A stretch of DNA of 64,000 bases from Scolanthus callimorphus (taxonomy: Eukaryota; Cnidaria; Anthozoa; Actiniaria; Edwardsiidae): assembly GCA_033964015.1 (NCBI GenBank), contig CM066913.1, positions 23,769,854 to 23,833,853 on the forward strand, written 5' to 3'. This document shows positions 1 to 64,000 of the stretch, piece after piece. The position numbers and the translations under genes are program-made. Position 1 is the first letter of the stretch, and each line of letters opens with the position of its first letter. Below the pieces are notes generated by a model. The model saw only the letters and a list, made by a program, of their open reading frames with translations, was not told the origin of the DNA and did no database searches.

Positions 1-970
1 CTATCTCGCGTGCTGATTGGCTGAAATCGAGGGAGTGTTTCATTGTCGAATTACATGCATGCTGCAAAAGAAGAATCGGGCGATATCGACTTTTCGCGAG
101 ATTTGGTGTCGAATTCCTGAGTCGGGTAATGGATTTACCTTTAATATCACGATATTCCTCGAGATAGTTAAAACTGTAACTTCAGATATTTATTTTGGTG
201 GGTACCGGCATCTACCCCCTTAGGTACCCAATGCCCCTTTTTCAGACCTCATTTCCTCAGAGCATGATCTAGGGGTACCTGTTTTTATTGCATATATGGA
301 AAAGCGAGGAAAGCGTTAGAGCATTCACCTTTTTAATATCTATTTGATTTAAGGACATACTTGCTCCTAAAATTCAGCTCTGAGAGGTAGGTGGATCCGG
401 CACTTACCCCGCCCCCCAAATTTGGTACCAAAAAAGTACGAATTTCGGAAAGGAATTGCAACTTTTCCCATTTAATTTTCACCAAATTGTTTAAATATTA
501 AGGACGTTCATTTCTCCATTTGCGTCCATTGAAACAATTTTTTCCCGAAAGTTCACTTTTCAAACGCGCTCGTTTTGTAGAAAAAAGGAGTCTTGTTTCT
601 CGCTCTCTTATTGGCTGAAAAATAACTATCAAAACTGCAGTCAATCAGCGAGCGAGAAATGCGTGCATGTTTGAAAAGTAAACTAATACGAAAAAAATTT
701 CAAATTTTAACATCCTTGCAAAACATATTGGTTTGCTGGATCATAACAAAACGTGTATACATATCATGACGTCGCTATGTCATGCGATAAACTGTGAAAA
801 CAGTTTTCAAAGTGATAGTGGTGGAGGAAGGGGGAATTAATTAGATGATTGTAAATTTGGTACTGGGCTATTCAGTTGAGCGTGGAATATAGTTTGGTCG
901 GTAAGTTTGGACGTTTTGTTTGGTTAGTTTTGTGGCTGAAGCCCCTAGATCCCTTGTTCCACCATCCATG
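1..970. other. No gene seen; one small foldback at 551-683
   Basis: I find no convincing coding exon here. Bases 551-569 (GTTCACTTTTCAAACGCGC) and 665-683 (GCATGTTTGAAAAGTAAAC) are inverted copies, and inside them CTCGCTCTCTTATTGG near 600 pairs roughly with TCAATCAGCGAGCGAG near 641. The 133-bp unit is therefore a likely foldback or MITE remnant. The rest is AT-rich with no clear repeat. Confidence 0.4.
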
Positions 971-1356
971 GTAGTTTTACTATACTACCTTTTACGTTCA
1001 ACCCTGAAGCTTGACGATTTTTTTTCGAAAAATAACGGTCAAAACATCAGCCAAACACTACAACTTCTCTTCTCGTTTGAAACGAAAAACGACACTGAAG
1101 ATCGTCAAGTTTCAGGGTTGAACAAATATTAACACAACATTAATGTACATCTATTTACATAGGTAGTTTTACTATACTACCTTTTACGTTCAACCCTGAA
1201 GCTTGACGATTTTTTTTCGAAAAATAACGGTCAAAACATCAACCAAACGCTGCAACTTCTCTTCTCGTTTGAAACGAAGAACGACGCTGAAGATCGTCAA
1301 GTTTCAGGGTTGAACAAATATTAACACATCTATTTACATAGGTAAAAGGTAGTATA
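971..1356. repeat. Tandem pair of palindromic units with 15-bp terminal inverted repeat
   Basis: Two ~190-bp copies lie head to tail. Each contains a hairpin: 22-bp arms at 997-1018 and 1101-1122, and at 1189-1210 and 1293-1314, with one mismatch in the first. TATACTACCTTTTAC occurs at 981-995 and 1173-1187, and its exact reverse complement closes the structure at 1342-1356. This is the layout of a small inverted-repeat element whose left part was duplicated. The ORF reading 920-1132 is a shadow of this repeat. Confidence 0.75.
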
Positions 1357-1486
1357 GAAATTGAGAAAGCAAAAAGAGAAAAAAAAGAGATAAAAAGAGA
1401 GAGCAAAAAAAAGATTTAAAAAAGACAGTAAAGGTAAAGCAAGAAATAAATAAAATTCTCAAATTACTTTTGTATTTCTTAAAACA

Positions 1487-1880
1487 TTTTCATGTTCATC
1501 ATATAATTCCGAAAAGTGGAACGCATCTTCTTTTCATCTTTTTCCTTAGTACGGGCTGAGCTTTGGCCATTGTAGCAGGGTAGGGTACATAGGGCAAGGT
1601 GACAGAGGGCAAAGTACAGCAGGGTACAGGGTGCGATGGCTTAGTACTAAGGTACCAGTACCTTTCATGGGCCATTGGTACGCTAGAACCTTTGTATTCA
1701 CCGTACCTTTATATACTTGCGGTGCCTTGCCCTAAGTAGGTTATACTACTATGTCATCACCCTGCTACAATGACCTTGTTCCTTGCCGAAGCGCAGTCGA
1801 TGGTTTAGTGCTCATCCTAAGTCGTGACTAAGGTGGAAGGTGCGCTCCGCTTTTCGGAGTCATATGATGAACATTTTCAT
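1487..1880. mobile_element. Foldback/MITE-like element, ~390 bp
   Basis: The sequence around 1487-1527 (TTCATGTTCATCATAT, then a GAAAAGTGGA block) reappears as reverse complement at 1841-1880. Further in, CATTGTAGCAGGGTA near 1568 pairs with ACCCTGCTACAATG near 1760. The whole segment is an imperfect palindrome without coding capacity, as expected of a non-autonomous DNA transposon. I did not find a clear target-site duplication. Confidence 0.65.
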
Positions 1881-1889
1881 AGTCGTGGA

Positions 1890-2125
1890 AATCAATTTCA
1901 CAGAGAATTACGAGAATAATTTCGCAGTTGCGAAAAAAATTTCAGCATTACGAAAATAATTATAATTTCAGAATTACGAAAATACCTTTAGAAGTACGGA
2001 AATAATTTCAGAATTAGGAAAGTAATTTCAGAATTACGAAAATAATATCAGAAACACGGAAATATTTCAGAAGTATGAAAAAAATTTTGAATTACGAAAA
2101 TAACTTCAGAATAACAAAACTAAAT
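1890..2125. repeat. ~20-bp minisatellite, AATTTCAGAATTACGAAAAT type
   Basis: About eleven imperfect copies of a ~20-bp unit (consensus roughly AATTTCAGAATTACGAAAAT) run head to tail, with variants such as GAAGTACGGAAATAATTTC. The array starts directly after the foldback element ending at 1880. No coding potential. Confidence 0.7.
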
Positions 2126-2256
2126 GCTAAATGGCCACAAAGGTACACTCATAGAGCAGGCCCCCTTTTCTCGAAACGCCCGAGCTTCACAGAAATCTAA
2201 ATCCTTCTTGGGGTCAAAATCAAAACCAGTCACCAGCGATTCGTTGGCTAGCTTTT

Positions 2257-2970
2257 TCAGATTTTGAACACCCACGTGTCCATATCTTTAATGCCATAAC
2301 ATTTCCTTTGACTTGCTTGATTCAGCACGAGCTGCATTTGAAATTTCCACTTCCTTTTGATATTGCAAATAAACAAAGATCCCATCTTCTTTCCAGCAGC
2401 AGTGGTTGCGTCATCAGCTCGAACAATTTTACAACCACTGTCATCAAAACTGACATTGTAACCAACTCCCGTAGCTTTTGGGACACTTAAAAGATTGTAG
2501 CTAAGATTAGGAACAAACAGCACATCCTTCAGATTGCACCTTTTCCATTCCATGCCAGGTGCTTTCCATCTGGCAGAACTGCATACAAACTCACATTGGC
2601 CTTGTGCTTTGCAGGTTTGGTGTTCTGGTGTTTTGATGCTCCTCCTTCTGTAGACTCCAGCAATTACGCTTTATATGACCAATCTTGCCACAGTGGTGAC
2701 ACTTTGGACCTCTAGACTTTTTCCCGAACATCACCTTCTCAGGAGGCTTTTCACCAGCTTCACGTTCTTTCAACTTTCTCTCCTCATGGAACAGACGTTC
2801 AGTGACTACTTCCATGTCTGGTACTTCACTATTTGCTTCTAAAGCAGTCACGAGCATGTCAAACGACTCGGGTAAACTCGCTAGCAACGTCACAACTTTA
2901 TCTTCGTCCTCCACGGGAGCGCCAATTACGGCCATTCATTGAAGATTTCGGTTATCGATTTCACATGGTC
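2257..2970 (-). pseudogene. Copia-type LTR retrotransposon remnant (gag end to post-protease region)
   Basis: Read on the minus strand, 2935-2591 encodes the C-terminal half of a Copia-type gag: a helical UBN2-like stretch (LLASLPESFDMLVTALEA), then a CCHC zinc knuckle (CHHCGKIGHIKRNC). In another frame, 2553-2257 encodes the block that follows the protease in Copia polyproteins (LKDVLFVPNLSYNLLSV). The protease active-site region that should lie between them is missing: KANVS jumps almost directly to LPDGK. Frame changes near 2935, 2595 and 2545 confirm decay. No LTR, integrase or reverse transcriptase is present. It ends about 150 bp upstream of the next gene's start codon. Confidence 0.75.
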
Positions 2971-3125
2971 TTTAAAGGGACACGGTCAGCTGGTGTACAT
3001 GCGCATTGGGCACCTTGCTAATGAGCTTGAAAGCTCATTAGCATAATCACACCAATCGTGTTTTGCGCGCGAAATCAAGTTCTTCGATCGTTTTTGTGGA
3101 TTGTTTTCTTTTTACAACATGGATA

Positions 3126-3974
3126 TAGTGGTTTCAATAAAGTTTGTCACCCCAAAGACTAAAGCCTACAAGCTGTCGGCGCTCAAGCTGTGCATTCTCA
3201 AGAGCAAATAGCTCATAAAATTTCAGCAAAAGCTCAGCAAAATTTGACATTTCACGGTCACAACCCAAAATCTAATTTCCCTCAAAATTGTTTGGATGAT
3301 ACAATTAGCATTCTGTGTTTATTTTGCTCAAAGAGTTCGCTTCTCAAAGAAATGAAATAAAGACAGTTTACAGTTATAATAATTGTACTTCATTCCAATC
3401 CAATGCACAATTCAAATTTTATTTTGGGCGCCTAGAAAGCTCTAGCCTAGCTGAAGATGTATTACTATTTAGTAACTAGCGCGTGTTTTGAATTTCTACG
3501 CGAGTGTTCCGATAATTTTACTTTCATTATATCTTCGAAGGTGTAGGATGACTAGCAAAAAGGGACGGAAAACAGAATAGAATTTGCAAAATATTTCTTT
3601 CTTTATATATTTGTTCAACAGAATATTCCAGTTGAGTTTCAGTAGTTCGGGTCTCATGCCGGGTCTCATGTCTCATGCTCGGTCATCATCTCACAAAATA
3701 CCCCGTCAGTATTTGATTTCCTCTTTGACGAAGGAAAATCATGAAAAGTAAAATGGACAGTTTAATGCTGTACGCAGTACTGTCGTACACTTTAAGAATA
3801 AAGTTCTTGAGCCCTCCAATTTAAGATTTGAAGTGCACTATAAATTTAAATCGCGCTGTTCCCAACACGCGCGTAAATTGATTAGCACGTGGGACAACAA
3901 ATGACTCACAAGGCTTGGCGCCGACAGCTTGTAGGCTTTAGTCTGTTGGGTGACAAACTTTATTGAAACCACTA
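3126..3974. mobile_element. Non-autonomous DNA transposon, ~58-bp TIRs, inserted in exon 1
   Basis: The left end (TAGTGGTTTCAATAAAG at 3126) and right end are inverted repeats of about 58 bp with roughly two mismatches, around the sequence GACTAAAGCCTACAAGCTG. The 849-bp element is flanked by TA at 3124-3125 and 3975-3976, the target duplication typical of the IS630-Tc1-mariner group. No transposase is visible inside. It lies five bases downstream of the ATG of the surrounding gene, and removing it leaves an open frame. Confidence 0.8.
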
Positions 3975-4157
3975 TATATCAAGAGAAAGTGCCGAAGGAT
4001 CACTTGTTTTACAAGTCGAAGAGCCTGCCGATTCACAAGTCGAAGATCCTGCCGAGGTAGGAAAGAACTGACAAACCGAAATTTCCTTGCTTTATTCATG
4101 AGTTAGATAACAGTCTTTCATTCTCTGAACTCTTTTAGGAGCCATGCAAGTGCAATA

Positions 4158-4578
4158 CAGTAAAAACCCGCATAAAAGAACAGGTGTTTTGGGGAATCAG
4201 GCTGATTTTGTTCTTGTACATTGGGTGTTTTCTTAAGGTGTTCTTAAAGTTGTTTCTTAACATCAAATACTGCATACACTAGAAAGGTGACAGTCATTTA
4301 GTAACAACAATTAGTCAAGTCTAAAAAACAATTGCTAAATTACCCTGGGATTGCTGCTGTAGAACTGTGTGTGCATTGTCTAGCACATCATATTGATCTC
4401 CTGGGTACTCTACCACAAAGTGGGTTACTGTACTCGAATCTAACTGGCAGCAATTTTTTTATACAAGAACAATTTTCCTTTTTCAGGCTGCATGTGTCTT
4501 ATGTATAAGGTACCATTTTGACCAAATTTCAGCCTGAGTGTTCTTAAACCACATGTTCTTTTATGCGGGTTTTTACTG
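4158..4578. mobile_element. 421-bp MITE with CAGTAAAAACCCGCAT TIR, inserted in exon 2
   Basis: CAGTAAAAACCCGCATAAAA at 4158 is matched by its reverse complement ending at 4578, giving a TIR of about 28 bp with one mismatch, flanked by TA at 4156-4157 and 4579-4580. Internal sequence has no coding capacity. Excising it with one TA joins CKCN to SACSTRR in the Cys-rich exon, so the insertion hit a coding exon. The TIR differs from that of the element at 3126-3974, so two families are involved. Confidence 0.85.
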
Positions 4579-5984
4579 TAGCGCTTGTTCGACCCGCAGA
4601 AAACCAGGGACGACAAGAGGTTGCCAATGTCGCGGGGACAATCGTCTCTGCACTGACTCTTGCCGTTGCGGGAAGCCTTCCAAGCCATGCAAAAACAAGA
4701 TGAGTTCTGCTCTTGTGTTCTTGTATCGTCTCCATTCGATTTATTTATCATTTATTGTTATCCAAAAAGGAACTATTATTCCTGCTGGCGAGATTTTGTC
4801 TCAAGTTGAGCTGCGAACTTGCAATCTTTCGAAAACTGGCTTTATTCAAGAACAAAAGAAGTGCTTGGGTTTCATTTTGGTCGGCATTCACGCAAAAAGC
4901 AGATCAAAGTTTACCGAAAAAAGATAATCTGAGAAAGCATCTAAACATCGTACAAAAATTAGCCACCACACATATTTAAAGCTTACTTTACAGTTGGAAA
5001 ACAGTCTCACTCGGAGAACGTCTGCATTGCATCAAGAAGTTATAACTATAGCTGCGGTGCTAAACTAATTTATATATTTCAAACAGGCTAATACAGCTAC
5101 AGCAGACAGGGCAAATGAAAGCATCCAGCGCCCCAGTGAAGAGGATGAGCGAATATTGGCAAACGAACAAGACAAGGTTAGGATTTCCTGTAAACAATGC
5201 CAGTGTTATCTAGTCTGCCTTTATTTTATCAGCTTTCATTCGGGGCCAAGTTTCTTCGTGTTGTCATAAATAAGAACTTAGTTTGCAAAGCCATCCCGAT
5301 ACCAGTAAATTTGTTTTCAAGCAACCCGTTGCATTCTAATCATAATCACCCTGAGAATATTGTAGGTTCTTACTAAAATGAGTACCACTCTCTTTATGCA
5401 CCAGGAATTCATCAATACACTTGACCATGACATGATAAAAAGGCTGCGTATCAGAAGCTTGAGAAGGGGTATTGGTAGCATGGACTAGGTAGATACCTTG
5501 CTTCTTATGGAGGATGCTGGTGATGATGCTGATGTTGTAGATATTCCTGGTCCTGCAGCTCCCATGATTCAGCCAAGGCCACAACTACCACCACCAATCC
5601 TACGACAGCAGAGGCAAGGGCCACCTCCTGAGTGATGCATATGTGGCAACTGTCGTGACATGCCACTAGAGGTGGAAAAAGTGTGTTGCAGGAGTAAGGA
5701 GTGCAATGCCAAAAAGCCTAGGTTTAAAAAACTATGTTTGGACCCAGACTTCCTTGAATTATCAATAAAGAGTAGTGCCGACATCCGAAATGACAGACAG
5801 AACAACTCTACCAGGTCATTCAGAAAGGCAGCATATCGCCACTACATTTTAGCTAAACATGGCTATCTTGGCAAGGGGAGGAGGAGAGTTGCCCCATCAT
5901 GTGTCGTATACGAGATACATACCCAAATTCTACAGGGATCTACATGGGGTTCAAGGCGAGATAAACTACAGTGTAGGAAGCCAT

Positions 5985-6003
5985 ATAATAATAATAATAA
6001 TAG
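5985..6003. repeat. (ATA)n microsatellite
   Basis: Six ATA repeats just after the end of the pseudogene's last exon. Confidence 0.9.
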
Positions 6004-6157
6004 TATTTATTCACAAGATAAAAGTACATATCAAGTGTAACAATATATATAAAAAATGCGCGAGATAAAAATCCAGTGAGTGGCCAGTGAGTCTTGCCAA
6101 TCAAACGTCAGTTCAAAGGTAGTGATTGTGTGATTCCATAAGATGTCTGTCTCCCCT

Positions 6158-6179
6158 TCCCACCCACCCACCCACCCAC
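6158..6179. repeat. (CCCA)n microsatellite
   Basis: Five tandem CCCA units, slightly imperfect at the ends. Confidence 0.9.
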
Positions 6180-6232
6180 AGGGGTTGTTTAGAAATTGGC
6201 CCCGCTAAAGAAAACAAACAATAGAAAAGAAT

Positions 6233-6348
6233 CAGGGGCGTAGCCAGAGGGTGACCTAGCCCCCCCTTGAATAATAAAATACAGTAAACATATGGGAAAT
6301 TTGGCAACACTAAGGCCCAATCCTGGCCAAATCCTGGCTACACCCCTG
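6233..6348. mobile_element. 116-bp MITE, CAGGGGCGTAGCCAG ends, 5-bp target duplication
   Basis: CAGGGGCGTAGCCAG at 6233 and CTGGCTACACCCCTG ending at 6348 form a 15-bp TIR with one mismatch. The element is flanked by AGAAT on both sides (6228-6232 and 6349-6353). Related ends occur at 43318-43483. Confidence 0.8.
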
Positions 6349-6353
6349 AGAAT

Positions 6354-7143
6354 TGTTCTGTCTGTTACATGGGGGAAAATCCCATTATCAAATAATGGTG
6401 CAGTTACTCACAATGATATTGCTAAATTTGCCTAGTAAAGAAATAGGCTTCGTCTTAGTTATTTGGTTTCTTTATTTCTCAAAAATGAAACCTTGAAAGT
6501 TATTTGGGAGGTTCTAATCTGTGATACAAGTAATAGCATCTGACGTAACCAAAGTCAGCTTACAATATACCTCTTTCACTATGCATGCAAATGGCCCAGT
6601 TCATGTCACCAGATGTTCCGTGAATAAATTTCGGGAGACAAAAATTTATCATCATGTGATTTGAGAAGGGCAATTTGCATTCATAAAGAGGTATTTTGCT
6701 TCAAAAAATGCACAATAAGCAATAATCTGGGGCAGGGGCCCAAAGTGGTGTGGTGGCAGTAGGGGATGCTAACAAACAAGAGCTCTTTGCTTTCCCTCAC
6801 AACTTCGCCAAATATCAGCTAAAACATAAGCTACTAAATCAAAATGTGCACATTACAGGCCACAGAACATTGCTCTGATGAATACATGTGTACAGTTTTG
6901 CCTTTCTGTCAAATATGACAGCTAAAACAAACCAAAGATGTAAATATATATAAACACATAATCTCAAAGCAGATTTCTCTTGTTTTCAAAAGTCTGTATT
7001 ACTATTATTTATTTCATTTAATATATAACAACATAATAATATTTACATATTCCACAATTGTTTGATCTGGCATGCAAAAACTACAATGGTGTGTCAAAAA
7101 AAATATTTATTTTGCCCCAAAACCATAAATAAATTCATGAATT
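6354..7143. other. No gene or clear repeat seen
   Basis: AT-rich sequence with no exon-like open frame and no repeat structure I can resolve by eye. Confidence 0.4.
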
Positions 7144-7380
7144 GGGCTGTTCCAAAAATATGTACACCCAAAATTGCTCTACCCCTGTGGAAATTCCAGA
7201 CACCTGTACAAGCCCTGTGGAAATTTGAAGCAACCGCGGTGTAAATTCCACATTCTATGGAAATTCCAGGGTCAAAATCAACAAACCCTGTGGAAATTCC
7301 AGGCTAAACCACAGCCACCTATGGAATTTTCAGGTTCCTCGATGGGGGGGTGGGGGGACGGAAATAATATGGAACAGTCC
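7144..7380. mobile_element. MITE with GGGCTGTTCCA ends and internal CTGTGGAAATTCCAG repeats
   Basis: GGGCTGTTCCA at 7144 pairs with TGGAACAGTCC ending at 7380. Inside are five diverged copies of CCTGTGGAAATTCCAG spaced about 25-40 bp apart. The same theme (a GGAAATTCCAG core, GGTTCC/GGAACC ends) occurs at 26854-27037, 32698-32842 and 45351-45545, so this is probably a related subfamily. Confidence 0.6.
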
Positions 7381-7618
7381 ATTGCCCATGGACAAAGAGT
7401 AAGAGAAAGGCACATTAACAACTTTTAATATCTGGCAAATGCTGTTGTCATATGGACGTTTTCTGTACTTGCCTGATTTGATGATTGTTATTAGAATCAA
7501 TATTGAATAAAATTGCTCTTTTATTGCAAAAGATCATTTCTTGCTAAACCTTGTTTCGTGTCTTTGGAATAGTTCCCTTGAAGAAACAGGAGGCTTGTGC
7601 GCAATCGTTGGGGCAATT

Positions 7619-7686
7619 CCAACCTCGTTCCCAGGGTCTCCTCGGTCAGTTTTGAAAATGGTGGGTCGTGCCAGAGGAGACCCTGG
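7619..7686. repeat. Inverted-repeat fragment CCAGGGTCTCCTC / GAGGAGACCCTGG
   Basis: Perfect 13-bp inverted repeats at 7631-7643 and 7674-7686 enclose a 30-bp loop; the left arm is preceded by AACCTCGTTC. No gene is visible in the surrounding stretch 7381-7957, apart from a short CpG-containing region near 7750-7790. Confidence 0.55.
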
Positions 7687-7957
7687 CAAAGGCTTAACCA
7701 CGTGACTTTGGAGGGACCACAGGAAACCCGAATCATATAAAACCAATGAGAAAAACATGGCGACGATCAGCGTGAAAGAAGACGGATGAAAATGAAGAAT
7801 AACATGCAAACCTGTTTTTTAGCATTTCCCTCTGATAACAAGATTGTGTTTATTCTCTGTAGCAAGCTCAGTTCATGGTTTCTTTGTTGCATAAGAATTC
7901 CCTAGCACATGCACAAGCGAGGAAGGATTGACTCCGAAGGCTTCTTGTCAATTACTG

Positions 7958-9063
7958 TCAGAAAAACATTTCTGACCCTATTTGCTCGAAGCTGATCTCT
8001 GCAAGATCTTCATATGTTGTCTTTCTTAGAACAGAGGGGTTGGACTTGCGACATAGCTCATAGCAATTCTGATCAAGTTCTTTCAGCAATTGAGCCTTGC
8101 ATGCTTCCTTTAATAGCGGGTCAGCCAACACTGCAGAAGCTATCACATAAGGCTTCCTGGTGCTGACAGCATTTATCAGGTGCTGTGCCAAGCTAACATC
8201 AATGCATGGATCTTGAATCTGGAGGGAACATACAATTGAATTAATCCAATTGCCCCCCTAAATTTTTTGGAATGAGCATATTTTTCTGTGTTTACATTCA
8301 CCCTGTTTTTATGTATTGCCCCCCTGTTTTTATGTACCCCCTTTTGTCCTCCATAATACTTTGAATTTTGCAAGAATTAATCTGTAATTATAAAATAAAA
8401 TCTATGAAGGCCCATTTTTGCCCTGTTTTCATTAAATCATGCTCATTGCAATTTAGTGCTGGTGGTGAATTGAACTATGGCCACACCCTTCTCAACAAGC
8501 ACATCTCTTACCGCTTACTAAAGAGAGTCTCCTACCTAACCTCCTGGGTCACAGTTAAAGTTTACAACTAATACTACAGCTTTTTTATTTTATAAATTAT
8601 TACAGATACAGTTCAGTCAACCCGCAGTTCAGTCAAACATAGTGTAAATCAACACGGAGCTTGTGCATAAACTGAAAAATCAGTTGAAATCAGTGGAGCC
8701 ATTTTCGGGGGTCCCACCCCCGGGGATATGCAGCACCATTTAAATAAACATTAATAGAAAGAATTATGAAAAGTACTGCTCTAAAGCAAACACGTTACGG
8801 TACTGTACCTGGGAAGTGATACAACTAGAGGGGACATTTCCATGTTTTCCGAGTTGAGCTCCTAAAGGAACTGTTGGTATTTCCACGTTGGTGTTTCTGT
8901 CGACGTCAGCTCCTAGAGGAGCTAGCAGAACAGGATTTGACACTCCATCAAAAGCTAGCGAACGTACTCTCGATGAATTTCGCGATACTTCACGTGTCTT
9001 TTTTGTCTTCTGATACGGAGGAGAAAATATTCTATTCCTTTTGGAGCTGTTTTCTTCTGCCAT
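7958..9063 (-). CDS. Unrecognised two-exon gene fragment, truncated at its 3' end
   Basis: Exon 1 runs from ATG 9063 down to 8809 (85 codons; starts MAEENSSKRNRIFSPPYQKT, basic and low-complexity) and ends at a clean donor CAG|GTACAG. Exon 2 runs from 8218 (acceptor CCTCCAG) to a stop at 7958 (86 codons plus stop). The exons join in phase, giving 171 residues. Exon 2 holds a helical region (KPYVIASAVLADPLLKEACK, then ELCRKSNPSVLRKTTYEDL). I recognise this only as a segment recurring in repetitive cnidarian genes and cannot name a function. The protein stops abruptly after SFEQIGSEMFF, so downstream exons are probably lost. It is transcribed away from the RecQ-like pseudogene, with 466 bp between the two starts. 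Confidence 0.5.
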
Positions 9064-9529
9064 GGCTAAAAATTAACGACAAGATCTCTCTCGTTCTAAG
9101 ACTTTTTCGCGCTCTTTTATTTCTTTCGCGCGTCATTAATAAATAATGATATGCCGGACGTCTTAGGAAGCAGCCAAATAAAACCTCCCATCATTTGCAT
9201 AATCTTCCGATCCGATTTGGTGGAAATACGACAAAAATGAAAAGCGGATCGAAAGTTTGCCAAGAAATGAGCGAACTATTTAGGTTGTTTCATGACAAAA
9301 TGACGGTGGATTGCTAGCTTATCAGCGTATATTCTACCCCCTTAATTTGTTTTCTCAAGTTGAACAATTCAGAGAAAGGTATTTGAAAAATAAAAATTGC
9401 TAGCTTCGAAGGTGCGTGACTCTTGTTACCAAGCTGTTTGCTTACTGCAGCGAAAACAGGTTCGTAGTAGATTATATATAAACGATCGACAAGAATGTAC
9501 ACCATCGTTGTTTTGGAGCGCCCCAAGCA
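9064..9529. promoter_or_regulatory. Short divergent intergenic region, possible shared promoter
   Basis: This 466-bp stretch separates two divergent reading frames (minus gene starting at 9063, plus helicase at 9530). I see no defined TATA box or initiator at a convincing distance; the promoter role rests only on the divergent geometry. Confidence 0.25.
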
Positions 9530-11074
9530 ATGACTCCATCTTTGAATTCGTTTTTCCATGCTTTGAGATATGCTTTAGAAACCTCCCAGTACAGAGATTT
9601 TTATCTCAAGGTCAAACAATTTAAGATTCTAGAAGCAACTTATCTTGGTCGAGACGTGGTTGGTGTTCTCCCAACTGGGTATGGGAAGTCAGTTATTTTT
9701 CATCTTCTCCCGTTTATGAAAGACTACACAAGAAAATCAAAGAAATCTATCGTTTTAGTAATAACACCATTAAATGCTCTGATGGCGAACCAAGTGGACA
9801 TTTTAAAGGCACATGGAATACTGGCAGGAATGCTAAAATCCAAGGAATTACCGGAAGCAAAACTTCTGATAGGTGCCGATGACGAGAGCTCTGATAACTC
9901 CGACGAAGAACAAGTTATTGAGAAAGAAGTAAACATGTCTCCGGAAGTGTCTAGGGGGAAATGCAAACTTGTTTTTGCTCACCCTGAAGCTGTGATTTCT
10001 ACCAAAAAAGGAAGAAAGTTACTTTTATCTAATATGTATCAAAGTAATGTGTGCTCCGTGGTGATAGATGAAGCGCATCTTGTTGAGGAGTGGGGCGATG
10101 ACTTTCGCACTGATTTTTCCAAGCTGGCACAGTTACGATCAATCTTTCCTAATGTCCCCTTCTTGTGTCTCACTGCAACAGCCCCACGAGATTAATAAAG
10201 GACCTAAAGGACATTCTCTCGATGCCAAGTCCTGATATTGTAATTGGTGATTTGGACAGGGCAAACATTACAATATACAAAAAAAAGCGGAAGCCATCAT
10301 GCACTGGGGCAGAAAGTTATGATGAGATCTTAAGACCTATAGCAGAAAGTCTTTTAGAAGAGCAAGATAAATACCCTCTTACAATAATCTACATGCCTCT
10401 AAAATGGTGCGGCTATGCATTCAAATTGTTCCTGAGTATCTTACAGGAAGAAGTCATTATCCTCCAGGGGCACCCAAAATACCAGAGAACTGTCTTTTTG
10501 CTCGGTACCATGCCCCTCAAACTGAACAAATGAAATCTGAAATTCTTGCACAGCTGGCAGATACGAAAAGAAGAAGGGTGTGTGTGAGTTTTGCAACTGT
10601 TGCTTTGGGCATTGGAGTAAACTTACCTGATGTACGGCAGATCATTCATCTTCAAGTCCCAACAACAATAGAGGGGTACTATCAAGAGATAGGGCGAGCT
10701 GGCAGGGACGGTAACCATCCACAGCCACCCTCTATTATAATGAAACTGACATTGCTGCTAACCGCCCAGGGATGACAGAAGATATGCGTGCCTTCTGCAG
10801 AATGGCTGAAGGATGTCTTATATGCTGGATTTTTTGGGCTCTGTAGGGTCATTTTTTAAAAACAATTTAAATGATTGCTGTAGTAACTGTTGCATTAGGA
10901 CTGATGGAGTTCCACTAAGTACTCAAGATCAAACATTGTCACTGCAAGACGAAACTAAAATTGAGAGCAAAGTCAGGCGTGTCTCAAAACAGATGAGAGA
11001 TGAACTAGTTAGGAAACTGACAAAATTCCGTCTACATCTTGGGGCTCAGCGGAAGCGGTTCTACATTCTGTTCT
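9530..11074 (+). pseudogene. RecQ-family DNA helicase pseudogene
   Basis: Superfamily 2 helicase motifs appear in RecQ order. Motif I is LPTGYGKS (residues 47-54 of the first frame), motif II is VIDEAHLVEEWG with a DEAH box at 180-183, and motif III is CLTATAPRD. After a frame change, CVSFATVALGIGVNLPDVRQ (motif V) and YYQEIGRAGRDG (motif VI) follow, and finally a Cys-rich tail (CCSNCC) in place of the RecQ zinc-binding region. The reading frame shifts near 10190, 10410, 10720 and 10815, so the copy cannot make a full helicase. An acidic insert (DDESSDNSDEE) separates motifs Ia and II. The intact enzyme would unwind DNA 3'-5' using ATP. No intron is obvious in the frame. Confidence 0.85.
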
Positions 11075-11264
11075 GAATAGAATCTAATATCACCTTTGCC
11101 AACTCGCTCAACGCAGACACTACATTCGCACCGTTCACAACAAGAACAAGTGTATCGTGGCGAGGAAAAACAAACTCTACCAATAATGCCCTGCAGTGAT
11201 AGGCCTGACGGGCAGTCACTATGTTCGAAAGAAGAGTAAGCGTGAGATGAATGAATAATAAAAT

Positions 11265-11470
11265 GAATAATAATAATTTCGTCATTTCAGCGCGCAATTG
11301 CGCGCATGAATAAAAAAACCTACAGGATTTGTTTACTATACACAAACAAAAAACGGAATGTTCATGTACACTTTTTCTGGGGCTTGATGAAATGCGTTTA
11401 TCAAAATTCGGGCGCAAAGAAAAATGTGATCTCCTCTATCTGTAAATTGTCTTCTACTAGGTCAAATAGG
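11265..11470. repeat. Dispersed repeat, copy 1 (partner at 17984-18235)
   Basis: Blocks such as TTTGTTTACTATACACA, TTGATGAAATGCGTTTATCA and GTCTTCTACTAGGTCAAA occur in the same order here and at 17984-18235. The second copy lies inside a TIR element (17838-18383); this one seems to be a truncated member. G-rich sequence follows (runs of G at 11505, 11659-11679 and 11754-11770). Confidence 0.7.
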
Positions 11471-11779
11471 GGTCGGGGGATCACAAAAACGCGGTTTAAC
11501 TGCTCTGAGGGGGGGATCACGTTAATCATTGTACTTATAGGGAGGATCACTGCGTTTTGACCTTATATTACCCAAAATCCTCTCATCCCCCTCCCCCCAG
11601 GCGAGAAATAATGAAGCGGCTTAAACTAGTTCAACGTTTGCACAGACAGATATTTGGTGGGGGGGGGGGGGGGGGGGTCATATATATTTTTCAGCCCTAG
11701 TTGTTTTTCAGCCCTAGTTTTATCATACGCTTTACCGACGCCTGTCATACTCCGGGGGGGAGGGGGGGGGGTATAGGGG

Positions 11780-12040
11780 GATGCGCGGTTCGAAAGGGGA
11801 AGGGTTTTCAGGCTGGAGATATAAGAAAGGGGTAGGGTTTTCAGACTGTGTATAAGAAAGGGGTAAGGTTTTCACGGATTGCAATTTTGGTATAAAAGTG
11901 GGTCTGTCCGGTTTTTCAACCTAGACGCGGCTTGGTATAAGAAAGGGGTACTTTTCTGCTTTGGTATAACAAAGGGGTACCTTTTCTGCTGTAAAATTGG
12001 TATCAAGAAAGGTAAGGGGTCCGGATCTGGACCGAGCATC
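11780..12040. repeat. ~30-bp G-rich minisatellite (TATAAGAAAGGGGTA units)
   Basis: Seven to eight imperfect copies of a ~28-34-bp unit built on GGTATAAGAAAGGGGTAGGG followed by TTTTC lie head to tail. They follow long G tracts at 11659-11679. No coding potential. Confidence 0.7.
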
Positions 12041-13509
12041 CCCGTACAAAAGTTTTGAGAGTTACTAAGTCTCAATGCACTTACAATAAAAAGGCCAATG
12101 CGGCGATGATATGCACATACAAACAGGCACTGATTTCTTGTAGTTATCTGCTATTGCTCTTATAAATATACGTGACCACCGCGGCATGGAAACAAGAGCA
12201 ATAAAAATAAAAAAAAACTAGGTAGGACGCCCCTACTAACATTCATAAGTACAATTACTCAAGTGATTATAAGAATTTCCGCGCTCTGATTGGTCGAGAG
12301 GTGATTATAACATTGAGAGGGTTGGGAGTGCGGTTCGAGTTTTGTATATGATCGTGAAAAAATCTCAAAAACAAGATTGTGAATCAGGTACAATGCATTT
12401 TTATTTCTAAAGTGTGAAATGCTACAACTTTTAATATAGTATTAAGCGACTTTCTTCGTATAAAAAATCCTTTTACGAGTGTAACAGGATAAAATGTTAA
12501 CTACCACAGAGAAGATAAACCATTCTTCTTTTAAACAAACCCTTTTAGTTGTCCCCTGACGTTAACAGGTCAACCAGGCCGCGAGCTAATCACGGTGGGC
12601 AAAAACTCTTTTTTAATTACTTTTTATCACTTTGCTCACTCAACTGACACTAAAACAACTCCGACAACTCCGACAACTTTGCTCAGTCGACAGATTTGGG
12701 CAGGAAATGACGCTGTTTACGAGTTCCGTCGATGTGCCAAATCTGAGCATTAGGTGAGAAAGGTCATCAAGGTGAAAAAGGTGAACAAAATTAGCGCCCA
12801 TGTTCGCAGCGCGCGCACTGCCAGTCGGGCTCGTACTCAAATAAATTGGTTAGTTTAGTGCAGCCCCTGTGCTGCCACTGCTCGCAAGTTGAGCACAGCA
12901 CCATGTCGGACGTCTTTCTGTTTGAACAGAGGTTGCACCTTCCCTTTTCTTTTTTCACTGAAACAAAAAACGAATGTTGGTTTAGATGTTGCTCAATTTA
13001 AGCCTCTGAGTCTTAGCTCCCGATAGCACGCGCGGCTCCATTGCTTGAATTGAACCCCTAATGGTTCATTATTAACCTCAAACCTCAACCCTTTTTGTTT
13101 CAAACGCAGTGTGCACGTATTCCATATAATGCGAACTTATCGCTCATTTTATCTTACATAAATAAACAATTAGAGCAAACGTTACGAACTTGCCGCGTCG
13201 TGCCATTAAACAAATCAATGTCAGTGATTCGTAGATTTCTCAACGACAGGTAGAAACTTGACGATTCAGATTGGAGTCATGCTTGTTTCCCCGCGGAAAG
13301 GACAGGTTGTGTGCACTAGTAATTGTGCCGTTATTTGCTCGATAAGTGTCCTTTTGCGATTTGACCTTACCCTTAATCCTGCCTGCTTTGATTCCTGTTC
13401 CTGTCGTAAAGGAGGAAAGGATATTTCTATTCTAGACCCAGTATTTGATTTTAAGTCAGTTTAATTTAAGACATCTGAATTTGCGGCGACCATTTTTGAA
13501 AAGGGTTTA
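12041..13509. other. No gene seen
   Basis: Only short frames occur here (for example a Cys-containing stretch near 12640-12960 on the minus strand with scattered CxxC pairs), none with a recognisable domain or a convincing splice pattern. Confidence 0.35.
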
Positions 13510-13715
13510 TTAGGCCTAGTGCATACGCCGCTCTTATCTAATGCAAAATCTCAATAAAACAATATTTTTTTGTCCATCTCTCGTCTGCTTGTAGCCTAAA
13601 CTATTCTAAATCAAACCGGGAATGTAGAATCGATTTCAACGCTGCGAGTTTCGAGTATTTCATGGTAACAGTTTGGTACGGCTCACGATAAGAGCGGCGT
13701 ATGTACTAGGCCTTA
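13510..13715. mobile_element. 206-bp MITE, ~29-bp TIR
   Basis: The left arm (13510-13538, containing GTGCATACGCCGCTCTTATC) and the right arm (13687-13715) are inverted copies with about two mismatches. TTA at each end fits a TA-type target. Non-coding. Confidence 0.8.
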
Positions 13716-13856
13716 GTCGCCTCAGTATGCTCAGGCTCCGTAAATATCTAATAGACGATTGTTTCCAAGGAATGTGTTACTGCAGCCATTCCATGTGAGA
13801 CCTGACCTAGTTATAGTTCTAGGTAGATAGCTAGATAGTCCATTTATTGTATATAT

Positions 13857-13880
13857 AGAGGGTATTACACGGTGGCGCGA
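13857..13880. repeat. Solo end of the ATTACACGGTGGC hairpin family
   Basis: AGAGGGTATTACACGGTGGC followed by GCG matches the end sequence of the hairpin elements at 34585-34690, 46079-46232 and 46624-46780. Only one end is present here. Confidence 0.6.
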
Positions 13881-14044
13881 ACTAGCCTCTAGGAACGATA
13901 TCCTTCCTGATGTAAAGGTGTTTCTTGCGAATTCATACCTGATGTAGCTTTTGTGGTGTTCTTTTTTCGCTTTAACCCTACGATGACAAATAACAAGTTG
14001 TGAATTAATATTGATTGATAAGACTTCCAATAATTGTTTAAAAT

Positions 14045-14124
14045 CAGGGGCGGATCTATTAACTCTATTAACGGTTTATAACCAGTCCAACTTAGTGCTG
14101 CAACCCTCCTAAAAATCCGCCCCT
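14045..14124. mobile_element. ~80-bp MITE remnant, CAGGGGCGGAT ends
   Basis: CAGGGGCGGAT at 14045 pairs with ATCCGCCCCTA ending at 14124. A short inverted-repeat element with no coding content. Confidence 0.5.
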
Positions 14125-14906
14125 AAAAATGAAAGACTCTAACCCCAGTGGCAGTGGTTTCACGGGACTCTCTATGCCTAGATCTGTAAAACATAGGTAC
14201 GCAGAGCGTACAGGAAGCTATTTGCTGATGTTCTTCGGCACTTACAGGACAGGACGCCCCACATGGAAATCAGCCGTTTTTATGTTTGTAAATTCAGTTG
14301 TTGTGGCCAGCGGGGCTAAATAAAGGTTTATTTATGTATGTGTGTAGGACCGGCCGTCATAACCTTGTTCCCAGCATTCCCATGAATGGGCTAATTGTTT
14401 GCGTCACCGGTTAAAGCAAATGCGGTGTTAATTTTCATTTTGGTTTTGGTTTTAATTACAGCAGGCGATAAATTCCAGAAAATGTTGTGCATATGCTCAC
14501 TGGCAACTTTTATTAAAGACTTCATTGTCTGAAGTAATTCTACCCTTTCCCTATCGATTTGGAATAAAACATGACTTTTTTAATCACGACGCGTCCGGTA
14601 AGAAAACACAAAACTACTTGCCTTTGAGAAAAATGCAAAAAAAAAAAAAACTTGCCATCCATCCCATTAATTTAGACAAAATCATCGCGTACCTGTCCTG
14701 GCATCCACACTGGAAAGGAACGACATTAAAAACGTTTCTAAAAAGATTAACACGAGATTAACCACTATGAATGTAATTTCTCTTTAGAACGGGGTCTCAT
14801 TTTGAGGGCACGAAATTGAAGGGGGAGCTTTTTTGAACAAATCGTTTTAGAACGGAGTCTGCATTTGAAATTTGCAGCGGCACATACCCACCCTATATCA
14901 AGCCAA

Positions 14907-14937
<31 letters not shown>

Positions 14938-14994
14938 GCCCCCGGACCTTGAGCGGCCAATGATAGAAAAACTGTTGCAAATAATGATATATAT
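14125..14994. other. No gene; long C homopolymer at 14909-14937
   Basis: The stretch between the MITE and the transposase stop codon holds no recognisable exon. A run of more than 25 C residues begins at 14909. Confidence 0.5.
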
Positions 14995-17379
14995 TTAGTA
15001 CTTACCACGAGTAGAGTCATAATGACCGAGGATGGGGTGAGTAAATGCTATGTAGAGTATTCTCGTACCGCGGATTCTGCCGGTATGAATGGTAGGTATG
15101 GAGAGTAGAGATGTGACGACAAGGATCGGAGCTTTCAAAATGTTACTGCAGACGACAACGCACAAATCACCCATTTTGCTATTATACCATCCCGGTATTG
15201 AAAACCTCTCTACTTCACTGTCAACATCAAAGTCCACCCAAAGTTCATACTTAGCACTGTTGTTTTTAACTTCATTACAGAATAACTTCCGTAGTTGCAA
15301 TGAATCCTTTTCGATGTCGCCGACTAATCCCAAGCTGGACCTTAAAAAATCACAGTACTCTTCTTCATTCGACTCAAAGCATCTGTGGATCTGCTTGCTG
15401 ATGCTAGTAAAGCAACAATTTCCATCGCCGGGAACCTTGTCAATTTGTAAGCCAAAAGAGGCCAAATGCCTTTGCAAACATTCGCTGTTCATGTCCATTT
15501 CGATACTGCTCGTTTCATTTGAGCTTGGATGAATTGAAGCAACAAGAGTTTTCACATCCGAAAATGGAAAATCGAAGATGTTAAAGTCTCTTGAAATGCA
15601 GTGCTTGTCGAGGGAAGATAGGATCTCAATTAAGTGAAGAGCTCGACCAATTACGTAATTGACCACGGTTTCATTTTGCAGTGCAGACACTTGATCAGGA
15701 ATGCCGCGATACCTTTCTTGCACATCGGAATCGAACTTTACTGTTGTTGATGCATTGATTGGTCCAGCAGACACAGCCAAAGGAACCTCCTTCGGAACAC
15801 TGTCACATTTGAACTTTAATTGGTTTCGCAGAGAAGGAATGGCACTAAACAATTGTTGGATATTGCTCTCTACAGGAGCTATTGGTACCACTCTGCTATT
15901 TGACATATGTTTCTTGGCGTCAGGGGACCTTTTCTGGCTCCAAACATAAAACACCAACGTAAACACTGCCACTGCAAGCTCTGGAGAAATAGTACTAGCT
16001 CCACCGAGAAGTGATCGTTTAAGGTACTTGTGAAGTCGCTCATTTTTTTGTGTACCAACTCCAACAGGGATACCAGAACAACAACCCTTTTGGATATGCT
16101 TGCGGATATTTTTACAAGCATCAGCTCTTGCACTTAAAAGGCGAGATTCCCATTTACTTAAAAACATTTCCAGATTACCTTCTATGATTGGTGTGACATC
16201 CTTTCTTTCATCGCCAGTATCACCATCTGCACGAAAAATAAGGCCAAATTCCTTTGCCATTTTTTGCGAATGAGCACAACCTTTTGGAAGAGTCTTGACA
16301 AAACGCTGACAAGCATGGTACAGGTCTAAATATACGGGAACATTTGGGAAAACTCTGTTATATGATTGTCTTACTGAACAGCAGTCATCAACGATAATCA
16401 TTTTAAATGACTGTCCTTTTGCATCAAGTTGCTCTTTGAAATCCTTTAACAGGTCTTCGATTTGGTCTAAGGCTGTACTTTTTGTAAGTCTCCAAGTCAC
16501 AACTTGCCCATTCTCATTTAGCCCAATGAAAATGTTTTCAAACTGATTAACAAATGTTTGATCTGTTCTCCTTATCACTCCAATGTGTTTGCTTACCTTG
16601 AAAGTGTGGTCACACGTGAGAATCGAAAATTGAAGGTGGTTCATTTCAACTTGAAATAAGTTTTCCTTACTTTGAAAGTAAGCAAGAAACATGTACATTA
16701 AATGGTCATTGCTTGGAAATGCAAACGTCTCCCTATTGTAAAACTGGCCTTCATCAACCATTCCATTATGCAAATGAATATATGTTCTATAGTTCATGGA
16801 AGCAATGTCCTCAGTGAGTTCCAAAAATGTTTGTCCCCGACCAATATGTACAATCAAGTAATCAAGCAAAGCTTGTGAACAAGCAGAGCGATAATAAAGC
16901 TTTAAAGGGAAATTGATTGTCACATCCCTGGGCAGGCATTTCAAAATCGTGTCCGAGGCAGATAAATAGCTGTGACCAGATGTTGTTCTATGTTCAAGAC
17001 TGTAAGGGCAGTTGTAAACTGCCTGAACAAGAATAATATTCCCACACAAGTCATATACAAGTCTTGGCTCTTCGAAATTTCTCACTTTTGTGTTTGATGT
17101 CCAAGCATGAAATTTCATCACGCACTTGTGATCCGGACATAATACCACCGTCCCGCAATGCTGCAATGGGCACCAAATAAACACTTTTGGCACCAACTTT
17201 GCGTTCTCGAACGATGGCTGGATACAAAAGTCGTATCGAGGATGTCTTGGATTAGCACGAAATTCAGCCAAAATGTTTTTAAGGATTTCATTTTCAGCAT
17301 CCCCAAGAACCACGGAATCCACACTTGTAATGCCAACAACCACCAGCAAAACAACCGCAAAGGTGTACTTTGGATCAGG
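14995..17379 (-). CDS. DDE-type transposase fused to a C-terminal OTU protease-like domain
   Basis: This is the longest non-repetitive frame in the window: 794 codons from a splice acceptor (CCTTAG, 17385-17380) to the stop at 14995. It has no start codon of its own; the in-frame codon before the exon is the TAG of the acceptor, so an upstream exon is expected. Numbering from Leu 17349: a zinc-binding N-terminal region (WCPLQHCG 59-66, CPDHKC 71-76, a later Cys at 114); an RNase-H-fold transposase core with Asp247 in CDHTFKVSK, Asp321/322 (IIVDDCC), LDLYHACQRF (341-350) and Glu437 in NERLHKYLKR; and an OTU-type domain from about 630 with DGNCCF (Asp642, Cys645) and a candidate catalytic His in THPILGHYDS (771/776). 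Which transposase superfamily it belongs to is unclear (MULE-like or KDZ-like). The uninterrupted frame suggests a young or selected copy. Confidence 0.75.
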   Translation of the reverse strand, partial: PDPKYTFAVVLLVVVGITSVDSVVLGDAENEILKNILAEFRANPRHPRYDFCIQPSFENAKLVPKVFIWCPLQHCGTVVLCPDHKCVMKFHAWTSNTKVRNFEEPRLVYDLCGNIILVQAVYNCPYSLEHRTTSGHSYLSASDTILKCLPRDVTINFPLKLYYRSACSQALLDYLIVHIGRGQTFLELTEDIASMNYRTYIHLHNGMVDEGQFYNRETFAFPSNDHLMYMFLAYFQSKENLFQVEMNHLQFSILTCDHTFKVSKHIGVIRRTDQTFVNQFENIFIGLNENGQVVTWRLTKSTALDQIEDLLKDFKEQLDAKGQSFKMIIVDDCCSVRQSYNRVFPNVPVYLDLYHACQRFVKTLPKGCAHSQKMAKEFGLIFRADGDTGDERKDVTPIIEGNLEMFLSKWESRLLSARADACKNIRKHIQKGCCSGIPVGVGTQKNERLHKYLKRSLLGGASTISPELAVAVFTLVFYVWSQKRSPDAKKHMSNSRVVPIAPVESNIQQLFSAIPSLRNQLKFKCDSVPKEVPLAVSAGPINASTTVKFDSDVQERYRGIPDQVSALQNETVVNYVIGRALHLIEILSSLDKHCISRDFNIFDFPFSDVKTLVASIHPSSNETSSIEMDMNSECLQRHLASFGLQIDKVPGDGNCCFTSISKQIHRCFESNEEEYCDFLRSSLGLVGDIEKDSLQLRKLFCNEVKNNSAKYELWVDFDVDSEVERFSIPGWYNSKMGDLCVVVCSNILKAPILVVTSLLSIPTIHTGRIRGTRILYIAFTHPILGHYDSTRGKY

Positions 17380-17837
17380 CTAAGGAAATCCAAATCAGAC
17401 AATGAGAAGTTATTTAACACAACTATTTCTGTAAAGGAGGATGAGTGAAGAGGAGTGAATTGTTCGTGCGATATTACAAGTATTGAACACGGCAAAACTT
17501 TCAAAGCATTTCCAAGCTTCTTTCTATCTTTTTGTTTAATAAAATATTTTTCGGTAAATAAATTTAAAAACCGTTACGAAACCAAGAAGCCGCGATAATC
17601 ATTCCTCATGAAAGATACACTCGTAAATGGGAAATGAAGCGAAACGCCGCACCGATTTTTTCGCTGTTTTACTGTGACTTTCATAATCCTGCGATTTCTT
17701 TACATTTTTAAACACTAAATTGCGTTTTCGCTTTCATCCTTTCATCCAACAAACAGGCGCATCAATTGTCTCGTTTGCTTTTTATGGTGGAAAACATGCT
17801 TTGGTGGAAAGGTTTGAAGTCTAGCTAAGTCCTTAGA

Positions 17838-18383
17838 GACGGACTATTAGAAAAGTGATAGGTGGGGGGGGGGGGGGGGGGCAAAGCAAAAAACAATTCA
17901 AGCAAGCGATAATCACAGAAAAGAAATCGAACAGCTTCGGCAAGAGAAAAAAAACATGAGCGTGAGTTCAACGTTACAAGCATAAAAATTCCTCATTTGG
18001 ACCACTTCACGCATAAAAATAATTTCGCCATTTGCGGCGAGCACTGAATTGCGCGCATAATTCAATAAGAAAACCTACATGCTTTGTTTACTATACACAC
18101 AGAACGGAAATGTTCATCTACCCTTTCTCTTAGAGGCTTGATGAAATGCGTTTATCAAAATCTGGGCGCGCTTCACGCGCAACGAAAAAAAAAAGTGATA
18201 CCCTCTATCTGTAAAATGTCTTCTACTAGGTCAAACAAGGTAATAATGACAAAAATAATAGTGAACAAAAACTTCCTGCAGATCGTTAAGCCCTGAAAAA
18301 AATTTCGTGCCCCCAGACAAAAAAAAAATCGAGCAACTCGGAAAGGTACCACCCCCCATCACTTTTCTAATGGTCCGTCCCTT
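17838..18383. mobile_element. ~546-bp TIR element carrying dispersed repeat copy 2
   Basis: GACGGACTATTAGAAAAGTG at 17838 and the reverse-oriented CACTTTTCTAATGGTCCGTC ending near 18383 are inverted copies with one mismatch (ACTATT/ACCATT). Each is followed inward by a G tract (G-run 17865-17881; C-run 18351-18356). The interior contains the repeat shared with 11265-11470. Non-autonomous. Confidence 0.75.
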
Positions 18384-18477
18384 GGTAGAAATAAACCCAG
18401 CTTCCTCTACCGAGCCGCAAGGTAAGTCCTATCAAAACATCAACAGCTATCCACCCAATACAACCTATCCATACTAT

Positions 18478-18586
18478 TTAACAATAAGACCTCAAGGCCG
18501 AATGTGCTATGATGAATAGACCATGAGGCCGGAGGCCTCATGGTCTGTTGATATCATAGCACATGAGAGCGAGAGGTCTAATTGTT
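18478..18586. repeat. Extended palindrome inside the minisatellite
   Basis: AGACCATGAGGCC (18518-18530) and GGCCTCATGGTCT (18533-18545) form a near-continuous hairpin. It extends outward through TGTGCTATGAT / ATCATAGCACA and a weaker AGACCTC / GAGGTCT pair. Probably the centre or end of a foldback insertion. Confidence 0.75.
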
Positions 18587-18774
18587 TTAGTATAAACCAA
18601 CTAGTTGGTCGGTTTTGGCAATGAATTCCATTATTTTATGTTGAAAAAATCAAGTTTTCTTGCAAAGAAAGGTGGTGGTTTTGCAAGGCACGGTCTATCA
18701 CTAATAGACCATTAGTAGCTCAGCCAATCAGAATGCAGGATTTGTAATAGAGCATTAGTTGGTTTATACTAACA
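18587..18774. mobile_element. 188-bp MITE, TTAGTATAAACCAACTA ends
   Basis: TTAGTATAAACCAACTAGT at 18587 pairs with ATTAGTTGGTTTATACTAA ending at 18774. It lies between the palindrome and the resumed 19-bp repeats, so it was inserted into or next to the array. Confidence 0.8.
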
Positions 18775-19423
18775 ACGGTTATCCACACCATCACAGCTCT
18801 CTGCACAATCACATCACACCGTCAACAGCTATCCACACTATCAACACTTATCCACACTATCAACAGCTATCCACACTATCAACACAATCAGAATCTCTCC
18901 ACAGCTATCCACACTATCCACACAATCAGAATCTCTCCACAGCTATCCACACTATCAACACAATCAGAATCTCTCCACAGCTATCCACACTATCAACACA
19001 ATCAAAATCTCCCCACAGCTATCCACACCATCAACACAATCGAAATCTCTCCACAGCTATCAACACAATCAGAATCTCTCCACAGCTATCAACACAATCA
19101 GAATCTCTCCACAGCTATCCACACCATCAACACAATCAGAATCTCCCCACAGCTATCCACACCATCAACACAATCAGAATCTCCCCACAGCTATCCACAC
19201 CATCAACACAATCAGAATCTCTCCACGCCATCTCTCGCCACACTATCAACAGCTATCCACGTCATCAACAGCTATGCCCTTCTTCACCAGCTATCTATAC
19301 ATTTATCAACACGCACTCTATTTCTTACGTGCTAGTTGTGATGCTCAATTAATATATAGATTTAGCCACTGGCTAAAAGCGGAGCTCCCGGCTACATATT
19401 TTTCTGTGTTAATAAGACATGTG

Positions 19424-20817
19424 TTAAGGGTGTTCGGAAGCTTGGTTGCTAGGGAAATTTGAAACAGCTCTAATTACACATTAGTCAATCATGACCAATT
19501 TTGCGCCATGACATCATCAAAGGACAACAATACCAACGATGACGTCATCGGGCCACGCCCATGGTCGCGTGACCGGGAGTAGAAAAAGACTAATTTGCCT
19601 TCAAATAGACGCTTTTCGAATATTTTTTGCTATAGATATATTTTTCATGAGCATCTTCATAAAGTTAAGTATGGATTTGCAATTTCGATTTCAAATAAGG
19701 AAATGACGAGTGCATAAAGTCGTTCTTTTGGACGCATTTGGCTATAACTTTCGCAATTTTTATCCTAAATGCAAATCCATACTTAACTTTGTGGACAATA
19801 TGCTTTTCTATCGATTTGCTTTAAAATATTTGCGAAATATTAAGATTCGCGGGAGAATTAGTGTTTTAAAGAAACACGAATTGATGCGCTAGGAGGCTTG
19901 GTTACCAAGGAAGTGTAACACAAATTTATATTTTATTTTCCACCAGAAAATAGAAATCAAGCAAGCACTGGATGAGAAATACCTCGTAATATTGTTTAAG
20001 AAGCGAAAAAGAATGTTCAAAAATCGAAAAAAGCACAAAAAAAAAGAAAAAAGAAACGCACGCCGGGTTTGAACTCGGTACCTTCTGATTCCTAACCCAA
20101 TACCTTACCAATCGGCCACGGATGCTTTGTCAAATAATGCGATCTCAGAAATTGTAGATAAACCTTCACTCGAGAGACTGCAAGTTCGTAGGCTGAACAA
20201 AGCTACAATTTAGGCATTTTAGACTGTTTCTTTCTTCTTTAACGCCGTAAAAACAATAACGGTATGATTTCCTAGCATGGTATGATTTTCTACTATGCAG
20301 AGTGGCTAACTACTTTTGAAAAATGGTTAATTTTTGTCAAAGTAGCCAACTTTCTCGGTCGCCGAACGGGCGCCGAACGATATTTTCTCTTCAGAAAAGC
20401 TACAAAAGGTAAAGAATTCCAGAAAAACTGAAATGCAATCGATACAACAATGATAGAAGATATATATTTGGTGCTAGTTTGGCCATAATTTTTGGTACTT
20501 CAGCGGAATTTCAGGCAGTTTCCAGTGGCGACATTTTACAAATCCCGCGCTATAGTTCGCACTTAGACAACAAGTCATGGCAAAACGCTCCAACAAAACT
20601 ATGTTTTTCAATTGTTTTGACAATGAAAATGAACGTTTAGGAAAATAAACTTTAGGAAAATGAAGTTGCTTTAGAAAAATCATTCCTCCAGAATGAAAAT
20701 ATGTTGAAAATAAAACCATCTCGTTGTTTGATTTTGAGAAAAGACTGCCGCCGAAGTCACGCAATCTTGGCTAGCAACGAAGCGTAACTTAGCAACCAAA
20801 CTTCCGAACACCCTTAA
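19424..20817. mobile_element. ~1.39-kb element with 30-bp TIR, nested between the 19-bp arrays
   Basis: The 30-bp left end at 19424 (TTAAGGGTGTTCGGAAGCTT...) is matched in reverse complement at 20788-20817 with about two mismatches. The interior has a secondary hairpin (around 19658-19682 against 19768-19792, sharing ATGGATTTGCA/TGCAAATCCAT) and a tRNA-like sequence, but no recognisable transposase. Confidence 0.7.
20052..20124 (-). tRNA. tRNA-like sequence, degenerate
   Basis: The minus strand reads an A-box-like TGGCCGATTGGTAAGG followed about 30 bp later by a B-box-like GAGTTCAAACC. The T-arm has four of five stem pairs, but the putative acceptor arms (GCATCCG against CGTGCGT) pair poorly. 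More likely a tRNA pseudogene or a tRNA-derived promoter fragment than a working tRNA. Confidence 0.35.
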
Positions 20818-20839
20818 TGCCATTGTACATAGCCTGCCA

Positions 20840-21190
20840 CCGTCATACCACGTGACTAAGCACTTGCACTCCCCTTGCCACGTAGATAATTTCACCCAAG
20901 TTTGGTTGTCTGAGGCTCATCCCATCCAAAGATATCAACCTTTTCTCGTTTTATGACGTCATCGATGACGTCATACCACGTGACCAGGCAGTTGCACCCC
21001 CTTGCCACTTAGACAACTTCACCCAAGTTTGGTTGTCTGAGCTTCATCCCTTCCCGAGATATAATGTTTTTCTCTTATGATGACGTCATTGATGACGTAA
21101 AACCACGTGACCATGCAGTTGCACCCCCCTTGCCACTAAGGCAACTTCACCCAAGTTTGGTTGTCTGAGGTTCATCCCTTCCTGAGATAT
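20840..21190 (+). repeat. Three tandem ~127-bp units with CACGTG and TGACGTCA motifs
   Basis: CCACGTGAC recurs at 20848, 20976 and 21103 (spacing 128 and 127 bp). Each is followed by CCTTGCCAC, then ACCCAAGTTTGGTTGTCTGA, then TCATCCC. The junctions carry TGACGTCATCGATGACGTCA or close variants. Non-coding; lies just outside the nested element ending at 20817. Confidence 0.85.
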
Positions 21191-22081
21191 AATTAAAAAA
21201 CGGAGAAGGGTCTTGGTTTACCTGTGGTGGGGCAGGCACGCACGCACGGACGCGCCAGCGATACCAGTATGGGAATACCGCTGAACCATGAAAAATGAAC
21301 TCGATCGTATACCTGAGTTCTACTTTGAGCTATGGTATTCTTCCTGCGATACCTATGGTGCTCCGCTCTGCGGCCTTCGGCCGCTAAGGAGCTCCGCTAT
21401 GAAGACATCAGCATCTGACAAAAAGGTCTGGTTTGAGCAACCATATTAGTTTTGAACAGCCATTAATATTCTGAGTTCGAAACTATAGGCCAAAATCATC
21501 TCCCAAAATTAGGGGCTCTCGCACGCTTGTTGGCCACTTCTCTGACAAGAAAATAGTTCAAATTACAATCCAATTCCATCCTCTTGATTAACAGGTCAAA
21601 ACAACCTAGAATTTCATGTGTCTATTAATCTGGAGGATTATTTTGATTGCCATGGGAAAATGTACATGATTTTTCACGGTTACGAATTTACTTATTTTAT
21701 GTCCACGGTGGACATATATTAATGTGCAAGAGCCCCTTTCATTATAAGAATGAACGTTACATAACTCACCATAGTTGCACAACGAGTAGCTTTTAACAGG
21801 TCAAAGCAACCAGCAGTTTGCAAACGGCCATTCAAAGCTTCTAGAAAGCCCAGTCCGAACTTTTAAAAGTTGTACAATGAAGAACAGGTGACAAGAACGT
21901 GTTAGTGCTCCACTCGACAAAAACTTTCCATGTGGCAAATATGGTAATCATAATGCGCGTGCGCAACTTGAAGTCGTTTCCAGTCTGTCCTTCTATACGA
22001 ATCAAACAATTGGAAATCTACACAGAAAGGTTCACAACGAGGAAATCATAATGAAAAGAGTATTTTTTTACTACCATAGCT
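21191..22081. other. No gene seen; weak inverted repeats
   Basis: AGGGGCTCTCGCAC near 21510 pairs with GTGCAAGAGCCCCT near 21725, and GCGGCCTTCGGCCGC near 21371 is a perfect palindrome. These look like small element remnants. No exon is evident. Confidence 0.4.
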
Positions 22082-22925
22082 GATGATGTTGTGGATAGCT
22101 TGTGATAGCGAGGATAGGCGTTGACGGTGTGAATAGCTGTTGATAGCGTGGATAGGCGTTGATAGGGTGGATAGGTGTTGATAGTGTGGATAGGTGTTGA
22201 TAGTGTGGATAGGTGTTGATAGTGTGGATAGCTGTTCATAGCGTGGATAGCTGTTGATAGGGTGGATAGCTGTTGATAGTGTGGATAGGCGTTGATAGGA
22301 TGGATAGCTGTTGATAGTGTGGATAGCTGTTTGTAGTGTGGATATATGTTGATAGGGTGGATAGCTGTTGATAGTGTGGATAGCTGTTGATAGTGTGGAT
22401 AGCTGTTGATAGTGTGTGGATAGATGTTGATATTGTGCATAGGTGTTGATAGTGTGGATAGGTGTTGATAGCATGGATAGGTGTTGATAGTGTGGATAGT
22501 TGTTGATAGGGTGGATAGCTGTTGATAGCGTGGATAGGCGTTGATAGGGTGGATAGGTGTTGATAGTGTGGATAGGTGTTGATAGCGTAGATAGGTGTTG
22601 ATAGTGTGGATAGCTGTTGATAGGGTGGATAGCTGTTGATGGTGTGGAAAGCTGTTGTTAGTGTGCAGAGCTGTTGATAGGGTGGATAGCTGTTGATAGG
22701 GTGGATAGCTGTTGATAGTGTGGATAGCTGTTTATAGTGTGGATACACGTTGATAGGGTGGATAGCTGTTGATAGTGTGGATACGTGGTGATGGTGTGGA
22801 TAGCTGATGATAGTGTGAATAGGTGTTGATAGTGTGGATAGGTGTTGATAGGGTGGATAGCTGTTGATAGGTGGTGATGGTGTGGATAGCTGTTGATAGT
22901 GTGGATAGCTGCTGATACTGTGTGC
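22082..22925 (-). repeat. 19-bp minisatellite, right array, inverted relative to the left
   Basis: About 44 copies of the reverse complement of the left-array monomer (CTATCAACAGCTATCCACA in minus orientation) run through ~840 bp, with variable positions but steady 19-bp spacing. Because 19 is not a multiple of three, several minus-strand frames stay open (140, 142, 170 and 102 aa). I regard these as non-coding. Confidence 0.9.
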
Positions 22926-23325
22926 TGTAAATTTCTTATAATGAGCTTAAATAAACTCAGACTCAAACAAACGCCATAAACAGAGCTAGAGAGCCAAAGC
23001 GCACCCCTATACCTTTCTCCGGTTGACTTTACAAAATGATTCTGTAGCCTTTTTTAACTTGTTTTGTCGAAAATTCAAAGGAATGGCTCTATAGCACTAT
23101 AGAACTGTTTCGATCTCCTTTGTTTAGGATTATTTCTGACAGAGAGCAAAAATCTTGTCTGAAAGCCCAGAAAGCAAAATATAATTTGATGTATTTTGGT
23201 AGTTCTGAAATATACAAAAATCAGTGATGTAAATGAATATAAATATACAATCATAATCCAAATATTTTCAGTCATGATGTTATTTGTTGTCTGACCAGTG
23301 ACTGCTGTTGTGATTATTTATTTTA
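22926..23325. other. No gene seen
   Basis: AT-rich sequence between the minisatellite and the SWIM exon. No repeats or exons recognised. Confidence 0.4.
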
Positions 23326-23679
23326 TCAGGAGAAAACTGGAAGAGGGGAAGCAGGCTCGGGATCTGGACTTAGAAGCCAACAAACACCAGTGAAGCGGCC
23401 ATAGCTCTTGAGCTCGCTGTAAAGCCAGTCTCGGTCCTGTTGGGCTGGCTCTCTTGCTATGGCACTGTAGTTTCGCTTCTTCTCTGGCATAGGGAATAAC
23501 TCAGCCACAGACTTCACAGAATCTTGACTTTTTTTACGCTTCCACTGGCATTCCACGTCTGTTCTGCTCGAGTTATGTATCCCGTAAATAAAGATTGCGG
23601 CCGCGTGACTACACTTATATTTACCGCGAGGGCATTCGCATTCTGTGCTCTTGATAGCCAAATTCTTGTCCAAATAAAC
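23326..23679 (-). CDS. 3' exon with SWIM-type zinc finger
   Basis: The exon begins after an acceptor (AATACAG) at 23679 and runs 117 codons to a stop at 23326. It contains CECPRGKYKCSH, a CxCx6CxH SWIM-type zinc motif at about residues 14-25, then AAAIFIYGIHNSSRTDVECQ and a basic, Ser-rich region. The 5' part of the gene lies beyond the intron and I cannot find it in the window. SWIM motifs in repetitive animal genes often accompany transposases. The exon sits 570 bp from, and in opposite direction to, the EnSpm/CACTA-like gene, so it could be that element's second gene or an independent remnant. Confidence 0.6.
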   Translation of the reverse strand, partial: VYLDKNLAIKSTECECPRGKYKCSHAAAIFIYGIHNSSRTDVECQWKRKKSQDSVKSVAELFPMPEKKRNYSAIAREPAQQDRDWLYSELKSYGRFTGVCWLLSPDPEPASPLPVFS

Positions 23680-24248
23680 CTGTATTATATTAACAGAATA
23701 GAAAGTACTTATTAAAGCTAGAATGCAAGAACTTTAAGTTGCTCAAGAAAAGTTGCCTTTTTGTCAAATGTTGCAGAATGTTGCCAAAATGTCGCCGAGT
23801 AACTTGTGGAAAAACCTACGCTCTTCGTCTGACGAGCGCGCGAAAATTCCATACACGATTGATGAACATCCTGTATAGTCTGTTGACTCGAGGATTAATA
23901 GATATGAATGAATTGTTTATGCGAGTTCAGTGAAACCCGCGAGTCGTATTTGTTTAACTTACCGTCACGTTGTAAGTCTTATTTTTCACCATGCTCGCAT
24001 CACATTGACCTCGTAAAATGCCTGCAGAATATGCTAAACTGCGCACATGATTTGATTTGTAATGATTTTCGCCGCGATCTATCGATTTGTGGTCGCCAGC
24101 GAAGAAAGAAGCAAGAGAGAATATCGAGAGGGACGCCATGTTGCTGTTTGAGTGGTTTGTTTAGAACTGAAAATTTCGCTCCCATGGTAACGTGACGTCA
24201 CACTTTAGGACTCTATTAAGCGTGTTAAAAATATCTTTCATTTTGTAG
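23680..24248. other. Region between SWIM exon and the EnSpm-like exons; no clear gene
   Basis: Short frames only. TGACGTCA at 24192-24199 and a CpG-containing stretch around 24060-24200 could mark an old promoter, but nothing decides it. Confidence 0.3.
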
Positions 24249-25388
24249 ATGCATTTGCAAATGAAGACATGGTTAGTGAGCATCACCAGTCTACTGGCAT
24301 TTTTCAAGACTGTGGTCGAGTTGGTGAATCTTATGTGGAGAATCCATCCTGCTCTTACTTAAATGCTGAATGGCCAGAAGATGATGATTCAGCTGATGAC
24401 AGTCAAGATCAGGAAATTATTATGCAAGATGCAATTCTTAATGCAATTTTCAGGCACTTGAATGCCTTGACCAGATGAATGGCTCTTTGAAGAACTTCGA
24501 ATCATTGCTAACAATGGCTAGAGCAATGTACTGCAAAGGTGCAAAAATAGACCCTCATGATGAAAACATTATGAAGCAGTGGCCCAAAACATGGAATGAT
24601 GGAAAACAAATTCTAACAGATCTGGGTTACAAGGATGCATCAGAATACTTTATTTGCTTAGATGATAGCCATCCCTGCCATTGGGACATCTTACAAAACA
24701 AGAATGATTCCTGTAGACACTGTGGAAACAATCCAACCATTCCTTATTATTATTTTGGTTTAGAGGCAAAGGTGAGGCACTGGGTATCTGACAAGATGAT
24801 GTGTCATACCATAACAGCACATTGGAGAGAGAAGGAACACTGGTTGGGAAGGAACACAGGATGGCCTATAAAGAAAGAATTATGGGATGGAGAGAGATTT
24901 GCTGAACTATCTTGGTTTTTTGACAAGAAACTCTTTGGTGCTTGCCAACTAGATGCAAAACCCAAGGATGCAAGAATATATTCAGTGGAGAAACTATTGA
25001 ATTGCTTCCAGAAATGCCAAATGGTATGAAGAAGGTCATTTGTGAAATGTGCCACTCCTCTTCTGTGTTTCGGCCTGAGTACTGGTGATCCTAGAAACAT
25101 TGCATTTGTGGGTAAGGCCATTATAATAATAACAAGAGCCAATGTGGCTTTATGGCTGGCTTGTTTTATGTTAAGGGGAGTTTTTGTACGTTTTTGTGTG
25201 CCATATTCTTGTATGCATTCATACCTTTCAGAAACAACATTCTGACCTTATCTCGCGCTTCTGCTTTACGTTCTTCATGTATAATTTTAGTTATCAGAGT
25301 TTAAATATTTTATTGTTTATAAACTCTTGCAGGACGTTGGGATGGATTTCAGCCATTTGGGTCTAGCAGGAGAAGTTCAGGCAAGTTA

Positions 25389-25487
25389 CTGCCATTCTCA
25401 TTACACTGCGACCCTCGACCTTCAAAAGACCGACTTCAAAAACGTGTTCTACGGGACGTCAATCAAACCGTTACCATGACGATTTCA
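25389..25487 (+). repeat. Left terminal inverted repeat of the 8.8-kb element
   Basis: A 99-bp sequence repeated in reverse complement at 34099-34197 with two mismatches. Both copies end at ...CATGACGATTTCA, 140 bp before the accessory gene's ATG. Confidence 0.95.
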
Positions 25488-26853
25488 AAACTTTCCCGCT
25501 TGACTTCGACACGCTGTGGTCTCGCGTTTGCGCTGCGTTGCTATTTGTGTTCTCGCGACAGCTCTCTCGACTCTCCTAGCTTCTATATAGCTTTACTGTT
25601 TTCTCTCGGGCTGTTTTCGCTCAAGATGGACGACAATCAGTACGGAGATTCGCAAGAATACTCTGAAGTTGGCATTGAACTGCCAGACATCGATGAAACT
25701 CAAATTGTTGATGAGGTGAACGAACAGGTCAGTGTTACACTGGTCCATCATTGTCAGTTTCTTTGAACTTTTAGTTTTAGTCCATCCAAACCAATTTTGG
25801 TTAAATTCTAACTTACAATCTTCAGCGCGAGGTTGCCCTATTCACGAGAACAAAGAATGGAAAAGTTGTGGGCGCTGAAACCACTCCCTTTGTCTTGCCA
25901 AAGAGGTGAACTACCACACGCTGATAGCCTGTGTGGAAGATTATACGAGAAAAGTGACTGGGGAAGACGTAACTATTACTCAGCTGTACTACAAAAAGTC
26001 AAAATCCAAAGCTGTGGTGAAGATGGCAGGAGATACTGACATACTGGCACTACTAAAAGAGTACCCCTCGCGTATCAGAATGGCAAACGCCGCTCGGAAG
26101 TTACCATGTACTTGGCGGTAGACTTGAAGAAAGGCAAGTACTCGCCTACACCAGCCATTTTTGTCTTGTGAATCTGATAGTGTAATGACCCTGTAATTTA
26201 GCTTCTAAACTGAAAAACTTTCCATGTAAACTTATTTGGCCCATCAAACAATCTCTCTTTGTGTTGTTTTCTATTGTTGTAACCCATTTTTCCCTAATAC
26301 AGGCCTCTTTTCTTTTTACTCGCTGTGAATACATAGGGAAAGAGGCCGCTGCTATAGCAGGGAAAACAACTTTTCAACATTGCCCTTCTTGTCTGTTCTT
26401 GACCCACAGACTATACAATCCATTGTTACAATTCATGTTAAGAGATATTATTTTGTGATTGCTGTATCTTTTATTCTTTCATATATAGTTTTATCAAACC
26501 CAAGAAGATCACCTAGACTCGCCACTAACCGTGACACATTTGACATATATGTACACGAATTATCAGGAGACATGAAAGTTTCTAGTCAATCTGATGTACT
26601 TCACAAGGTGAATTATAACTCCTCTCTCCAAGACCTCATGGCACTGCTCAAGACCTATGAGGCAGAGAAAAAAGTTTATACACCTGCAAAGGGATTGTAT
26701 TGGATCAGGAAGGGGACAAAGCAAATAGTTAGTCTCAGGGGAACAGAAGATCTGGAGGCATGCAAAGGAAGTAAGAGCATACGCTTGGCATGCCAGGCAG
26801 TAAGCCTTGAAAAAGGTATGGAGAGAGGTGCAGGATTGAATTTATCACTATTG

Positions 26854-27037
26854 TGTTGTTCCAGAGAATATCCATCGTCCCATAGAAGGGTGGAATCCCC
26901 CCCCCCCCAACGTCTGGAATTTCCAAAGGAAAATACAGTATTCGTGTGGAAGAAATCAGGTAAATTGACACACCACCCCTCTGGAATTTCCAATCCCTTC
27001 CATGGGGGTATGGGGATGGATATTTTCTGCAACCACA
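26854..27037. mobile_element. TGTGGTTCC-type MITE, in intron of the accessory gene
   Basis: Ends TGTTGTTCCAGAGAATATCC and its counterpart ATATTTTCTGCAACCACA are inverted. The interior shares CTGGAATTTCCAATCCCTTC and ATACAGTATT blocks with copies at 32698-32842 and 45351-45545. It contains a C homopolymer (26898-26909). Confidence 0.75.
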
Positions 27038-28345
27038 CATTTCAATTAAATTATCAAAATGTTGTATGAAATGGCACATAATATCATGATATATCCCAAG
27101 TCTGATAAAGGGTTGATTTTTTGTAACCCTAGAATAAAAAATTGAGGAAGAATTTCTGTAAGGCCCATACGTGATGAAATATTTGTTTCTAGTATCTTAT
27201 TGGTCAAGAGTGTATCACATAACAAAACGAAATCTGACTGTTTCCCAGGCGAAAACTGGTAGGGTAACTGCATGGTTTTTTTTTCAAAGGCATGGGAACA
27301 AGAAAATTGGAAGTCATGTGACTGAAAATAAGATCAAACTGAAACCAAAATCCACCACATTTGCATAATATGCATAATATTAATAAAAAATATAACCTTC
27401 TTTATTACTGTTTTTTTTTTTTTCGTTTGCGTTGTTGTTCTTTTTGGCATGATATGATAATAAAGCACTGAAACCCCATGGAAGCATGTTTTGCTGATAA
27501 TTTCCAGAAGCTTGGCTGAGGGAAACATCATTGGTCTTGGGACCACAAAACATACCGTTTTACTAAAAATAAATAAATGTTAGCATCTAATTTTGTTCTG
27601 CTTAGGCCACCAGAGTGACAAATCATAATATTATCAGAGTACAATGAACCTCCCTCTAAATCTCTGAGGAATGCCAAGTTGCAATGGGCAAGCAAAGGTC
27701 AAAGACCACTGGATTGTTTCAAGGAGTAGTAATCCTTTTTCCTAGTTTTAAATTACTATTACTACGATTCACAGAAACCCCATGTACAAGCAGAAAAAGG
27801 CAGCTGTTCCCAAGCAAGACATCCGTTCGGAAAGATGATAACACCTTATGGAACGATACCCATGTGGAACTTGTAAGAGATCTTGGAAAGAGGGGAACCA
27901 TGTGGCGGTACAGCACAAAACATCTCAAACTCTGGACTGACCAAATAATAGAAGGCAACTCTGCTGGCATCAACGAGGAACCAGGGTGGGAGGACCACAT
28001 TGATTCAGTGGGAATACCCCCAAAAGTGAAGAGGTCTTCTACTGAAAACAAAGAAACTGCAGCTACCCCACCTATGTCTGGCGGTTCAATGCTTGAATTT
28101 ATGATGTGGCAGCAGCAGCAAAGGAATGACCAGGAGGCGAGGAGAAACGATATGTTTCAGGCAGCACTGCTGGCCTGCCTGTCAACAATCAGCCCCAATC
28201 CCAGAGCTCAGGCATGTACTGTTTATTATATTATACAACACTAGTAAAGCATGCACTCTGATTACCAAAATCTCATGTTTCGAACATAATGCATGTTGTT
28301 TGGGCTTTTCAATGTGAGAACAATCGTTTTTATTGTTATATAAAA

Positions 28346-28495
28346 CAAATAGATGTTATTTTTCCATGTGTCTTTTCTCTAATACATGCGCTTGTCTGCA
28401 TCTAGTAGCATACTGTTTTTGTTCAAAGGCACACTGTGATGTCCTGTATGCATATATTACAGGACAGGTGCATGGAAAAATAACATCTATTTCCT
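28346..28495. mobile_element. 150-bp foldback, AATAGATGTTATTTTTCCATG arms in an intron
   Basis: The block ATAGATGTTATTTTTCCATG near 28350 is repeated in reverse complement near 28475 (CATGGAAAAATAACATCTAT), enclosing ~100 bp. It lies between exons 27775-28211 and 28616-28664 of the accessory gene. Confidence 0.8.
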
Positions 28496-29450
28496 AAATA
28501 ACACAAGCTAAATATCGCTCTGAGAAACAAAAACCAGTATCATACTTCAAATTGCAATTGTGTTCCTTTATAGTATATTGCTTATTCATACATTCTCATT
28601 TCTACTTCCACACAGGAGAGACAGCAAGATCCAAGGTGTCAAGTGCAAGCTTCTACAGTAAAAGGCAAGTGATAGCAAGTCACCCTTGCAAATACAGTAT
28701 GCATCACCACTATATCATCTCAGTGATCTGATAGGTTGGGACAAAAATGTGTTGTACAACCAGAGGGTTTCTGACCACCAATGCAATAATTGCATGTTTT
28801 GCAATTGTGACAGCTAGCCAATAAGAAGGCTTGGATAAAGATCATGTTTTATTGACCTTGAAGGACACTGGTTTTTGCCCCTGTCATCCCTTTCATTTTC
28901 CTTTCACTCTGAGGACAGAGTGAAAGCTGTGAGTTTGCCAACATGAGCAATATAGCTGATTTTAATTATTTATTCCAGCTCTTGGCCAGATGACACCAGC
29001 TGACTGCCTTGCCATACTTCATTCCATTGGGCTATCAAAGTACAGCAGCGCCTTTACAGACAACTTGGTGGATGGTCCAATGTTAGATGCATTTTTGCAT
29101 CCCCAAATTGGACAGGCACTCATGACATCAATTGGGATATCAGATGAAGACTGTCTGACATTAGTACCAGAGATATATCGATTGAAGGCTAGGGGCTTTA
29201 CTAAAACCCACACTACAACAACTGTCTAAGTACAACTGAACTATTTCATTCATGTTCTTATAGCCCAATGTAAGGGAATCCAGCTATAGGTATATGGAAT
29301 CCGGTCTGCATTCCATAATCCAATCATTTCTCTTTTACTGGAATCTAGAAGCCAAGACAGGTGGAATCCGGAATCCAGGGGGGTTGAAACTAGAATCCAG
29401 GGGCCAAAATCCAAATAAGCTCATTGTATTCCCTCACATGTACATAGGGC

Positions 29451-29627
29451 AATAGTCATTTTCACAATTCCTCGCTCTATTGTGATTCAAATTGGAATTC
29501 TAGCCTGAAGTCGAGTCTACCATTGACCAAACGATACATTGATTGACATTGATCAACGTTGACTCGACTTCAGGCTAGAATTCCAATTTGAATCACAGTA
29601 AAGCAAGGAACTGCGAAAAGGACTATT
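29451..29627. mobile_element. 177-bp near-perfect foldback MITE
   Basis: 67-bp arms at 29451-29517 and 29561-29627 are inverted copies with a handful of mismatches (shared core GACTCGACTTCAGGCTAGAA). The loop is ~43 bp. It lies just beyond the accessory gene's stop codon. Upstream at 29295-29400 are short GGAATCC/GAATCCAG repeats. Confidence 0.9.
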
Positions 29628-29653
29628 ATTAACTACGGCATAGCAACTGGACA

Positions 29654-30812
29654 ACTGGTATGGTAAAATATTTAGCACTTATTCTATTTCAATTGAGGTG
29701 GATAGTGGCAGAATATTTACCGAGAGCCGCAGGCTCGAGGTAAATATTCCTAAAGCCACTATCCACCGAAATTGAAATAGAATAAGTGTTTTTGTATATA
29801 CCAGCAAGGCAACCTGCCGAATTTTCAGTCGGAAAACAATAAGAAAAGTTGTGTTAGCGTTTTAAAACTGCGTGCGTGACAAAACTCACGCAAACTTTAT
29901 AGGTGATTTGCATAAGCACGTTTTTGGCCGATTTTGACAGCTCTAGAAAGTTTGCAAGCATTTACTTCGAAAAGCTGCGGAAAAAAGTGGACAATTCAAG
30001 GATTTTCAGCAAATTTGGACATGTAGCGAGCAATATATTGCATCATTTCAATTCAAGAAGGAATATAGCTGCAAATTGGAGAGCATTTTAAGCAATTCGC
30101 CAAAAGTTTCCGAGATGAAAATTATTTGTCGGCAGCCACTCGTTGCACAAGTAATTATTTTAGTTTGCTGGAAAAATGGAGTGAGCAAACACCCTAAACA
30201 CTGGATATTTGAGGGAAAACGATTTAGCAGGATAAAACAACTACACGAAACCTTATGAAAAGGCTTTATGGGGTTATCATCAGGCAAGAAGAAGGATAAC
30301 TAACTACTAACAAAAGTCTCCTTTGTGGCGGACAATTCGCTCGCAAAAAAACTACAAGAAAGCTGCCGATCAGTCGTTGCAAGACACAAACCATCCTCAG
30401 GTACTTTGAAAATTAGCTCTTTCGACTGTATTTTCTCGACATATTGTAGATTATAATTTTGATTTTTGTCAAATAAATAAAATAAAGGGAAAGTACATGC
30501 CGAAAAAGAATTTTCATTCATGCTTTGCCAGCTAAAGTTTTTCAACTCGGGTTTCACAGTGCAAGCGTGTTTTTCACAAACAATGCTCAGACGATTTGTG
30601 AGACATATTAAATCCAGAGAGACCGATTTTGAGACAAAGAAATCTAATTTGTTGCTTCTTTAGTTTTGTTGACTGACATTTCTTCGCCTGTACATGAAAT
30701 TTGCTTGCCAACACAATATCTACTGTTTCGGAGGTAAATAATGTCTCAGATTCCGAGACTCTAAACCAATCAAATTGGTCGTTCTTAGGAGGTTGCCGAG
30801 CTGGTATATACT
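29654..30812. mobile_element. Element with palindromic left end (29654-29803) and TATATACCAG-type termini
   Basis: Bases 29675-29708 and 29755-29790 form long arms (GAGGTGGATAGTGGC / GCCACTATCCACC core) around a second hairpin (GAATATTTACC / GGTAAATATTC). Next to it, TATATACCAGCAAGGCAACCT at about 29795 pairs with AGGTTGCCGAGCTGGTATAT ending near 30810. The ~1-kb unit between has no clear coding exon. Confidence 0.6.
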
Positions 30813-31301
30813 AAATTATATTATACCTGTACCTTGACAATAATATGTTAGCCCTTGACACTATATTATTTCATGCACTGCAACTAAAAAAATACCAAAA
30901 CTAAATTGCTCTCCCAAAAATTGAAAACAGACAAAAAATTTATCCTCATGTATATTTTCCCTCCAAAAATGTATCAGATGCTCCTGACGATACAGTACTT
31001 CTGAGTATCCAATCTCAGCATTTATGGGGACAGGGGAATCTAAAAATGTTATCATGTTAATCAGCATTCCCATTTAGGGCACACAGGCAAATGAATGCTA
31101 ATGTTCAACGTTGTTGTTGGCATCACGCCACCATCTTAGATGTACCCACTATCTAGGAAAAAGTATTTGCAGACATGGTCAGAAACTCCTGAAATAAAGA
31201 CAAAATCAATGTTAGGGAGCTGGCAATCATTTTTTGACAATTAAGGATGTATACAAGGTAATTATAAGGAATATTTTTTTAATTATAAGGAATAATTTTT
31301 C

Positions 31302-31402
31302 CAAGAGGGCACAGTAACAAATTCTGCATTCTGATTGGTTGTCAGAGCGTGCGAACAGGGGCAATATTTTACTATCTCTGACCTAGGTCACGGTAACCAT
31401 TT
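31302..31402. repeat. Dispersed ~100-bp module, copy 1 (partner 57767-57865)
   Basis: The sequence TTCTGCATTCTGATTGGTT, then GGGGCAATATTTT, then CTATCTCTGACCTAGGTCAC, then GGTAACCATTT is shared in order and orientation with 57767-57865. Confidence 0.85.
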
Positions 31403-31892
31403 GCCATTTCCCAGCCGGTAATAACATATATTTCCACAATACTGTGAGACTTGCACATACACTGAGAAAAGCGTTTGTGAGGGTATCTATCAGCTATATC
31501 TCTGTACATAACCATTTCTTTGCTGCACCAAAATATCCCTCAATGGGATTCAAATCTGGACACAATATCCTTCCACTGCAGTGTCTGAAAAGTGGGGAGC
31601 TGTGGGTTTGAGACTGCTACCTTCATTATGCCAAACAAAAAATCAAAATCCTTTTGTACCACAGAAATTCCAAATGTACCTTGTAGGATGAACTGATTTG
31701 CATCCGTATGCTTTACATGTAACCACAGTCTTCAATCAAGGAAGTGCATGCGTCAGGGGAAATCTCAAAAACACAAGGTAACTCTCTCAGGGGTATTTTC
31801 ATATATGATTTAAGAAAATGTGGGAGAGGGTGTGGTTGGTTATGACGGCCAGGCGGGGGTAAGTATTTTGCAAACCCCCATCTTACTAATGA

Positions 31893-31924
31893 GCCCCCCC
31901 CCCCCCCCCACACACACACACACA
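31893..31924. repeat. C homopolymer followed by (CA)n
   Basis: A run of about 17 C residues passes directly into seven to eight CA repeats, inside the transposase gene region. Confidence 0.9.
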
Positions 31925-32697
31925 CTTGAAAACCGTTCCGCCGTCCTTGCAAAACCATTGATAGAATAGTAGATGGTGCCCACAAAACAAGTTATTGTTG
32001 GTTCTGTAAGTCTCTAAAATTGTCTTATTACTTACTACTGTATTTTCACTCGAATCTAAAAAATGACAGGAAAATGCCACATGGTTGGAACAGATGATAG
32101 TATTAGACTAAACTATGACATAATGTACAGCTTGTAATATGGCCTGCAATGCATTCTAGTAACCTATCTGAGTTACTCTTGGTGTCTCATCATCCATCTC
32201 TTGGCAACACTGAAGCACTCTTCAATAGGGTTCATGTCTGGTGAGTAAGGTCTATAAACAGAGGTTCACAGTTATAGACTGAGTAGTATTCTTACCAACA
32301 CAAAAACAATTGATAAAATGATGTTTTACTTTATTTTACAGACATAAAAATGAAAAATACTGTAAAACATTTATAGGAGTGGTAAAATTTACAAGGGTGT
32401 GTTTATATGATCAACAATCAACATGCCCTCCTTGTTTGCAATGGAGGACTCGAGTTATTTTAAAACTCCAAAAATATGTACATGTATATAGCAGATTTCA
32501 GATGACCGTCATGATTTAATTCAATTTGCGATTGGTTTGCTTTCATTGGCTGGTCATTCCTATGAACCAATCAAATTGCAAACTAATTACAAGCAAAGAT
32601 TTTTACTAGCCAATCAAATTCAATAAGATTGTGTAATCCTGAATTGGTTTGCCAATTGGACGGGCTGGAAACCATTCAACATCAAGTTGTAATTACA

Positions 32698-32842
32698 CTG
32701 TTTCTGATATCCATCCACCCCCAAGAAGGGATTGGAAATTCCAGAGGGGTGGGGGTGAATTTACCTGATTTCTTCCATACAAATACTGAGGAAGTTTTCA
32801 ACAATGTGGGGGAGGGCAAATCAGTATTTTCTGGAACCACAC
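32698..32842. mobile_element. TGTGGTTCC-type MITE, in intron of the transposase gene
   Basis: Shares GAAGGGATTGGAAATTCCAG, ATACAAATACTG and the end TTTCTGGAACCACACA with the copy at 45351-45545; the left end is eroded. It lies between transposase exons c and d. Confidence 0.7.
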
Positions 32843-34098
32843 ATTCTTGGGAAAATGTTAGATGTGGTTGAGGTTCATGTTGCTCGTGAATAATATAAGC
32901 ATTGTATGTTTGCATATACTTACGGCAGGAAAACAAGCAGGGCACCTTTTGATCTGATCATTCTCAATGCTTCAGGGGATTGGTGGATACGGCAGTTATC
33001 AAGCACAACTATGGAGCAATCCTCACCATGTGCATAAGAACCAAGATGTGGTAGTATGTAGTTTTCCACAACAAATTCAAATTGTTCTTTGTCATATGAA
33101 CCCACAATTGCATGGGCAGCCTTTATCCCCTGAATTGACACTCCAGCAAGGACACTGTACCTTGTACCTCGGGTAAAATTGCCAACTTTTGAGATCCGGG
33201 TGCCACGAAGGCTACGAGCATACTTGCGCTGATAAAAATACTTGTATCCCTCTGAAGGGATACTTGTATCCGTCTTGTGGTGGCTACATTCTGGTGTCAG
33301 GAAATGTAAATCATCTATTGAAAATTTTGCATCACCCCACCACCCCTCCTAGAAAAGAAATAACCTAAGCTAAGATAAGGGCAAGGAGGCAGAGGAGGGG
33401 AGGGACTCCCACACATTAGGTGGTATTGGTTCCATTTATAAAGGGTGGTCATTTCTGACAACTTTTCCGATCATGGCATGGTATTTTACCTGAGTTGTTC
33501 TTTCATCTTTGGACGACTCATCCAGGAAAATAAACTGCTCCTTTCTAAAGGCTGACACAAATCGTCTAAACTGTGCTCGCTGTACCTCGTTTCTTTCGCG
33601 AGCAATGACTTGCAGCTGCAAAAATAGAATCCATCTTGAGCGGTTTCAGTAAATGTAAGCCTGCGAGAAAAACTGTAATAGACAAAGAGTAAAGTCAAGA
33701 CAACACAAAAGATAATTTGGCGAATGAGAAGATTTTCATTTGCTAGAACGAAACACCAGAATTAGGGATCGCTTGTCCAAGTATAAGAACCATTGTTTGG
33801 CTTACGGAGGTAATCAATATCTGATGGAAATATTCTGGTCTTACCGGTAATGCATCGTTGTCTCCCCTTTCTCCGCGGCTGATCGACCACATCTAAAGTG
33901 TTCCTGTACAATCTAGTGATCTTTTTCACAAAACTTCGACTCACATGTAGTAACTGCCATATCTCTGAATAACTATAATCGACTGTTTTAAGATAAACAA
34001 CTCGCCATCTCAGCGTCAGATGATAAGCTCTTGGCATTTTCGTTTCGATTCGTTGTTGTCCAAGATGGCGGTGGAACACGCTCCCAAGTGCCGATAAG

Positions 34099-34197
34099 TG
34101 AAATCGTCATGGTAACGGTTTGATTGACGTCCCATAGAACACGTTTTTGAAGTCGGTCCTTTGAAGGTCGAGGGTCGCAGTGTAATGAGAATGGCAG
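34099..34197 (-). repeat. Right terminal inverted repeat of the 8.8-kb element
   Basis: Reverse-complement partner of 25389-25487. It lies 61 bp upstream of the first candidate transposase ATG (34037), so the TIRs sit directly in front of both divergent genes and probably contain or abut their promoters. Confidence 0.95.
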
Positions 34198-34437
34198 TAA
34201 AATCAGCTATTTATGACAATAAGAGACTTATTTTCTTACTAATTCCATTCTGATCTGAAATTATGCAAGCACGCCTTTTTACCAATTCCATCAAAGGTGT
34301 TCAAACAGTCACTTAATTAAAAAAAGCTGATTTGGTGGCCTGAGCGTGTGAGCTACAGTATTAATATTGATTTTTTTGTACTATTCTCCCAGATTATTAT
34401 ATTTGTGGTACGTTAAGAATATTATTTCCTATTTATT

Positions 34438-34690
34438 ATATAGACACGAGTGTTCTACTGAGAAATACGCCACTCGTAGATCTCATATAAAGCTACATCC
34501 GGGACCTCAGTGCTGACATATTTTCAATTTGGAATGTTTTTTCTGGTTTGTCTATATAATAAAAAGAAAACTACACAATGGCTTGAAGATATGAGTTTTA
34601 TTTTCTCACGCTGGGCTCATTCGTAAAATATTAATTTTTCGCTCGAAAATAAAACTCATATCTTCGTGCCACCGTGTAATATCCTCTATT
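34438..34690 (-). repeat. Composite hairpin repeat, inverse of 46624-46945
   Basis: Blocks AAATACGCCACTCGTAGATC, TCTGGTTTGTCTATATAAT and a hairpin ending GCCACCGTGTAATATCCTCT appear here in the opposite order and orientation to 46624-46945. It ends 10 bp before the EnSpm-like exon at 34701. Confidence 0.7.
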
Positions 34691-34878
34691 TATTTCTTAG
34701 GTGCAATGGAAGTGACAGTGGCAACCATGTATAAGTTTGACAGAGCTAGTGCAGAAGAGGTTTATACTGTGGGCTTTGTTCCTTCTTATTTACTACCTGA
34801 CAAAAGACCAAAATTCACTTGATCTATTCTTGGAACCATTTGTTAGAGACTTTGAAAACGGATTCATTGAAGGTATAG

Positions 34879-37380
34879 GCAGATTTCTGTTGACATTTTT
34901 TGCCTACTTAGCATAACGATTTAGGGGATGCAGTGTTCTATAGAATCATATGTCCTGAATATTGACCAAGCAGGGAAAGTAAAACCTGTCAAGAAAATAA
35001 TATGAGCTCTATATCTTTATGTAACTATATATCTTTATGTAACTGTTAAATTGCAAAATTTTACAGGAGAATGTATGAGCTCATTAGCCTTTTGCCACAC
35101 AGCAACATACCAATATTGTACCCATTTGTGACCCAGCAGGCGAAAACGTACTTAACGGTTTTCCGTTAAACAACGAAATTGAACGGTTAGAAACGATTGC
35201 AAAACGTTTATGATGATCGTTGAAACGTTTTCATTAACGTTTAGAACGAAAAGTATTAACGTTAAAACGTTTTTGAAGCATCTTAAACGATATCAAAAAC
35301 GTTTGAACGGTGCAATAAAAATTTGAACGAACTGGAAAAACGTCTTAACGTTCTTGAAAATCTGTGAACGATCTGGGAAAACGTTTGAACGATCTTGAGA
35401 AACGTTTGAACGTTCTTAAGAACATTGACGAACTATGATGGCTGTATGGAAGAAATTATACGAATGATTACTTTGGTTAAACTCCATCCTTGCAATGAGT
35501 CAAAGCCTGTTTACCGTGAAGCATTTGTACGAAACGAAATCGCAAGTATTTTTCCCTTTTAGCAATACGAATGTAGCTTTCCGTTATGATTATTTGCTGA
35601 TAATCATGCTACGAGATTATAACCTAAAGTTAATTACCCTGTGAGTAGAAGTTTTCGTGTCGGATTACGCGTATCATGCATTCGCGTAGCTCTTTTGATT
35701 TTCACCGGGAAGTTTTTCCTCGGACGAATATTTCCGAGTGCCTTGTTTAATAGGCCTCGGGCATACGTCGAATGTACGTTTTACAAAGCTCTTTAAATAC
35801 ATTTTCAAAGTCGATGTTGACAACGCGACTGCCACGCGCACTTTGGTAAATGAATAAATGATCTACGCGGAATAATGTTTGAACGGCTTGCAAGAAAAAG
35901 TAAGCAAACTCACCTGACACGAGGTCACGCACTCATCTCCGCAACGCCGGGAAAAGGTATTGACTAGAGTGTAAAATCTTTCATCTGATTCTAATCTTTG
36001 ATATTATCTTTGCAAATGCTGTTTTGGATTTCCCTTGCAGGAATTAGCAATTTTAAAAAAATCATAACTTAGTAGTTTGACCCGCTCCGTGTTGAACATG
36101 GTTGCATTTGTCGATCGAACAAGCGAAGGTCACGCTAATTACAAATTCAGAATGCAAAAATGTCTCACTTTCTTTTGTTTTCTTCTTTTGTCGCTCTTTC
36201 CTTCCCTGGGAATCTTTATTTAAAACGACTACAAGTAATTTACATCAAACTAGCAAAACCTATAAAAATTCACGAGTAAATTCTTCACGATTCCTGCAGC
36301 AAACTAATTTTAACTTACCTGTGACATGCAGAGAAGTTGAGTCCCGTGTAGCCGATGTGTTTCCCAAGTAATTAATTAAGTGGTTCGCGCGGTCAGATAC
36401 TTTAAAAGAAACCCTTTAGAAAAGCAAAGTTTTTTCAAACATTTTAAGACAAAATAAGAATTTGTGCAATCAATAATATTCAAAAAAAGTAGAAACACAA
36501 GACAGAAAAAGGCATGCGTTGCGTTTAGCGGCGTAACATCGCGAGGACTTTTTGATGGCTCAATTAGCGTTGCCTTTTATCGCGCGCTGAAGAACAAATT
36601 GACATTTGCCTCGCCAATTTTCGCGTGCTTCAAATAAATACAACGCAGTGAGTTTGGTGCTTTTAATAGAAAGCGTTGTCTTGCTCCGTGAGCTCGGCTG
36701 ACGATTCGGATGATACGATTTCAAGGTAGAAAACACTGAACGATCTTTGAAACATAAAACGCTTTGCCGAAACGTTTGAACGATTTCAGTTAACGTTTGA
36801 ACGTTCTAAAAAATCTTTGAACGATTCGTTAAAACGTTTAAACGTTTTGCAAAATGTTTTAACGGTTTACAGATCGTTTGAACGATTTACAAAACGCTTG
36901 AACGATCTGTGGAATCTGGTAAACGTTGTTCTAGAGTCATGAACGTTTTACCAGATCGTTCAAAACGTTTTGAAGATTAAACGTTTAAGCGTTAGGTACA
37001 TTTTCGCCTGCTGGGTCACATTTTACTAAATTGTTAAGAAATAACTGAATTCCATGGAAGAGTGTGAATCAAAGTGTTTTAAGGAAAGAATGCTTTACTA
37101 TTTTATTGCCAATGTCTTGTGAGATTTACGGCTCAACCTGAGTTAAAACTATTCATAATTTGCTGTGTGGCAAAAGGCTATAATTAGCTCATACATTCAG
37201 CTGTAAATTTTTGAGATTTAACAATCACATCACACCAAGAGGAATCAAGATACAGAGCTCAGATTTCTAGAAAGGTTTAACTTTCCCTGGTTGCTCAATA
37301 TTCAGGACATAGGACTGTGCAGATTATCAAATTCTTTAAATCCTTTTGCTAATTAGACAAAAATGTAAACAGAAATCTGC
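34879..37380. mobile_element. Large foldback with ~220-bp arms around another element
   Basis: The left arm 34879-35107 (GGCAGATTTCTG ... TATGTCCTGAATATTGA ... GCCTTTTGCCACACAGCAA) matches the reverse complement of 37168-37380 at roughly three-quarters identity by eye. It starts six bases into the intron after EnSpm-like exon 34701-34872. A second element (35127-37020) fills the loop. Confidence 0.7.
35127..37020. mobile_element. 1.9-kb element with TGTGACCCAGCAGGCGAAAA ends and AACGTTTGAACG subterminal arrays
   Basis: TGTGACCCAGCAGGCGAAAA at 35127 is repeated in reverse complement ending at 37020. Directly inside each end, for about 280-300 bp, there are dense irregular copies of AACGTTTGAACGAT and AACGTTAAAACG, more than a dozen per side. 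The interior (35430-36720) has no recognised domain. Probably a non-autonomous DNA transposon with many transposase-binding or foldback sites. Confidence 0.75.
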
Positions 37381-37889
37381 CCATAGTGTGACTTTTAAAT
37401 GCTTCCTGGTGACCACCTATTTCAGTGGCATCATGCATTTGTACCCTGTGGACTGGTGAGTGATTGGTACTGTGAAAGATCGAAATCCTTGTACTTGAAA
37501 ACACTGGAGATGTTTAGAAGTAAAGTTCCTTAAACAAAATACCAGCAATAACATGTTGTATTTGTAAGCATTGTACACATTAATGTACTGTGTAAAATAA
37601 ACTATTCTATTCTAGAAATTAATAAACTATTATTGACCATTCTACCATAGGCATCACTTGTAACATATGGGACTGTAGATTTTGTGTAATCCTGAAGTTA
37701 AATAACAATCCAGCTTAATTTTAGGATGGAGGGTCTCTTACAACGGAGTGTTGGCTGGTCTTCCTGATGAGGAAATGACAATCAGAGTTTTGTTACTGTT
37801 ATGGACAGGGGATCATCCTGCCCAGTGCGAAATTTGCAAGTCTAAAGGTGCTGGGGCAAAGAATGGTTGCAGACGCTGTAGAGTACCAG

Positions 37890-39027
37890 GTATTCTAAAT
37901 GTGCTGTTGTTTAAAGCTATAATTATATCCTAGCAACTGTGAAAAAGTGTTACAGAGCAGATGACACCATGCTGTAACAGTGATGGTATTGTGTTATGCC
38001 ATGTCTAACCATATTTTTTTATGGTTGATCAGCCATTTCGCTTGCTGTGATCATTGGCTATAATCAAGGTTCAGTGCCACACCATAGCCGAACCATGTTC
38101 CATGCCTTCCGCGGTCATCGAAACCATGAACGCGGGGATATATTTATTACTCTTTAGACAACTATACGATGGGTGACGAGACGAAATTCGATTACACCGT
38201 GTCGAAAAGAGGCGTGTGAGTCGAGTCGAGTCGTAAACTGAAATACAATACAAAAAGGTCGAAATCTAACTAAGACGTTACATACGCGTGCATACATAAT
38301 CGTGACATTCCGATCATAGTTTTCAAAGGTAAATATGTTCTAAGATAAATTAACATGCGAAGCATAGAATCACGAAATAATAAAATGGCTATGAGCATGA
38401 ACAATCTACTAATAGAAGACATGGCAATACAATTGTTTCTTGCGAAAAGCGAAAACTATAAATTCTGGAATACAATTTGGGCGTGAAGCCAAAGGCAATG
38501 AAACGCGTACATCTAAGAATACACTTGGCTAAGAGCACGTTCTGAAACTAGCAGTCTTACTCAGTAACTATTATAATTGCTAATTCCTAGATTGCTAATC
38601 ATTCCGTTAATGCAAAACATTACCCAAAGTCCTAGGCACAAATATGTATCCGACAGGCTATTGATTCTTGCGGCGAAAACTACGCTTTAGATTTTAAATA
38701 CCAATCTAAATGAGACTATTACTTCTAGCGAATACAAGAGAACAGTTAAAATCACTTACATAAGAATCCCGCTTGCCAGTTCTTGAAACAACAACTCCGA
38801 TATAAAGCAAGGTCGATACGAAAATATAGGTGACAACTCCCTTGCTATGAACGAGCTAACTGAGATCCAGAGGCGTGGCGATGCGGTTTGATCGTAACTG
38901 ATCACGCGGTTATATAGCTAACTAAATAATACGTCAATCAAATCAAGATAAGCGAAATCAAGGCTGGGAAGCCGTTACACTACTATACAGTGCAACTTAT
39001 TCACTTGCCATTTCTAAATGTCCCTAG
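37890..39027. other. Intron of the EnSpm-like gene; no further feature recognised
   Basis: Contains AT-rich sequence and a CpG-containing stretch around 38090-38320. No transposase exon or clear terminal repeats found. Confidence 0.4.
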
Positions 39028-42000
39028 GTGTATACAATGCAACACAAAGGCATTATTATTACCCTGGATTCAGAAAACACTACCGGTTTCCTGTGGCAAA
39101 GTTACAAATCAATGAGATGCTTCCTGTAATGGAGGAGATTGAACAAGAGGAACGTGTGACTGTAGCTGAGGCCAGGTCAAAGGAATGTGGTTTCCTTGGA
39201 GTATCCCAATTGCACCGGCTATACAAGCTGTACAAATTTAACATTCTTCAAGATTTGGTCTTTGATGTGATGCACCTAGTACCCCTTAACCTAGTGAAGC
39301 GGCGACTGGAAAACTTACTCTCAAATGCCACTGTCAAAGAAAAGGAGGGTGTTCAGGCAAACCTTGATAAAATTCCTTGGACCAAAGGTACATGTCAATT
39401 CACAATGCAATAAAATTGCATCTAAATAATTGTTCTTATACTCCAATGTGATTGTCTAATTTGTAAGAAAATTTGCTCGGGTGGCCTTGGTTAGTATTCG
39501 CATGTGACACCAACATGGGACTAAACCTTAGACATTAAGAAAACAAAACTTTTCGGGTTGCTAGTTTATCAATTCCACAAGCCTTACATGGTCAGTTCTG
39601 AATATAGTCTCCTGCTTCACTTATTATTTTTTGATAACCAACATGTAATCCTTTGTCTCACTTGCACAGAATACAGAGAATCAAGAATCCCCAGGAACAT
39701 TGATCAAGTTTCTCGATGGAAAGGTAATTATTATGCTAAGAAATGTTCTTCTCTCTATACACTATTCAATTAAATACCAATTAAATACAAATTAACATGA
39801 TTTTTTTTATCCACAGCTGAAGAATTTCAGAAGTTTGGGTTTCCTGCGTCGGAGTTTGTTGTGAAACCCCTTCTGAGACCCAATGACAAGAAAATGTGGG
39901 CACCTTTACCAAGGATAGTGGAATTCATATTCCATTGTGGCCTTAATGGATGGACAGACAACATGATAGATTCTTTTAGAAGGTTGTGCTGGAGATACTG
40001 CATTCTTGTAGAAGAAACCTATGGGATATCCGAGTGTCTTATCACGCTGCATACATTAGCGCATGTTCCAGAGGATATTAAGAGATTCTCAGCTCCGGAC
40101 AATTACTAGTGCTTCCAGTATGAGAGAGCAGTTGGCCGCTATGTCAAGCAATCAAGCAATAAAAAAGGTGTTGAGAAGACCTTCATGAGGAGAGAAAGCC
40201 AGAGAGAGTTCATGAAGATTCAGTCACTGGGTGCGAAGGTGTCTGCACAGACAGGGAGATACAGTCAAGAAAAGGTAATAATGCCAGGCATATGTGTGGT
40301 AATTGCTGCACAGTTTTTTAATTCAATCCTTTCGGAAAAGTGAGTGATGTTTGGGCCATGAATCTGTTTGGCCTGTGGCTTTCACAATTTTGCTCACTCA
40401 ACCGTGACATCACCATTCATTTTCGAAACAAAACCCAGCAATTTGTACACCTCCTACAGTGAGCGCAAAGCTGACACTTCACATCTTAGCGCTGCCAGAA
40501 TTTTTTTACAATGATAACATTGAAGTTCATATCTGTCATTCCTGAATGCGATGGGGTTTTGGACAAAAAATGGAATGGCCAAAGTGCACAATATTAGAGT
40601 CTAGATTTCGGATGAGTTAAAAAAAAAATGCAAATCTAAATACACCTAAGACCAATCAGAAAACGAAGTATGTACAACTTGCAGTTATTTCTGCTTGAGT
40701 GGGGTCCTGTGGCTTATTATCTTTTGTTTTTCCGCTTTAATTTCATGTGACCAAACATTAAATAAATTGTTTCAAAATTGTGCCAGTTCGGGAAGAAACA
40801 AACCAAGGATCCCCACTCAAACACAAAAGGTCTATTGCAAAGTAATCCTGACTAATATGAACACTTGTATGAAATCCACTCATTATGGGTAATGTATTCT
40901 AACTTGCAGATGGTTGCAACATCCATCCACTCTGCCAGAGAGCTAGTTGGATTATGCGAGAAAGACAGAGAGCAATCTGTCAGAGCACATTTTGGAGTCC
41001 TTGTTGGCAAAGGTGAAATTCATGTATTGTCCAGAGTAGAGAAGGTAGCCATAACTGCATGTCTGGAAAGGTGTGGCATTAATGGAATAGATGACCTGCA
41101 TATGGCTCAAACATTTAAATCTGTATTTTTCCCTGCCAGCGCAACAGCTCCACGTGAAACTTGGTCACGAGGAGAAACTCATGAAAGTCTTGTACATCTA
41201 TCTTGCCCTAGTGGGCCCTAGCCACATCCCATTGATACTAGGCGATTCATACAGAACATGCAGAGACAGAGACAATAAGGACTTGCGGCATCTACTTGGA
41301 GACACTCTTATTGTTGAACCCTATCAAACTAGGAAGTGTTTTGCCTTGAATGAGCTTGACAGGAAGATCATGTTGAATCCTGAGAGAGTTGGCCAATTCG
41401 CAATTATTGACCCATCAAGGCTGTATATACCTCTCCCAGAAGTGTTAGTGCCTGTGTATGTTGAAGTAGATGACATGGTATATGTGAAAGGTGAAGATGA
41501 TGAACCTTGGAGAGCACTAGTAAGAGCTGTTGACCGAAATCGTGGTGAAGCCATGGGATTCTTTTATGTGAAACATAGAATGTGGCACGAGAACTCACTT
41601 TGGGTTAGGGAATCTCAAACAAGAACAATGGAGAGAATTGCATTTGATAGCATAGTTGGAAACGTGAATGGGCAGTGGCATGGTTCAGCATGGAAGGACA
41701 GAGTTTAACGAATTAAAGCTTAGCAAGTGAAGCAATTTAATTTATGAAATAGTTGATACTCTGTTTCCATGCAGGCAGTAGCTACATATGAACTCGATTC
41801 GCTTGACTAAATTGAAGCAATACACATATGCAATGTATCTCTCAATGCAACAAGATGCAAGTTACAAAAAGCAAATGGCACACAAACATAGTTTTTAGGC
41901 TTAGAACATGGGTGTACAAATTGTTCAGAAATGAGTGAAAATTTCAGGTATGGTAGCTACGCCCCTGCGAAAAAGAACATTAAATAATTTCATAACCTTG

Positions 42001-42122
42001 ATATACAATGAACGATTCTAGTTGTCAGTAAATAATACTTTAGTGAACATGTAGGTGGTTGATCTAGAGGAGTACCTCTCCCCCGTATGCTAGTCCGAAG
42101 GTGACAAAAAAACAAGTTTACG

Positions 42123-42600
42123 TTTTTATAACTAGATTGAAGTCTTTCACATCAAGTATCGTTTCCATGACAACAAGACATTCACATTTTTACAAATCAA
42201 GAAGACATATACTTTTTTATAACTAGTTTGGAGTCTTTCACATCAAGTATCATTTCTATGGCAACAAGTCAATCGCATTTTTACAAATCAAGAAGGAATA
42301 TGATAGTCCAGCCTTATGCGTCAGATTTGTGTATCAACTATCAAGTGCACCAAGAGCTCACGCATTTTAACAAATCAAGAAGGGAGACGTTCACTTCTTA
42401 TCACAAAACACCACATATATATGGTGGTATAATACTTTTATACATGAAGTGTTCACACTTTTACAAATCAGTTGTTCACACTTTTACAAATCAAGAAGGT
42501 GCAATTGTTTTAAAGTGCAATTCTTATAAGCCAAACACGTCATGAGTACCGCGGTAGTCCTCATGCTCTATGGGACGAATTACAAATCAAGAAGGGAGAA
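42123..42600 (+). repeat. Subterminal-type repeats ACAAATCAAGAAG
   Basis: ACAAATCAAGAAG occurs at about 42196, 42282, 42371 (with AACAAATC), 42486 and 42583, plus a shortened one near 42465. Most are preceded by CA(C/T)TTTTT. An ~86-bp block (ATAACTAG..TGAAGTCTTTCACATCAAG) is duplicated at 42136 and 42222. The cluster starts about 415 bp after the EnSpm-like stop codon. CACTA-type elements carry arrays of this kind near their ends; no matching inverted array was seen upstream. Confidence 0.6.
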
Positions 42601-42939
42601 GTGTGCTTTCAATCAGGCTCCGTCATGCGGTTATTTTCAAAATGGCGGTATCAACTAAATTTACATCGCGATACTCTCAAGCTCTTCTCGCTCGATTCTG
42701 AATCAAAGAGTGACAGTTTCGTTCGATTGATCGAGGAAATTTTGATCGGAAAGAAGCTGCGGATATTCAGTAAGGTTCAAGTCGTACTGGAAGGCCAAGG
42801 ATTCACACTGAACTTTAAGAAGCTTCGGGAAATTATTCGAGCCTCGGCGAGAAATGGATCTGGAAATCGCAACATGGCAGTTGAAATCAGCACCTATGCC
42901 TATGAACTAGTTCTGATTCTGGGAACTGAATTACTTTAA
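42601..42939 (+). CDS. Unrecognised small frame, 112 aa, possible exon
   Basis: Opens with FSKWRYQLNLHRDTLKLFSL and continues through LIEEILIGKKLRIFSKVQVV, ending at TAA 42939. Composition is protein-like (few rare residues, amphipathic Leu/Ile pattern), unlike the repeat-derived frames elsewhere. It follows the ACAAATCAAGAAG repeats on the same strand. I cannot assign a family; it may be chance. Confidence 0.3.
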   Translation: MCFQSGSVMRLFSKWRYQLNLHRDTLKLFSLDSESKSDSFVRLIEEILIGKKLRIFSKVQVVLEGQGFTLNFKKLREIIRASARNGSGNRNMAVEISTYAYELVLILGTELL

Positions 42940-43317
42940 AGCTTAAGTTACTTGTATCTGTCTGTTGTTGGCTATCAAGCTGGCTTCCTGTAAAGGCTAG
43001 AAAAAAGAACTTGCTGTTATCACAACTCAGTGGGACCCTCGCACCGAGTTTACAGGGCTAATTTGGCTCTAAATTGTAAAGGATTTGCCCATACGAAAAA
43101 CGCTCGAAACGTCAACAAAGCACTTAATCCGTTCTTCGCGGGATTCCGCGGCGTTTCATAGGGTTCACAGGAGCGTGGAAACACCAAATGAAATGGTCAA
43201 TTTTTGAGCAAAACATCCAAGGACGTGAAATCAGATTGAAAGGTACTGTAATAGCTCCTTCCTTCCTACCAATGGTCACGAAAAACCGGTAATTTCGGTT
43301 GGGATTCCAATGGTAGA
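42940..43317. other. No gene seen
   Basis: No exon, domain or clear repeat was found between the small frame and the CAGGGGCG-type element. Confidence 0.35.
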
Positions 43318-43483
43318 CAGGGGCGTAGCCAGGGGGGCCCCAGGCCCCCCCTTTCTCGGGAGATTTTCCCATAACTTTACTGTATTTGCTGATAGTAGGA
43401 AATTAATTGAACATTTTCGTCCCATGTTTTCACTATCCCCCCCCCCCCCCCCCCCCTTCAGAAATTCCTGGCTACAACCGCTG
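43318..43483. mobile_element. 166-bp MITE, CAGGGGCGTAGCC ends
   Basis: CAGGGGCGTAGCCAGG at 43318 pairs with CCTGGCTACAACCGCTG ending at 43483 (two mismatches). It contains a long C homopolymer (43437-43456). Same end type as 6233-6348. Confidence 0.65.
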
Positions 43484-43768
43484 GTACAGCCAATGTTTTG
43501 GTCATTCTGGTTGGTACGAGAGTTTCAGCTTCAGAGGTTGTCTGGCCATTCCAGGTTGGAATGAACCGATCGGAATGGTTTGTACCTTCCAGCAAGGTTT
43601 TTATGACCAGTTTTATGATCCGAACCGAAAATGTGAATAAGAAGGTAGCTTAAATGCAGTCAGATTTACTAGGATGAACAAATTAGTCACCTAGGTTTGT
43701 TAAAACCTTTCAGCTACAAGATAGAATGTAAGTACAAATTTGGAGTATTTTCATGTGCTATCGAGCGA

Positions 43769-45130
43769 ATGGAATCCATGATTACGGAAAAGATGGCGCC
43801 GTGCGTAGCATTCTTTGAAAATGTAACAAATTGACCCAAGGTCAAGACAAAAAAGATGTCTGAAAGGTTGACAAAATATTGCTTAACTACAGAATACCCC
43901 AACATCTATAGATATATCCCAAGGAAGTGGCTACGAAAGTATCCCTGATATCTAGTGGCTTCTTACGCAGCTACATGGATAAACATGGATATCAAAGTGG
44001 ATACACTGCTACAAACACTTTACCCCCTGAAACATCCTGAAATTTAGTGGATATGCAGCTACAAAAGTGTTCCGAGACTTCTAGTTGATACGCGGCTACA
44101 ACCACTTAACCACACCACCCAGGCAACAAGGTAAAAGGGAATATATGGTAGATGAGTGATGGCTACTGGCAGGATACTAAGAAACAGAGAGTAGAAATGT
44201 TTATTAAAGTTATCCTTATATATTTATATATTGCACAAAGACCTTGTCAATTCTAGGTTTCCCTACCCGTATATATGAAACAAATATTTATTTACTAGCA
44301 AGGCGATTTATCTACATATTGTACGCAAGCTATCAAGTCAACGAATGCCTTTTCTAACCCTTAAAAATTTGGCCATTATAAGTGTCTTTTTTTACTTATT
44401 CGGGTTATAAACTTTCTTGTTGTCTGCTAAGAAGACCCAGAAAATTAAGGTTCTTGCCTCTATTTACATATCTCCATATAAATTCTGCCAGACAGGATGA
44501 ACAGAAGCCTGAGATTCAGCTCACCCTAATGCACTCTATGTCGATTTGAAAAGGTGTTCAAATGCATTCCTTAAACATAGTCTTCTTTTTTAGTATATTG
44601 GACATGGCATTCCCGTATCATGTTTCTCATATTTTCATAATGATAATTATTTAAGGGGATGAACTTGAACAGTTGATCCATTGTTTCTGAAATTCATCGC
44701 AGCACACTATGAAAAACCGAGTACTGTCCAATGCATAAGACACATGGGGTATGTTTATTTCTCGTTATTTTGATTGATTTTGAAGGAGATTGGTTGAGGT
44801 GATGTGCTACTGTTAAGAGGGTTTCAGCATTTACAAGGAGTTTTATTTTCTCAAAAAGGGACCGTGAAAAAATTAGCACTACTACAAAGAAGCATATTTT
44901 ATTCTCAATATCTACGCTTTTTCACTAAATAATTTGTCTTTGGAAATGTCTTTTGCTATAAGTATAAATGTTTCATCCTGTTTCCTGAATAACAACAATG
45001 TGAATTTTCCTGCCTTAGATTCACACGGCACATGTGACCTTTCAGCCATCTTTTTCTTCTTGACCTTGAGTCATTGGTAGATTTTTCCAGAATACTGCGT
45101 GCAGTGCCATCTTTTCCGTAATCATGGATT
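43769..45130. mobile_element. ~1.36-kb foldback with ~100-bp inverted ends
   Basis: The left end contains ATCCATGATTACGGAAAAGA, then CAAGGTCAAGACAAAAAAGA, then TGAAAGGT. The reverse complement of 45027-45130 contains the same blocks in order with scattered mismatches. The interior has no recognisable coding exon. Confidence 0.75.
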
Positions 45131-45350
45131 GGATTGTGAAATTGCATTTTTGATTTCTTACTGAGGCCAAACAGTTTTAAAGACTTGGAAATTTGATAGC
45201 AAATTCTATTAAATCGTATGTAAGAATGCCTATACCCTATAATGCAAGTTTCAGTTCCTTTTTCATTCTAAGACTAATAGGATAGGATTCTAAGTATAAA
45301 TAGGGTTCAGAGTTATTTAATGTAGACACTGGTCTTATTTTATAACATTG

Positions 45351-45545
45351 TGTGGTTCCAGAAATTATCCATACCCCCTACGGAAGGGATTGGAAATTCT
45401 GGAGGGGTGGGGAAGGGGTTTGGGTCAATTTACCTGATCTTTTCCATACAAATACTGTATTTTTCTTTGGAAATTCCAGAGGGATGGAGGGGTCACTTTT
45501 CAACACCCTTCCGTGGAAGGGGTATGGAATTTTTTGGAACCACAC
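45351..45545. mobile_element. 195-bp MITE, TGTGGTTCCAG ends (best copy)
   Basis: TGTGGTTCCAGAAATTATCC at 45351 is mirrored by GGAATTTTTTGGAACCACA ending at 45545. Internal GGAAATTCTGGAGGGG and GGAAATTCCAGAGGGATGG blocks also appear in the copies at 26854-27037 and 32698-32842. Confidence 0.85.
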
Positions 45546-45774
45546 ATTTTGTTAAAACAACCGTAGGTTCGGGGCATAATAAAACCTGCTCTATGATTTG
45601 GCACAAACCGACTTGGCTTTCTTTTGTTTTTGTTTTTTTCTGATAGCTTCTGCTATCAGATGGTTCAAATCTTATTAAAGTGAAAGAGGACAAAAGTGCA
45701 CGGTTTGAGGTGAATTCCGTCTGAGAATGAATTTCTTACCTGTGGATTTTCACAGGGAAAATGGTAGGAACATT

Positions 45775-45879
45775 ATTGTTTGTATATACATAAACAACTT
45801 TCCAAGTTGCCTTAGTTTTGCTAGTGCCCAAATATATGCAGATGACACTTTCATTACTATGGCTATAGTCACCCAGGTC
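45775..45879 (+). pseudogene. LINE-type reverse transcriptase remnant (YADD box)
   Basis: A 35-codon stretch reads CIYINNFPSCLSFASAQIYA followed by DDTFITMA. This matches the non-LTR reverse-transcriptase pattern YINDLP...YADD, including the two catalytic Asp residues. Sequence on both sides does not continue the domain, so only a fragment survives. Confidence 0.6.
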
Positions 45880-45904
45880 ACAAAATATCAGGAAAAATAT
45901 ATAT

Positions 45905-46010
45905 ATGAGCACTGGCAACTGAAAAGGGAGACGTCACTTCACTTCTTTCGCTATTCTTCACAGTCGCGTGTGAAACACCCTTTTCAGTTGCGCTTGCTCA
46001 TCTCATCAAT
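45905..46010 (+). repeat. Dispersed ~110-bp repeat GCAACTGAAAAGGG..CCCTTTTCAGTTGC, copy 1
   Basis: GGCAACTGAAAAGGGAGACG and CACCCTTTTCAGTTGCG enclose a short loop. A second copy in the same orientation is at 47213-47330. Confidence 0.75.
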
Positions 46011-46078
46011 CCCATCACCTCTCCCACAGCTGTTTTGCTTGCAATAGTGGCATGTAAGCCCTTACAGAGGCACATATA

Positions 46079-46232
46079 TAGAGGATATTACACGGTGGCG
46101 CGAAGATATGGATTTTATTTTCGAGTGGCAAGAACAATATTTTACGAACGAGCGCAGCGAGTGAGTAAAATATTGTTTTTGACACGAGAAAATGAAATCC
46201 ATATCTTCAAGCCACCGTGTAATGTTCTTTTT
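46079..46232. mobile_element. Hairpin element, AGAGGATATTACACGGTGGC ends, copy A
   Basis: The left end AGAGGATATTACACGGTGGC is mirrored by GCCACCGTGTAATGTTCTTT. The arms continue inward through GATATGGATTTTATTTTCG and AACAATATTTTAC to a loop at GAGCGCAGCGAG. A close copy lies at 46624-46780. Confidence 0.85.
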
Positions 46233-46499
46233 ATTATATGGATTAGAATTGACATAGCGGCAAAATATTACAAATTGAACAACTCACTTGATAAAGTCGA
46301 AAGTGTTTAGTCGAAAGTGCTCCCTCAATCTTTCTGATTCCCAGTGTCGTTAAGAACTAATTTCCCTTTTTGTGTTGCTGTAGCTTTCTCTGCCATAGTT
46401 GAAATAAGGTTTTTCTCTTTAGAACTAGAACAAAACTTGGTTTTGTGGCTTAAAACTCGAGTGACCGAGCGAGATTTCACTGCAGGCGAAGTCAGGAAA

Positions 46500-46623
46500 A
46501 CAACACTGCAAACGTGCACATCCGGGACACTCGGTACATAACTTTTTCATATTTTCACTAGTGAAGATATGGAAAATACGAGTGTTTTAGTTTCCGGTAA
46601 AACACTGCCATCCATATAATAAA
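46500..46623. repeat. Small hairpin repeat next to the ATTACACGGTGGC elements
   Basis: TTTTCATATTTTCACTAGTG is followed by CACTAGTGAAGATATGGAAA, overlapping a palindromic CACTAGTG. The flanks ACATCCGGGACACTCG and ATACGAGTGTTTTAG resemble part of the composite at 34438-34560. Confidence 0.5.
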
Positions 46624-46945
46624 TAGAGGATATTACACGGTGGCGCAGAGATATGGGTTTTATTTTCGAGTGGCAAGAACAATATTTTATGAATGAGCGC
46701 AGCGAATGAGTAAAATATTGTTTTTGACATGAGAAAATAAAACTCATATCTTCAAGCCACCGTGTAATCTTCTTTTTATTATATAGACAAACCAGAAAAA
46801 CTTATTCCAAATTGATTTCCAAGCACTTTTGTTTTGACCGATATCCTCACTAGTGAGGATATGGAAAATATGTCACTCAGGCCCCAGATGTAGCTTCGTA
46901 TGAGGTCTACAAGTGGCGTATTTCCCAGTAAAACTATATAATAAG
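46624..46945. mobile_element. Hairpin element copy B plus adjoining repeat
   Basis: 46624-46780 is a second AGAGGATATTACACGGTGGC hairpin. It is followed to 46945 by TAGACAAACCAGAAAAAC ... GATATCCTCACTAGTGAGGATATGG ... AGTGGCGTATTTCCCAG in broken order. The whole corresponds in reverse to 34438-34690. Confidence 0.75.
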
Positions 46946-47212
46946 TCGTCATTCAATGCTTTGAGTTGAGCTGCACGACATGAGAAGGGAGTCATATTTC
47001 TAGCCCTTACTTCCCGCTTCTTATTCTAGTCAATTTCAGGGTACAAAGTCGCTGTGGGAGCATCGCATGGACTGGGGAGCCTTAGTTCATTGGACGAGCT
47101 CTTTGCCAAGAATCAGGGGTGGTGCGATTGACCAAGGCCTCTTATACAAGCCTCTTAAGCACAGAGTCATGACATCGCGTAAGTAGGCAGTCAGAGGGAA
47201 GACTAGAATGCA

Positions 47213-47330
47213 ACATGAGCGCTGGCAACTGAAGAGGAAGACGTGACTTTGAGGTCAAAATAACCGCTCTTTCACTATTCTTCCCAGTCACCTGTGAAAT
47301 GCCCTTTTCAGTTGCGTGACCCTCATGATC
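47213..47330 (+). repeat. Dispersed ~110-bp repeat, copy 2
   Basis: GGCAACTGAAGAGGAAGACG followed by CCCTTTTCAGTTGCGTGACC, matching 45905-46010 in order and orientation with an insertion of about 10 bases. Confidence 0.75.
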
Positions 47331-47401
47331 CTTTATTTTAACATGGTAACAATCTAATTTTTCAATCGTATTCAGCTGATTGGCCGTGTGCTGCTGAATC
47401 T

Positions 47402-49197
47402 CCCCGTACGAAACGAGAAGCGCTTAAAAGCGCTTCCAGAACGCTTTTGGAAGCGCTTCCAAAAGGCTTCAAACAAAGGGGCTTCGGAAGGTGCACATTT
47501 TGGCTTCCAAAAAAAGCGCTTTTACAGCGTTCTGGAAGCGTTGGAAGCGGTTTTGAAGCGGTTCAGTTCGTGGCTGCTCGGAAGCGATTTATGAAGCGTT
47601 TGGCAGCGCTTAGGATGCTACGTGATATGGGTATTGATAGACACGATAATAATTATTCACGCAATCAAAGTCAGTGGACTGCAAAGATAGCTATAAAATA
47701 GTATTTCAGCAAAAGCTAAAATTAATAACAAAATGATTTGAAACTTCTTTCCTGTCAATCTGTTTACAACTTTCTTATAACAGTTGCTGACACACGCTTC
47801 TAGTACAAATGATATACTACGGCGTGGTTGCTACATTATTAAGCCAGAGAAGGGTATTATGGTTTCACTACTTCGGGTTATATCACAGAGAGCGCAAATT
47901 GAACAATGCGTCACAGTTTAGTGTATGAGCTAAGTAAGGCGATAAAATTATCGGATTCGCCACAATTTTACAGTTAAGAGAAAACAGTTTGCTGGTTCCT
48001 CGGGCATAAGTTGATTATTCGACGACCTGAGGTTGAAATGTGTTTCGCACTTAGTAAAATCTAAAGACGGGTGGTTTGTATCGGAACGTGTTGTATCTAT
48101 TGTCCCAAAGATTATCAAACGAAAAAATCAAACTGAATGCAAGTACTTTCACATAAATGCCCTTAGAGAGAACAGTTTAACTTGGCAAACGTACCTGATA
48201 AAGCTTTGATTTCGGCGTTGTGCTGAGACGCGAACGTTAGGGTTTTCTAGCTAACGCGAAGTTATAACTGCAGGATACATCTTTCCAATTTCTATTTTGT
48301 CTCCTTCCCCGGCGCTTCCCCATCTTGATCAGAGATATCTCCACTCCCCACAACAGTACACTGAACTTATCCTCGTCTACCCATGACACTGCTGTAAACA
48401 TTGCTTTTGAAGAGAATTTCAATTGAGAGAGACGATCGTCTTTAAACAGTTAAATAAACGACCTCTCACTAAACGAAAAGTCCGCCGAGATAGAATACCT
48501 TATTTGATTGGTGTAGAGTTTGTCACGTGAAGAAAGCTGATCCTCAACAAAATACAACTGCTGGTCTGTTATTCGAGATATTCTAAAGTATCTAACGAAG
48601 AAAATTGATAAAAATTTGATTTTGGACCCGGTGATTCTCGCTGATGTGTCTGTTATTCTATCTAACATCACGGGCGTGATGAAAACCTCGCGCACTCAAA
48701 CGTACGTACTACAGTGAGTTGCACGGCGTGTCTCTAAACGCTCCGCAAACCATATCTGGGATTGAAGCCGCAACTCGATCATTTTGAACTTCAACTGATA
48801 ATCTGATAATGTACTTAATGTGTACGTCGCGGGAGAATACGTTTCAAGCCATCGGATCTTTGGGAAACGATAACACGGAATAGTTTCAGAAACGAGCACC
48901 ATGGCTATTATTAGTACACAGCGTGTGTAAGTTTTTTTTTCCTTTCCTTTGTTGAAGTGGCCTGAAGTGATTTTGCAGCGAAAAGAAGCCCTAAGCTCGG
49001 CTGCTAAACCGCTGCAAACCACTGCGAAACCACTGCCACAGCATCTTCTACCGCTTCACAGCGGATTGGCAGCGGGCTGCGTAATGGCTCCGACGTAAAA
49101 ACACTTTCAAAGCGCTTCATTTGAACTGCTTTTTGGCTGCGAAGCGCTTTGGCAGCGTTTTAAAAGCGCTTTCAAGCGCTTCTCGTTTCGTACGGGG
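47402..49197. mobile_element. 1.8-kb element with CCCCGTACGAAACGAGAAGC ends and AAGCGCTT subterminal arrays
   Basis: CCCCGTACGAAACGAGAAGC at 47402 is repeated in reverse complement ending at 49197. For ~200 bp inside each end the sequence is dense in AAGCGCTT and GGAAGCG/CGCTTCC units, an octamer that is its own reverse complement. The central 1.4 kb has no recognised domain; short minus-strand frames at 48237-49022 look random. Confidence 0.8.
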
Positions 49198-51495
49198 GCC
49201 CTTGCAAAATGAATCATGGAAAATTACAAATGCCTAAAATATAATAATGAAAATAAATATACAATAATACGCAAGTCAATTTGAGCTTAAAATTATTCAG
49301 GCTGACCGCAGTCCATTAGTCTCACGTGGGATGTTATTCCACAATGCTGCCCCACCATAACTGAAGCACTTTTGACCAAAATTCAGTGTAAGGTTTAGAA
49401 AGAGTCAGAGTTATATACGAATTGCGCAAATTGAAAGAATGTTAATCTGAGACCAATGAAAACTCGGCAAGACCGGTTAAAATAAACCGTAGTAGTAGTG
49501 TAAAGTAAGCAGTAAAACATTTCTTTTAGGTAATTATAACGCGGACTGTCATTTAGAACTTTATTCATCATGACGTATTTATCTCTTTCTTTTTCAATTA
49601 TGGTATGAGTACTGTACTTCCTTTGAGGGGTATCCCGGGGAAAAAATGGCATTGCATCACAATTCACACCAACGTCGTTTATGTATCATTTTAAAGCTGG
49701 ATCTGATGAATAATTTTGTTTTTATTTTATTCCATTGCACATGAACATATATTTTTTTTTAGCTCTAAAGAAAAAAGTACCAACTTTCCTTAATCTAGTT
49801 AAATTCCACAGCTACAAATTGATAAGCAAGTCTATATACTTTAGAAGGCGACCTAAAAAAAGGTGTGCGGGAGTTTTTATTTTCCTTTCAAAGCGTATTT
49901 TATGCTATTTTTTGTGCTTAGCATTGCCAAAAATATCTGTTTCAACCTGTTTTATGTGATATTTCCGCAAAGATGTAAAATATCAATAATCCTGCACACC
50001 CATTTAAAGATTTTTTCTTCAACTTTTTCAACCCCCTTTTTTCCTTATTGCTTATTAGTGCTTTTGTTTAATTGTAGTCCAATAAGTCTTGTACAATGAT
50101 GATGTCATCAATGATGTCACATCATCAGGTGAATAGATTTGTACATCACTCATATTACCTTTACCTCCCATATTTTTTGGGCGGAGGTGCTCGTCGTACC
50201 TTTTAGGGTTTAAAATCAGGCCTCTGGTACTTTTTAGGGGGTAAAATTTGAAAACGTGTTATTGTTTCCAGATAGGTACCTGTCAGAGGTCTGTTCAGCA
50301 AATCAAGCAAATCACACTTGTTGGTAAGCCTGGATTTCAGACGTATTTTCCCTCGTAAAAAATATGCGAGAAAATTACAAGGGAAAGTCAACTAGCGATA
50401 CCATGTTTGGTACCTTTTAGGGGTCAAATCAACTAAGCGACGCCATGTTCGGTACCTTTTAGGGGTAAAACGAAAGTTCCCAATGAGCACCCCCGCCCCA
50501 AAGAATTATAAATAATCCATCTTTGTGTGACCAAATTGTGCATCCCCTTGTTAACAAGTGAATTCTGGATGTGATGTCACTGCCTTGATTTCATGACCAA
50601 GAAAAATTGAATTTGACTACCGATGTATAAACGTCTGTAACTTAAAAACTATCAGGCATAAATGAATTGTGTTGATTGAAAGATCTATTTACCACTTCAG
50701 TTACCAAGTAGGTTCAATTTGGTACAAAAATTCTGTCAGTAGCTCTTTAAAGGTGCTCTCTCATGGTCAATATTTATCCACCGTGGACATAAGTACCAGT
50801 ATAAGTAAAATTGTAACCGGCATGAAAACACATGCACATCGAAATTTTGAATTTGACACCACAGAGATGTTGACCCTATGACAGCTGAGTGACAACTGAA
50901 ATCACAAATGTTGGGACTCACTCCTTTTATACCGGAACCTCGTGTTTAACGTTTTGCCCATACATGAATCTTTATATTTCAATTCAGCCAGAATACAAAG
51001 TTTTGCAAATTCATATCTCAGCTAATTCAAGTAGTTCTTCTAAAACTTTGCAGTTTGACAAATAGGGATACAGTGTAGAATTGAATACCAGGTTTCATTT
51101 CCTCATAACTATTATTAGTCAACATGGGATAAAGACCTATAGCCTGTTGGCCAATGTGCTTATGCTGGAAACTAATGTTCAAACTTCTACCAAATTTCAG
51201 GAAAACTAGAGTTCCAATAGAAATGAGGCTCTCTTCCCTGTGATGAGTGAACTGCAGGACCTAGAAGATGCCATCTTCCTTTTGCACGCAGTGATTACTG
51301 GTATGCTATCTTTGACAGAAGGTTGTTCCCGTCCAGTATGATTATTTGTATGTCATTATACTGTGGCTTTCATAATTCTGCTAACACTGAAGTGACAGCC
51401 AAAGCATGTTTATAGGAACCACAAACTTCACTTCACTTTGCAAAAGCTGCCAGGTTGATTTAGAAATTAATGCTTTTTAAACTCAATAATACCTA
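49198..51495. other. No gene; scattered GGTACCTTTTAGGGG repeats at 50200-50470
   Basis: TTGGTACCTTTTAGGGGTCA (50411), TCGGTACCTTTTAGGGGTAA (50450) and degenerate relatives near 50199 and 50228 indicate a decayed tandem repeat. TCCACCGTGGA near 50777 is palindromic and also occurs near 21700. No exon recognised. Confidence 0.45.
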
Positions 51496-51702
51496 CATAC
51501 CTGCCAACCCCGAAAGCTCCAAAACCTCGAGATTTCAAATGCTTTCAAATGCAACAAATGTATGACAAAATCCCAACAAATTTATCCGGGAGATATACAG
51601 TAAATGTATGGAAAGTTTCAACTTTTTTCCTGGGAGACCGAGGGTAAAAACCTGGAGAATCCTGTGAAAACTGTGTGAAAACCTTGAGTGTTGGCAGGTA
51701 TG
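51496..51702. mobile_element. 207-bp MITE, CATACCTGCCAAC ends
   Basis: CATACCTGCCAAC (51496-51508) and GTTGGCAGGTATG (51690-51702) are perfect inverted repeats. Interior non-coding. Confidence 0.8.
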
Positions 51703-53189
51703 ATAATAAATTTCCCTATGGCGAGTTAACAAATGAAAAACACACCATGATGGTTGTAAAAATCTGATTCTCCACCTGTTTTTGGCTGCATTCCTTTCTC
51801 CACTGTGTGGGTGGCATGCTTTTCTAAAACCTCTCTGAAAGACCTGAAATATTTAGGGAACAGCCATCAGTTTTACTTCGACCCATTTAAAAGTTGCTTA
51901 GCTTTCATATTTCAAAATAGTAAGTTTGTTATTTCGGCTTAGTTGTGATTCGTTATTTTGAAGAACTGAAAAGCCAGTGGAGAAAGGAATGCAGACAAAA
52001 ACATGAGCCTGAGCATGCAGAATCGCATAGGTTTTTTTTTAACACACACCATGATTCCGTGAAATCAGTTAAGTTTATTGTTTTGATGGAAACTATTGTC
52101 AAGTAAGGAAAGAGAGTATGAAAATAGTCTCTGGTATGAAACAAAAAGATAGTGCAGTTACTTTTAGGATGTCTCTAACTGTAGTTTTTGATACCCTGTG
52201 GTATAAGTAATTATATTGGGCAATTTCAGAAGATAGATTTACCCTGGGGACGGGCGTCATTTGGAAATTGTGAATGGGAAGGGGGGTTTTCAAGCTTCGA
52301 ATTCTGCCTGCAAGGGAGGGGGGGGGGGGTTCGAAGCTGGAAGCATTGTAGGTTAACCTCTTAGGAATTCTATATGCATGGAAGTATGGGGTACATACAT
52401 TATCTGGAATTGCCCATTCTGAAAGAAAGTTAGATTCCTGTTCATTACTTTTTAAAGTTAATTTTTTATTGCCATTCCTGATTTCCTTATTGTGGGCGGA
52501 TCAAGGGGTGGGGTTGTGGGGGTTGCAACCCCCCTATGAGAGTGATAGATAGTAGTTATTTGAACTCAGTACAGGTACCCCCCTCCCCCCCCCCCCCCCC
52601 CTCTGAACAAAAACCCTGGTTCTGCCACTGCGGATCATGGATATGAGTTTAAAAGCAGGCATTCCTTTCTGTTGTTTGTTTCTTAACAAAATTGTTATTC
52701 ATGATTTTCTGGTATACAAACACAGAAGCGACTGTGAGAAAGAAGGATTTTAAATTGGCAACTGTACAAAATTCGAATGCTTCCTTTCTTTGTGAAGTAC
52801 AGTACGTGTTTAGCTGTTGGAAGATTGAAGTACAGCCTTTTATTTGATAATTATATCCGCCTTATTCCTTATATACCTTATTCTCCTTCATTTTCGTGGG
52901 ACTTAAAGAGCCTGTGTCAGCCGCCATTTTGACAAAATGCCGGAGAAAGCATCCATTTCCATCAGCTGATTTAGAGAATATAGAGCAATTATCTTCTCGA
53001 TTACATTTGGTGAATCAAATCTGAAACTTTGATTTAGATGTTTATTAAGAGATTTCTCAATGTAATTTGCCTTCAAATATCAAACGAAAAAAATAACAAT
53101 GGAGTGACTGGCATGGGCTCTTAAATTTCGCAAACATTTTCTCGGCACATTTCGCGAGTCTTTTCGCGATCGCGGAGAAAAAATTAAGT
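51703..53189. other. No gene; G and C homopolymers at 52316-52329 and 52577-52600
   Basis: Homopolymers sit beside short inverted motifs (GGGGGTTGCAACCCCC near 52538 is a perfect palindrome), which suggests small decayed elements. No coding exon recognised. Confidence 0.4.
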
Positions 53190-56145
53190 AGTGGCCGAAC
53201 CCATCATTCGACTTCCCTTGGCGTCCCTTAGCTGTCCCATTTTTCCACTCCTATTCACTTCCCTTTCCCATGATAGGTCCATTTTCCACTTTTACACTCC
53301 TATTGACATCCTTTACCAGTTGAGGCTCATTTTAGCTGGGATGAAACACCATGGACCCTTAGGCATCCTTGCAACCTTGTTAGATGGAAAACAATCTAGA
53401 AGTATGTAGATATGGTATTGGGGAACTCATCATTCCACTTCCGTTGGCGTCTCTTAGCTTTCCCATAATTTGAACATCTTTCCTACTATTCACTTCACCT
53501 TTCCCATGATAGGTCCATTTTCCATTTTTACACTCCTATTGACATCCTTTTACCATGTGAGGCTAATATTTTAGCTGGGATGAAACATTATGGACCCTTA
53601 GGCATCCTTGCAACCTTGTCAGATGGAAAAACGGTCTACAAGCATGTAGATATGGTATTGGCGAACTCATCATTCCACTTTCGTTGGCGTCTCTTAGCTT
53701 TCCCATAATGGGAACATCTTTCCGTTACTATTCACTTCACCTTTCCCATGATAGGTCCATTTTCCATTTTTACACTCCTGTTGACATCCTTTTGCCATGT
53801 GAGGCTCATTTCAGCTGGGATGAAACACCATGGACCCTTTGGCATCCTTGCAACCTTGTCAGATGGAAAAACAGTCTAGAAGCATGTAGATATGGTATTG
53901 GCGAACTCATCATTCCACTTCCGTTGGCGTCTCTTAGCTTTCCCATAATGGGAACATCTTTCCACTCCTATTCACTTCCCTTTCCCATGATAGGTCCATT
54001 TTCCATTTTTACACTCCTATTGACATCCTTTTACCATGTGAGGCTCATTTTAGCTGGGATGAAACACCATGGACCCTTTGGCATCCTTGCAACCTTGTCA
54101 GGTGGAAAAACAGTCTAGAAGCATGTAGATATGGTATTGGCGAACTCATCATTCCACTTCCGTTGGCGTCTCTTAGCTTTCCCATAATGGGAACATCTTT
54201 CCGCTACTATTCACTTCACCTTTCCCATGATAGGTCCATTTTCCATTTTTGCACTCCTATTGACATCCTTTTACCATGTGAGGCTCACTTTTAGCTGGGA
54301 TGAAACACCATGGACCCTTAGGCATCCTTGCAACCTTGTCAGATGGAAAAACCGGTCTAGAAGCATGTAGATATGGTATTGGCGAACTCATCGTTCCACT
54401 TCAGTTGGCGTCTCTTAGCTTTCCCATAATGGGAACATCTTTCCACTACTATTCACTTCACCTTTCCCATGATAGGTCCATTTTCCATTTTTACACTCCT
54501 ATTGACATCCTTTTACCATGTGAGGCTCATTTCAGCTGGGATGAAACACCATGGACCCTTAGGCATCCTTGAAACCTTGTCAGATGGAAAAACAGTCTAG
54601 AAGCATGTAGATATGGTATTGGCGAACTCATCATTCCACTTCCGTTGGCGTCTCTTAGCTTTCCCATAATGGGAACACCTTTCCACTACTATTCACTTCA
54701 CCTTTCCCATGATAGATCCATTTTCCATTTTTGCACTCCTATTCACATCCTTTTACCATGGCTCATTTCAGCTGGGATGAAACACCATGGACCCTTAGGC
54801 ATCCTTGAAACCTTGTCAGATGGAAAAACAGTCTAGAAGCATGTAGATATGGTATTGGCGAACTCATCATTCCACTTCCGTTGGCGTCTCTTAGCTTTCC
54901 CATAATGGGAACATCTTTCCGCTACTATTCACTTCACCTTTCCCATGATAGATCCATTTTCCATTTTTGCACTCCTATTCACATCCTTTTACCATGTGAG
55001 GCTCACTTTTAGCTGGGATGAAACACCATGGACCCTTAGGCATCCTTGCAACCTTGTCAGATGGAAAAACGGTCTAGAAGCATGTAGATATGGTATTTGC
55101 GAACTCATCATTCCACTTCCGTTGGCGTCTCTTAGCTTTCCCATAATGGGAACATCTTTCCGCTACTATTCACTTCACCTTTCCCATGATAGGTCCATTT
55201 TCCATTTTTGCACTCCAATTGACATCCTTTTACCATGTGAGGCTCACTTTTAGCTGGGATGAAACACCATGGACCCTTAGGCATCCTTGCAACCTTGTCG
55301 GATGGAAAAACCGGTCTAGAAGCATGTAGATATGGTATTGGCGAACTCATCATTCCACTTCCGTTGGCGTCTCTTAGCTTTCCCATAATGGGAACACCTT
55401 TCCACTACTATACACTTCACCTTTCCCATGATAGATCCATTTACCATTTTTGCACTCCTATTGACATCCTTTTACCATGTGAGGCTCACTTTTAGCTGGG
55501 ATGAAACACCATGGACCCTTTGGCATCCTTGCAACCTTGTCAAGTGGAAAAACAGTCTAGAGGCATGTAGATATGGTATTGGCGAATTCATCATTCCACT
55601 TCCGTTGGCGTCTCTTAGCTTTCCCAGAATGGGAACATCTTTTCACTCGTATTCACTTCCCTTTCCCATGATAGGTCCATTTTCCATTTTTACACTCCTG
55701 TTGACATCCTTTTGCCATGTGAGGCTCATTTTAGCTGGGATGAAACACCATGGGCCTTCAGGCATCCTTGCAACTTTGTCAGATGGAAAAACGGTCTAGA
55801 AGCATGTAGATATGGTATTGGCGAACTCATCGTTCCACTTCAGTTGGCGTCTCTTAGCTTTCCCATAATGGGAACATCTTTCCACTACTATTCACTTCAC
55901 CTTTCCCATGATAGGTCCATTTTCCATTTTTACACTCCTATTGACATCCTTTTACCATGTGAGGCTCATTTCAGCTGGGATGAAACACCATGGACCCTTA
56001 GGCATCCTTGAAACCTTGTCAGATGGAAAAACAGTCTAGAAGCATGTAGATATGGTATTTGCGAACTCATCATTCCACTTCCGTTGGCTTCCCTAGCTTT
56101 CTCATAATGGGCACATCTTTCCACTCCTATTCACTTCCCTTTCCC
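53190..56145 (+). repeat. 240-bp satellite, about 12 tandem copies
   Basis: GGCATCCTTG recurs at 53362, 53601, 53841, 54080, 54321, 54562, 54798, 55039, 55280, 55522, 55761 and 56001 (spacing 236-242 bp). Copies differ by scattered substitutions (for example TTTCAGCTGGG/TTTTAGCTGGG, GATAGGTCC/GATAGATCC). The period is close to a multiple of three, so 70-140-codon frames recur; they are not genes. The unit itself shows ~60-bp internal similarity (CCATGATAGGTCCATTTT against CCATGTGAGGCTCATTTT). Confidence 0.95.
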
Positions 56146-56430
56146 ATAATATGTCCATTTTTCCACTCCTATTGGCATGCTTTTACGATGTGAGGCTCAT
56201 TTGTTCATTCCTATTGGTATACCATGAGAGGTTCATCGTTTCTCTCCTGTTGGCTTCCCTTTACCATGTGAAGCCCATTATTCAGCTCCTATTGACTTCG
56301 CTTTACCATGAGAGGTCCATTTGTACACTCCTATTTGCATCCGTTTACCATGAGAGGCTCATTTGTTCACTCCTATTGGCTTACCTTTAGCATGCGAGGC
56401 CCATCAGCTTTTCTTGGACATAACAGGCAC
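56146..56430 (+). repeat. ~58-60-bp monomer array, flank of the 240-bp satellite
   Basis: Five diverged units of the form TTTACCATGAGAGGCTCATT ... CACTCCTATTGGC follow the satellite at ~58-60-bp spacing. They resemble the two halves seen inside each 240-bp unit, so they may be the ancestral monomer. Confidence 0.75.
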
Positions 56431-57766
56431 GTCTTTCCACCCCAGTTGGGTGTAGATTTATTGAGATATTTCACAGTTGAATTGTTATCTGTCTACACTC
56501 CATCTCCTGCTATTTGATAGTCAAACTAATTTGAGAATACAGTTTTTTCAATAAAGTTAGTCACGTGAAGTAAAAAAGTACCAAGCTAGTGTCACATACA
56601 CGTGTGGACCCTCAGCTTCAACAAGGTTTTTATTTTCTGGAATATCGAACTGCTGCGTCATTCTCTGTACCTAGCTTTTGTAATGCGCTTTTTAAACAAA
56701 AATAAAGTTCATAACGCTACTCAAATTATATTGGCCATAATACCGTGAAAGCTTTGTGTCTTTTTTCTTTCTGTGTGACTAACTTTATAATAAGTTTTTA
56801 CAGAAAACGTATCCTAAAAGCATTCGAGCAACGTCCTAAAAGTCCCAAAAAAATGGGAGAACAGGTTCATATTCGTGATATTTTGTTGAACTATTTTCGA
56901 CGATATCCACGCGAAAGATATTACCATAGTATTACTCAAGCGACTTGACGCTAAGCAATAATTTTATATGCACACTGAATTTCCGATAGCTGGTTTTCTA
57001 AACACTATAAGTATTAGCTTTTTTAAATATATGTCAGACATCTCTTTCTTGCTAACTGTATTGAACAGTATACAGTTTTACTTAAACTCATCGTTTTTTC
57101 GTCACGAGACTCCATACTTTTGAAGTACATTTGAGTCTCTGAATAAATTAACTATAGAATGTCGTCAGTTTGAAATGTTCCCCCAGGGCATGAAGGTGGA
57201 CATGAAAGAATGTTCTTCTACAAGTATTCTGCAAGTGCCGGCAAAAAGTAACTCTTGCAATTACTTTTAGGTTAAATCGTAGATTGACTATACTGAAAGC
57301 TGCGTAGAGTTGTAGAAAAACGTTTTTGTCACCCTGTGAAGTCTTTGTATCTTCGCAAATTCAAGAGATGTAACAGGTTTTTATGATGAACATGATAAAG
57401 AAGCAAGAAACTCCTGTATGATTTCAATAAACCTGATGCTGGCAAACACATCATTGACAAAATTGTTTTAACTTAAATAAAAGGCTTTAGTAATGAGAGG
57501 ATGTATGGGCGTAATTGTATTCTATAATTGCTCCATGGCGTCTGTAAATAAGTTTACCGAGGGTTTCTCGTTCTTCGACAAAATAAGCTTTTAAAAAAGT
57601 AATCTATGCGTTTCTAAAAGAAAGCGAGTGCCTTCGGGTTCTATCAAAGGGGTATTCGTTTTAGTTCGGGTTTTTTCGGGGGGGGGGGGGGCGGATAGTG
57701 ATTGCTTGGTGAACAGCGTGCAATCAACATTTATTTTTCAATACATACTATGTTTTATTTTTTACC
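56431..57766. other. No gene seen
   Basis: AT-rich, with only short frames. A G homopolymer is at 57679-57691. Confidence 0.4.
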
Positions 57767-57865
57767 TCGAGGGCACGGTAACGAATCCTGCATTCTGATT
57801 GGTTCTGAGAGCGCGCGCGCGGGGGCAATATTTTCCTATCTCTGACCTAGGTCACGGTAACCATT
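57767..57865. repeat. Dispersed ~100-bp module, copy 2
   Basis: Same block order as 31302-31402 (TGCATTCTGATTGGTT, GGGGCAATATTTT, CTGACCTAGGTCACGGTAAC), with GCGCGCGCGCG where the other copy has GCGTGCGAAC. The minisatellite starts ~155 bp further on. Confidence 0.85.
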
Positions 57866-58019
57866 TTCGCGCGCTTGTTTTCATCGAAAAAATTAAATTT
57901 TTGAGTTGGAAAAAAATAAATAGGTTATTTACCGGCTTTAGGTCGGTCCGTATAGGAGAAAAACTGTGACCTCGGCCTGGAAAATGTTGACCTCGGCCTC
58001 CGCCTGGCCACGCCTGCGC

Positions 58020-61000
58020 TTGCGTCCTGTGCTTGCGTCCTGTGCTTGCATCCTGTGCTTGCGTCCTGTGCTTGCGTCCTGCGCTTGCATCCTGTGCTTG
58101 CGTCGTGTGCTTGCGTCCTGCACTTGATTCCTGCGCTTGCGTCGTGTGCTTGCGTCGTGTGCTTGCGTCGTGTGCTTGCGTCCTGTGCTTGCGTCCTGTG
58201 CTTGCGTCCTGTGCTTGCGTCGTGTGCTTGCGTACTGCGCTTGCGTACTGTGCTTGCGTACTGCGCTTGCGTACTGCGCTTGCGTACTGCGCTTGCGTCC
58301 TGTGCTTGCGTCCTGTACTTGCGTGCTGTGCTTGCGTGCTGTGCTTGCGTCCTGTGCTTGCGTCCTGTACTTGCGTGCTGTGCTTGCGTGCTGTGCTTGC
58401 GTCGTGTGCTTTCGTACTGCACTTGATTCCTGCGCTTGATTCCTGCGCTTGCGTCCTGCGCTTCCATCCTGTGCTTGCGTCGTGTGCTTGCGTACTGCGC
58501 CTGCGTCCTGCACTTGATTCCTGCGCTTGCGTCCTGCACTTGCGTCCTGCGCTTGCGTCCTGCGCTTGATTCCTGCGCTTGCGTCCTGCACTTGATTCCT
58601 GCGCTTGCGTCCTGCACTTGATTCCTGCGCTTGCGTCCTGCACTTGATTCCTGTGCTTGCGTCCTGCACTTGATTCCTGTGCTTGCGTCCTGCACTTGAT
58701 TCCTGCGCTTGCGTCCTGCACTTGATTCCTGTGCTTGCGTCCTGCACTTGATTCCTGTGCTTGCGTCCTGCACTTGATTCCTGCGCTTGCGTCCTGCACT
58801 TGATTCCTGTGCTTGCGTCCTGCACTTGATTCCTGTGCTTGCGTCCTGCACTTGATTCCTGCGCTTGCGTCCTGCACTTGATTCCTGCGCTTGCGTCCTG
58901 CACTTGATTCCTGCGCTTGCGTCCTGCACTTGATTCCTGCGCTTGCGTCCTGCACTTGATTCCTGTGCTTGCGTCCTGCACTTGATTCCTGTGCTTGCGT
59001 CCTGCACTTGATTCCTGCGCTTGCGTCCTGCACTTGATTCCTGCGCTTGCGTCCTGCACTTGATTCCTGTGCTTGCGTCCTGCACTTGATTCCTGTGCTT
59101 GCGTCCTGCACTTGATTCCTGTGCTTGCGTCCTGCACTTGATTCCTGCGCTTGCGTCCTGCACTTGATTCCTGTGCTTGCGTCCTGCACTTGATTCCTGT
59201 GCTTGCGTCCTGCACTTGATTCCTGCGCTTGCGTCCTGCACTTGATTCCTGCGCTTGCGTCCTGCACTTGATTCCTGTGCTTGCGTCCTGCACTTGATTC
59301 CTGTGCTTGCGTCCTGCACTTGATTCCTGTGCTTGCGTCCTGCACTTGATTCCTGTGCTTGCGTCCTGCACTTGATTCCTGTGCTTGCGTCCTGCACTTG
59401 ATTCCTGCGCTTGCGTCCTGCACTTGATTCCTGTGCTTGCGTCCTGCACTTGATTCCTGTGCTTGCGTCCTGCACTTGATTCCTGTGCTTGCGTCCTGCA
59501 CTTGATTCCTGTGCTTGCGTCCTGCACTTGATTCCTGTGCTTGCGTCCTGCACTTGATTCCTGCGCTTGCGTCCTGCACTTGATTCCTGTGCTTGCGTCC
59601 TGCACTTGATTCCTGTGCTTGCGTCCTGCACTTGATTCCTGCGCTTGCGTCCTGCACTTGATTCCTGCGCTTGCGTCCTGCACTTGATTCCTGTGCTTGC
59701 GTCCTGCACTTGATTCCTGCGCTTGCGTCCTGCACTTGATTCCTGCGCTTGCGTCCTGCACTTGATTCCTGCGCTTGCGTCCTGCACTTGATTCCTGTGC
59801 TTGCGTCCTGCACTTGATTCCTGCGCTTGCGTCCTGCACTTGATTCCTGTGCTTGCGTCCTGCACTTGATTCCTGTGCTTGCGTCCTGCACTTGATTCCT
59901 GTGCTTGCGTCCTGCACTTGATTCCTGTGCTTGCGTCCTGCACTTGATTCCTGCGCTTGCGTCCTGCACTTGATTCCTGTGCTTGCGTCCTGCACTTGAT
60001 TCCTGCGCTTGCGTCCTGCACTTGATTCCTGTGCTTGCGTCCTGCACTTGATTCCTGTGCTTGCGTCCTGCACTTGATTCCTGTGCTTGCGTCCTGCACT
60101 TGATTCCTGCGCTTGCGTCCTGCACTTGATTCCTGTGCTTGCGTCCTGCACTTGATTCCTGTGCTTGCGTCCTGCACTTGATTCCTGCGCTTGCGTCCTG
60201 CACTTGATTCCTGTGCTTGCGTCCTGCACTTGATTCCTGCGCTTGCGTCCTGCACTTGATTCCTGTGCTTGCGTCCTGCACTTGATTCCTGTGCTTGCGT
60301 CCTGCACTTGATTCCTGTGCTTGCGTCCTGCACTTGATTCCTGCGCTTGCGTCCTGCACTTGATTCCTGTGCTTGCGTCCTGCACTTGATTCCTGTGCTT
60401 GCGTCCTGCACTTGATTCCTGTGCTTGCGTCCTGCACTTGATTCCTGTGCTTGCGTCCTGCACTTGATTCCTGTGCTTGCGTCCTGCACTTGATTCCTGT
60501 GCTTGCGTCCTGCACTTGATTCCTGTGCTTGCGTCCTGCACTTGATTCCTGTGCTTGCGTCCTGCACTTGATTCCTGCGCTTGCGTCCTGCACTTGATTC
60601 CTGTGCTTGCGTCCTGCACTTGATTCCTGCGCTTGCGTCCTGCACTTGATTCCTGTGCTTGCGTCCTGCACTTGATTCCTGTGCTTGCGTCCTGCACTTG
60701 ATTCCTGCGCTTGCGTCCTGCACTTGATTCCTGTGCTTGCGTCCTGCACTTGATTCCTGTGCTTGCGTCCTGCACTTGATTCCTGTGCTTGCGTCCTGCA
60801 CTTGATTCCTGTGCTTGCGTCCTGCACTTGATTCCTGTGCTTGCGTCCTGCACTTGATTCCTGCGCTTGCGTCCTGCACTTGATTCCTGTGCTTGCGTCC
60901 TGCACTTGATTCCTGTGCTTGCGTCCTGCACTTGATTCCTGCGCTTGCGTCCTGCACTTGATTCCTGTGCTTGCGTCCTGCACTTGATTCCTGTGCTTGC

Positions 61001-62056
61001 GTCCTGCACTTGATTCCTGCGCTTGCGTCCTGCACTTGATTCCTGTGCTTGCGTCCTGCACTTGATTCCTGTGCTTGCGTCCTGCACTTGATTCCTGCGC
61101 TTGCGTCCTGCACTTGATTCCTGTGCTTGCGTCCTGCACTTGATTCCTGCGCTTGCGTCCTGCACTTGATTCCTGCGCTTGCGTCCTGCACTTGATTCCT
61201 GTGCTTGCGTCCTGCACTTGATTCCTGTGCTTGCGTCCTGCACTTGATTCCTGTGCTTGCGTCCTGCACTTGATTCCTGTGCTTGCGTCCTGCACTTGAT
61301 TCCTGCGCTTGCGTCCTGCACTTGATTCCTGCGCTTGCGTCCTGCACTTGATTCCTGCGCTTGCGTCCTGCACTTGATTCCTGTGCTTGCGTCCTGCACT
61401 TGATTCCTGTGCTTGCGTCCTGCACTTGATTCCTGCGCTTGCGTCCTGCACTTGATTCCTGTGCTTGCGTCCTGCACTTGATTCCTGTGCTTGCGTCCTG
61501 CACTTGATTCCTGTGCTTGCGTACTGCGCTTGCGTCCTGCACTTGATTCCTGTGCTTGCGTACTGCGCTTGCGTCCTGCACTTGATTCCTGCGCCTGCGT
61601 CCTGCACTTGATTCCTGTGCTTGCGTCCTGCACTTGATTCCTGTGCTTGCGTACTGCGCTTGCGTCCTGCACTTGATTCCTGCGCTTGCGTCCTGCACTT
61701 GATTCCTGTGCTTGCGTCCTGCACTTGATTCCTGCGCTTGCGTCCTGCACTTGATTCCTGTGCTTGCGTCCTGCACTTGATTCCTGTGCTTGCGTCCTGC
61801 ACTTGATTCCTGTGCTTGCGTCCTGCACTTGATTCCTGCGCTTGCGTCCTGCACTTGATTCCTGCGCTTGCGTCCTGCACTTGATTCCTGCGCTTGCGTC
61901 CTGCACTTGATTCCTGCGCTTGCGTCCTGCACTTGATTCCTGTGCTTGCGTCCTGCGCTTGCATCCTGTGCTTGCGTCGTGTGCTTGCGTACTGCGCGTG
62001 CGTCGTGTGCTTGCGTCGTGTGCTTGCGTACTGCGCTTGTGTCCTGTGCTTGCGTA
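58020..62056 (+). repeat. 13/26-bp minisatellite, ~4 kb
   Basis: At the edges (58020-58560 and 61950-62056) the unit is 13 bp (TGTGCTTGCGTCC and variants ending GTCG, GTAC or GTGC). The core (about 58570-61940, roughly 130 copies) is a 26-bp dimer of TGCGCTTGCGTCC (or TGTGCTTGCGTCC) followed by TGCACTTGATTCC. Within the core almost the only variation is C or T at the third base of the first half. Neither strand has stop codons in most frames because no 13- or 26-bp phase creates one, giving three overlapping minus-strand frames of over 1,300 codons; these are artefacts of the repeat. Confidence 0.95.
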
Positions 62057-62468
62057 CACCGACGACCGGTTAGCGCAGTGGTAGAGCGCCGGGCTTATGT
62101 TCGGGAGGTTGGGAGTTCAAACCCTGGCCGGGCCAACACTCAGGGTCTTTTTCTAATAATTGAGGAGAAGGTGCTGCCTTTGCTCTAACATCTGCAAATG
62201 GTTAGACCTTCGCGTCTTCTCGGATAAGGACGTTAAACCGTAGGCCCCGTCTCTCACATACACTACACTAACCGGAACCAGAGGGACGTTAAAGAACCAC
62301 TAGGACCGTCGGAAGTTGCCCAACCTCAGTGTCACAGAACTCACAATACTAACACACACTCATGTTTATAAAGCTGGTTCTTATAGGATGAGTTATCCAT
62401 TAATGTAAAGCGCTTTGAGCCGCGAGGATAAAGCGCTATATAAGCACGTTATTATTATTATTATTATA
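62057..62468 (+). mobile_element. tRNA-derived SINE inserted in the minisatellite
   Basis: The head reads ACCGGTTAGCGCAGTGGTAG with an A-box-like core and, 45 bp on, a B box GGGAGTTCAAACCC. The body includes GGATAAGGACGTTAAACCG and GGGACGTTAAAGAACC. The 3' part reads GTAAAGCGCTTTGAGC ... AAAGCGCTATATAAG, ending in (TTA)n at about 62448-62466. A 29-bp stretch of minisatellite (starting TACTGCGCTTGTGTCC) is identical on both sides (62028-62056 and 62469-62497), consistent with a long target-site duplication. Such elements are transcribed by RNA polymerase III and moved by a partner LINE. Confidence 0.9.
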
Positions 62469-63262
62469 TACTGCGCTTGTGTCCTGTGCTTGCGTACTGC
62501 GCCTGCGTCCTGCACTTGATTCCTGCGCTTGCGTCCTGCACTTGCGTCCTGCGCTTTCGTCCTGCACTTGATTTCTGCGCTTGATTCCTGTGCTTGCATC
62601 CTGTGCTTGCGTACTGCGCTTGCGTCCTGTGCTTGCGTGCTGTGCTTGCGTCGTGTGCTTGCGTCCTGCACTTGATTCCTGCGCTTGCGTCCTGTGCTTG
62701 CGTCCTGTGCTTGCGTCCTGTGCTTGCGTGCTGTGCTTGCGTCCTGCACTTGCGTCCTGTGCTTGCGTGCTGTGCTTGCGTCCTGCACTTGCGTCCTGTG
62801 CTTGCGTCGTGTGCTTGATTCCTGCGCTTGATTCCTGCGCTTGATTCATGCGCTTGATTCCTGCGCTTGCGTCCTGCGCTTGCGTCCTGCGCTTGCGTCT
62901 TGCGCTTGCGTCCTGCGCTTGCGTCCTGTGCTTGCGTCGTGTGCTTGCGTGCTGTGCTTGCGTCGTGTGCTTGCGTCCTGTGCTTGCGTACTGCGCGTGC
63001 GTCGTGTGCTTGCGTCGTGTGCTTGCGTACTGCGCTTGTGTCCTGTGCTTGCGTACTGCGCTTGTGTCCTGTGCTTGCATCCTCTGCTTGCTTACTGCGC
63101 TTGCGTCCTGTGCTTGCGTCCTGTGCTTGTGTCCTGAGCTTGCATCCTGTGCTTGATTTTTGCGCTTGTGTCCTGTGCTTGCATCCTGTGCTGGCGTGGT
63201 GTGCTTGCGTGCTGCGCTTGTGTCCTGTGCTTGCGTCCCTTGATTGTGTCCTGCGCTTGCGT
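62469..63262 (+). repeat. 13-bp minisatellite, continuation beyond the SINE
   Basis: The same 13-bp family as 58020-62056 but irregular: monomers ending GTCC, GTCG, GTAC, GTGC or ATTCC in mixed order, without the uniform 26-bp dimer. It degenerates from about 63060 (TTGTGTCC, TTGCATCC, CTGGCGTGG) into unique sequence. Confidence 0.9.
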
Positions 63263-64000
63263 TCTAGTGAGTACCGTCTTTTACTGCCGGCCGCAAAATA
63301 TCACGCAAGCCGAAAAGGAGATCCCTAGTCCCACTGTGTCGCTGGTCCGCAATATTGAAAACACTTTCAGTTTTGATACAGAGTTAATTTCGATGTTGGA
63401 GCAAAAGGAGCATAAAAGATGAGCAGCAGATGATGAATAGAGGAACTCAGAAGAATAGGACTAATGAAGTGATGAAAACGGCGATCTTACGAATTCAGAA
63501 AATGCCATTTTATTACTCTTATGATTATCAAAAGGCGACAATTTCATCTGTCATTCACAGCCCTACCAGCCTGTACCAGATCCTACAGAACAAAGACGTG
63601 AGAGCACCGCCAGCGCTGAAATTGTCATTGCACTAATAGTACTTTCAATTTCATGTTTAGGACGAGCAATATAAGCGAAAATAAAAATAACTGATGGAGG
63701 GATTTGTAATGTAAATGATTCGCTTAAATATCAGGCATGAACACGGAAACCATGTGTACTCTAAACGTGTAGACCTTCTATTCTATTTGCTTATTTCCCT
63801 CACGATTTTGATCTAAGGGTAATCTTAATCGCCAGTAGTATAGTACGCTACGTGTAATTTTTAGGATTTAGTTTTCTGCCCGTTACTCTAGAAACAAATT
63901 TCCAACTTCCGGTTGTGCGTATCTCGCTTAAATCTTTCTAACCAAACGACTAGTCTCAAGAAGAAAATACTCGAAGAGTCACATGTATTAGAATAATGTT
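63263..64000. other. No gene seen
   Basis: Short frames (such as 63430-63636) show no recognisable domain and no clear splice context. The window ends in AT-rich sequence. Confidence 0.35.

Follow-up and report, generated by a model that had tools for sequence, protein, structure and literature searches.

In this study, we describe a two-gene lineage of animal IS630/Tc1-mariner elements, one member of which lies in the 64,000-nucleotide stretch of Scolanthus callimorphus DNA analysed here (the window; Table 1). That the lineage is real follows from the recurrent pairing of its transposase gene with a second, accessory gene, from purifying selection on the latter and from accessory-gene distances that track those of the transposase. 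The copy in the window is, in our judgement with reasonable probability, a recently mobile and now defective cut-and-paste transposon with two genes. As it is unable to make a full transposase of its own, it would depend on the products of other copies.

Table 1. Positions of the element's features within the window
Feature	Position	Strand	Basis
Left target-site TA (TTA context)	25387..25388		Sequence read
Left TIR, 99 bp	25389..25487	+	Arm comparison; genome matches to left end
A1: start codon, conserved LPDIDETQ motif	25626..25727	+	Motif also in P0124; weaker in L052, L054
A2: first PB1-like domain (tentative); two frame breaks; GC splice donor	25826..26133	+	Matches P0001, P0124
A3: second PB1-like domain	26489..26815	+	Homologue P0001, Pfam PB1 E=0.0037 (below cut-off); Foldseek
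A4: conserved block LWN..H..LVRDL...KHLKLWTDQII; GC splice donor	27775..28211	+	Homologues Actinostola P0002, P0123, L052-L054, L095
A5: short linker; GC splice donor	28616..28664	+	Phase-consistent; intact in 4/5 copies, split in c4
A6: predicted SAM domain, stop codon	28979..29229	+	Weak Pfam SAM; strong in some relatives; 33 genome matches
Decayed second copy of T5 and T6, in all five copies	31137..31565	-	Copy comparison
Transposase gene, T1 to T6	31713..34037	-	DDE_3; exon map from profile search
T6: ISPDACTSLIEDCGYM, stop codon	31713..31763	-	Profile search
T5: catalytic Glu, PDMNPIEE; cut by 55-bp deletion	32182..32251	-	Copy comparison
T4: second catalytic Asp, VLDNCRIH	32924..33228	-	Profile search
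T3: first catalytic Asp, FLDESSKD	33490..33615	-	Profile search
Intron remnant; 149-bp deletion near 33713, most of T2 (predicted second helix-turn-helix) gone	33616..33844	-	Copy comparison
T1: start codon, predicted first helix-turn-helix	33845..34037	-	Sequence comparison; profile search
Right TIR, 99 bp	34099..34197	-	Arm comparison; genome matches
Right target-site TA	34198..34199		Sequence read

The initial annotation had proposed 99-bp terminal inverted repeats (TIRs) identical at 97 of 99 positions, a TA outside both, and two genes on opposite strands starting just inside them; all of this is borne out by sequence comparison, the genes being convergent and the identity of the arms rising to 100/102 when the flanking TTA and TAA are included. 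TIRs thus surround the transposase, as is characteristic of IS630-Tc1/mariner elements. The window contains exactly two occurrences of the first 26 TIR bases, against none expected from shuffled sequences, and the 212-bp left end has at least 48 matches in the window's own genome (597 Mb), which was our search space. All seven full-length insertion sites that were read show the TTA...TAA context with TA on both sides, and outside it the flanks of the other sites differ from those of the window, which confirms the boundaries. The TTA and TAA flanks are not a direct 3-bp repeat, and a target-site duplication of 3 bp, or one lying further out, was rejected, as TA is all that the flanks bear out. 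A search of the genome for an empty site, which would prove duplication of the TA, gave none. Two short or partial copies that share an identical flank (L018 and L019) carry TCA instead of TA at one end. The element measures 8.8 kb from end to end, as first described, but dispersed and palindromic repeats in its interior have probably inflated this length.

Five full-length, TIR-bounded copies at four insertion sites were found in this one genome, one of them (c3) being a duplicate of the window copy's insertion. Whether the accessory gene always lies between paired TIRs had been posed as a check on the initial annotation, and all five copies do hold exons of both genes, copies without the accessory exons being either short (MITE-like) or cut at one end. 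The accessory gene is broken in every one of the five, while one copy (c5) keeps an open transposase, and for this reason the accessory gene looks less protected in the young window family. Outside the listed exons of the transposase region, window-family copies differ from one another at 6-17 of about 2100 sites, which is too few for an estimate of selection.

The joined transposase exons of the window match Pfam DDE_3 with E=3.4e-26, in agreement with the spliced DD34E transposase proposed earlier, although the window copy lacks most of T2 and part of T5. The 149-bp deletion in T2 is unique to the window copy, T2 being kept in c2-c5, and the 55-bp deletion in T5 is common to the window copy and c3. 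A transposase of 317 aa that is open to its terminal stop is present in c5 and in families F2 and F3. For the latter two a D-E spacing of 34 was computed, and the same spacing is seen in 35 of 41 relatives among those listed, the others having 32, 33, 35 or 51, so that the DDE triad has the characteristic spacing. Two N-terminal helix-turn-helix parts, also expected in IS630-Tc1/mariner elements, are indicated by weak Pfam matches that are all below the cut-off (HTH_23 with E=0.0037 and 0.00089; HTH_Tnp_Tc3_2 on T2 with E=0.031). As read from the sequence, the conserved form of the enzyme is predicted to be a 317-aa DD34E transposase encoded in six exons and with two N-terminal helix-turn-helix parts. 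A sequence search of the PDB gave nothing firm for the transposase (Sleeping Beauty, E=0.22). The last transposase exons are doubled within the element, which the initial annotation had missed.

The accessory gene on the plus strand consists of six exons, with consistent phases at all junctions. When joined, exons 3-6 form a single open frame, and exon 2 of the window copy has two frame breaks, the first of which is common to c3 and the second is not. The gene had been described as multi-exon and as encoding a SAM domain, and both statements hold, the second by way of relatives: the window A6 match (E=0.0055) is under the Pfam cut-off, as are those of L052, L053, L054 and L071, whereas four of the nine exon pieces scanned (L066, L068, L058 and L095, the last with E=3.8e-13) are above it. 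The identity of the predicted C-terminal SAM domain is therefore firm through the relatives only and not from the window sequence. The PB1-like part had been overlooked. Pfam PB1 was matched by three of nine PB1-region pieces (E=0.0037, 0.043 and 0.0032), none of which reaches the cut-off and each of which belongs to the second domain; the window A3 exon has no such match, nor does the A2 exon in any piece scanned. For a structural model of the homologue P0001 (mean pLDDT 55.5), 12 of the 13 top Foldseek matches were PB1 domains or complexes with a probability of 0.95-1.00, the best E value being 0.007 and none falling below 0.001. A single-sequence fold of P0002 was discarded (mean pLDDT 42.4). 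Taken together, the accessory protein is read as follows from the N terminus: a conserved motif, a first (tentative) and a second PB1-like domain, a conserved block and, at the C terminus, a SAM domain. In the PDB, accessory profile A1 had no match by sequence and the best match of A6, the SARM1 SAM domain, was not firm (E=0.93); searches of viral and prokaryotic collections turned up relatives of neither the accessory gene nor the TIR.

The unusual two-gene architecture that the initial annotation had inferred gains support from other families. Loci L052, L053 and L054 represent three divergent families with a SAM-exon identity of 50-61%, and show the same gene plan between TIRs of their own (81-89 nt, 93-100% complementary; 81-99 nt across F1-F4). 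In a deep lineage (L095/L096, transposase identity 47%), the A4 block, the SAM exon and the transposase lie, together with an A2-like and a PB1-like exon, within an outer inverted repeat; its partner gene had at first seemed absent, wrongly, as it is present at C7:1779603, the one locus checked. With four families read out, the deep lineage likewise read but without clean ends, and six more assigned by exon position, the gene pair is kept in about eleven divergent families of element. Starting from the SAM exon, 25 of 30 loci have a convergent T4 exon within 15 kb, and 27 when other transposase exons are counted; one of the three unpaired loci is a partial copy with a window-family TIR. Starting from T4, a PB1 exon in convergent orientation was detected no more than 20 kb away at 30 of 45 loci, and two of the remaining 15 have a partner by other evidence, leaving 13. 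It might be thought that two separate elements were nested by chance between one pair of TIRs, and the order of matches at C17:1518824-1535605 and C2:35035259-35054113 does suggest nested elements of such a kind; however, families whose TIRs differ, as well as the deep lineage, again show this convergent arrangement, which contradicts a composite, and we reject this explanation as the least probable of all. Relatives of the accessory gene are also found in another anthozoan, Actinostola, where the matches lie on contigs of different length and do not show linkage of the genes.

Between families, the accessory protein is under purifying selection. Its pN is 0.24-0.39 compared with a pS of 0.56-0.95, and the dN/dS analysis called for in the initial annotation gave 0.07-0.29 in the four comparisons with finite dS, most accessory dS values being saturated; F4 entered the estimate without its A3, for which the match is incomplete, and F1 without its T5, which is cut short in the window copy, while the A2 of F1 is that of c5. 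Across ten families, A6 and T4 distances are correlated (r=0.59, a value reached by none of 5000 permutations), although the trees of A6 and T4 differ in individual branches. These findings bear on the idea of an accessory gene that came from the host in a single chance capture and merely travels along as cargo. It has several introns, its domains are typical of host proteins and all window-family copies are broken; however, the gene is found in ten families, as we sorted them, and in the lineage at 47% transposase identity, it is under purifying selection, and 27 of 30 SAM loci are paired with a transposase exon, so that the accessory exons do not resemble a normal host gene, no host copy being recognised in the window's genome. 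On recurrence, selection and pairing, we consider a captured host gene very improbable and reject it.

The presence of the two genes together in about eleven families suggests that the second protein helps the element to move or to survive. We favour, with moderate confidence, a two-gene IS630/Tc1-mariner element in which an accessory oligomer would aid transposition. Each TIR would probably supply a promoter, since the two genes begin a short way inside these repeats. Head-to-tail self-association is typical of PB1 and SAM domains, and the accessory protein may for this reason form an oligomer or short polymer. Such an oligomer could bind the transposase or the TIRs and help to pair two distant ends, or the protein might support transposition otherwise, in trans; a role in assembly of the transposition complex is plausible. 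A more far-reaching version, which we put forward only tentatively, is that this is an undescribed, ancient animal IS630/mariner lineage whose transposase depends on a PB1-PB1-SAM polymer encoded by the element. This polymer would coat the two ends of the element, itself unusually long, or form a bridge between them and so build the transposition complex, which would make this the first animal Tc1/mariner-type system with a dedicated protein cofactor.

Long-term conservation and divergence correlated with the transposase would suit any role that serves the element. It is conceivable, if rather unlikely, that the accessory protein takes no part in the reaction and instead shields the element, either by countering host silencing or by using its SAM and PB1 domains to recruit or block chromatin or piRNA factors; both are described as interaction domains in many types of complex (PMC7051960). 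Nothing specific points to protection, however, and Pfam finds no catalytic or chromatin-reader domain in the accessory pieces scanned. The same conservation could also be claimed for a repressor or dose regulator that oligomerizes on the TIRs or transposase of its own element, and element-encoded regulators such as the P-element repressor are known. We regard this as improbable, in that a purely self-limiting gene should often be lost, yet the exons are kept in all five full-length copies and in three other families.

Tc1/mariner elements are the textbook case of self-sufficient DNA transposons, with one gene, one enzyme and no cofactor. A second gene kept through deep divergence suggests that self-sufficiency is not universal among animal mariners, and offers a natural system in which to ask what a mariner transposase gains from a partner, be it pairing of distant ends, larger cargo or escape from silencing. 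It also places the SAM domain, and probably PB1 too, which are known polymerizing scaffolds, within a DNA transposon. As open transposase frames exist in one window-family copy and two other families, the question is directly testable. Among the matches listed in our literature search, which extended neither to Repbase nor to most subscription journals, where a description may exist, no title or abstract opening points to a mariner element partnered by a SAM or PB1 protein. A term search of PMC12730594 gave nothing on such an element, and the words 'introns' and 'accessory' do not occur in the text of PMC7325037.

Among known systems, PIF-Harbinger elements, which belong to another superfamily, have a 3-bp target and need a non-catalytic Myb-like partner besides their transposase for transposition. 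The window lineage shows neither a duplicated 3-bp site nor a Myb-like partner, Pfam giving no Myb match in the accessory exons scanned. Kolobok lineages have a DDD/E transposase, to which KolobokP adds an accessory protein encoded on the other strand of the same element; they are, however, a different superfamily, and the accessory proteins named for them are nucleases, a helicase or KolX and not PB1-SAM proteins (PMC9587614). The Tec/TBE elements of ciliates also have a Tc1/mariner-type DD34E transposase within a multi-gene element with one ORF on the complementary strand; however, Tec TIRs are about 700 bp long, the second ORF is a site-specific recombinase, and the passage on these elements mentions no PB1 or SAM partner (PMC7325037). 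The window lineage has neither such long TIRs nor a recombinase ORF, no recombinase domain being found among the exons scanned. Cnidarians are also hosts to the DD34E elements of the HvSm family (Hydra and Schmidtea), which have TA target-site duplications; the family differs from the window lineage in its size of 1.7-2.8 kb, its TIRs of 15-56 bp and in that the passage on it describes only a transposase (PMC7325037). Animal Tc1/mariner elements (DD34E Tc1 and relatives) share with the window lineage the DD34E DDE_3 domain, the predicted two N-terminal helix-turn-helix parts, TIRs and TA, but are mostly 1.3-2.4 kb with a single gene (PMC7731502), whereas the window lineage is 8-13 kb long with five transposase introns and a second, convergent gene. 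The lone transposase of the classical elements is thus not what is found in the five full copies or in F2-F4. Bacterial IS630 elements are usually single-gene and intronless. The NCBIfam IS630 model scores the window T4 exon alone under its cut-off and gives E values of about 1e-39 for P0003 and P0004, which are anthozoan relatives.

The partner gene of the transposase in the window element is no chance feature of a single copy. The SAM exon of this accessory gene (A6, the last of six plus-strand exons A1-A6) has 33 matches in the genome, which merge into 30 loci, and at 25 of these a match to T4, the exon of the minus-strand transposase (T1-T6) with the second catalytic Asp, lies within 15 kb on the opposite strand and in convergent orientation. 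When T2 or T5 is also counted, this number rises to 27, which bears out the two-gene architecture of a SAM-exon gene with a transposase proposed in the initial annotation; by our own arithmetic about 0.02 such paired SAM loci are expected by chance. One of the three unpaired SAM loci is a TIR-bearing partial copy (C3:24.45 Mb), and at C1:1814891 and C14:8338893 PB1 exons were found within about 12 kb and transposase was not detected. A convergent PB1 exon is present within 20 kb at 30 of the 45 T4 loci; among the remaining 15, a SAM partner occurs at C1:24538185 and was also revealed at C7:1779603 on reading, and the 13 loci without a detected partner include decayed-looking copies and more distant lineages.

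It has been reported that most Tc1/mariner elements are 1.3-2.4 kb long and carry a lone gene (PMC7731502). As far as the available portions of the sources go, the ciliate Tec/TBE elements resemble the window element in DD34E and in having several ORFs but differ in TIRs and cargo, while HvSm of Hydra, unlike the window element, is small and is described with a transposase alone (PMC7325037); Kolobok lineages have other accessory proteins, that of KolobokP in opposite orientation (PMC9587614). None of the literature matches listed, themselves seen in part, describes a mariner-type element with a SAM or PB1 partner. Four relatives of the accessory protein were found in a set of 5.8 billion proteins (7990 candidates scored), namely one Actinostola protein (P0002, named by NCBI), the 33-member cluster P0123, P0001 and P0124. 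The closest named transposases, in the best 120 of 1054, come from anthozoans (Acropora, Exaiptasia, Porites, Actinia, Dendronephthya, Actinostola and Nematostella), and these neighbours suggest an anthozoan host.

The window maps to C3:23769854-23833853 of the 597-Mb assembly (302 contigs). The TIRs, TA flanks and two opposite-strand genes noticed earlier were all recovered: the TIRs are identical at 97 of 99 positions, the minus-strand gene encodes a transposase (DDE_3, E=3.4e-26), and the six exons of the plus-strand gene have consistent phases at all junctions, exons 3-6 giving a single open frame when joined. The boundaries are fixed by three other insertion sites of the family, since the flanks outside TTA/TAA differ there from those of the window. 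Part of the 8.8-kb length is probably owed to internal repeats. The open frame adjoining the element gave no match in a Pfam search and is perhaps a piece of another mobile element.

Positions of the window element, of features in and beside it, and of unusual arrangements elsewhere in the genome
Feature	Position	Observation
Window element	window 25389-34197	TIRs and TA at each outer side
Open frame	window 24442-25029	195 codons, adjoining the element on the left
GC splice donors	window 26134, 28212, 28665	GC, not GT, in three of five accessory introns of the window family
Palindromic and dispersed repeats	window 26852-27039, 29451-29627, 29676-29788, 31296-31402, 32707-32788	within the element
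Some of these repeats, seen again	window 45349-45546, 57760-57866	
T5 and T6 doubled in tandem	window 31137-32251	in all five full-length copies; downstream set decayed
Tandem array	C12:7362915-7400620	period about 3735 bp; a decayed A2 (tentative first PB1-like domain) per unit; about eleven units matched
Two-gene elements nested in one another	C17:1518824-1535605; C2:35035259-35054113	suggested by match order

By our own sorting, based on A6 and T4 sequence, the loci appear to form ten families and a deep lineage, six of the ten families being known from exon positions and exon sequences alone. In three families other than that of the window, represented by L052, L053 and L054, the complete layout recurs in the exons sought (A1-A4, A6 and T1-T6): A2, A3, A4 and A6 lie on one strand, with A1 found in L052 and L054, and are faced by T1-T6 on the opposite one. 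The TIRs that enclose them are 81-89 nt long and 93-100% complementary. At the deep-lineage locus C7:1779603 (T4 identity 47%), the exons convergent to the transposase comprise one resembling A2, one that is PB1-like, the A4 block and a SAM exon; both genes lie inside an inverted repeat with 68% identity over 333 columns. Nesting of elements was seen twice with similar pairs, and therefore it possibly reflects one event that was later copied.

Pairwise between the four families, pN is below pS for the accessory exons (0.24-0.39 versus 0.56-0.95) as well as the transposase exons (0.13-0.37 versus 0.61-1.04). The dN/dS check on the accessory gene, proposed at the outset, gave 0.07-0.29 in the four comparisons with finite dS, all of A6, the others being saturated. 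Across ten families the distance matrix of A6 correlates with that of T4 (r=0.59, a value reached by 0 of 5000 permutations; the T4 of C62 is partial, 66 aa, and for C1_24.8 that of C7_8, a close relative, was used); the two trees show no branch-by-branch agreement.

The SAM domain originally named for the partner is weak in the window itself (Pfam E=0.0055) and is carried by its relatives, being above the cut-off in four of nine scanned pieces, L066 (5.9e-7), L068, L058 and L095 (3.8e-13), the last match being unmistakable. Pfam PB1 matches were found in three of nine scanned PB1-region pieces, every one below the cut-off and all in the second domain (A3). Of the top 13 Foldseek matches to a model of P0001 (six sequences; mean pLDDT 55.5, ten-residue means of 58-82 across residues 171-260), 12 come from PB1 domains or complexes, p62 and NBR1 among them (probability 0.95-1.00, E at least 0.007). 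The first domain may be PB1-like, judging by predicted strand-helix order alone, and the conserved A4 block has no convincing family match. Head-to-tail oligomerisation is common to PB1 and SAM domains, according to the portion available of PMC7051960. Because it combines PB1-like and SAM domains, is conserved with the transposase and diverges alongside it, the accessory protein is most readily interpreted as a scaffold, one that probably assembles with the transposase. It might bridge element ends 8-13 kb apart or, alternatively, concentrate or guide the transposase. An action in anti-silencing seems to us rather unlikely, and one in dose regulation more doubtful still.

In the young window family, none of the five full-length copies (c1, the window copy, to c5) keeps an intact accessory gene. 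The breaks are mostly due to different indels, one of which is common to c1 and c3, and in c5 the second half of A3 is also replaced. This argues against an essential role in cis, though a trans-acting product of other copies would explain it. The left 212 bases of the element have at least 48 genome matches (40 of 60 candidates scored). The full-length copies measure 8809, 7910, 8953, 10778 and 13308 bp, in agreement with five T4 matches at 99-100%; ten further sites hold short, MITE-like paired-end copies of about 0.2-1.2 kb, and others are single-ended. The flanks of c1 and c3 are identical, and the five copies therefore represent four insertion sites. This insertion with its flanks is present twice on C3, at about 23.80 and 24.29 Mb, some 490 kb apart, which reflects either a segmental duplication or a haplotype left unpurged; a 149-bp transposase deletion and other indels set the two copies apart. 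A TTA...TAA context surrounds all seven full-length insertions read (c1/c3 as one, c2, c4, c5 and three other families). TTA, CTA and ATA adjoin recognisable ends of short or partial copies, and TCA occurs at L018 and L019, which share a flank, some arms being too diverged for the end to be placed.

T2, the second helix-turn-helix part, is kept in c2-c5 and mostly lost, through the 149-bp deletion, in the window copy only, and T5 is truncated by a 55-bp deletion in c1 and c3. The spliced transposase of c5, like those of L052 and L053, is an open frame of 317 aa with a stop only at the terminus; one early stop interrupts c4, a frame shift in T1 disrupts c2, and c3 carries the T5 deletion. Only 6-17 of about 2100 T-region sites outside the listed exons differ between copies, so that the family moved recently, and the window copy, with the damage described, is thus a recent but non-autonomous insertion. 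The three GC donors are identical in all five aligned copies; those in three other families, read by eye, appeared to be GT. The decayed second T5-T6 set may represent a relic, or else an alternative C-terminus.
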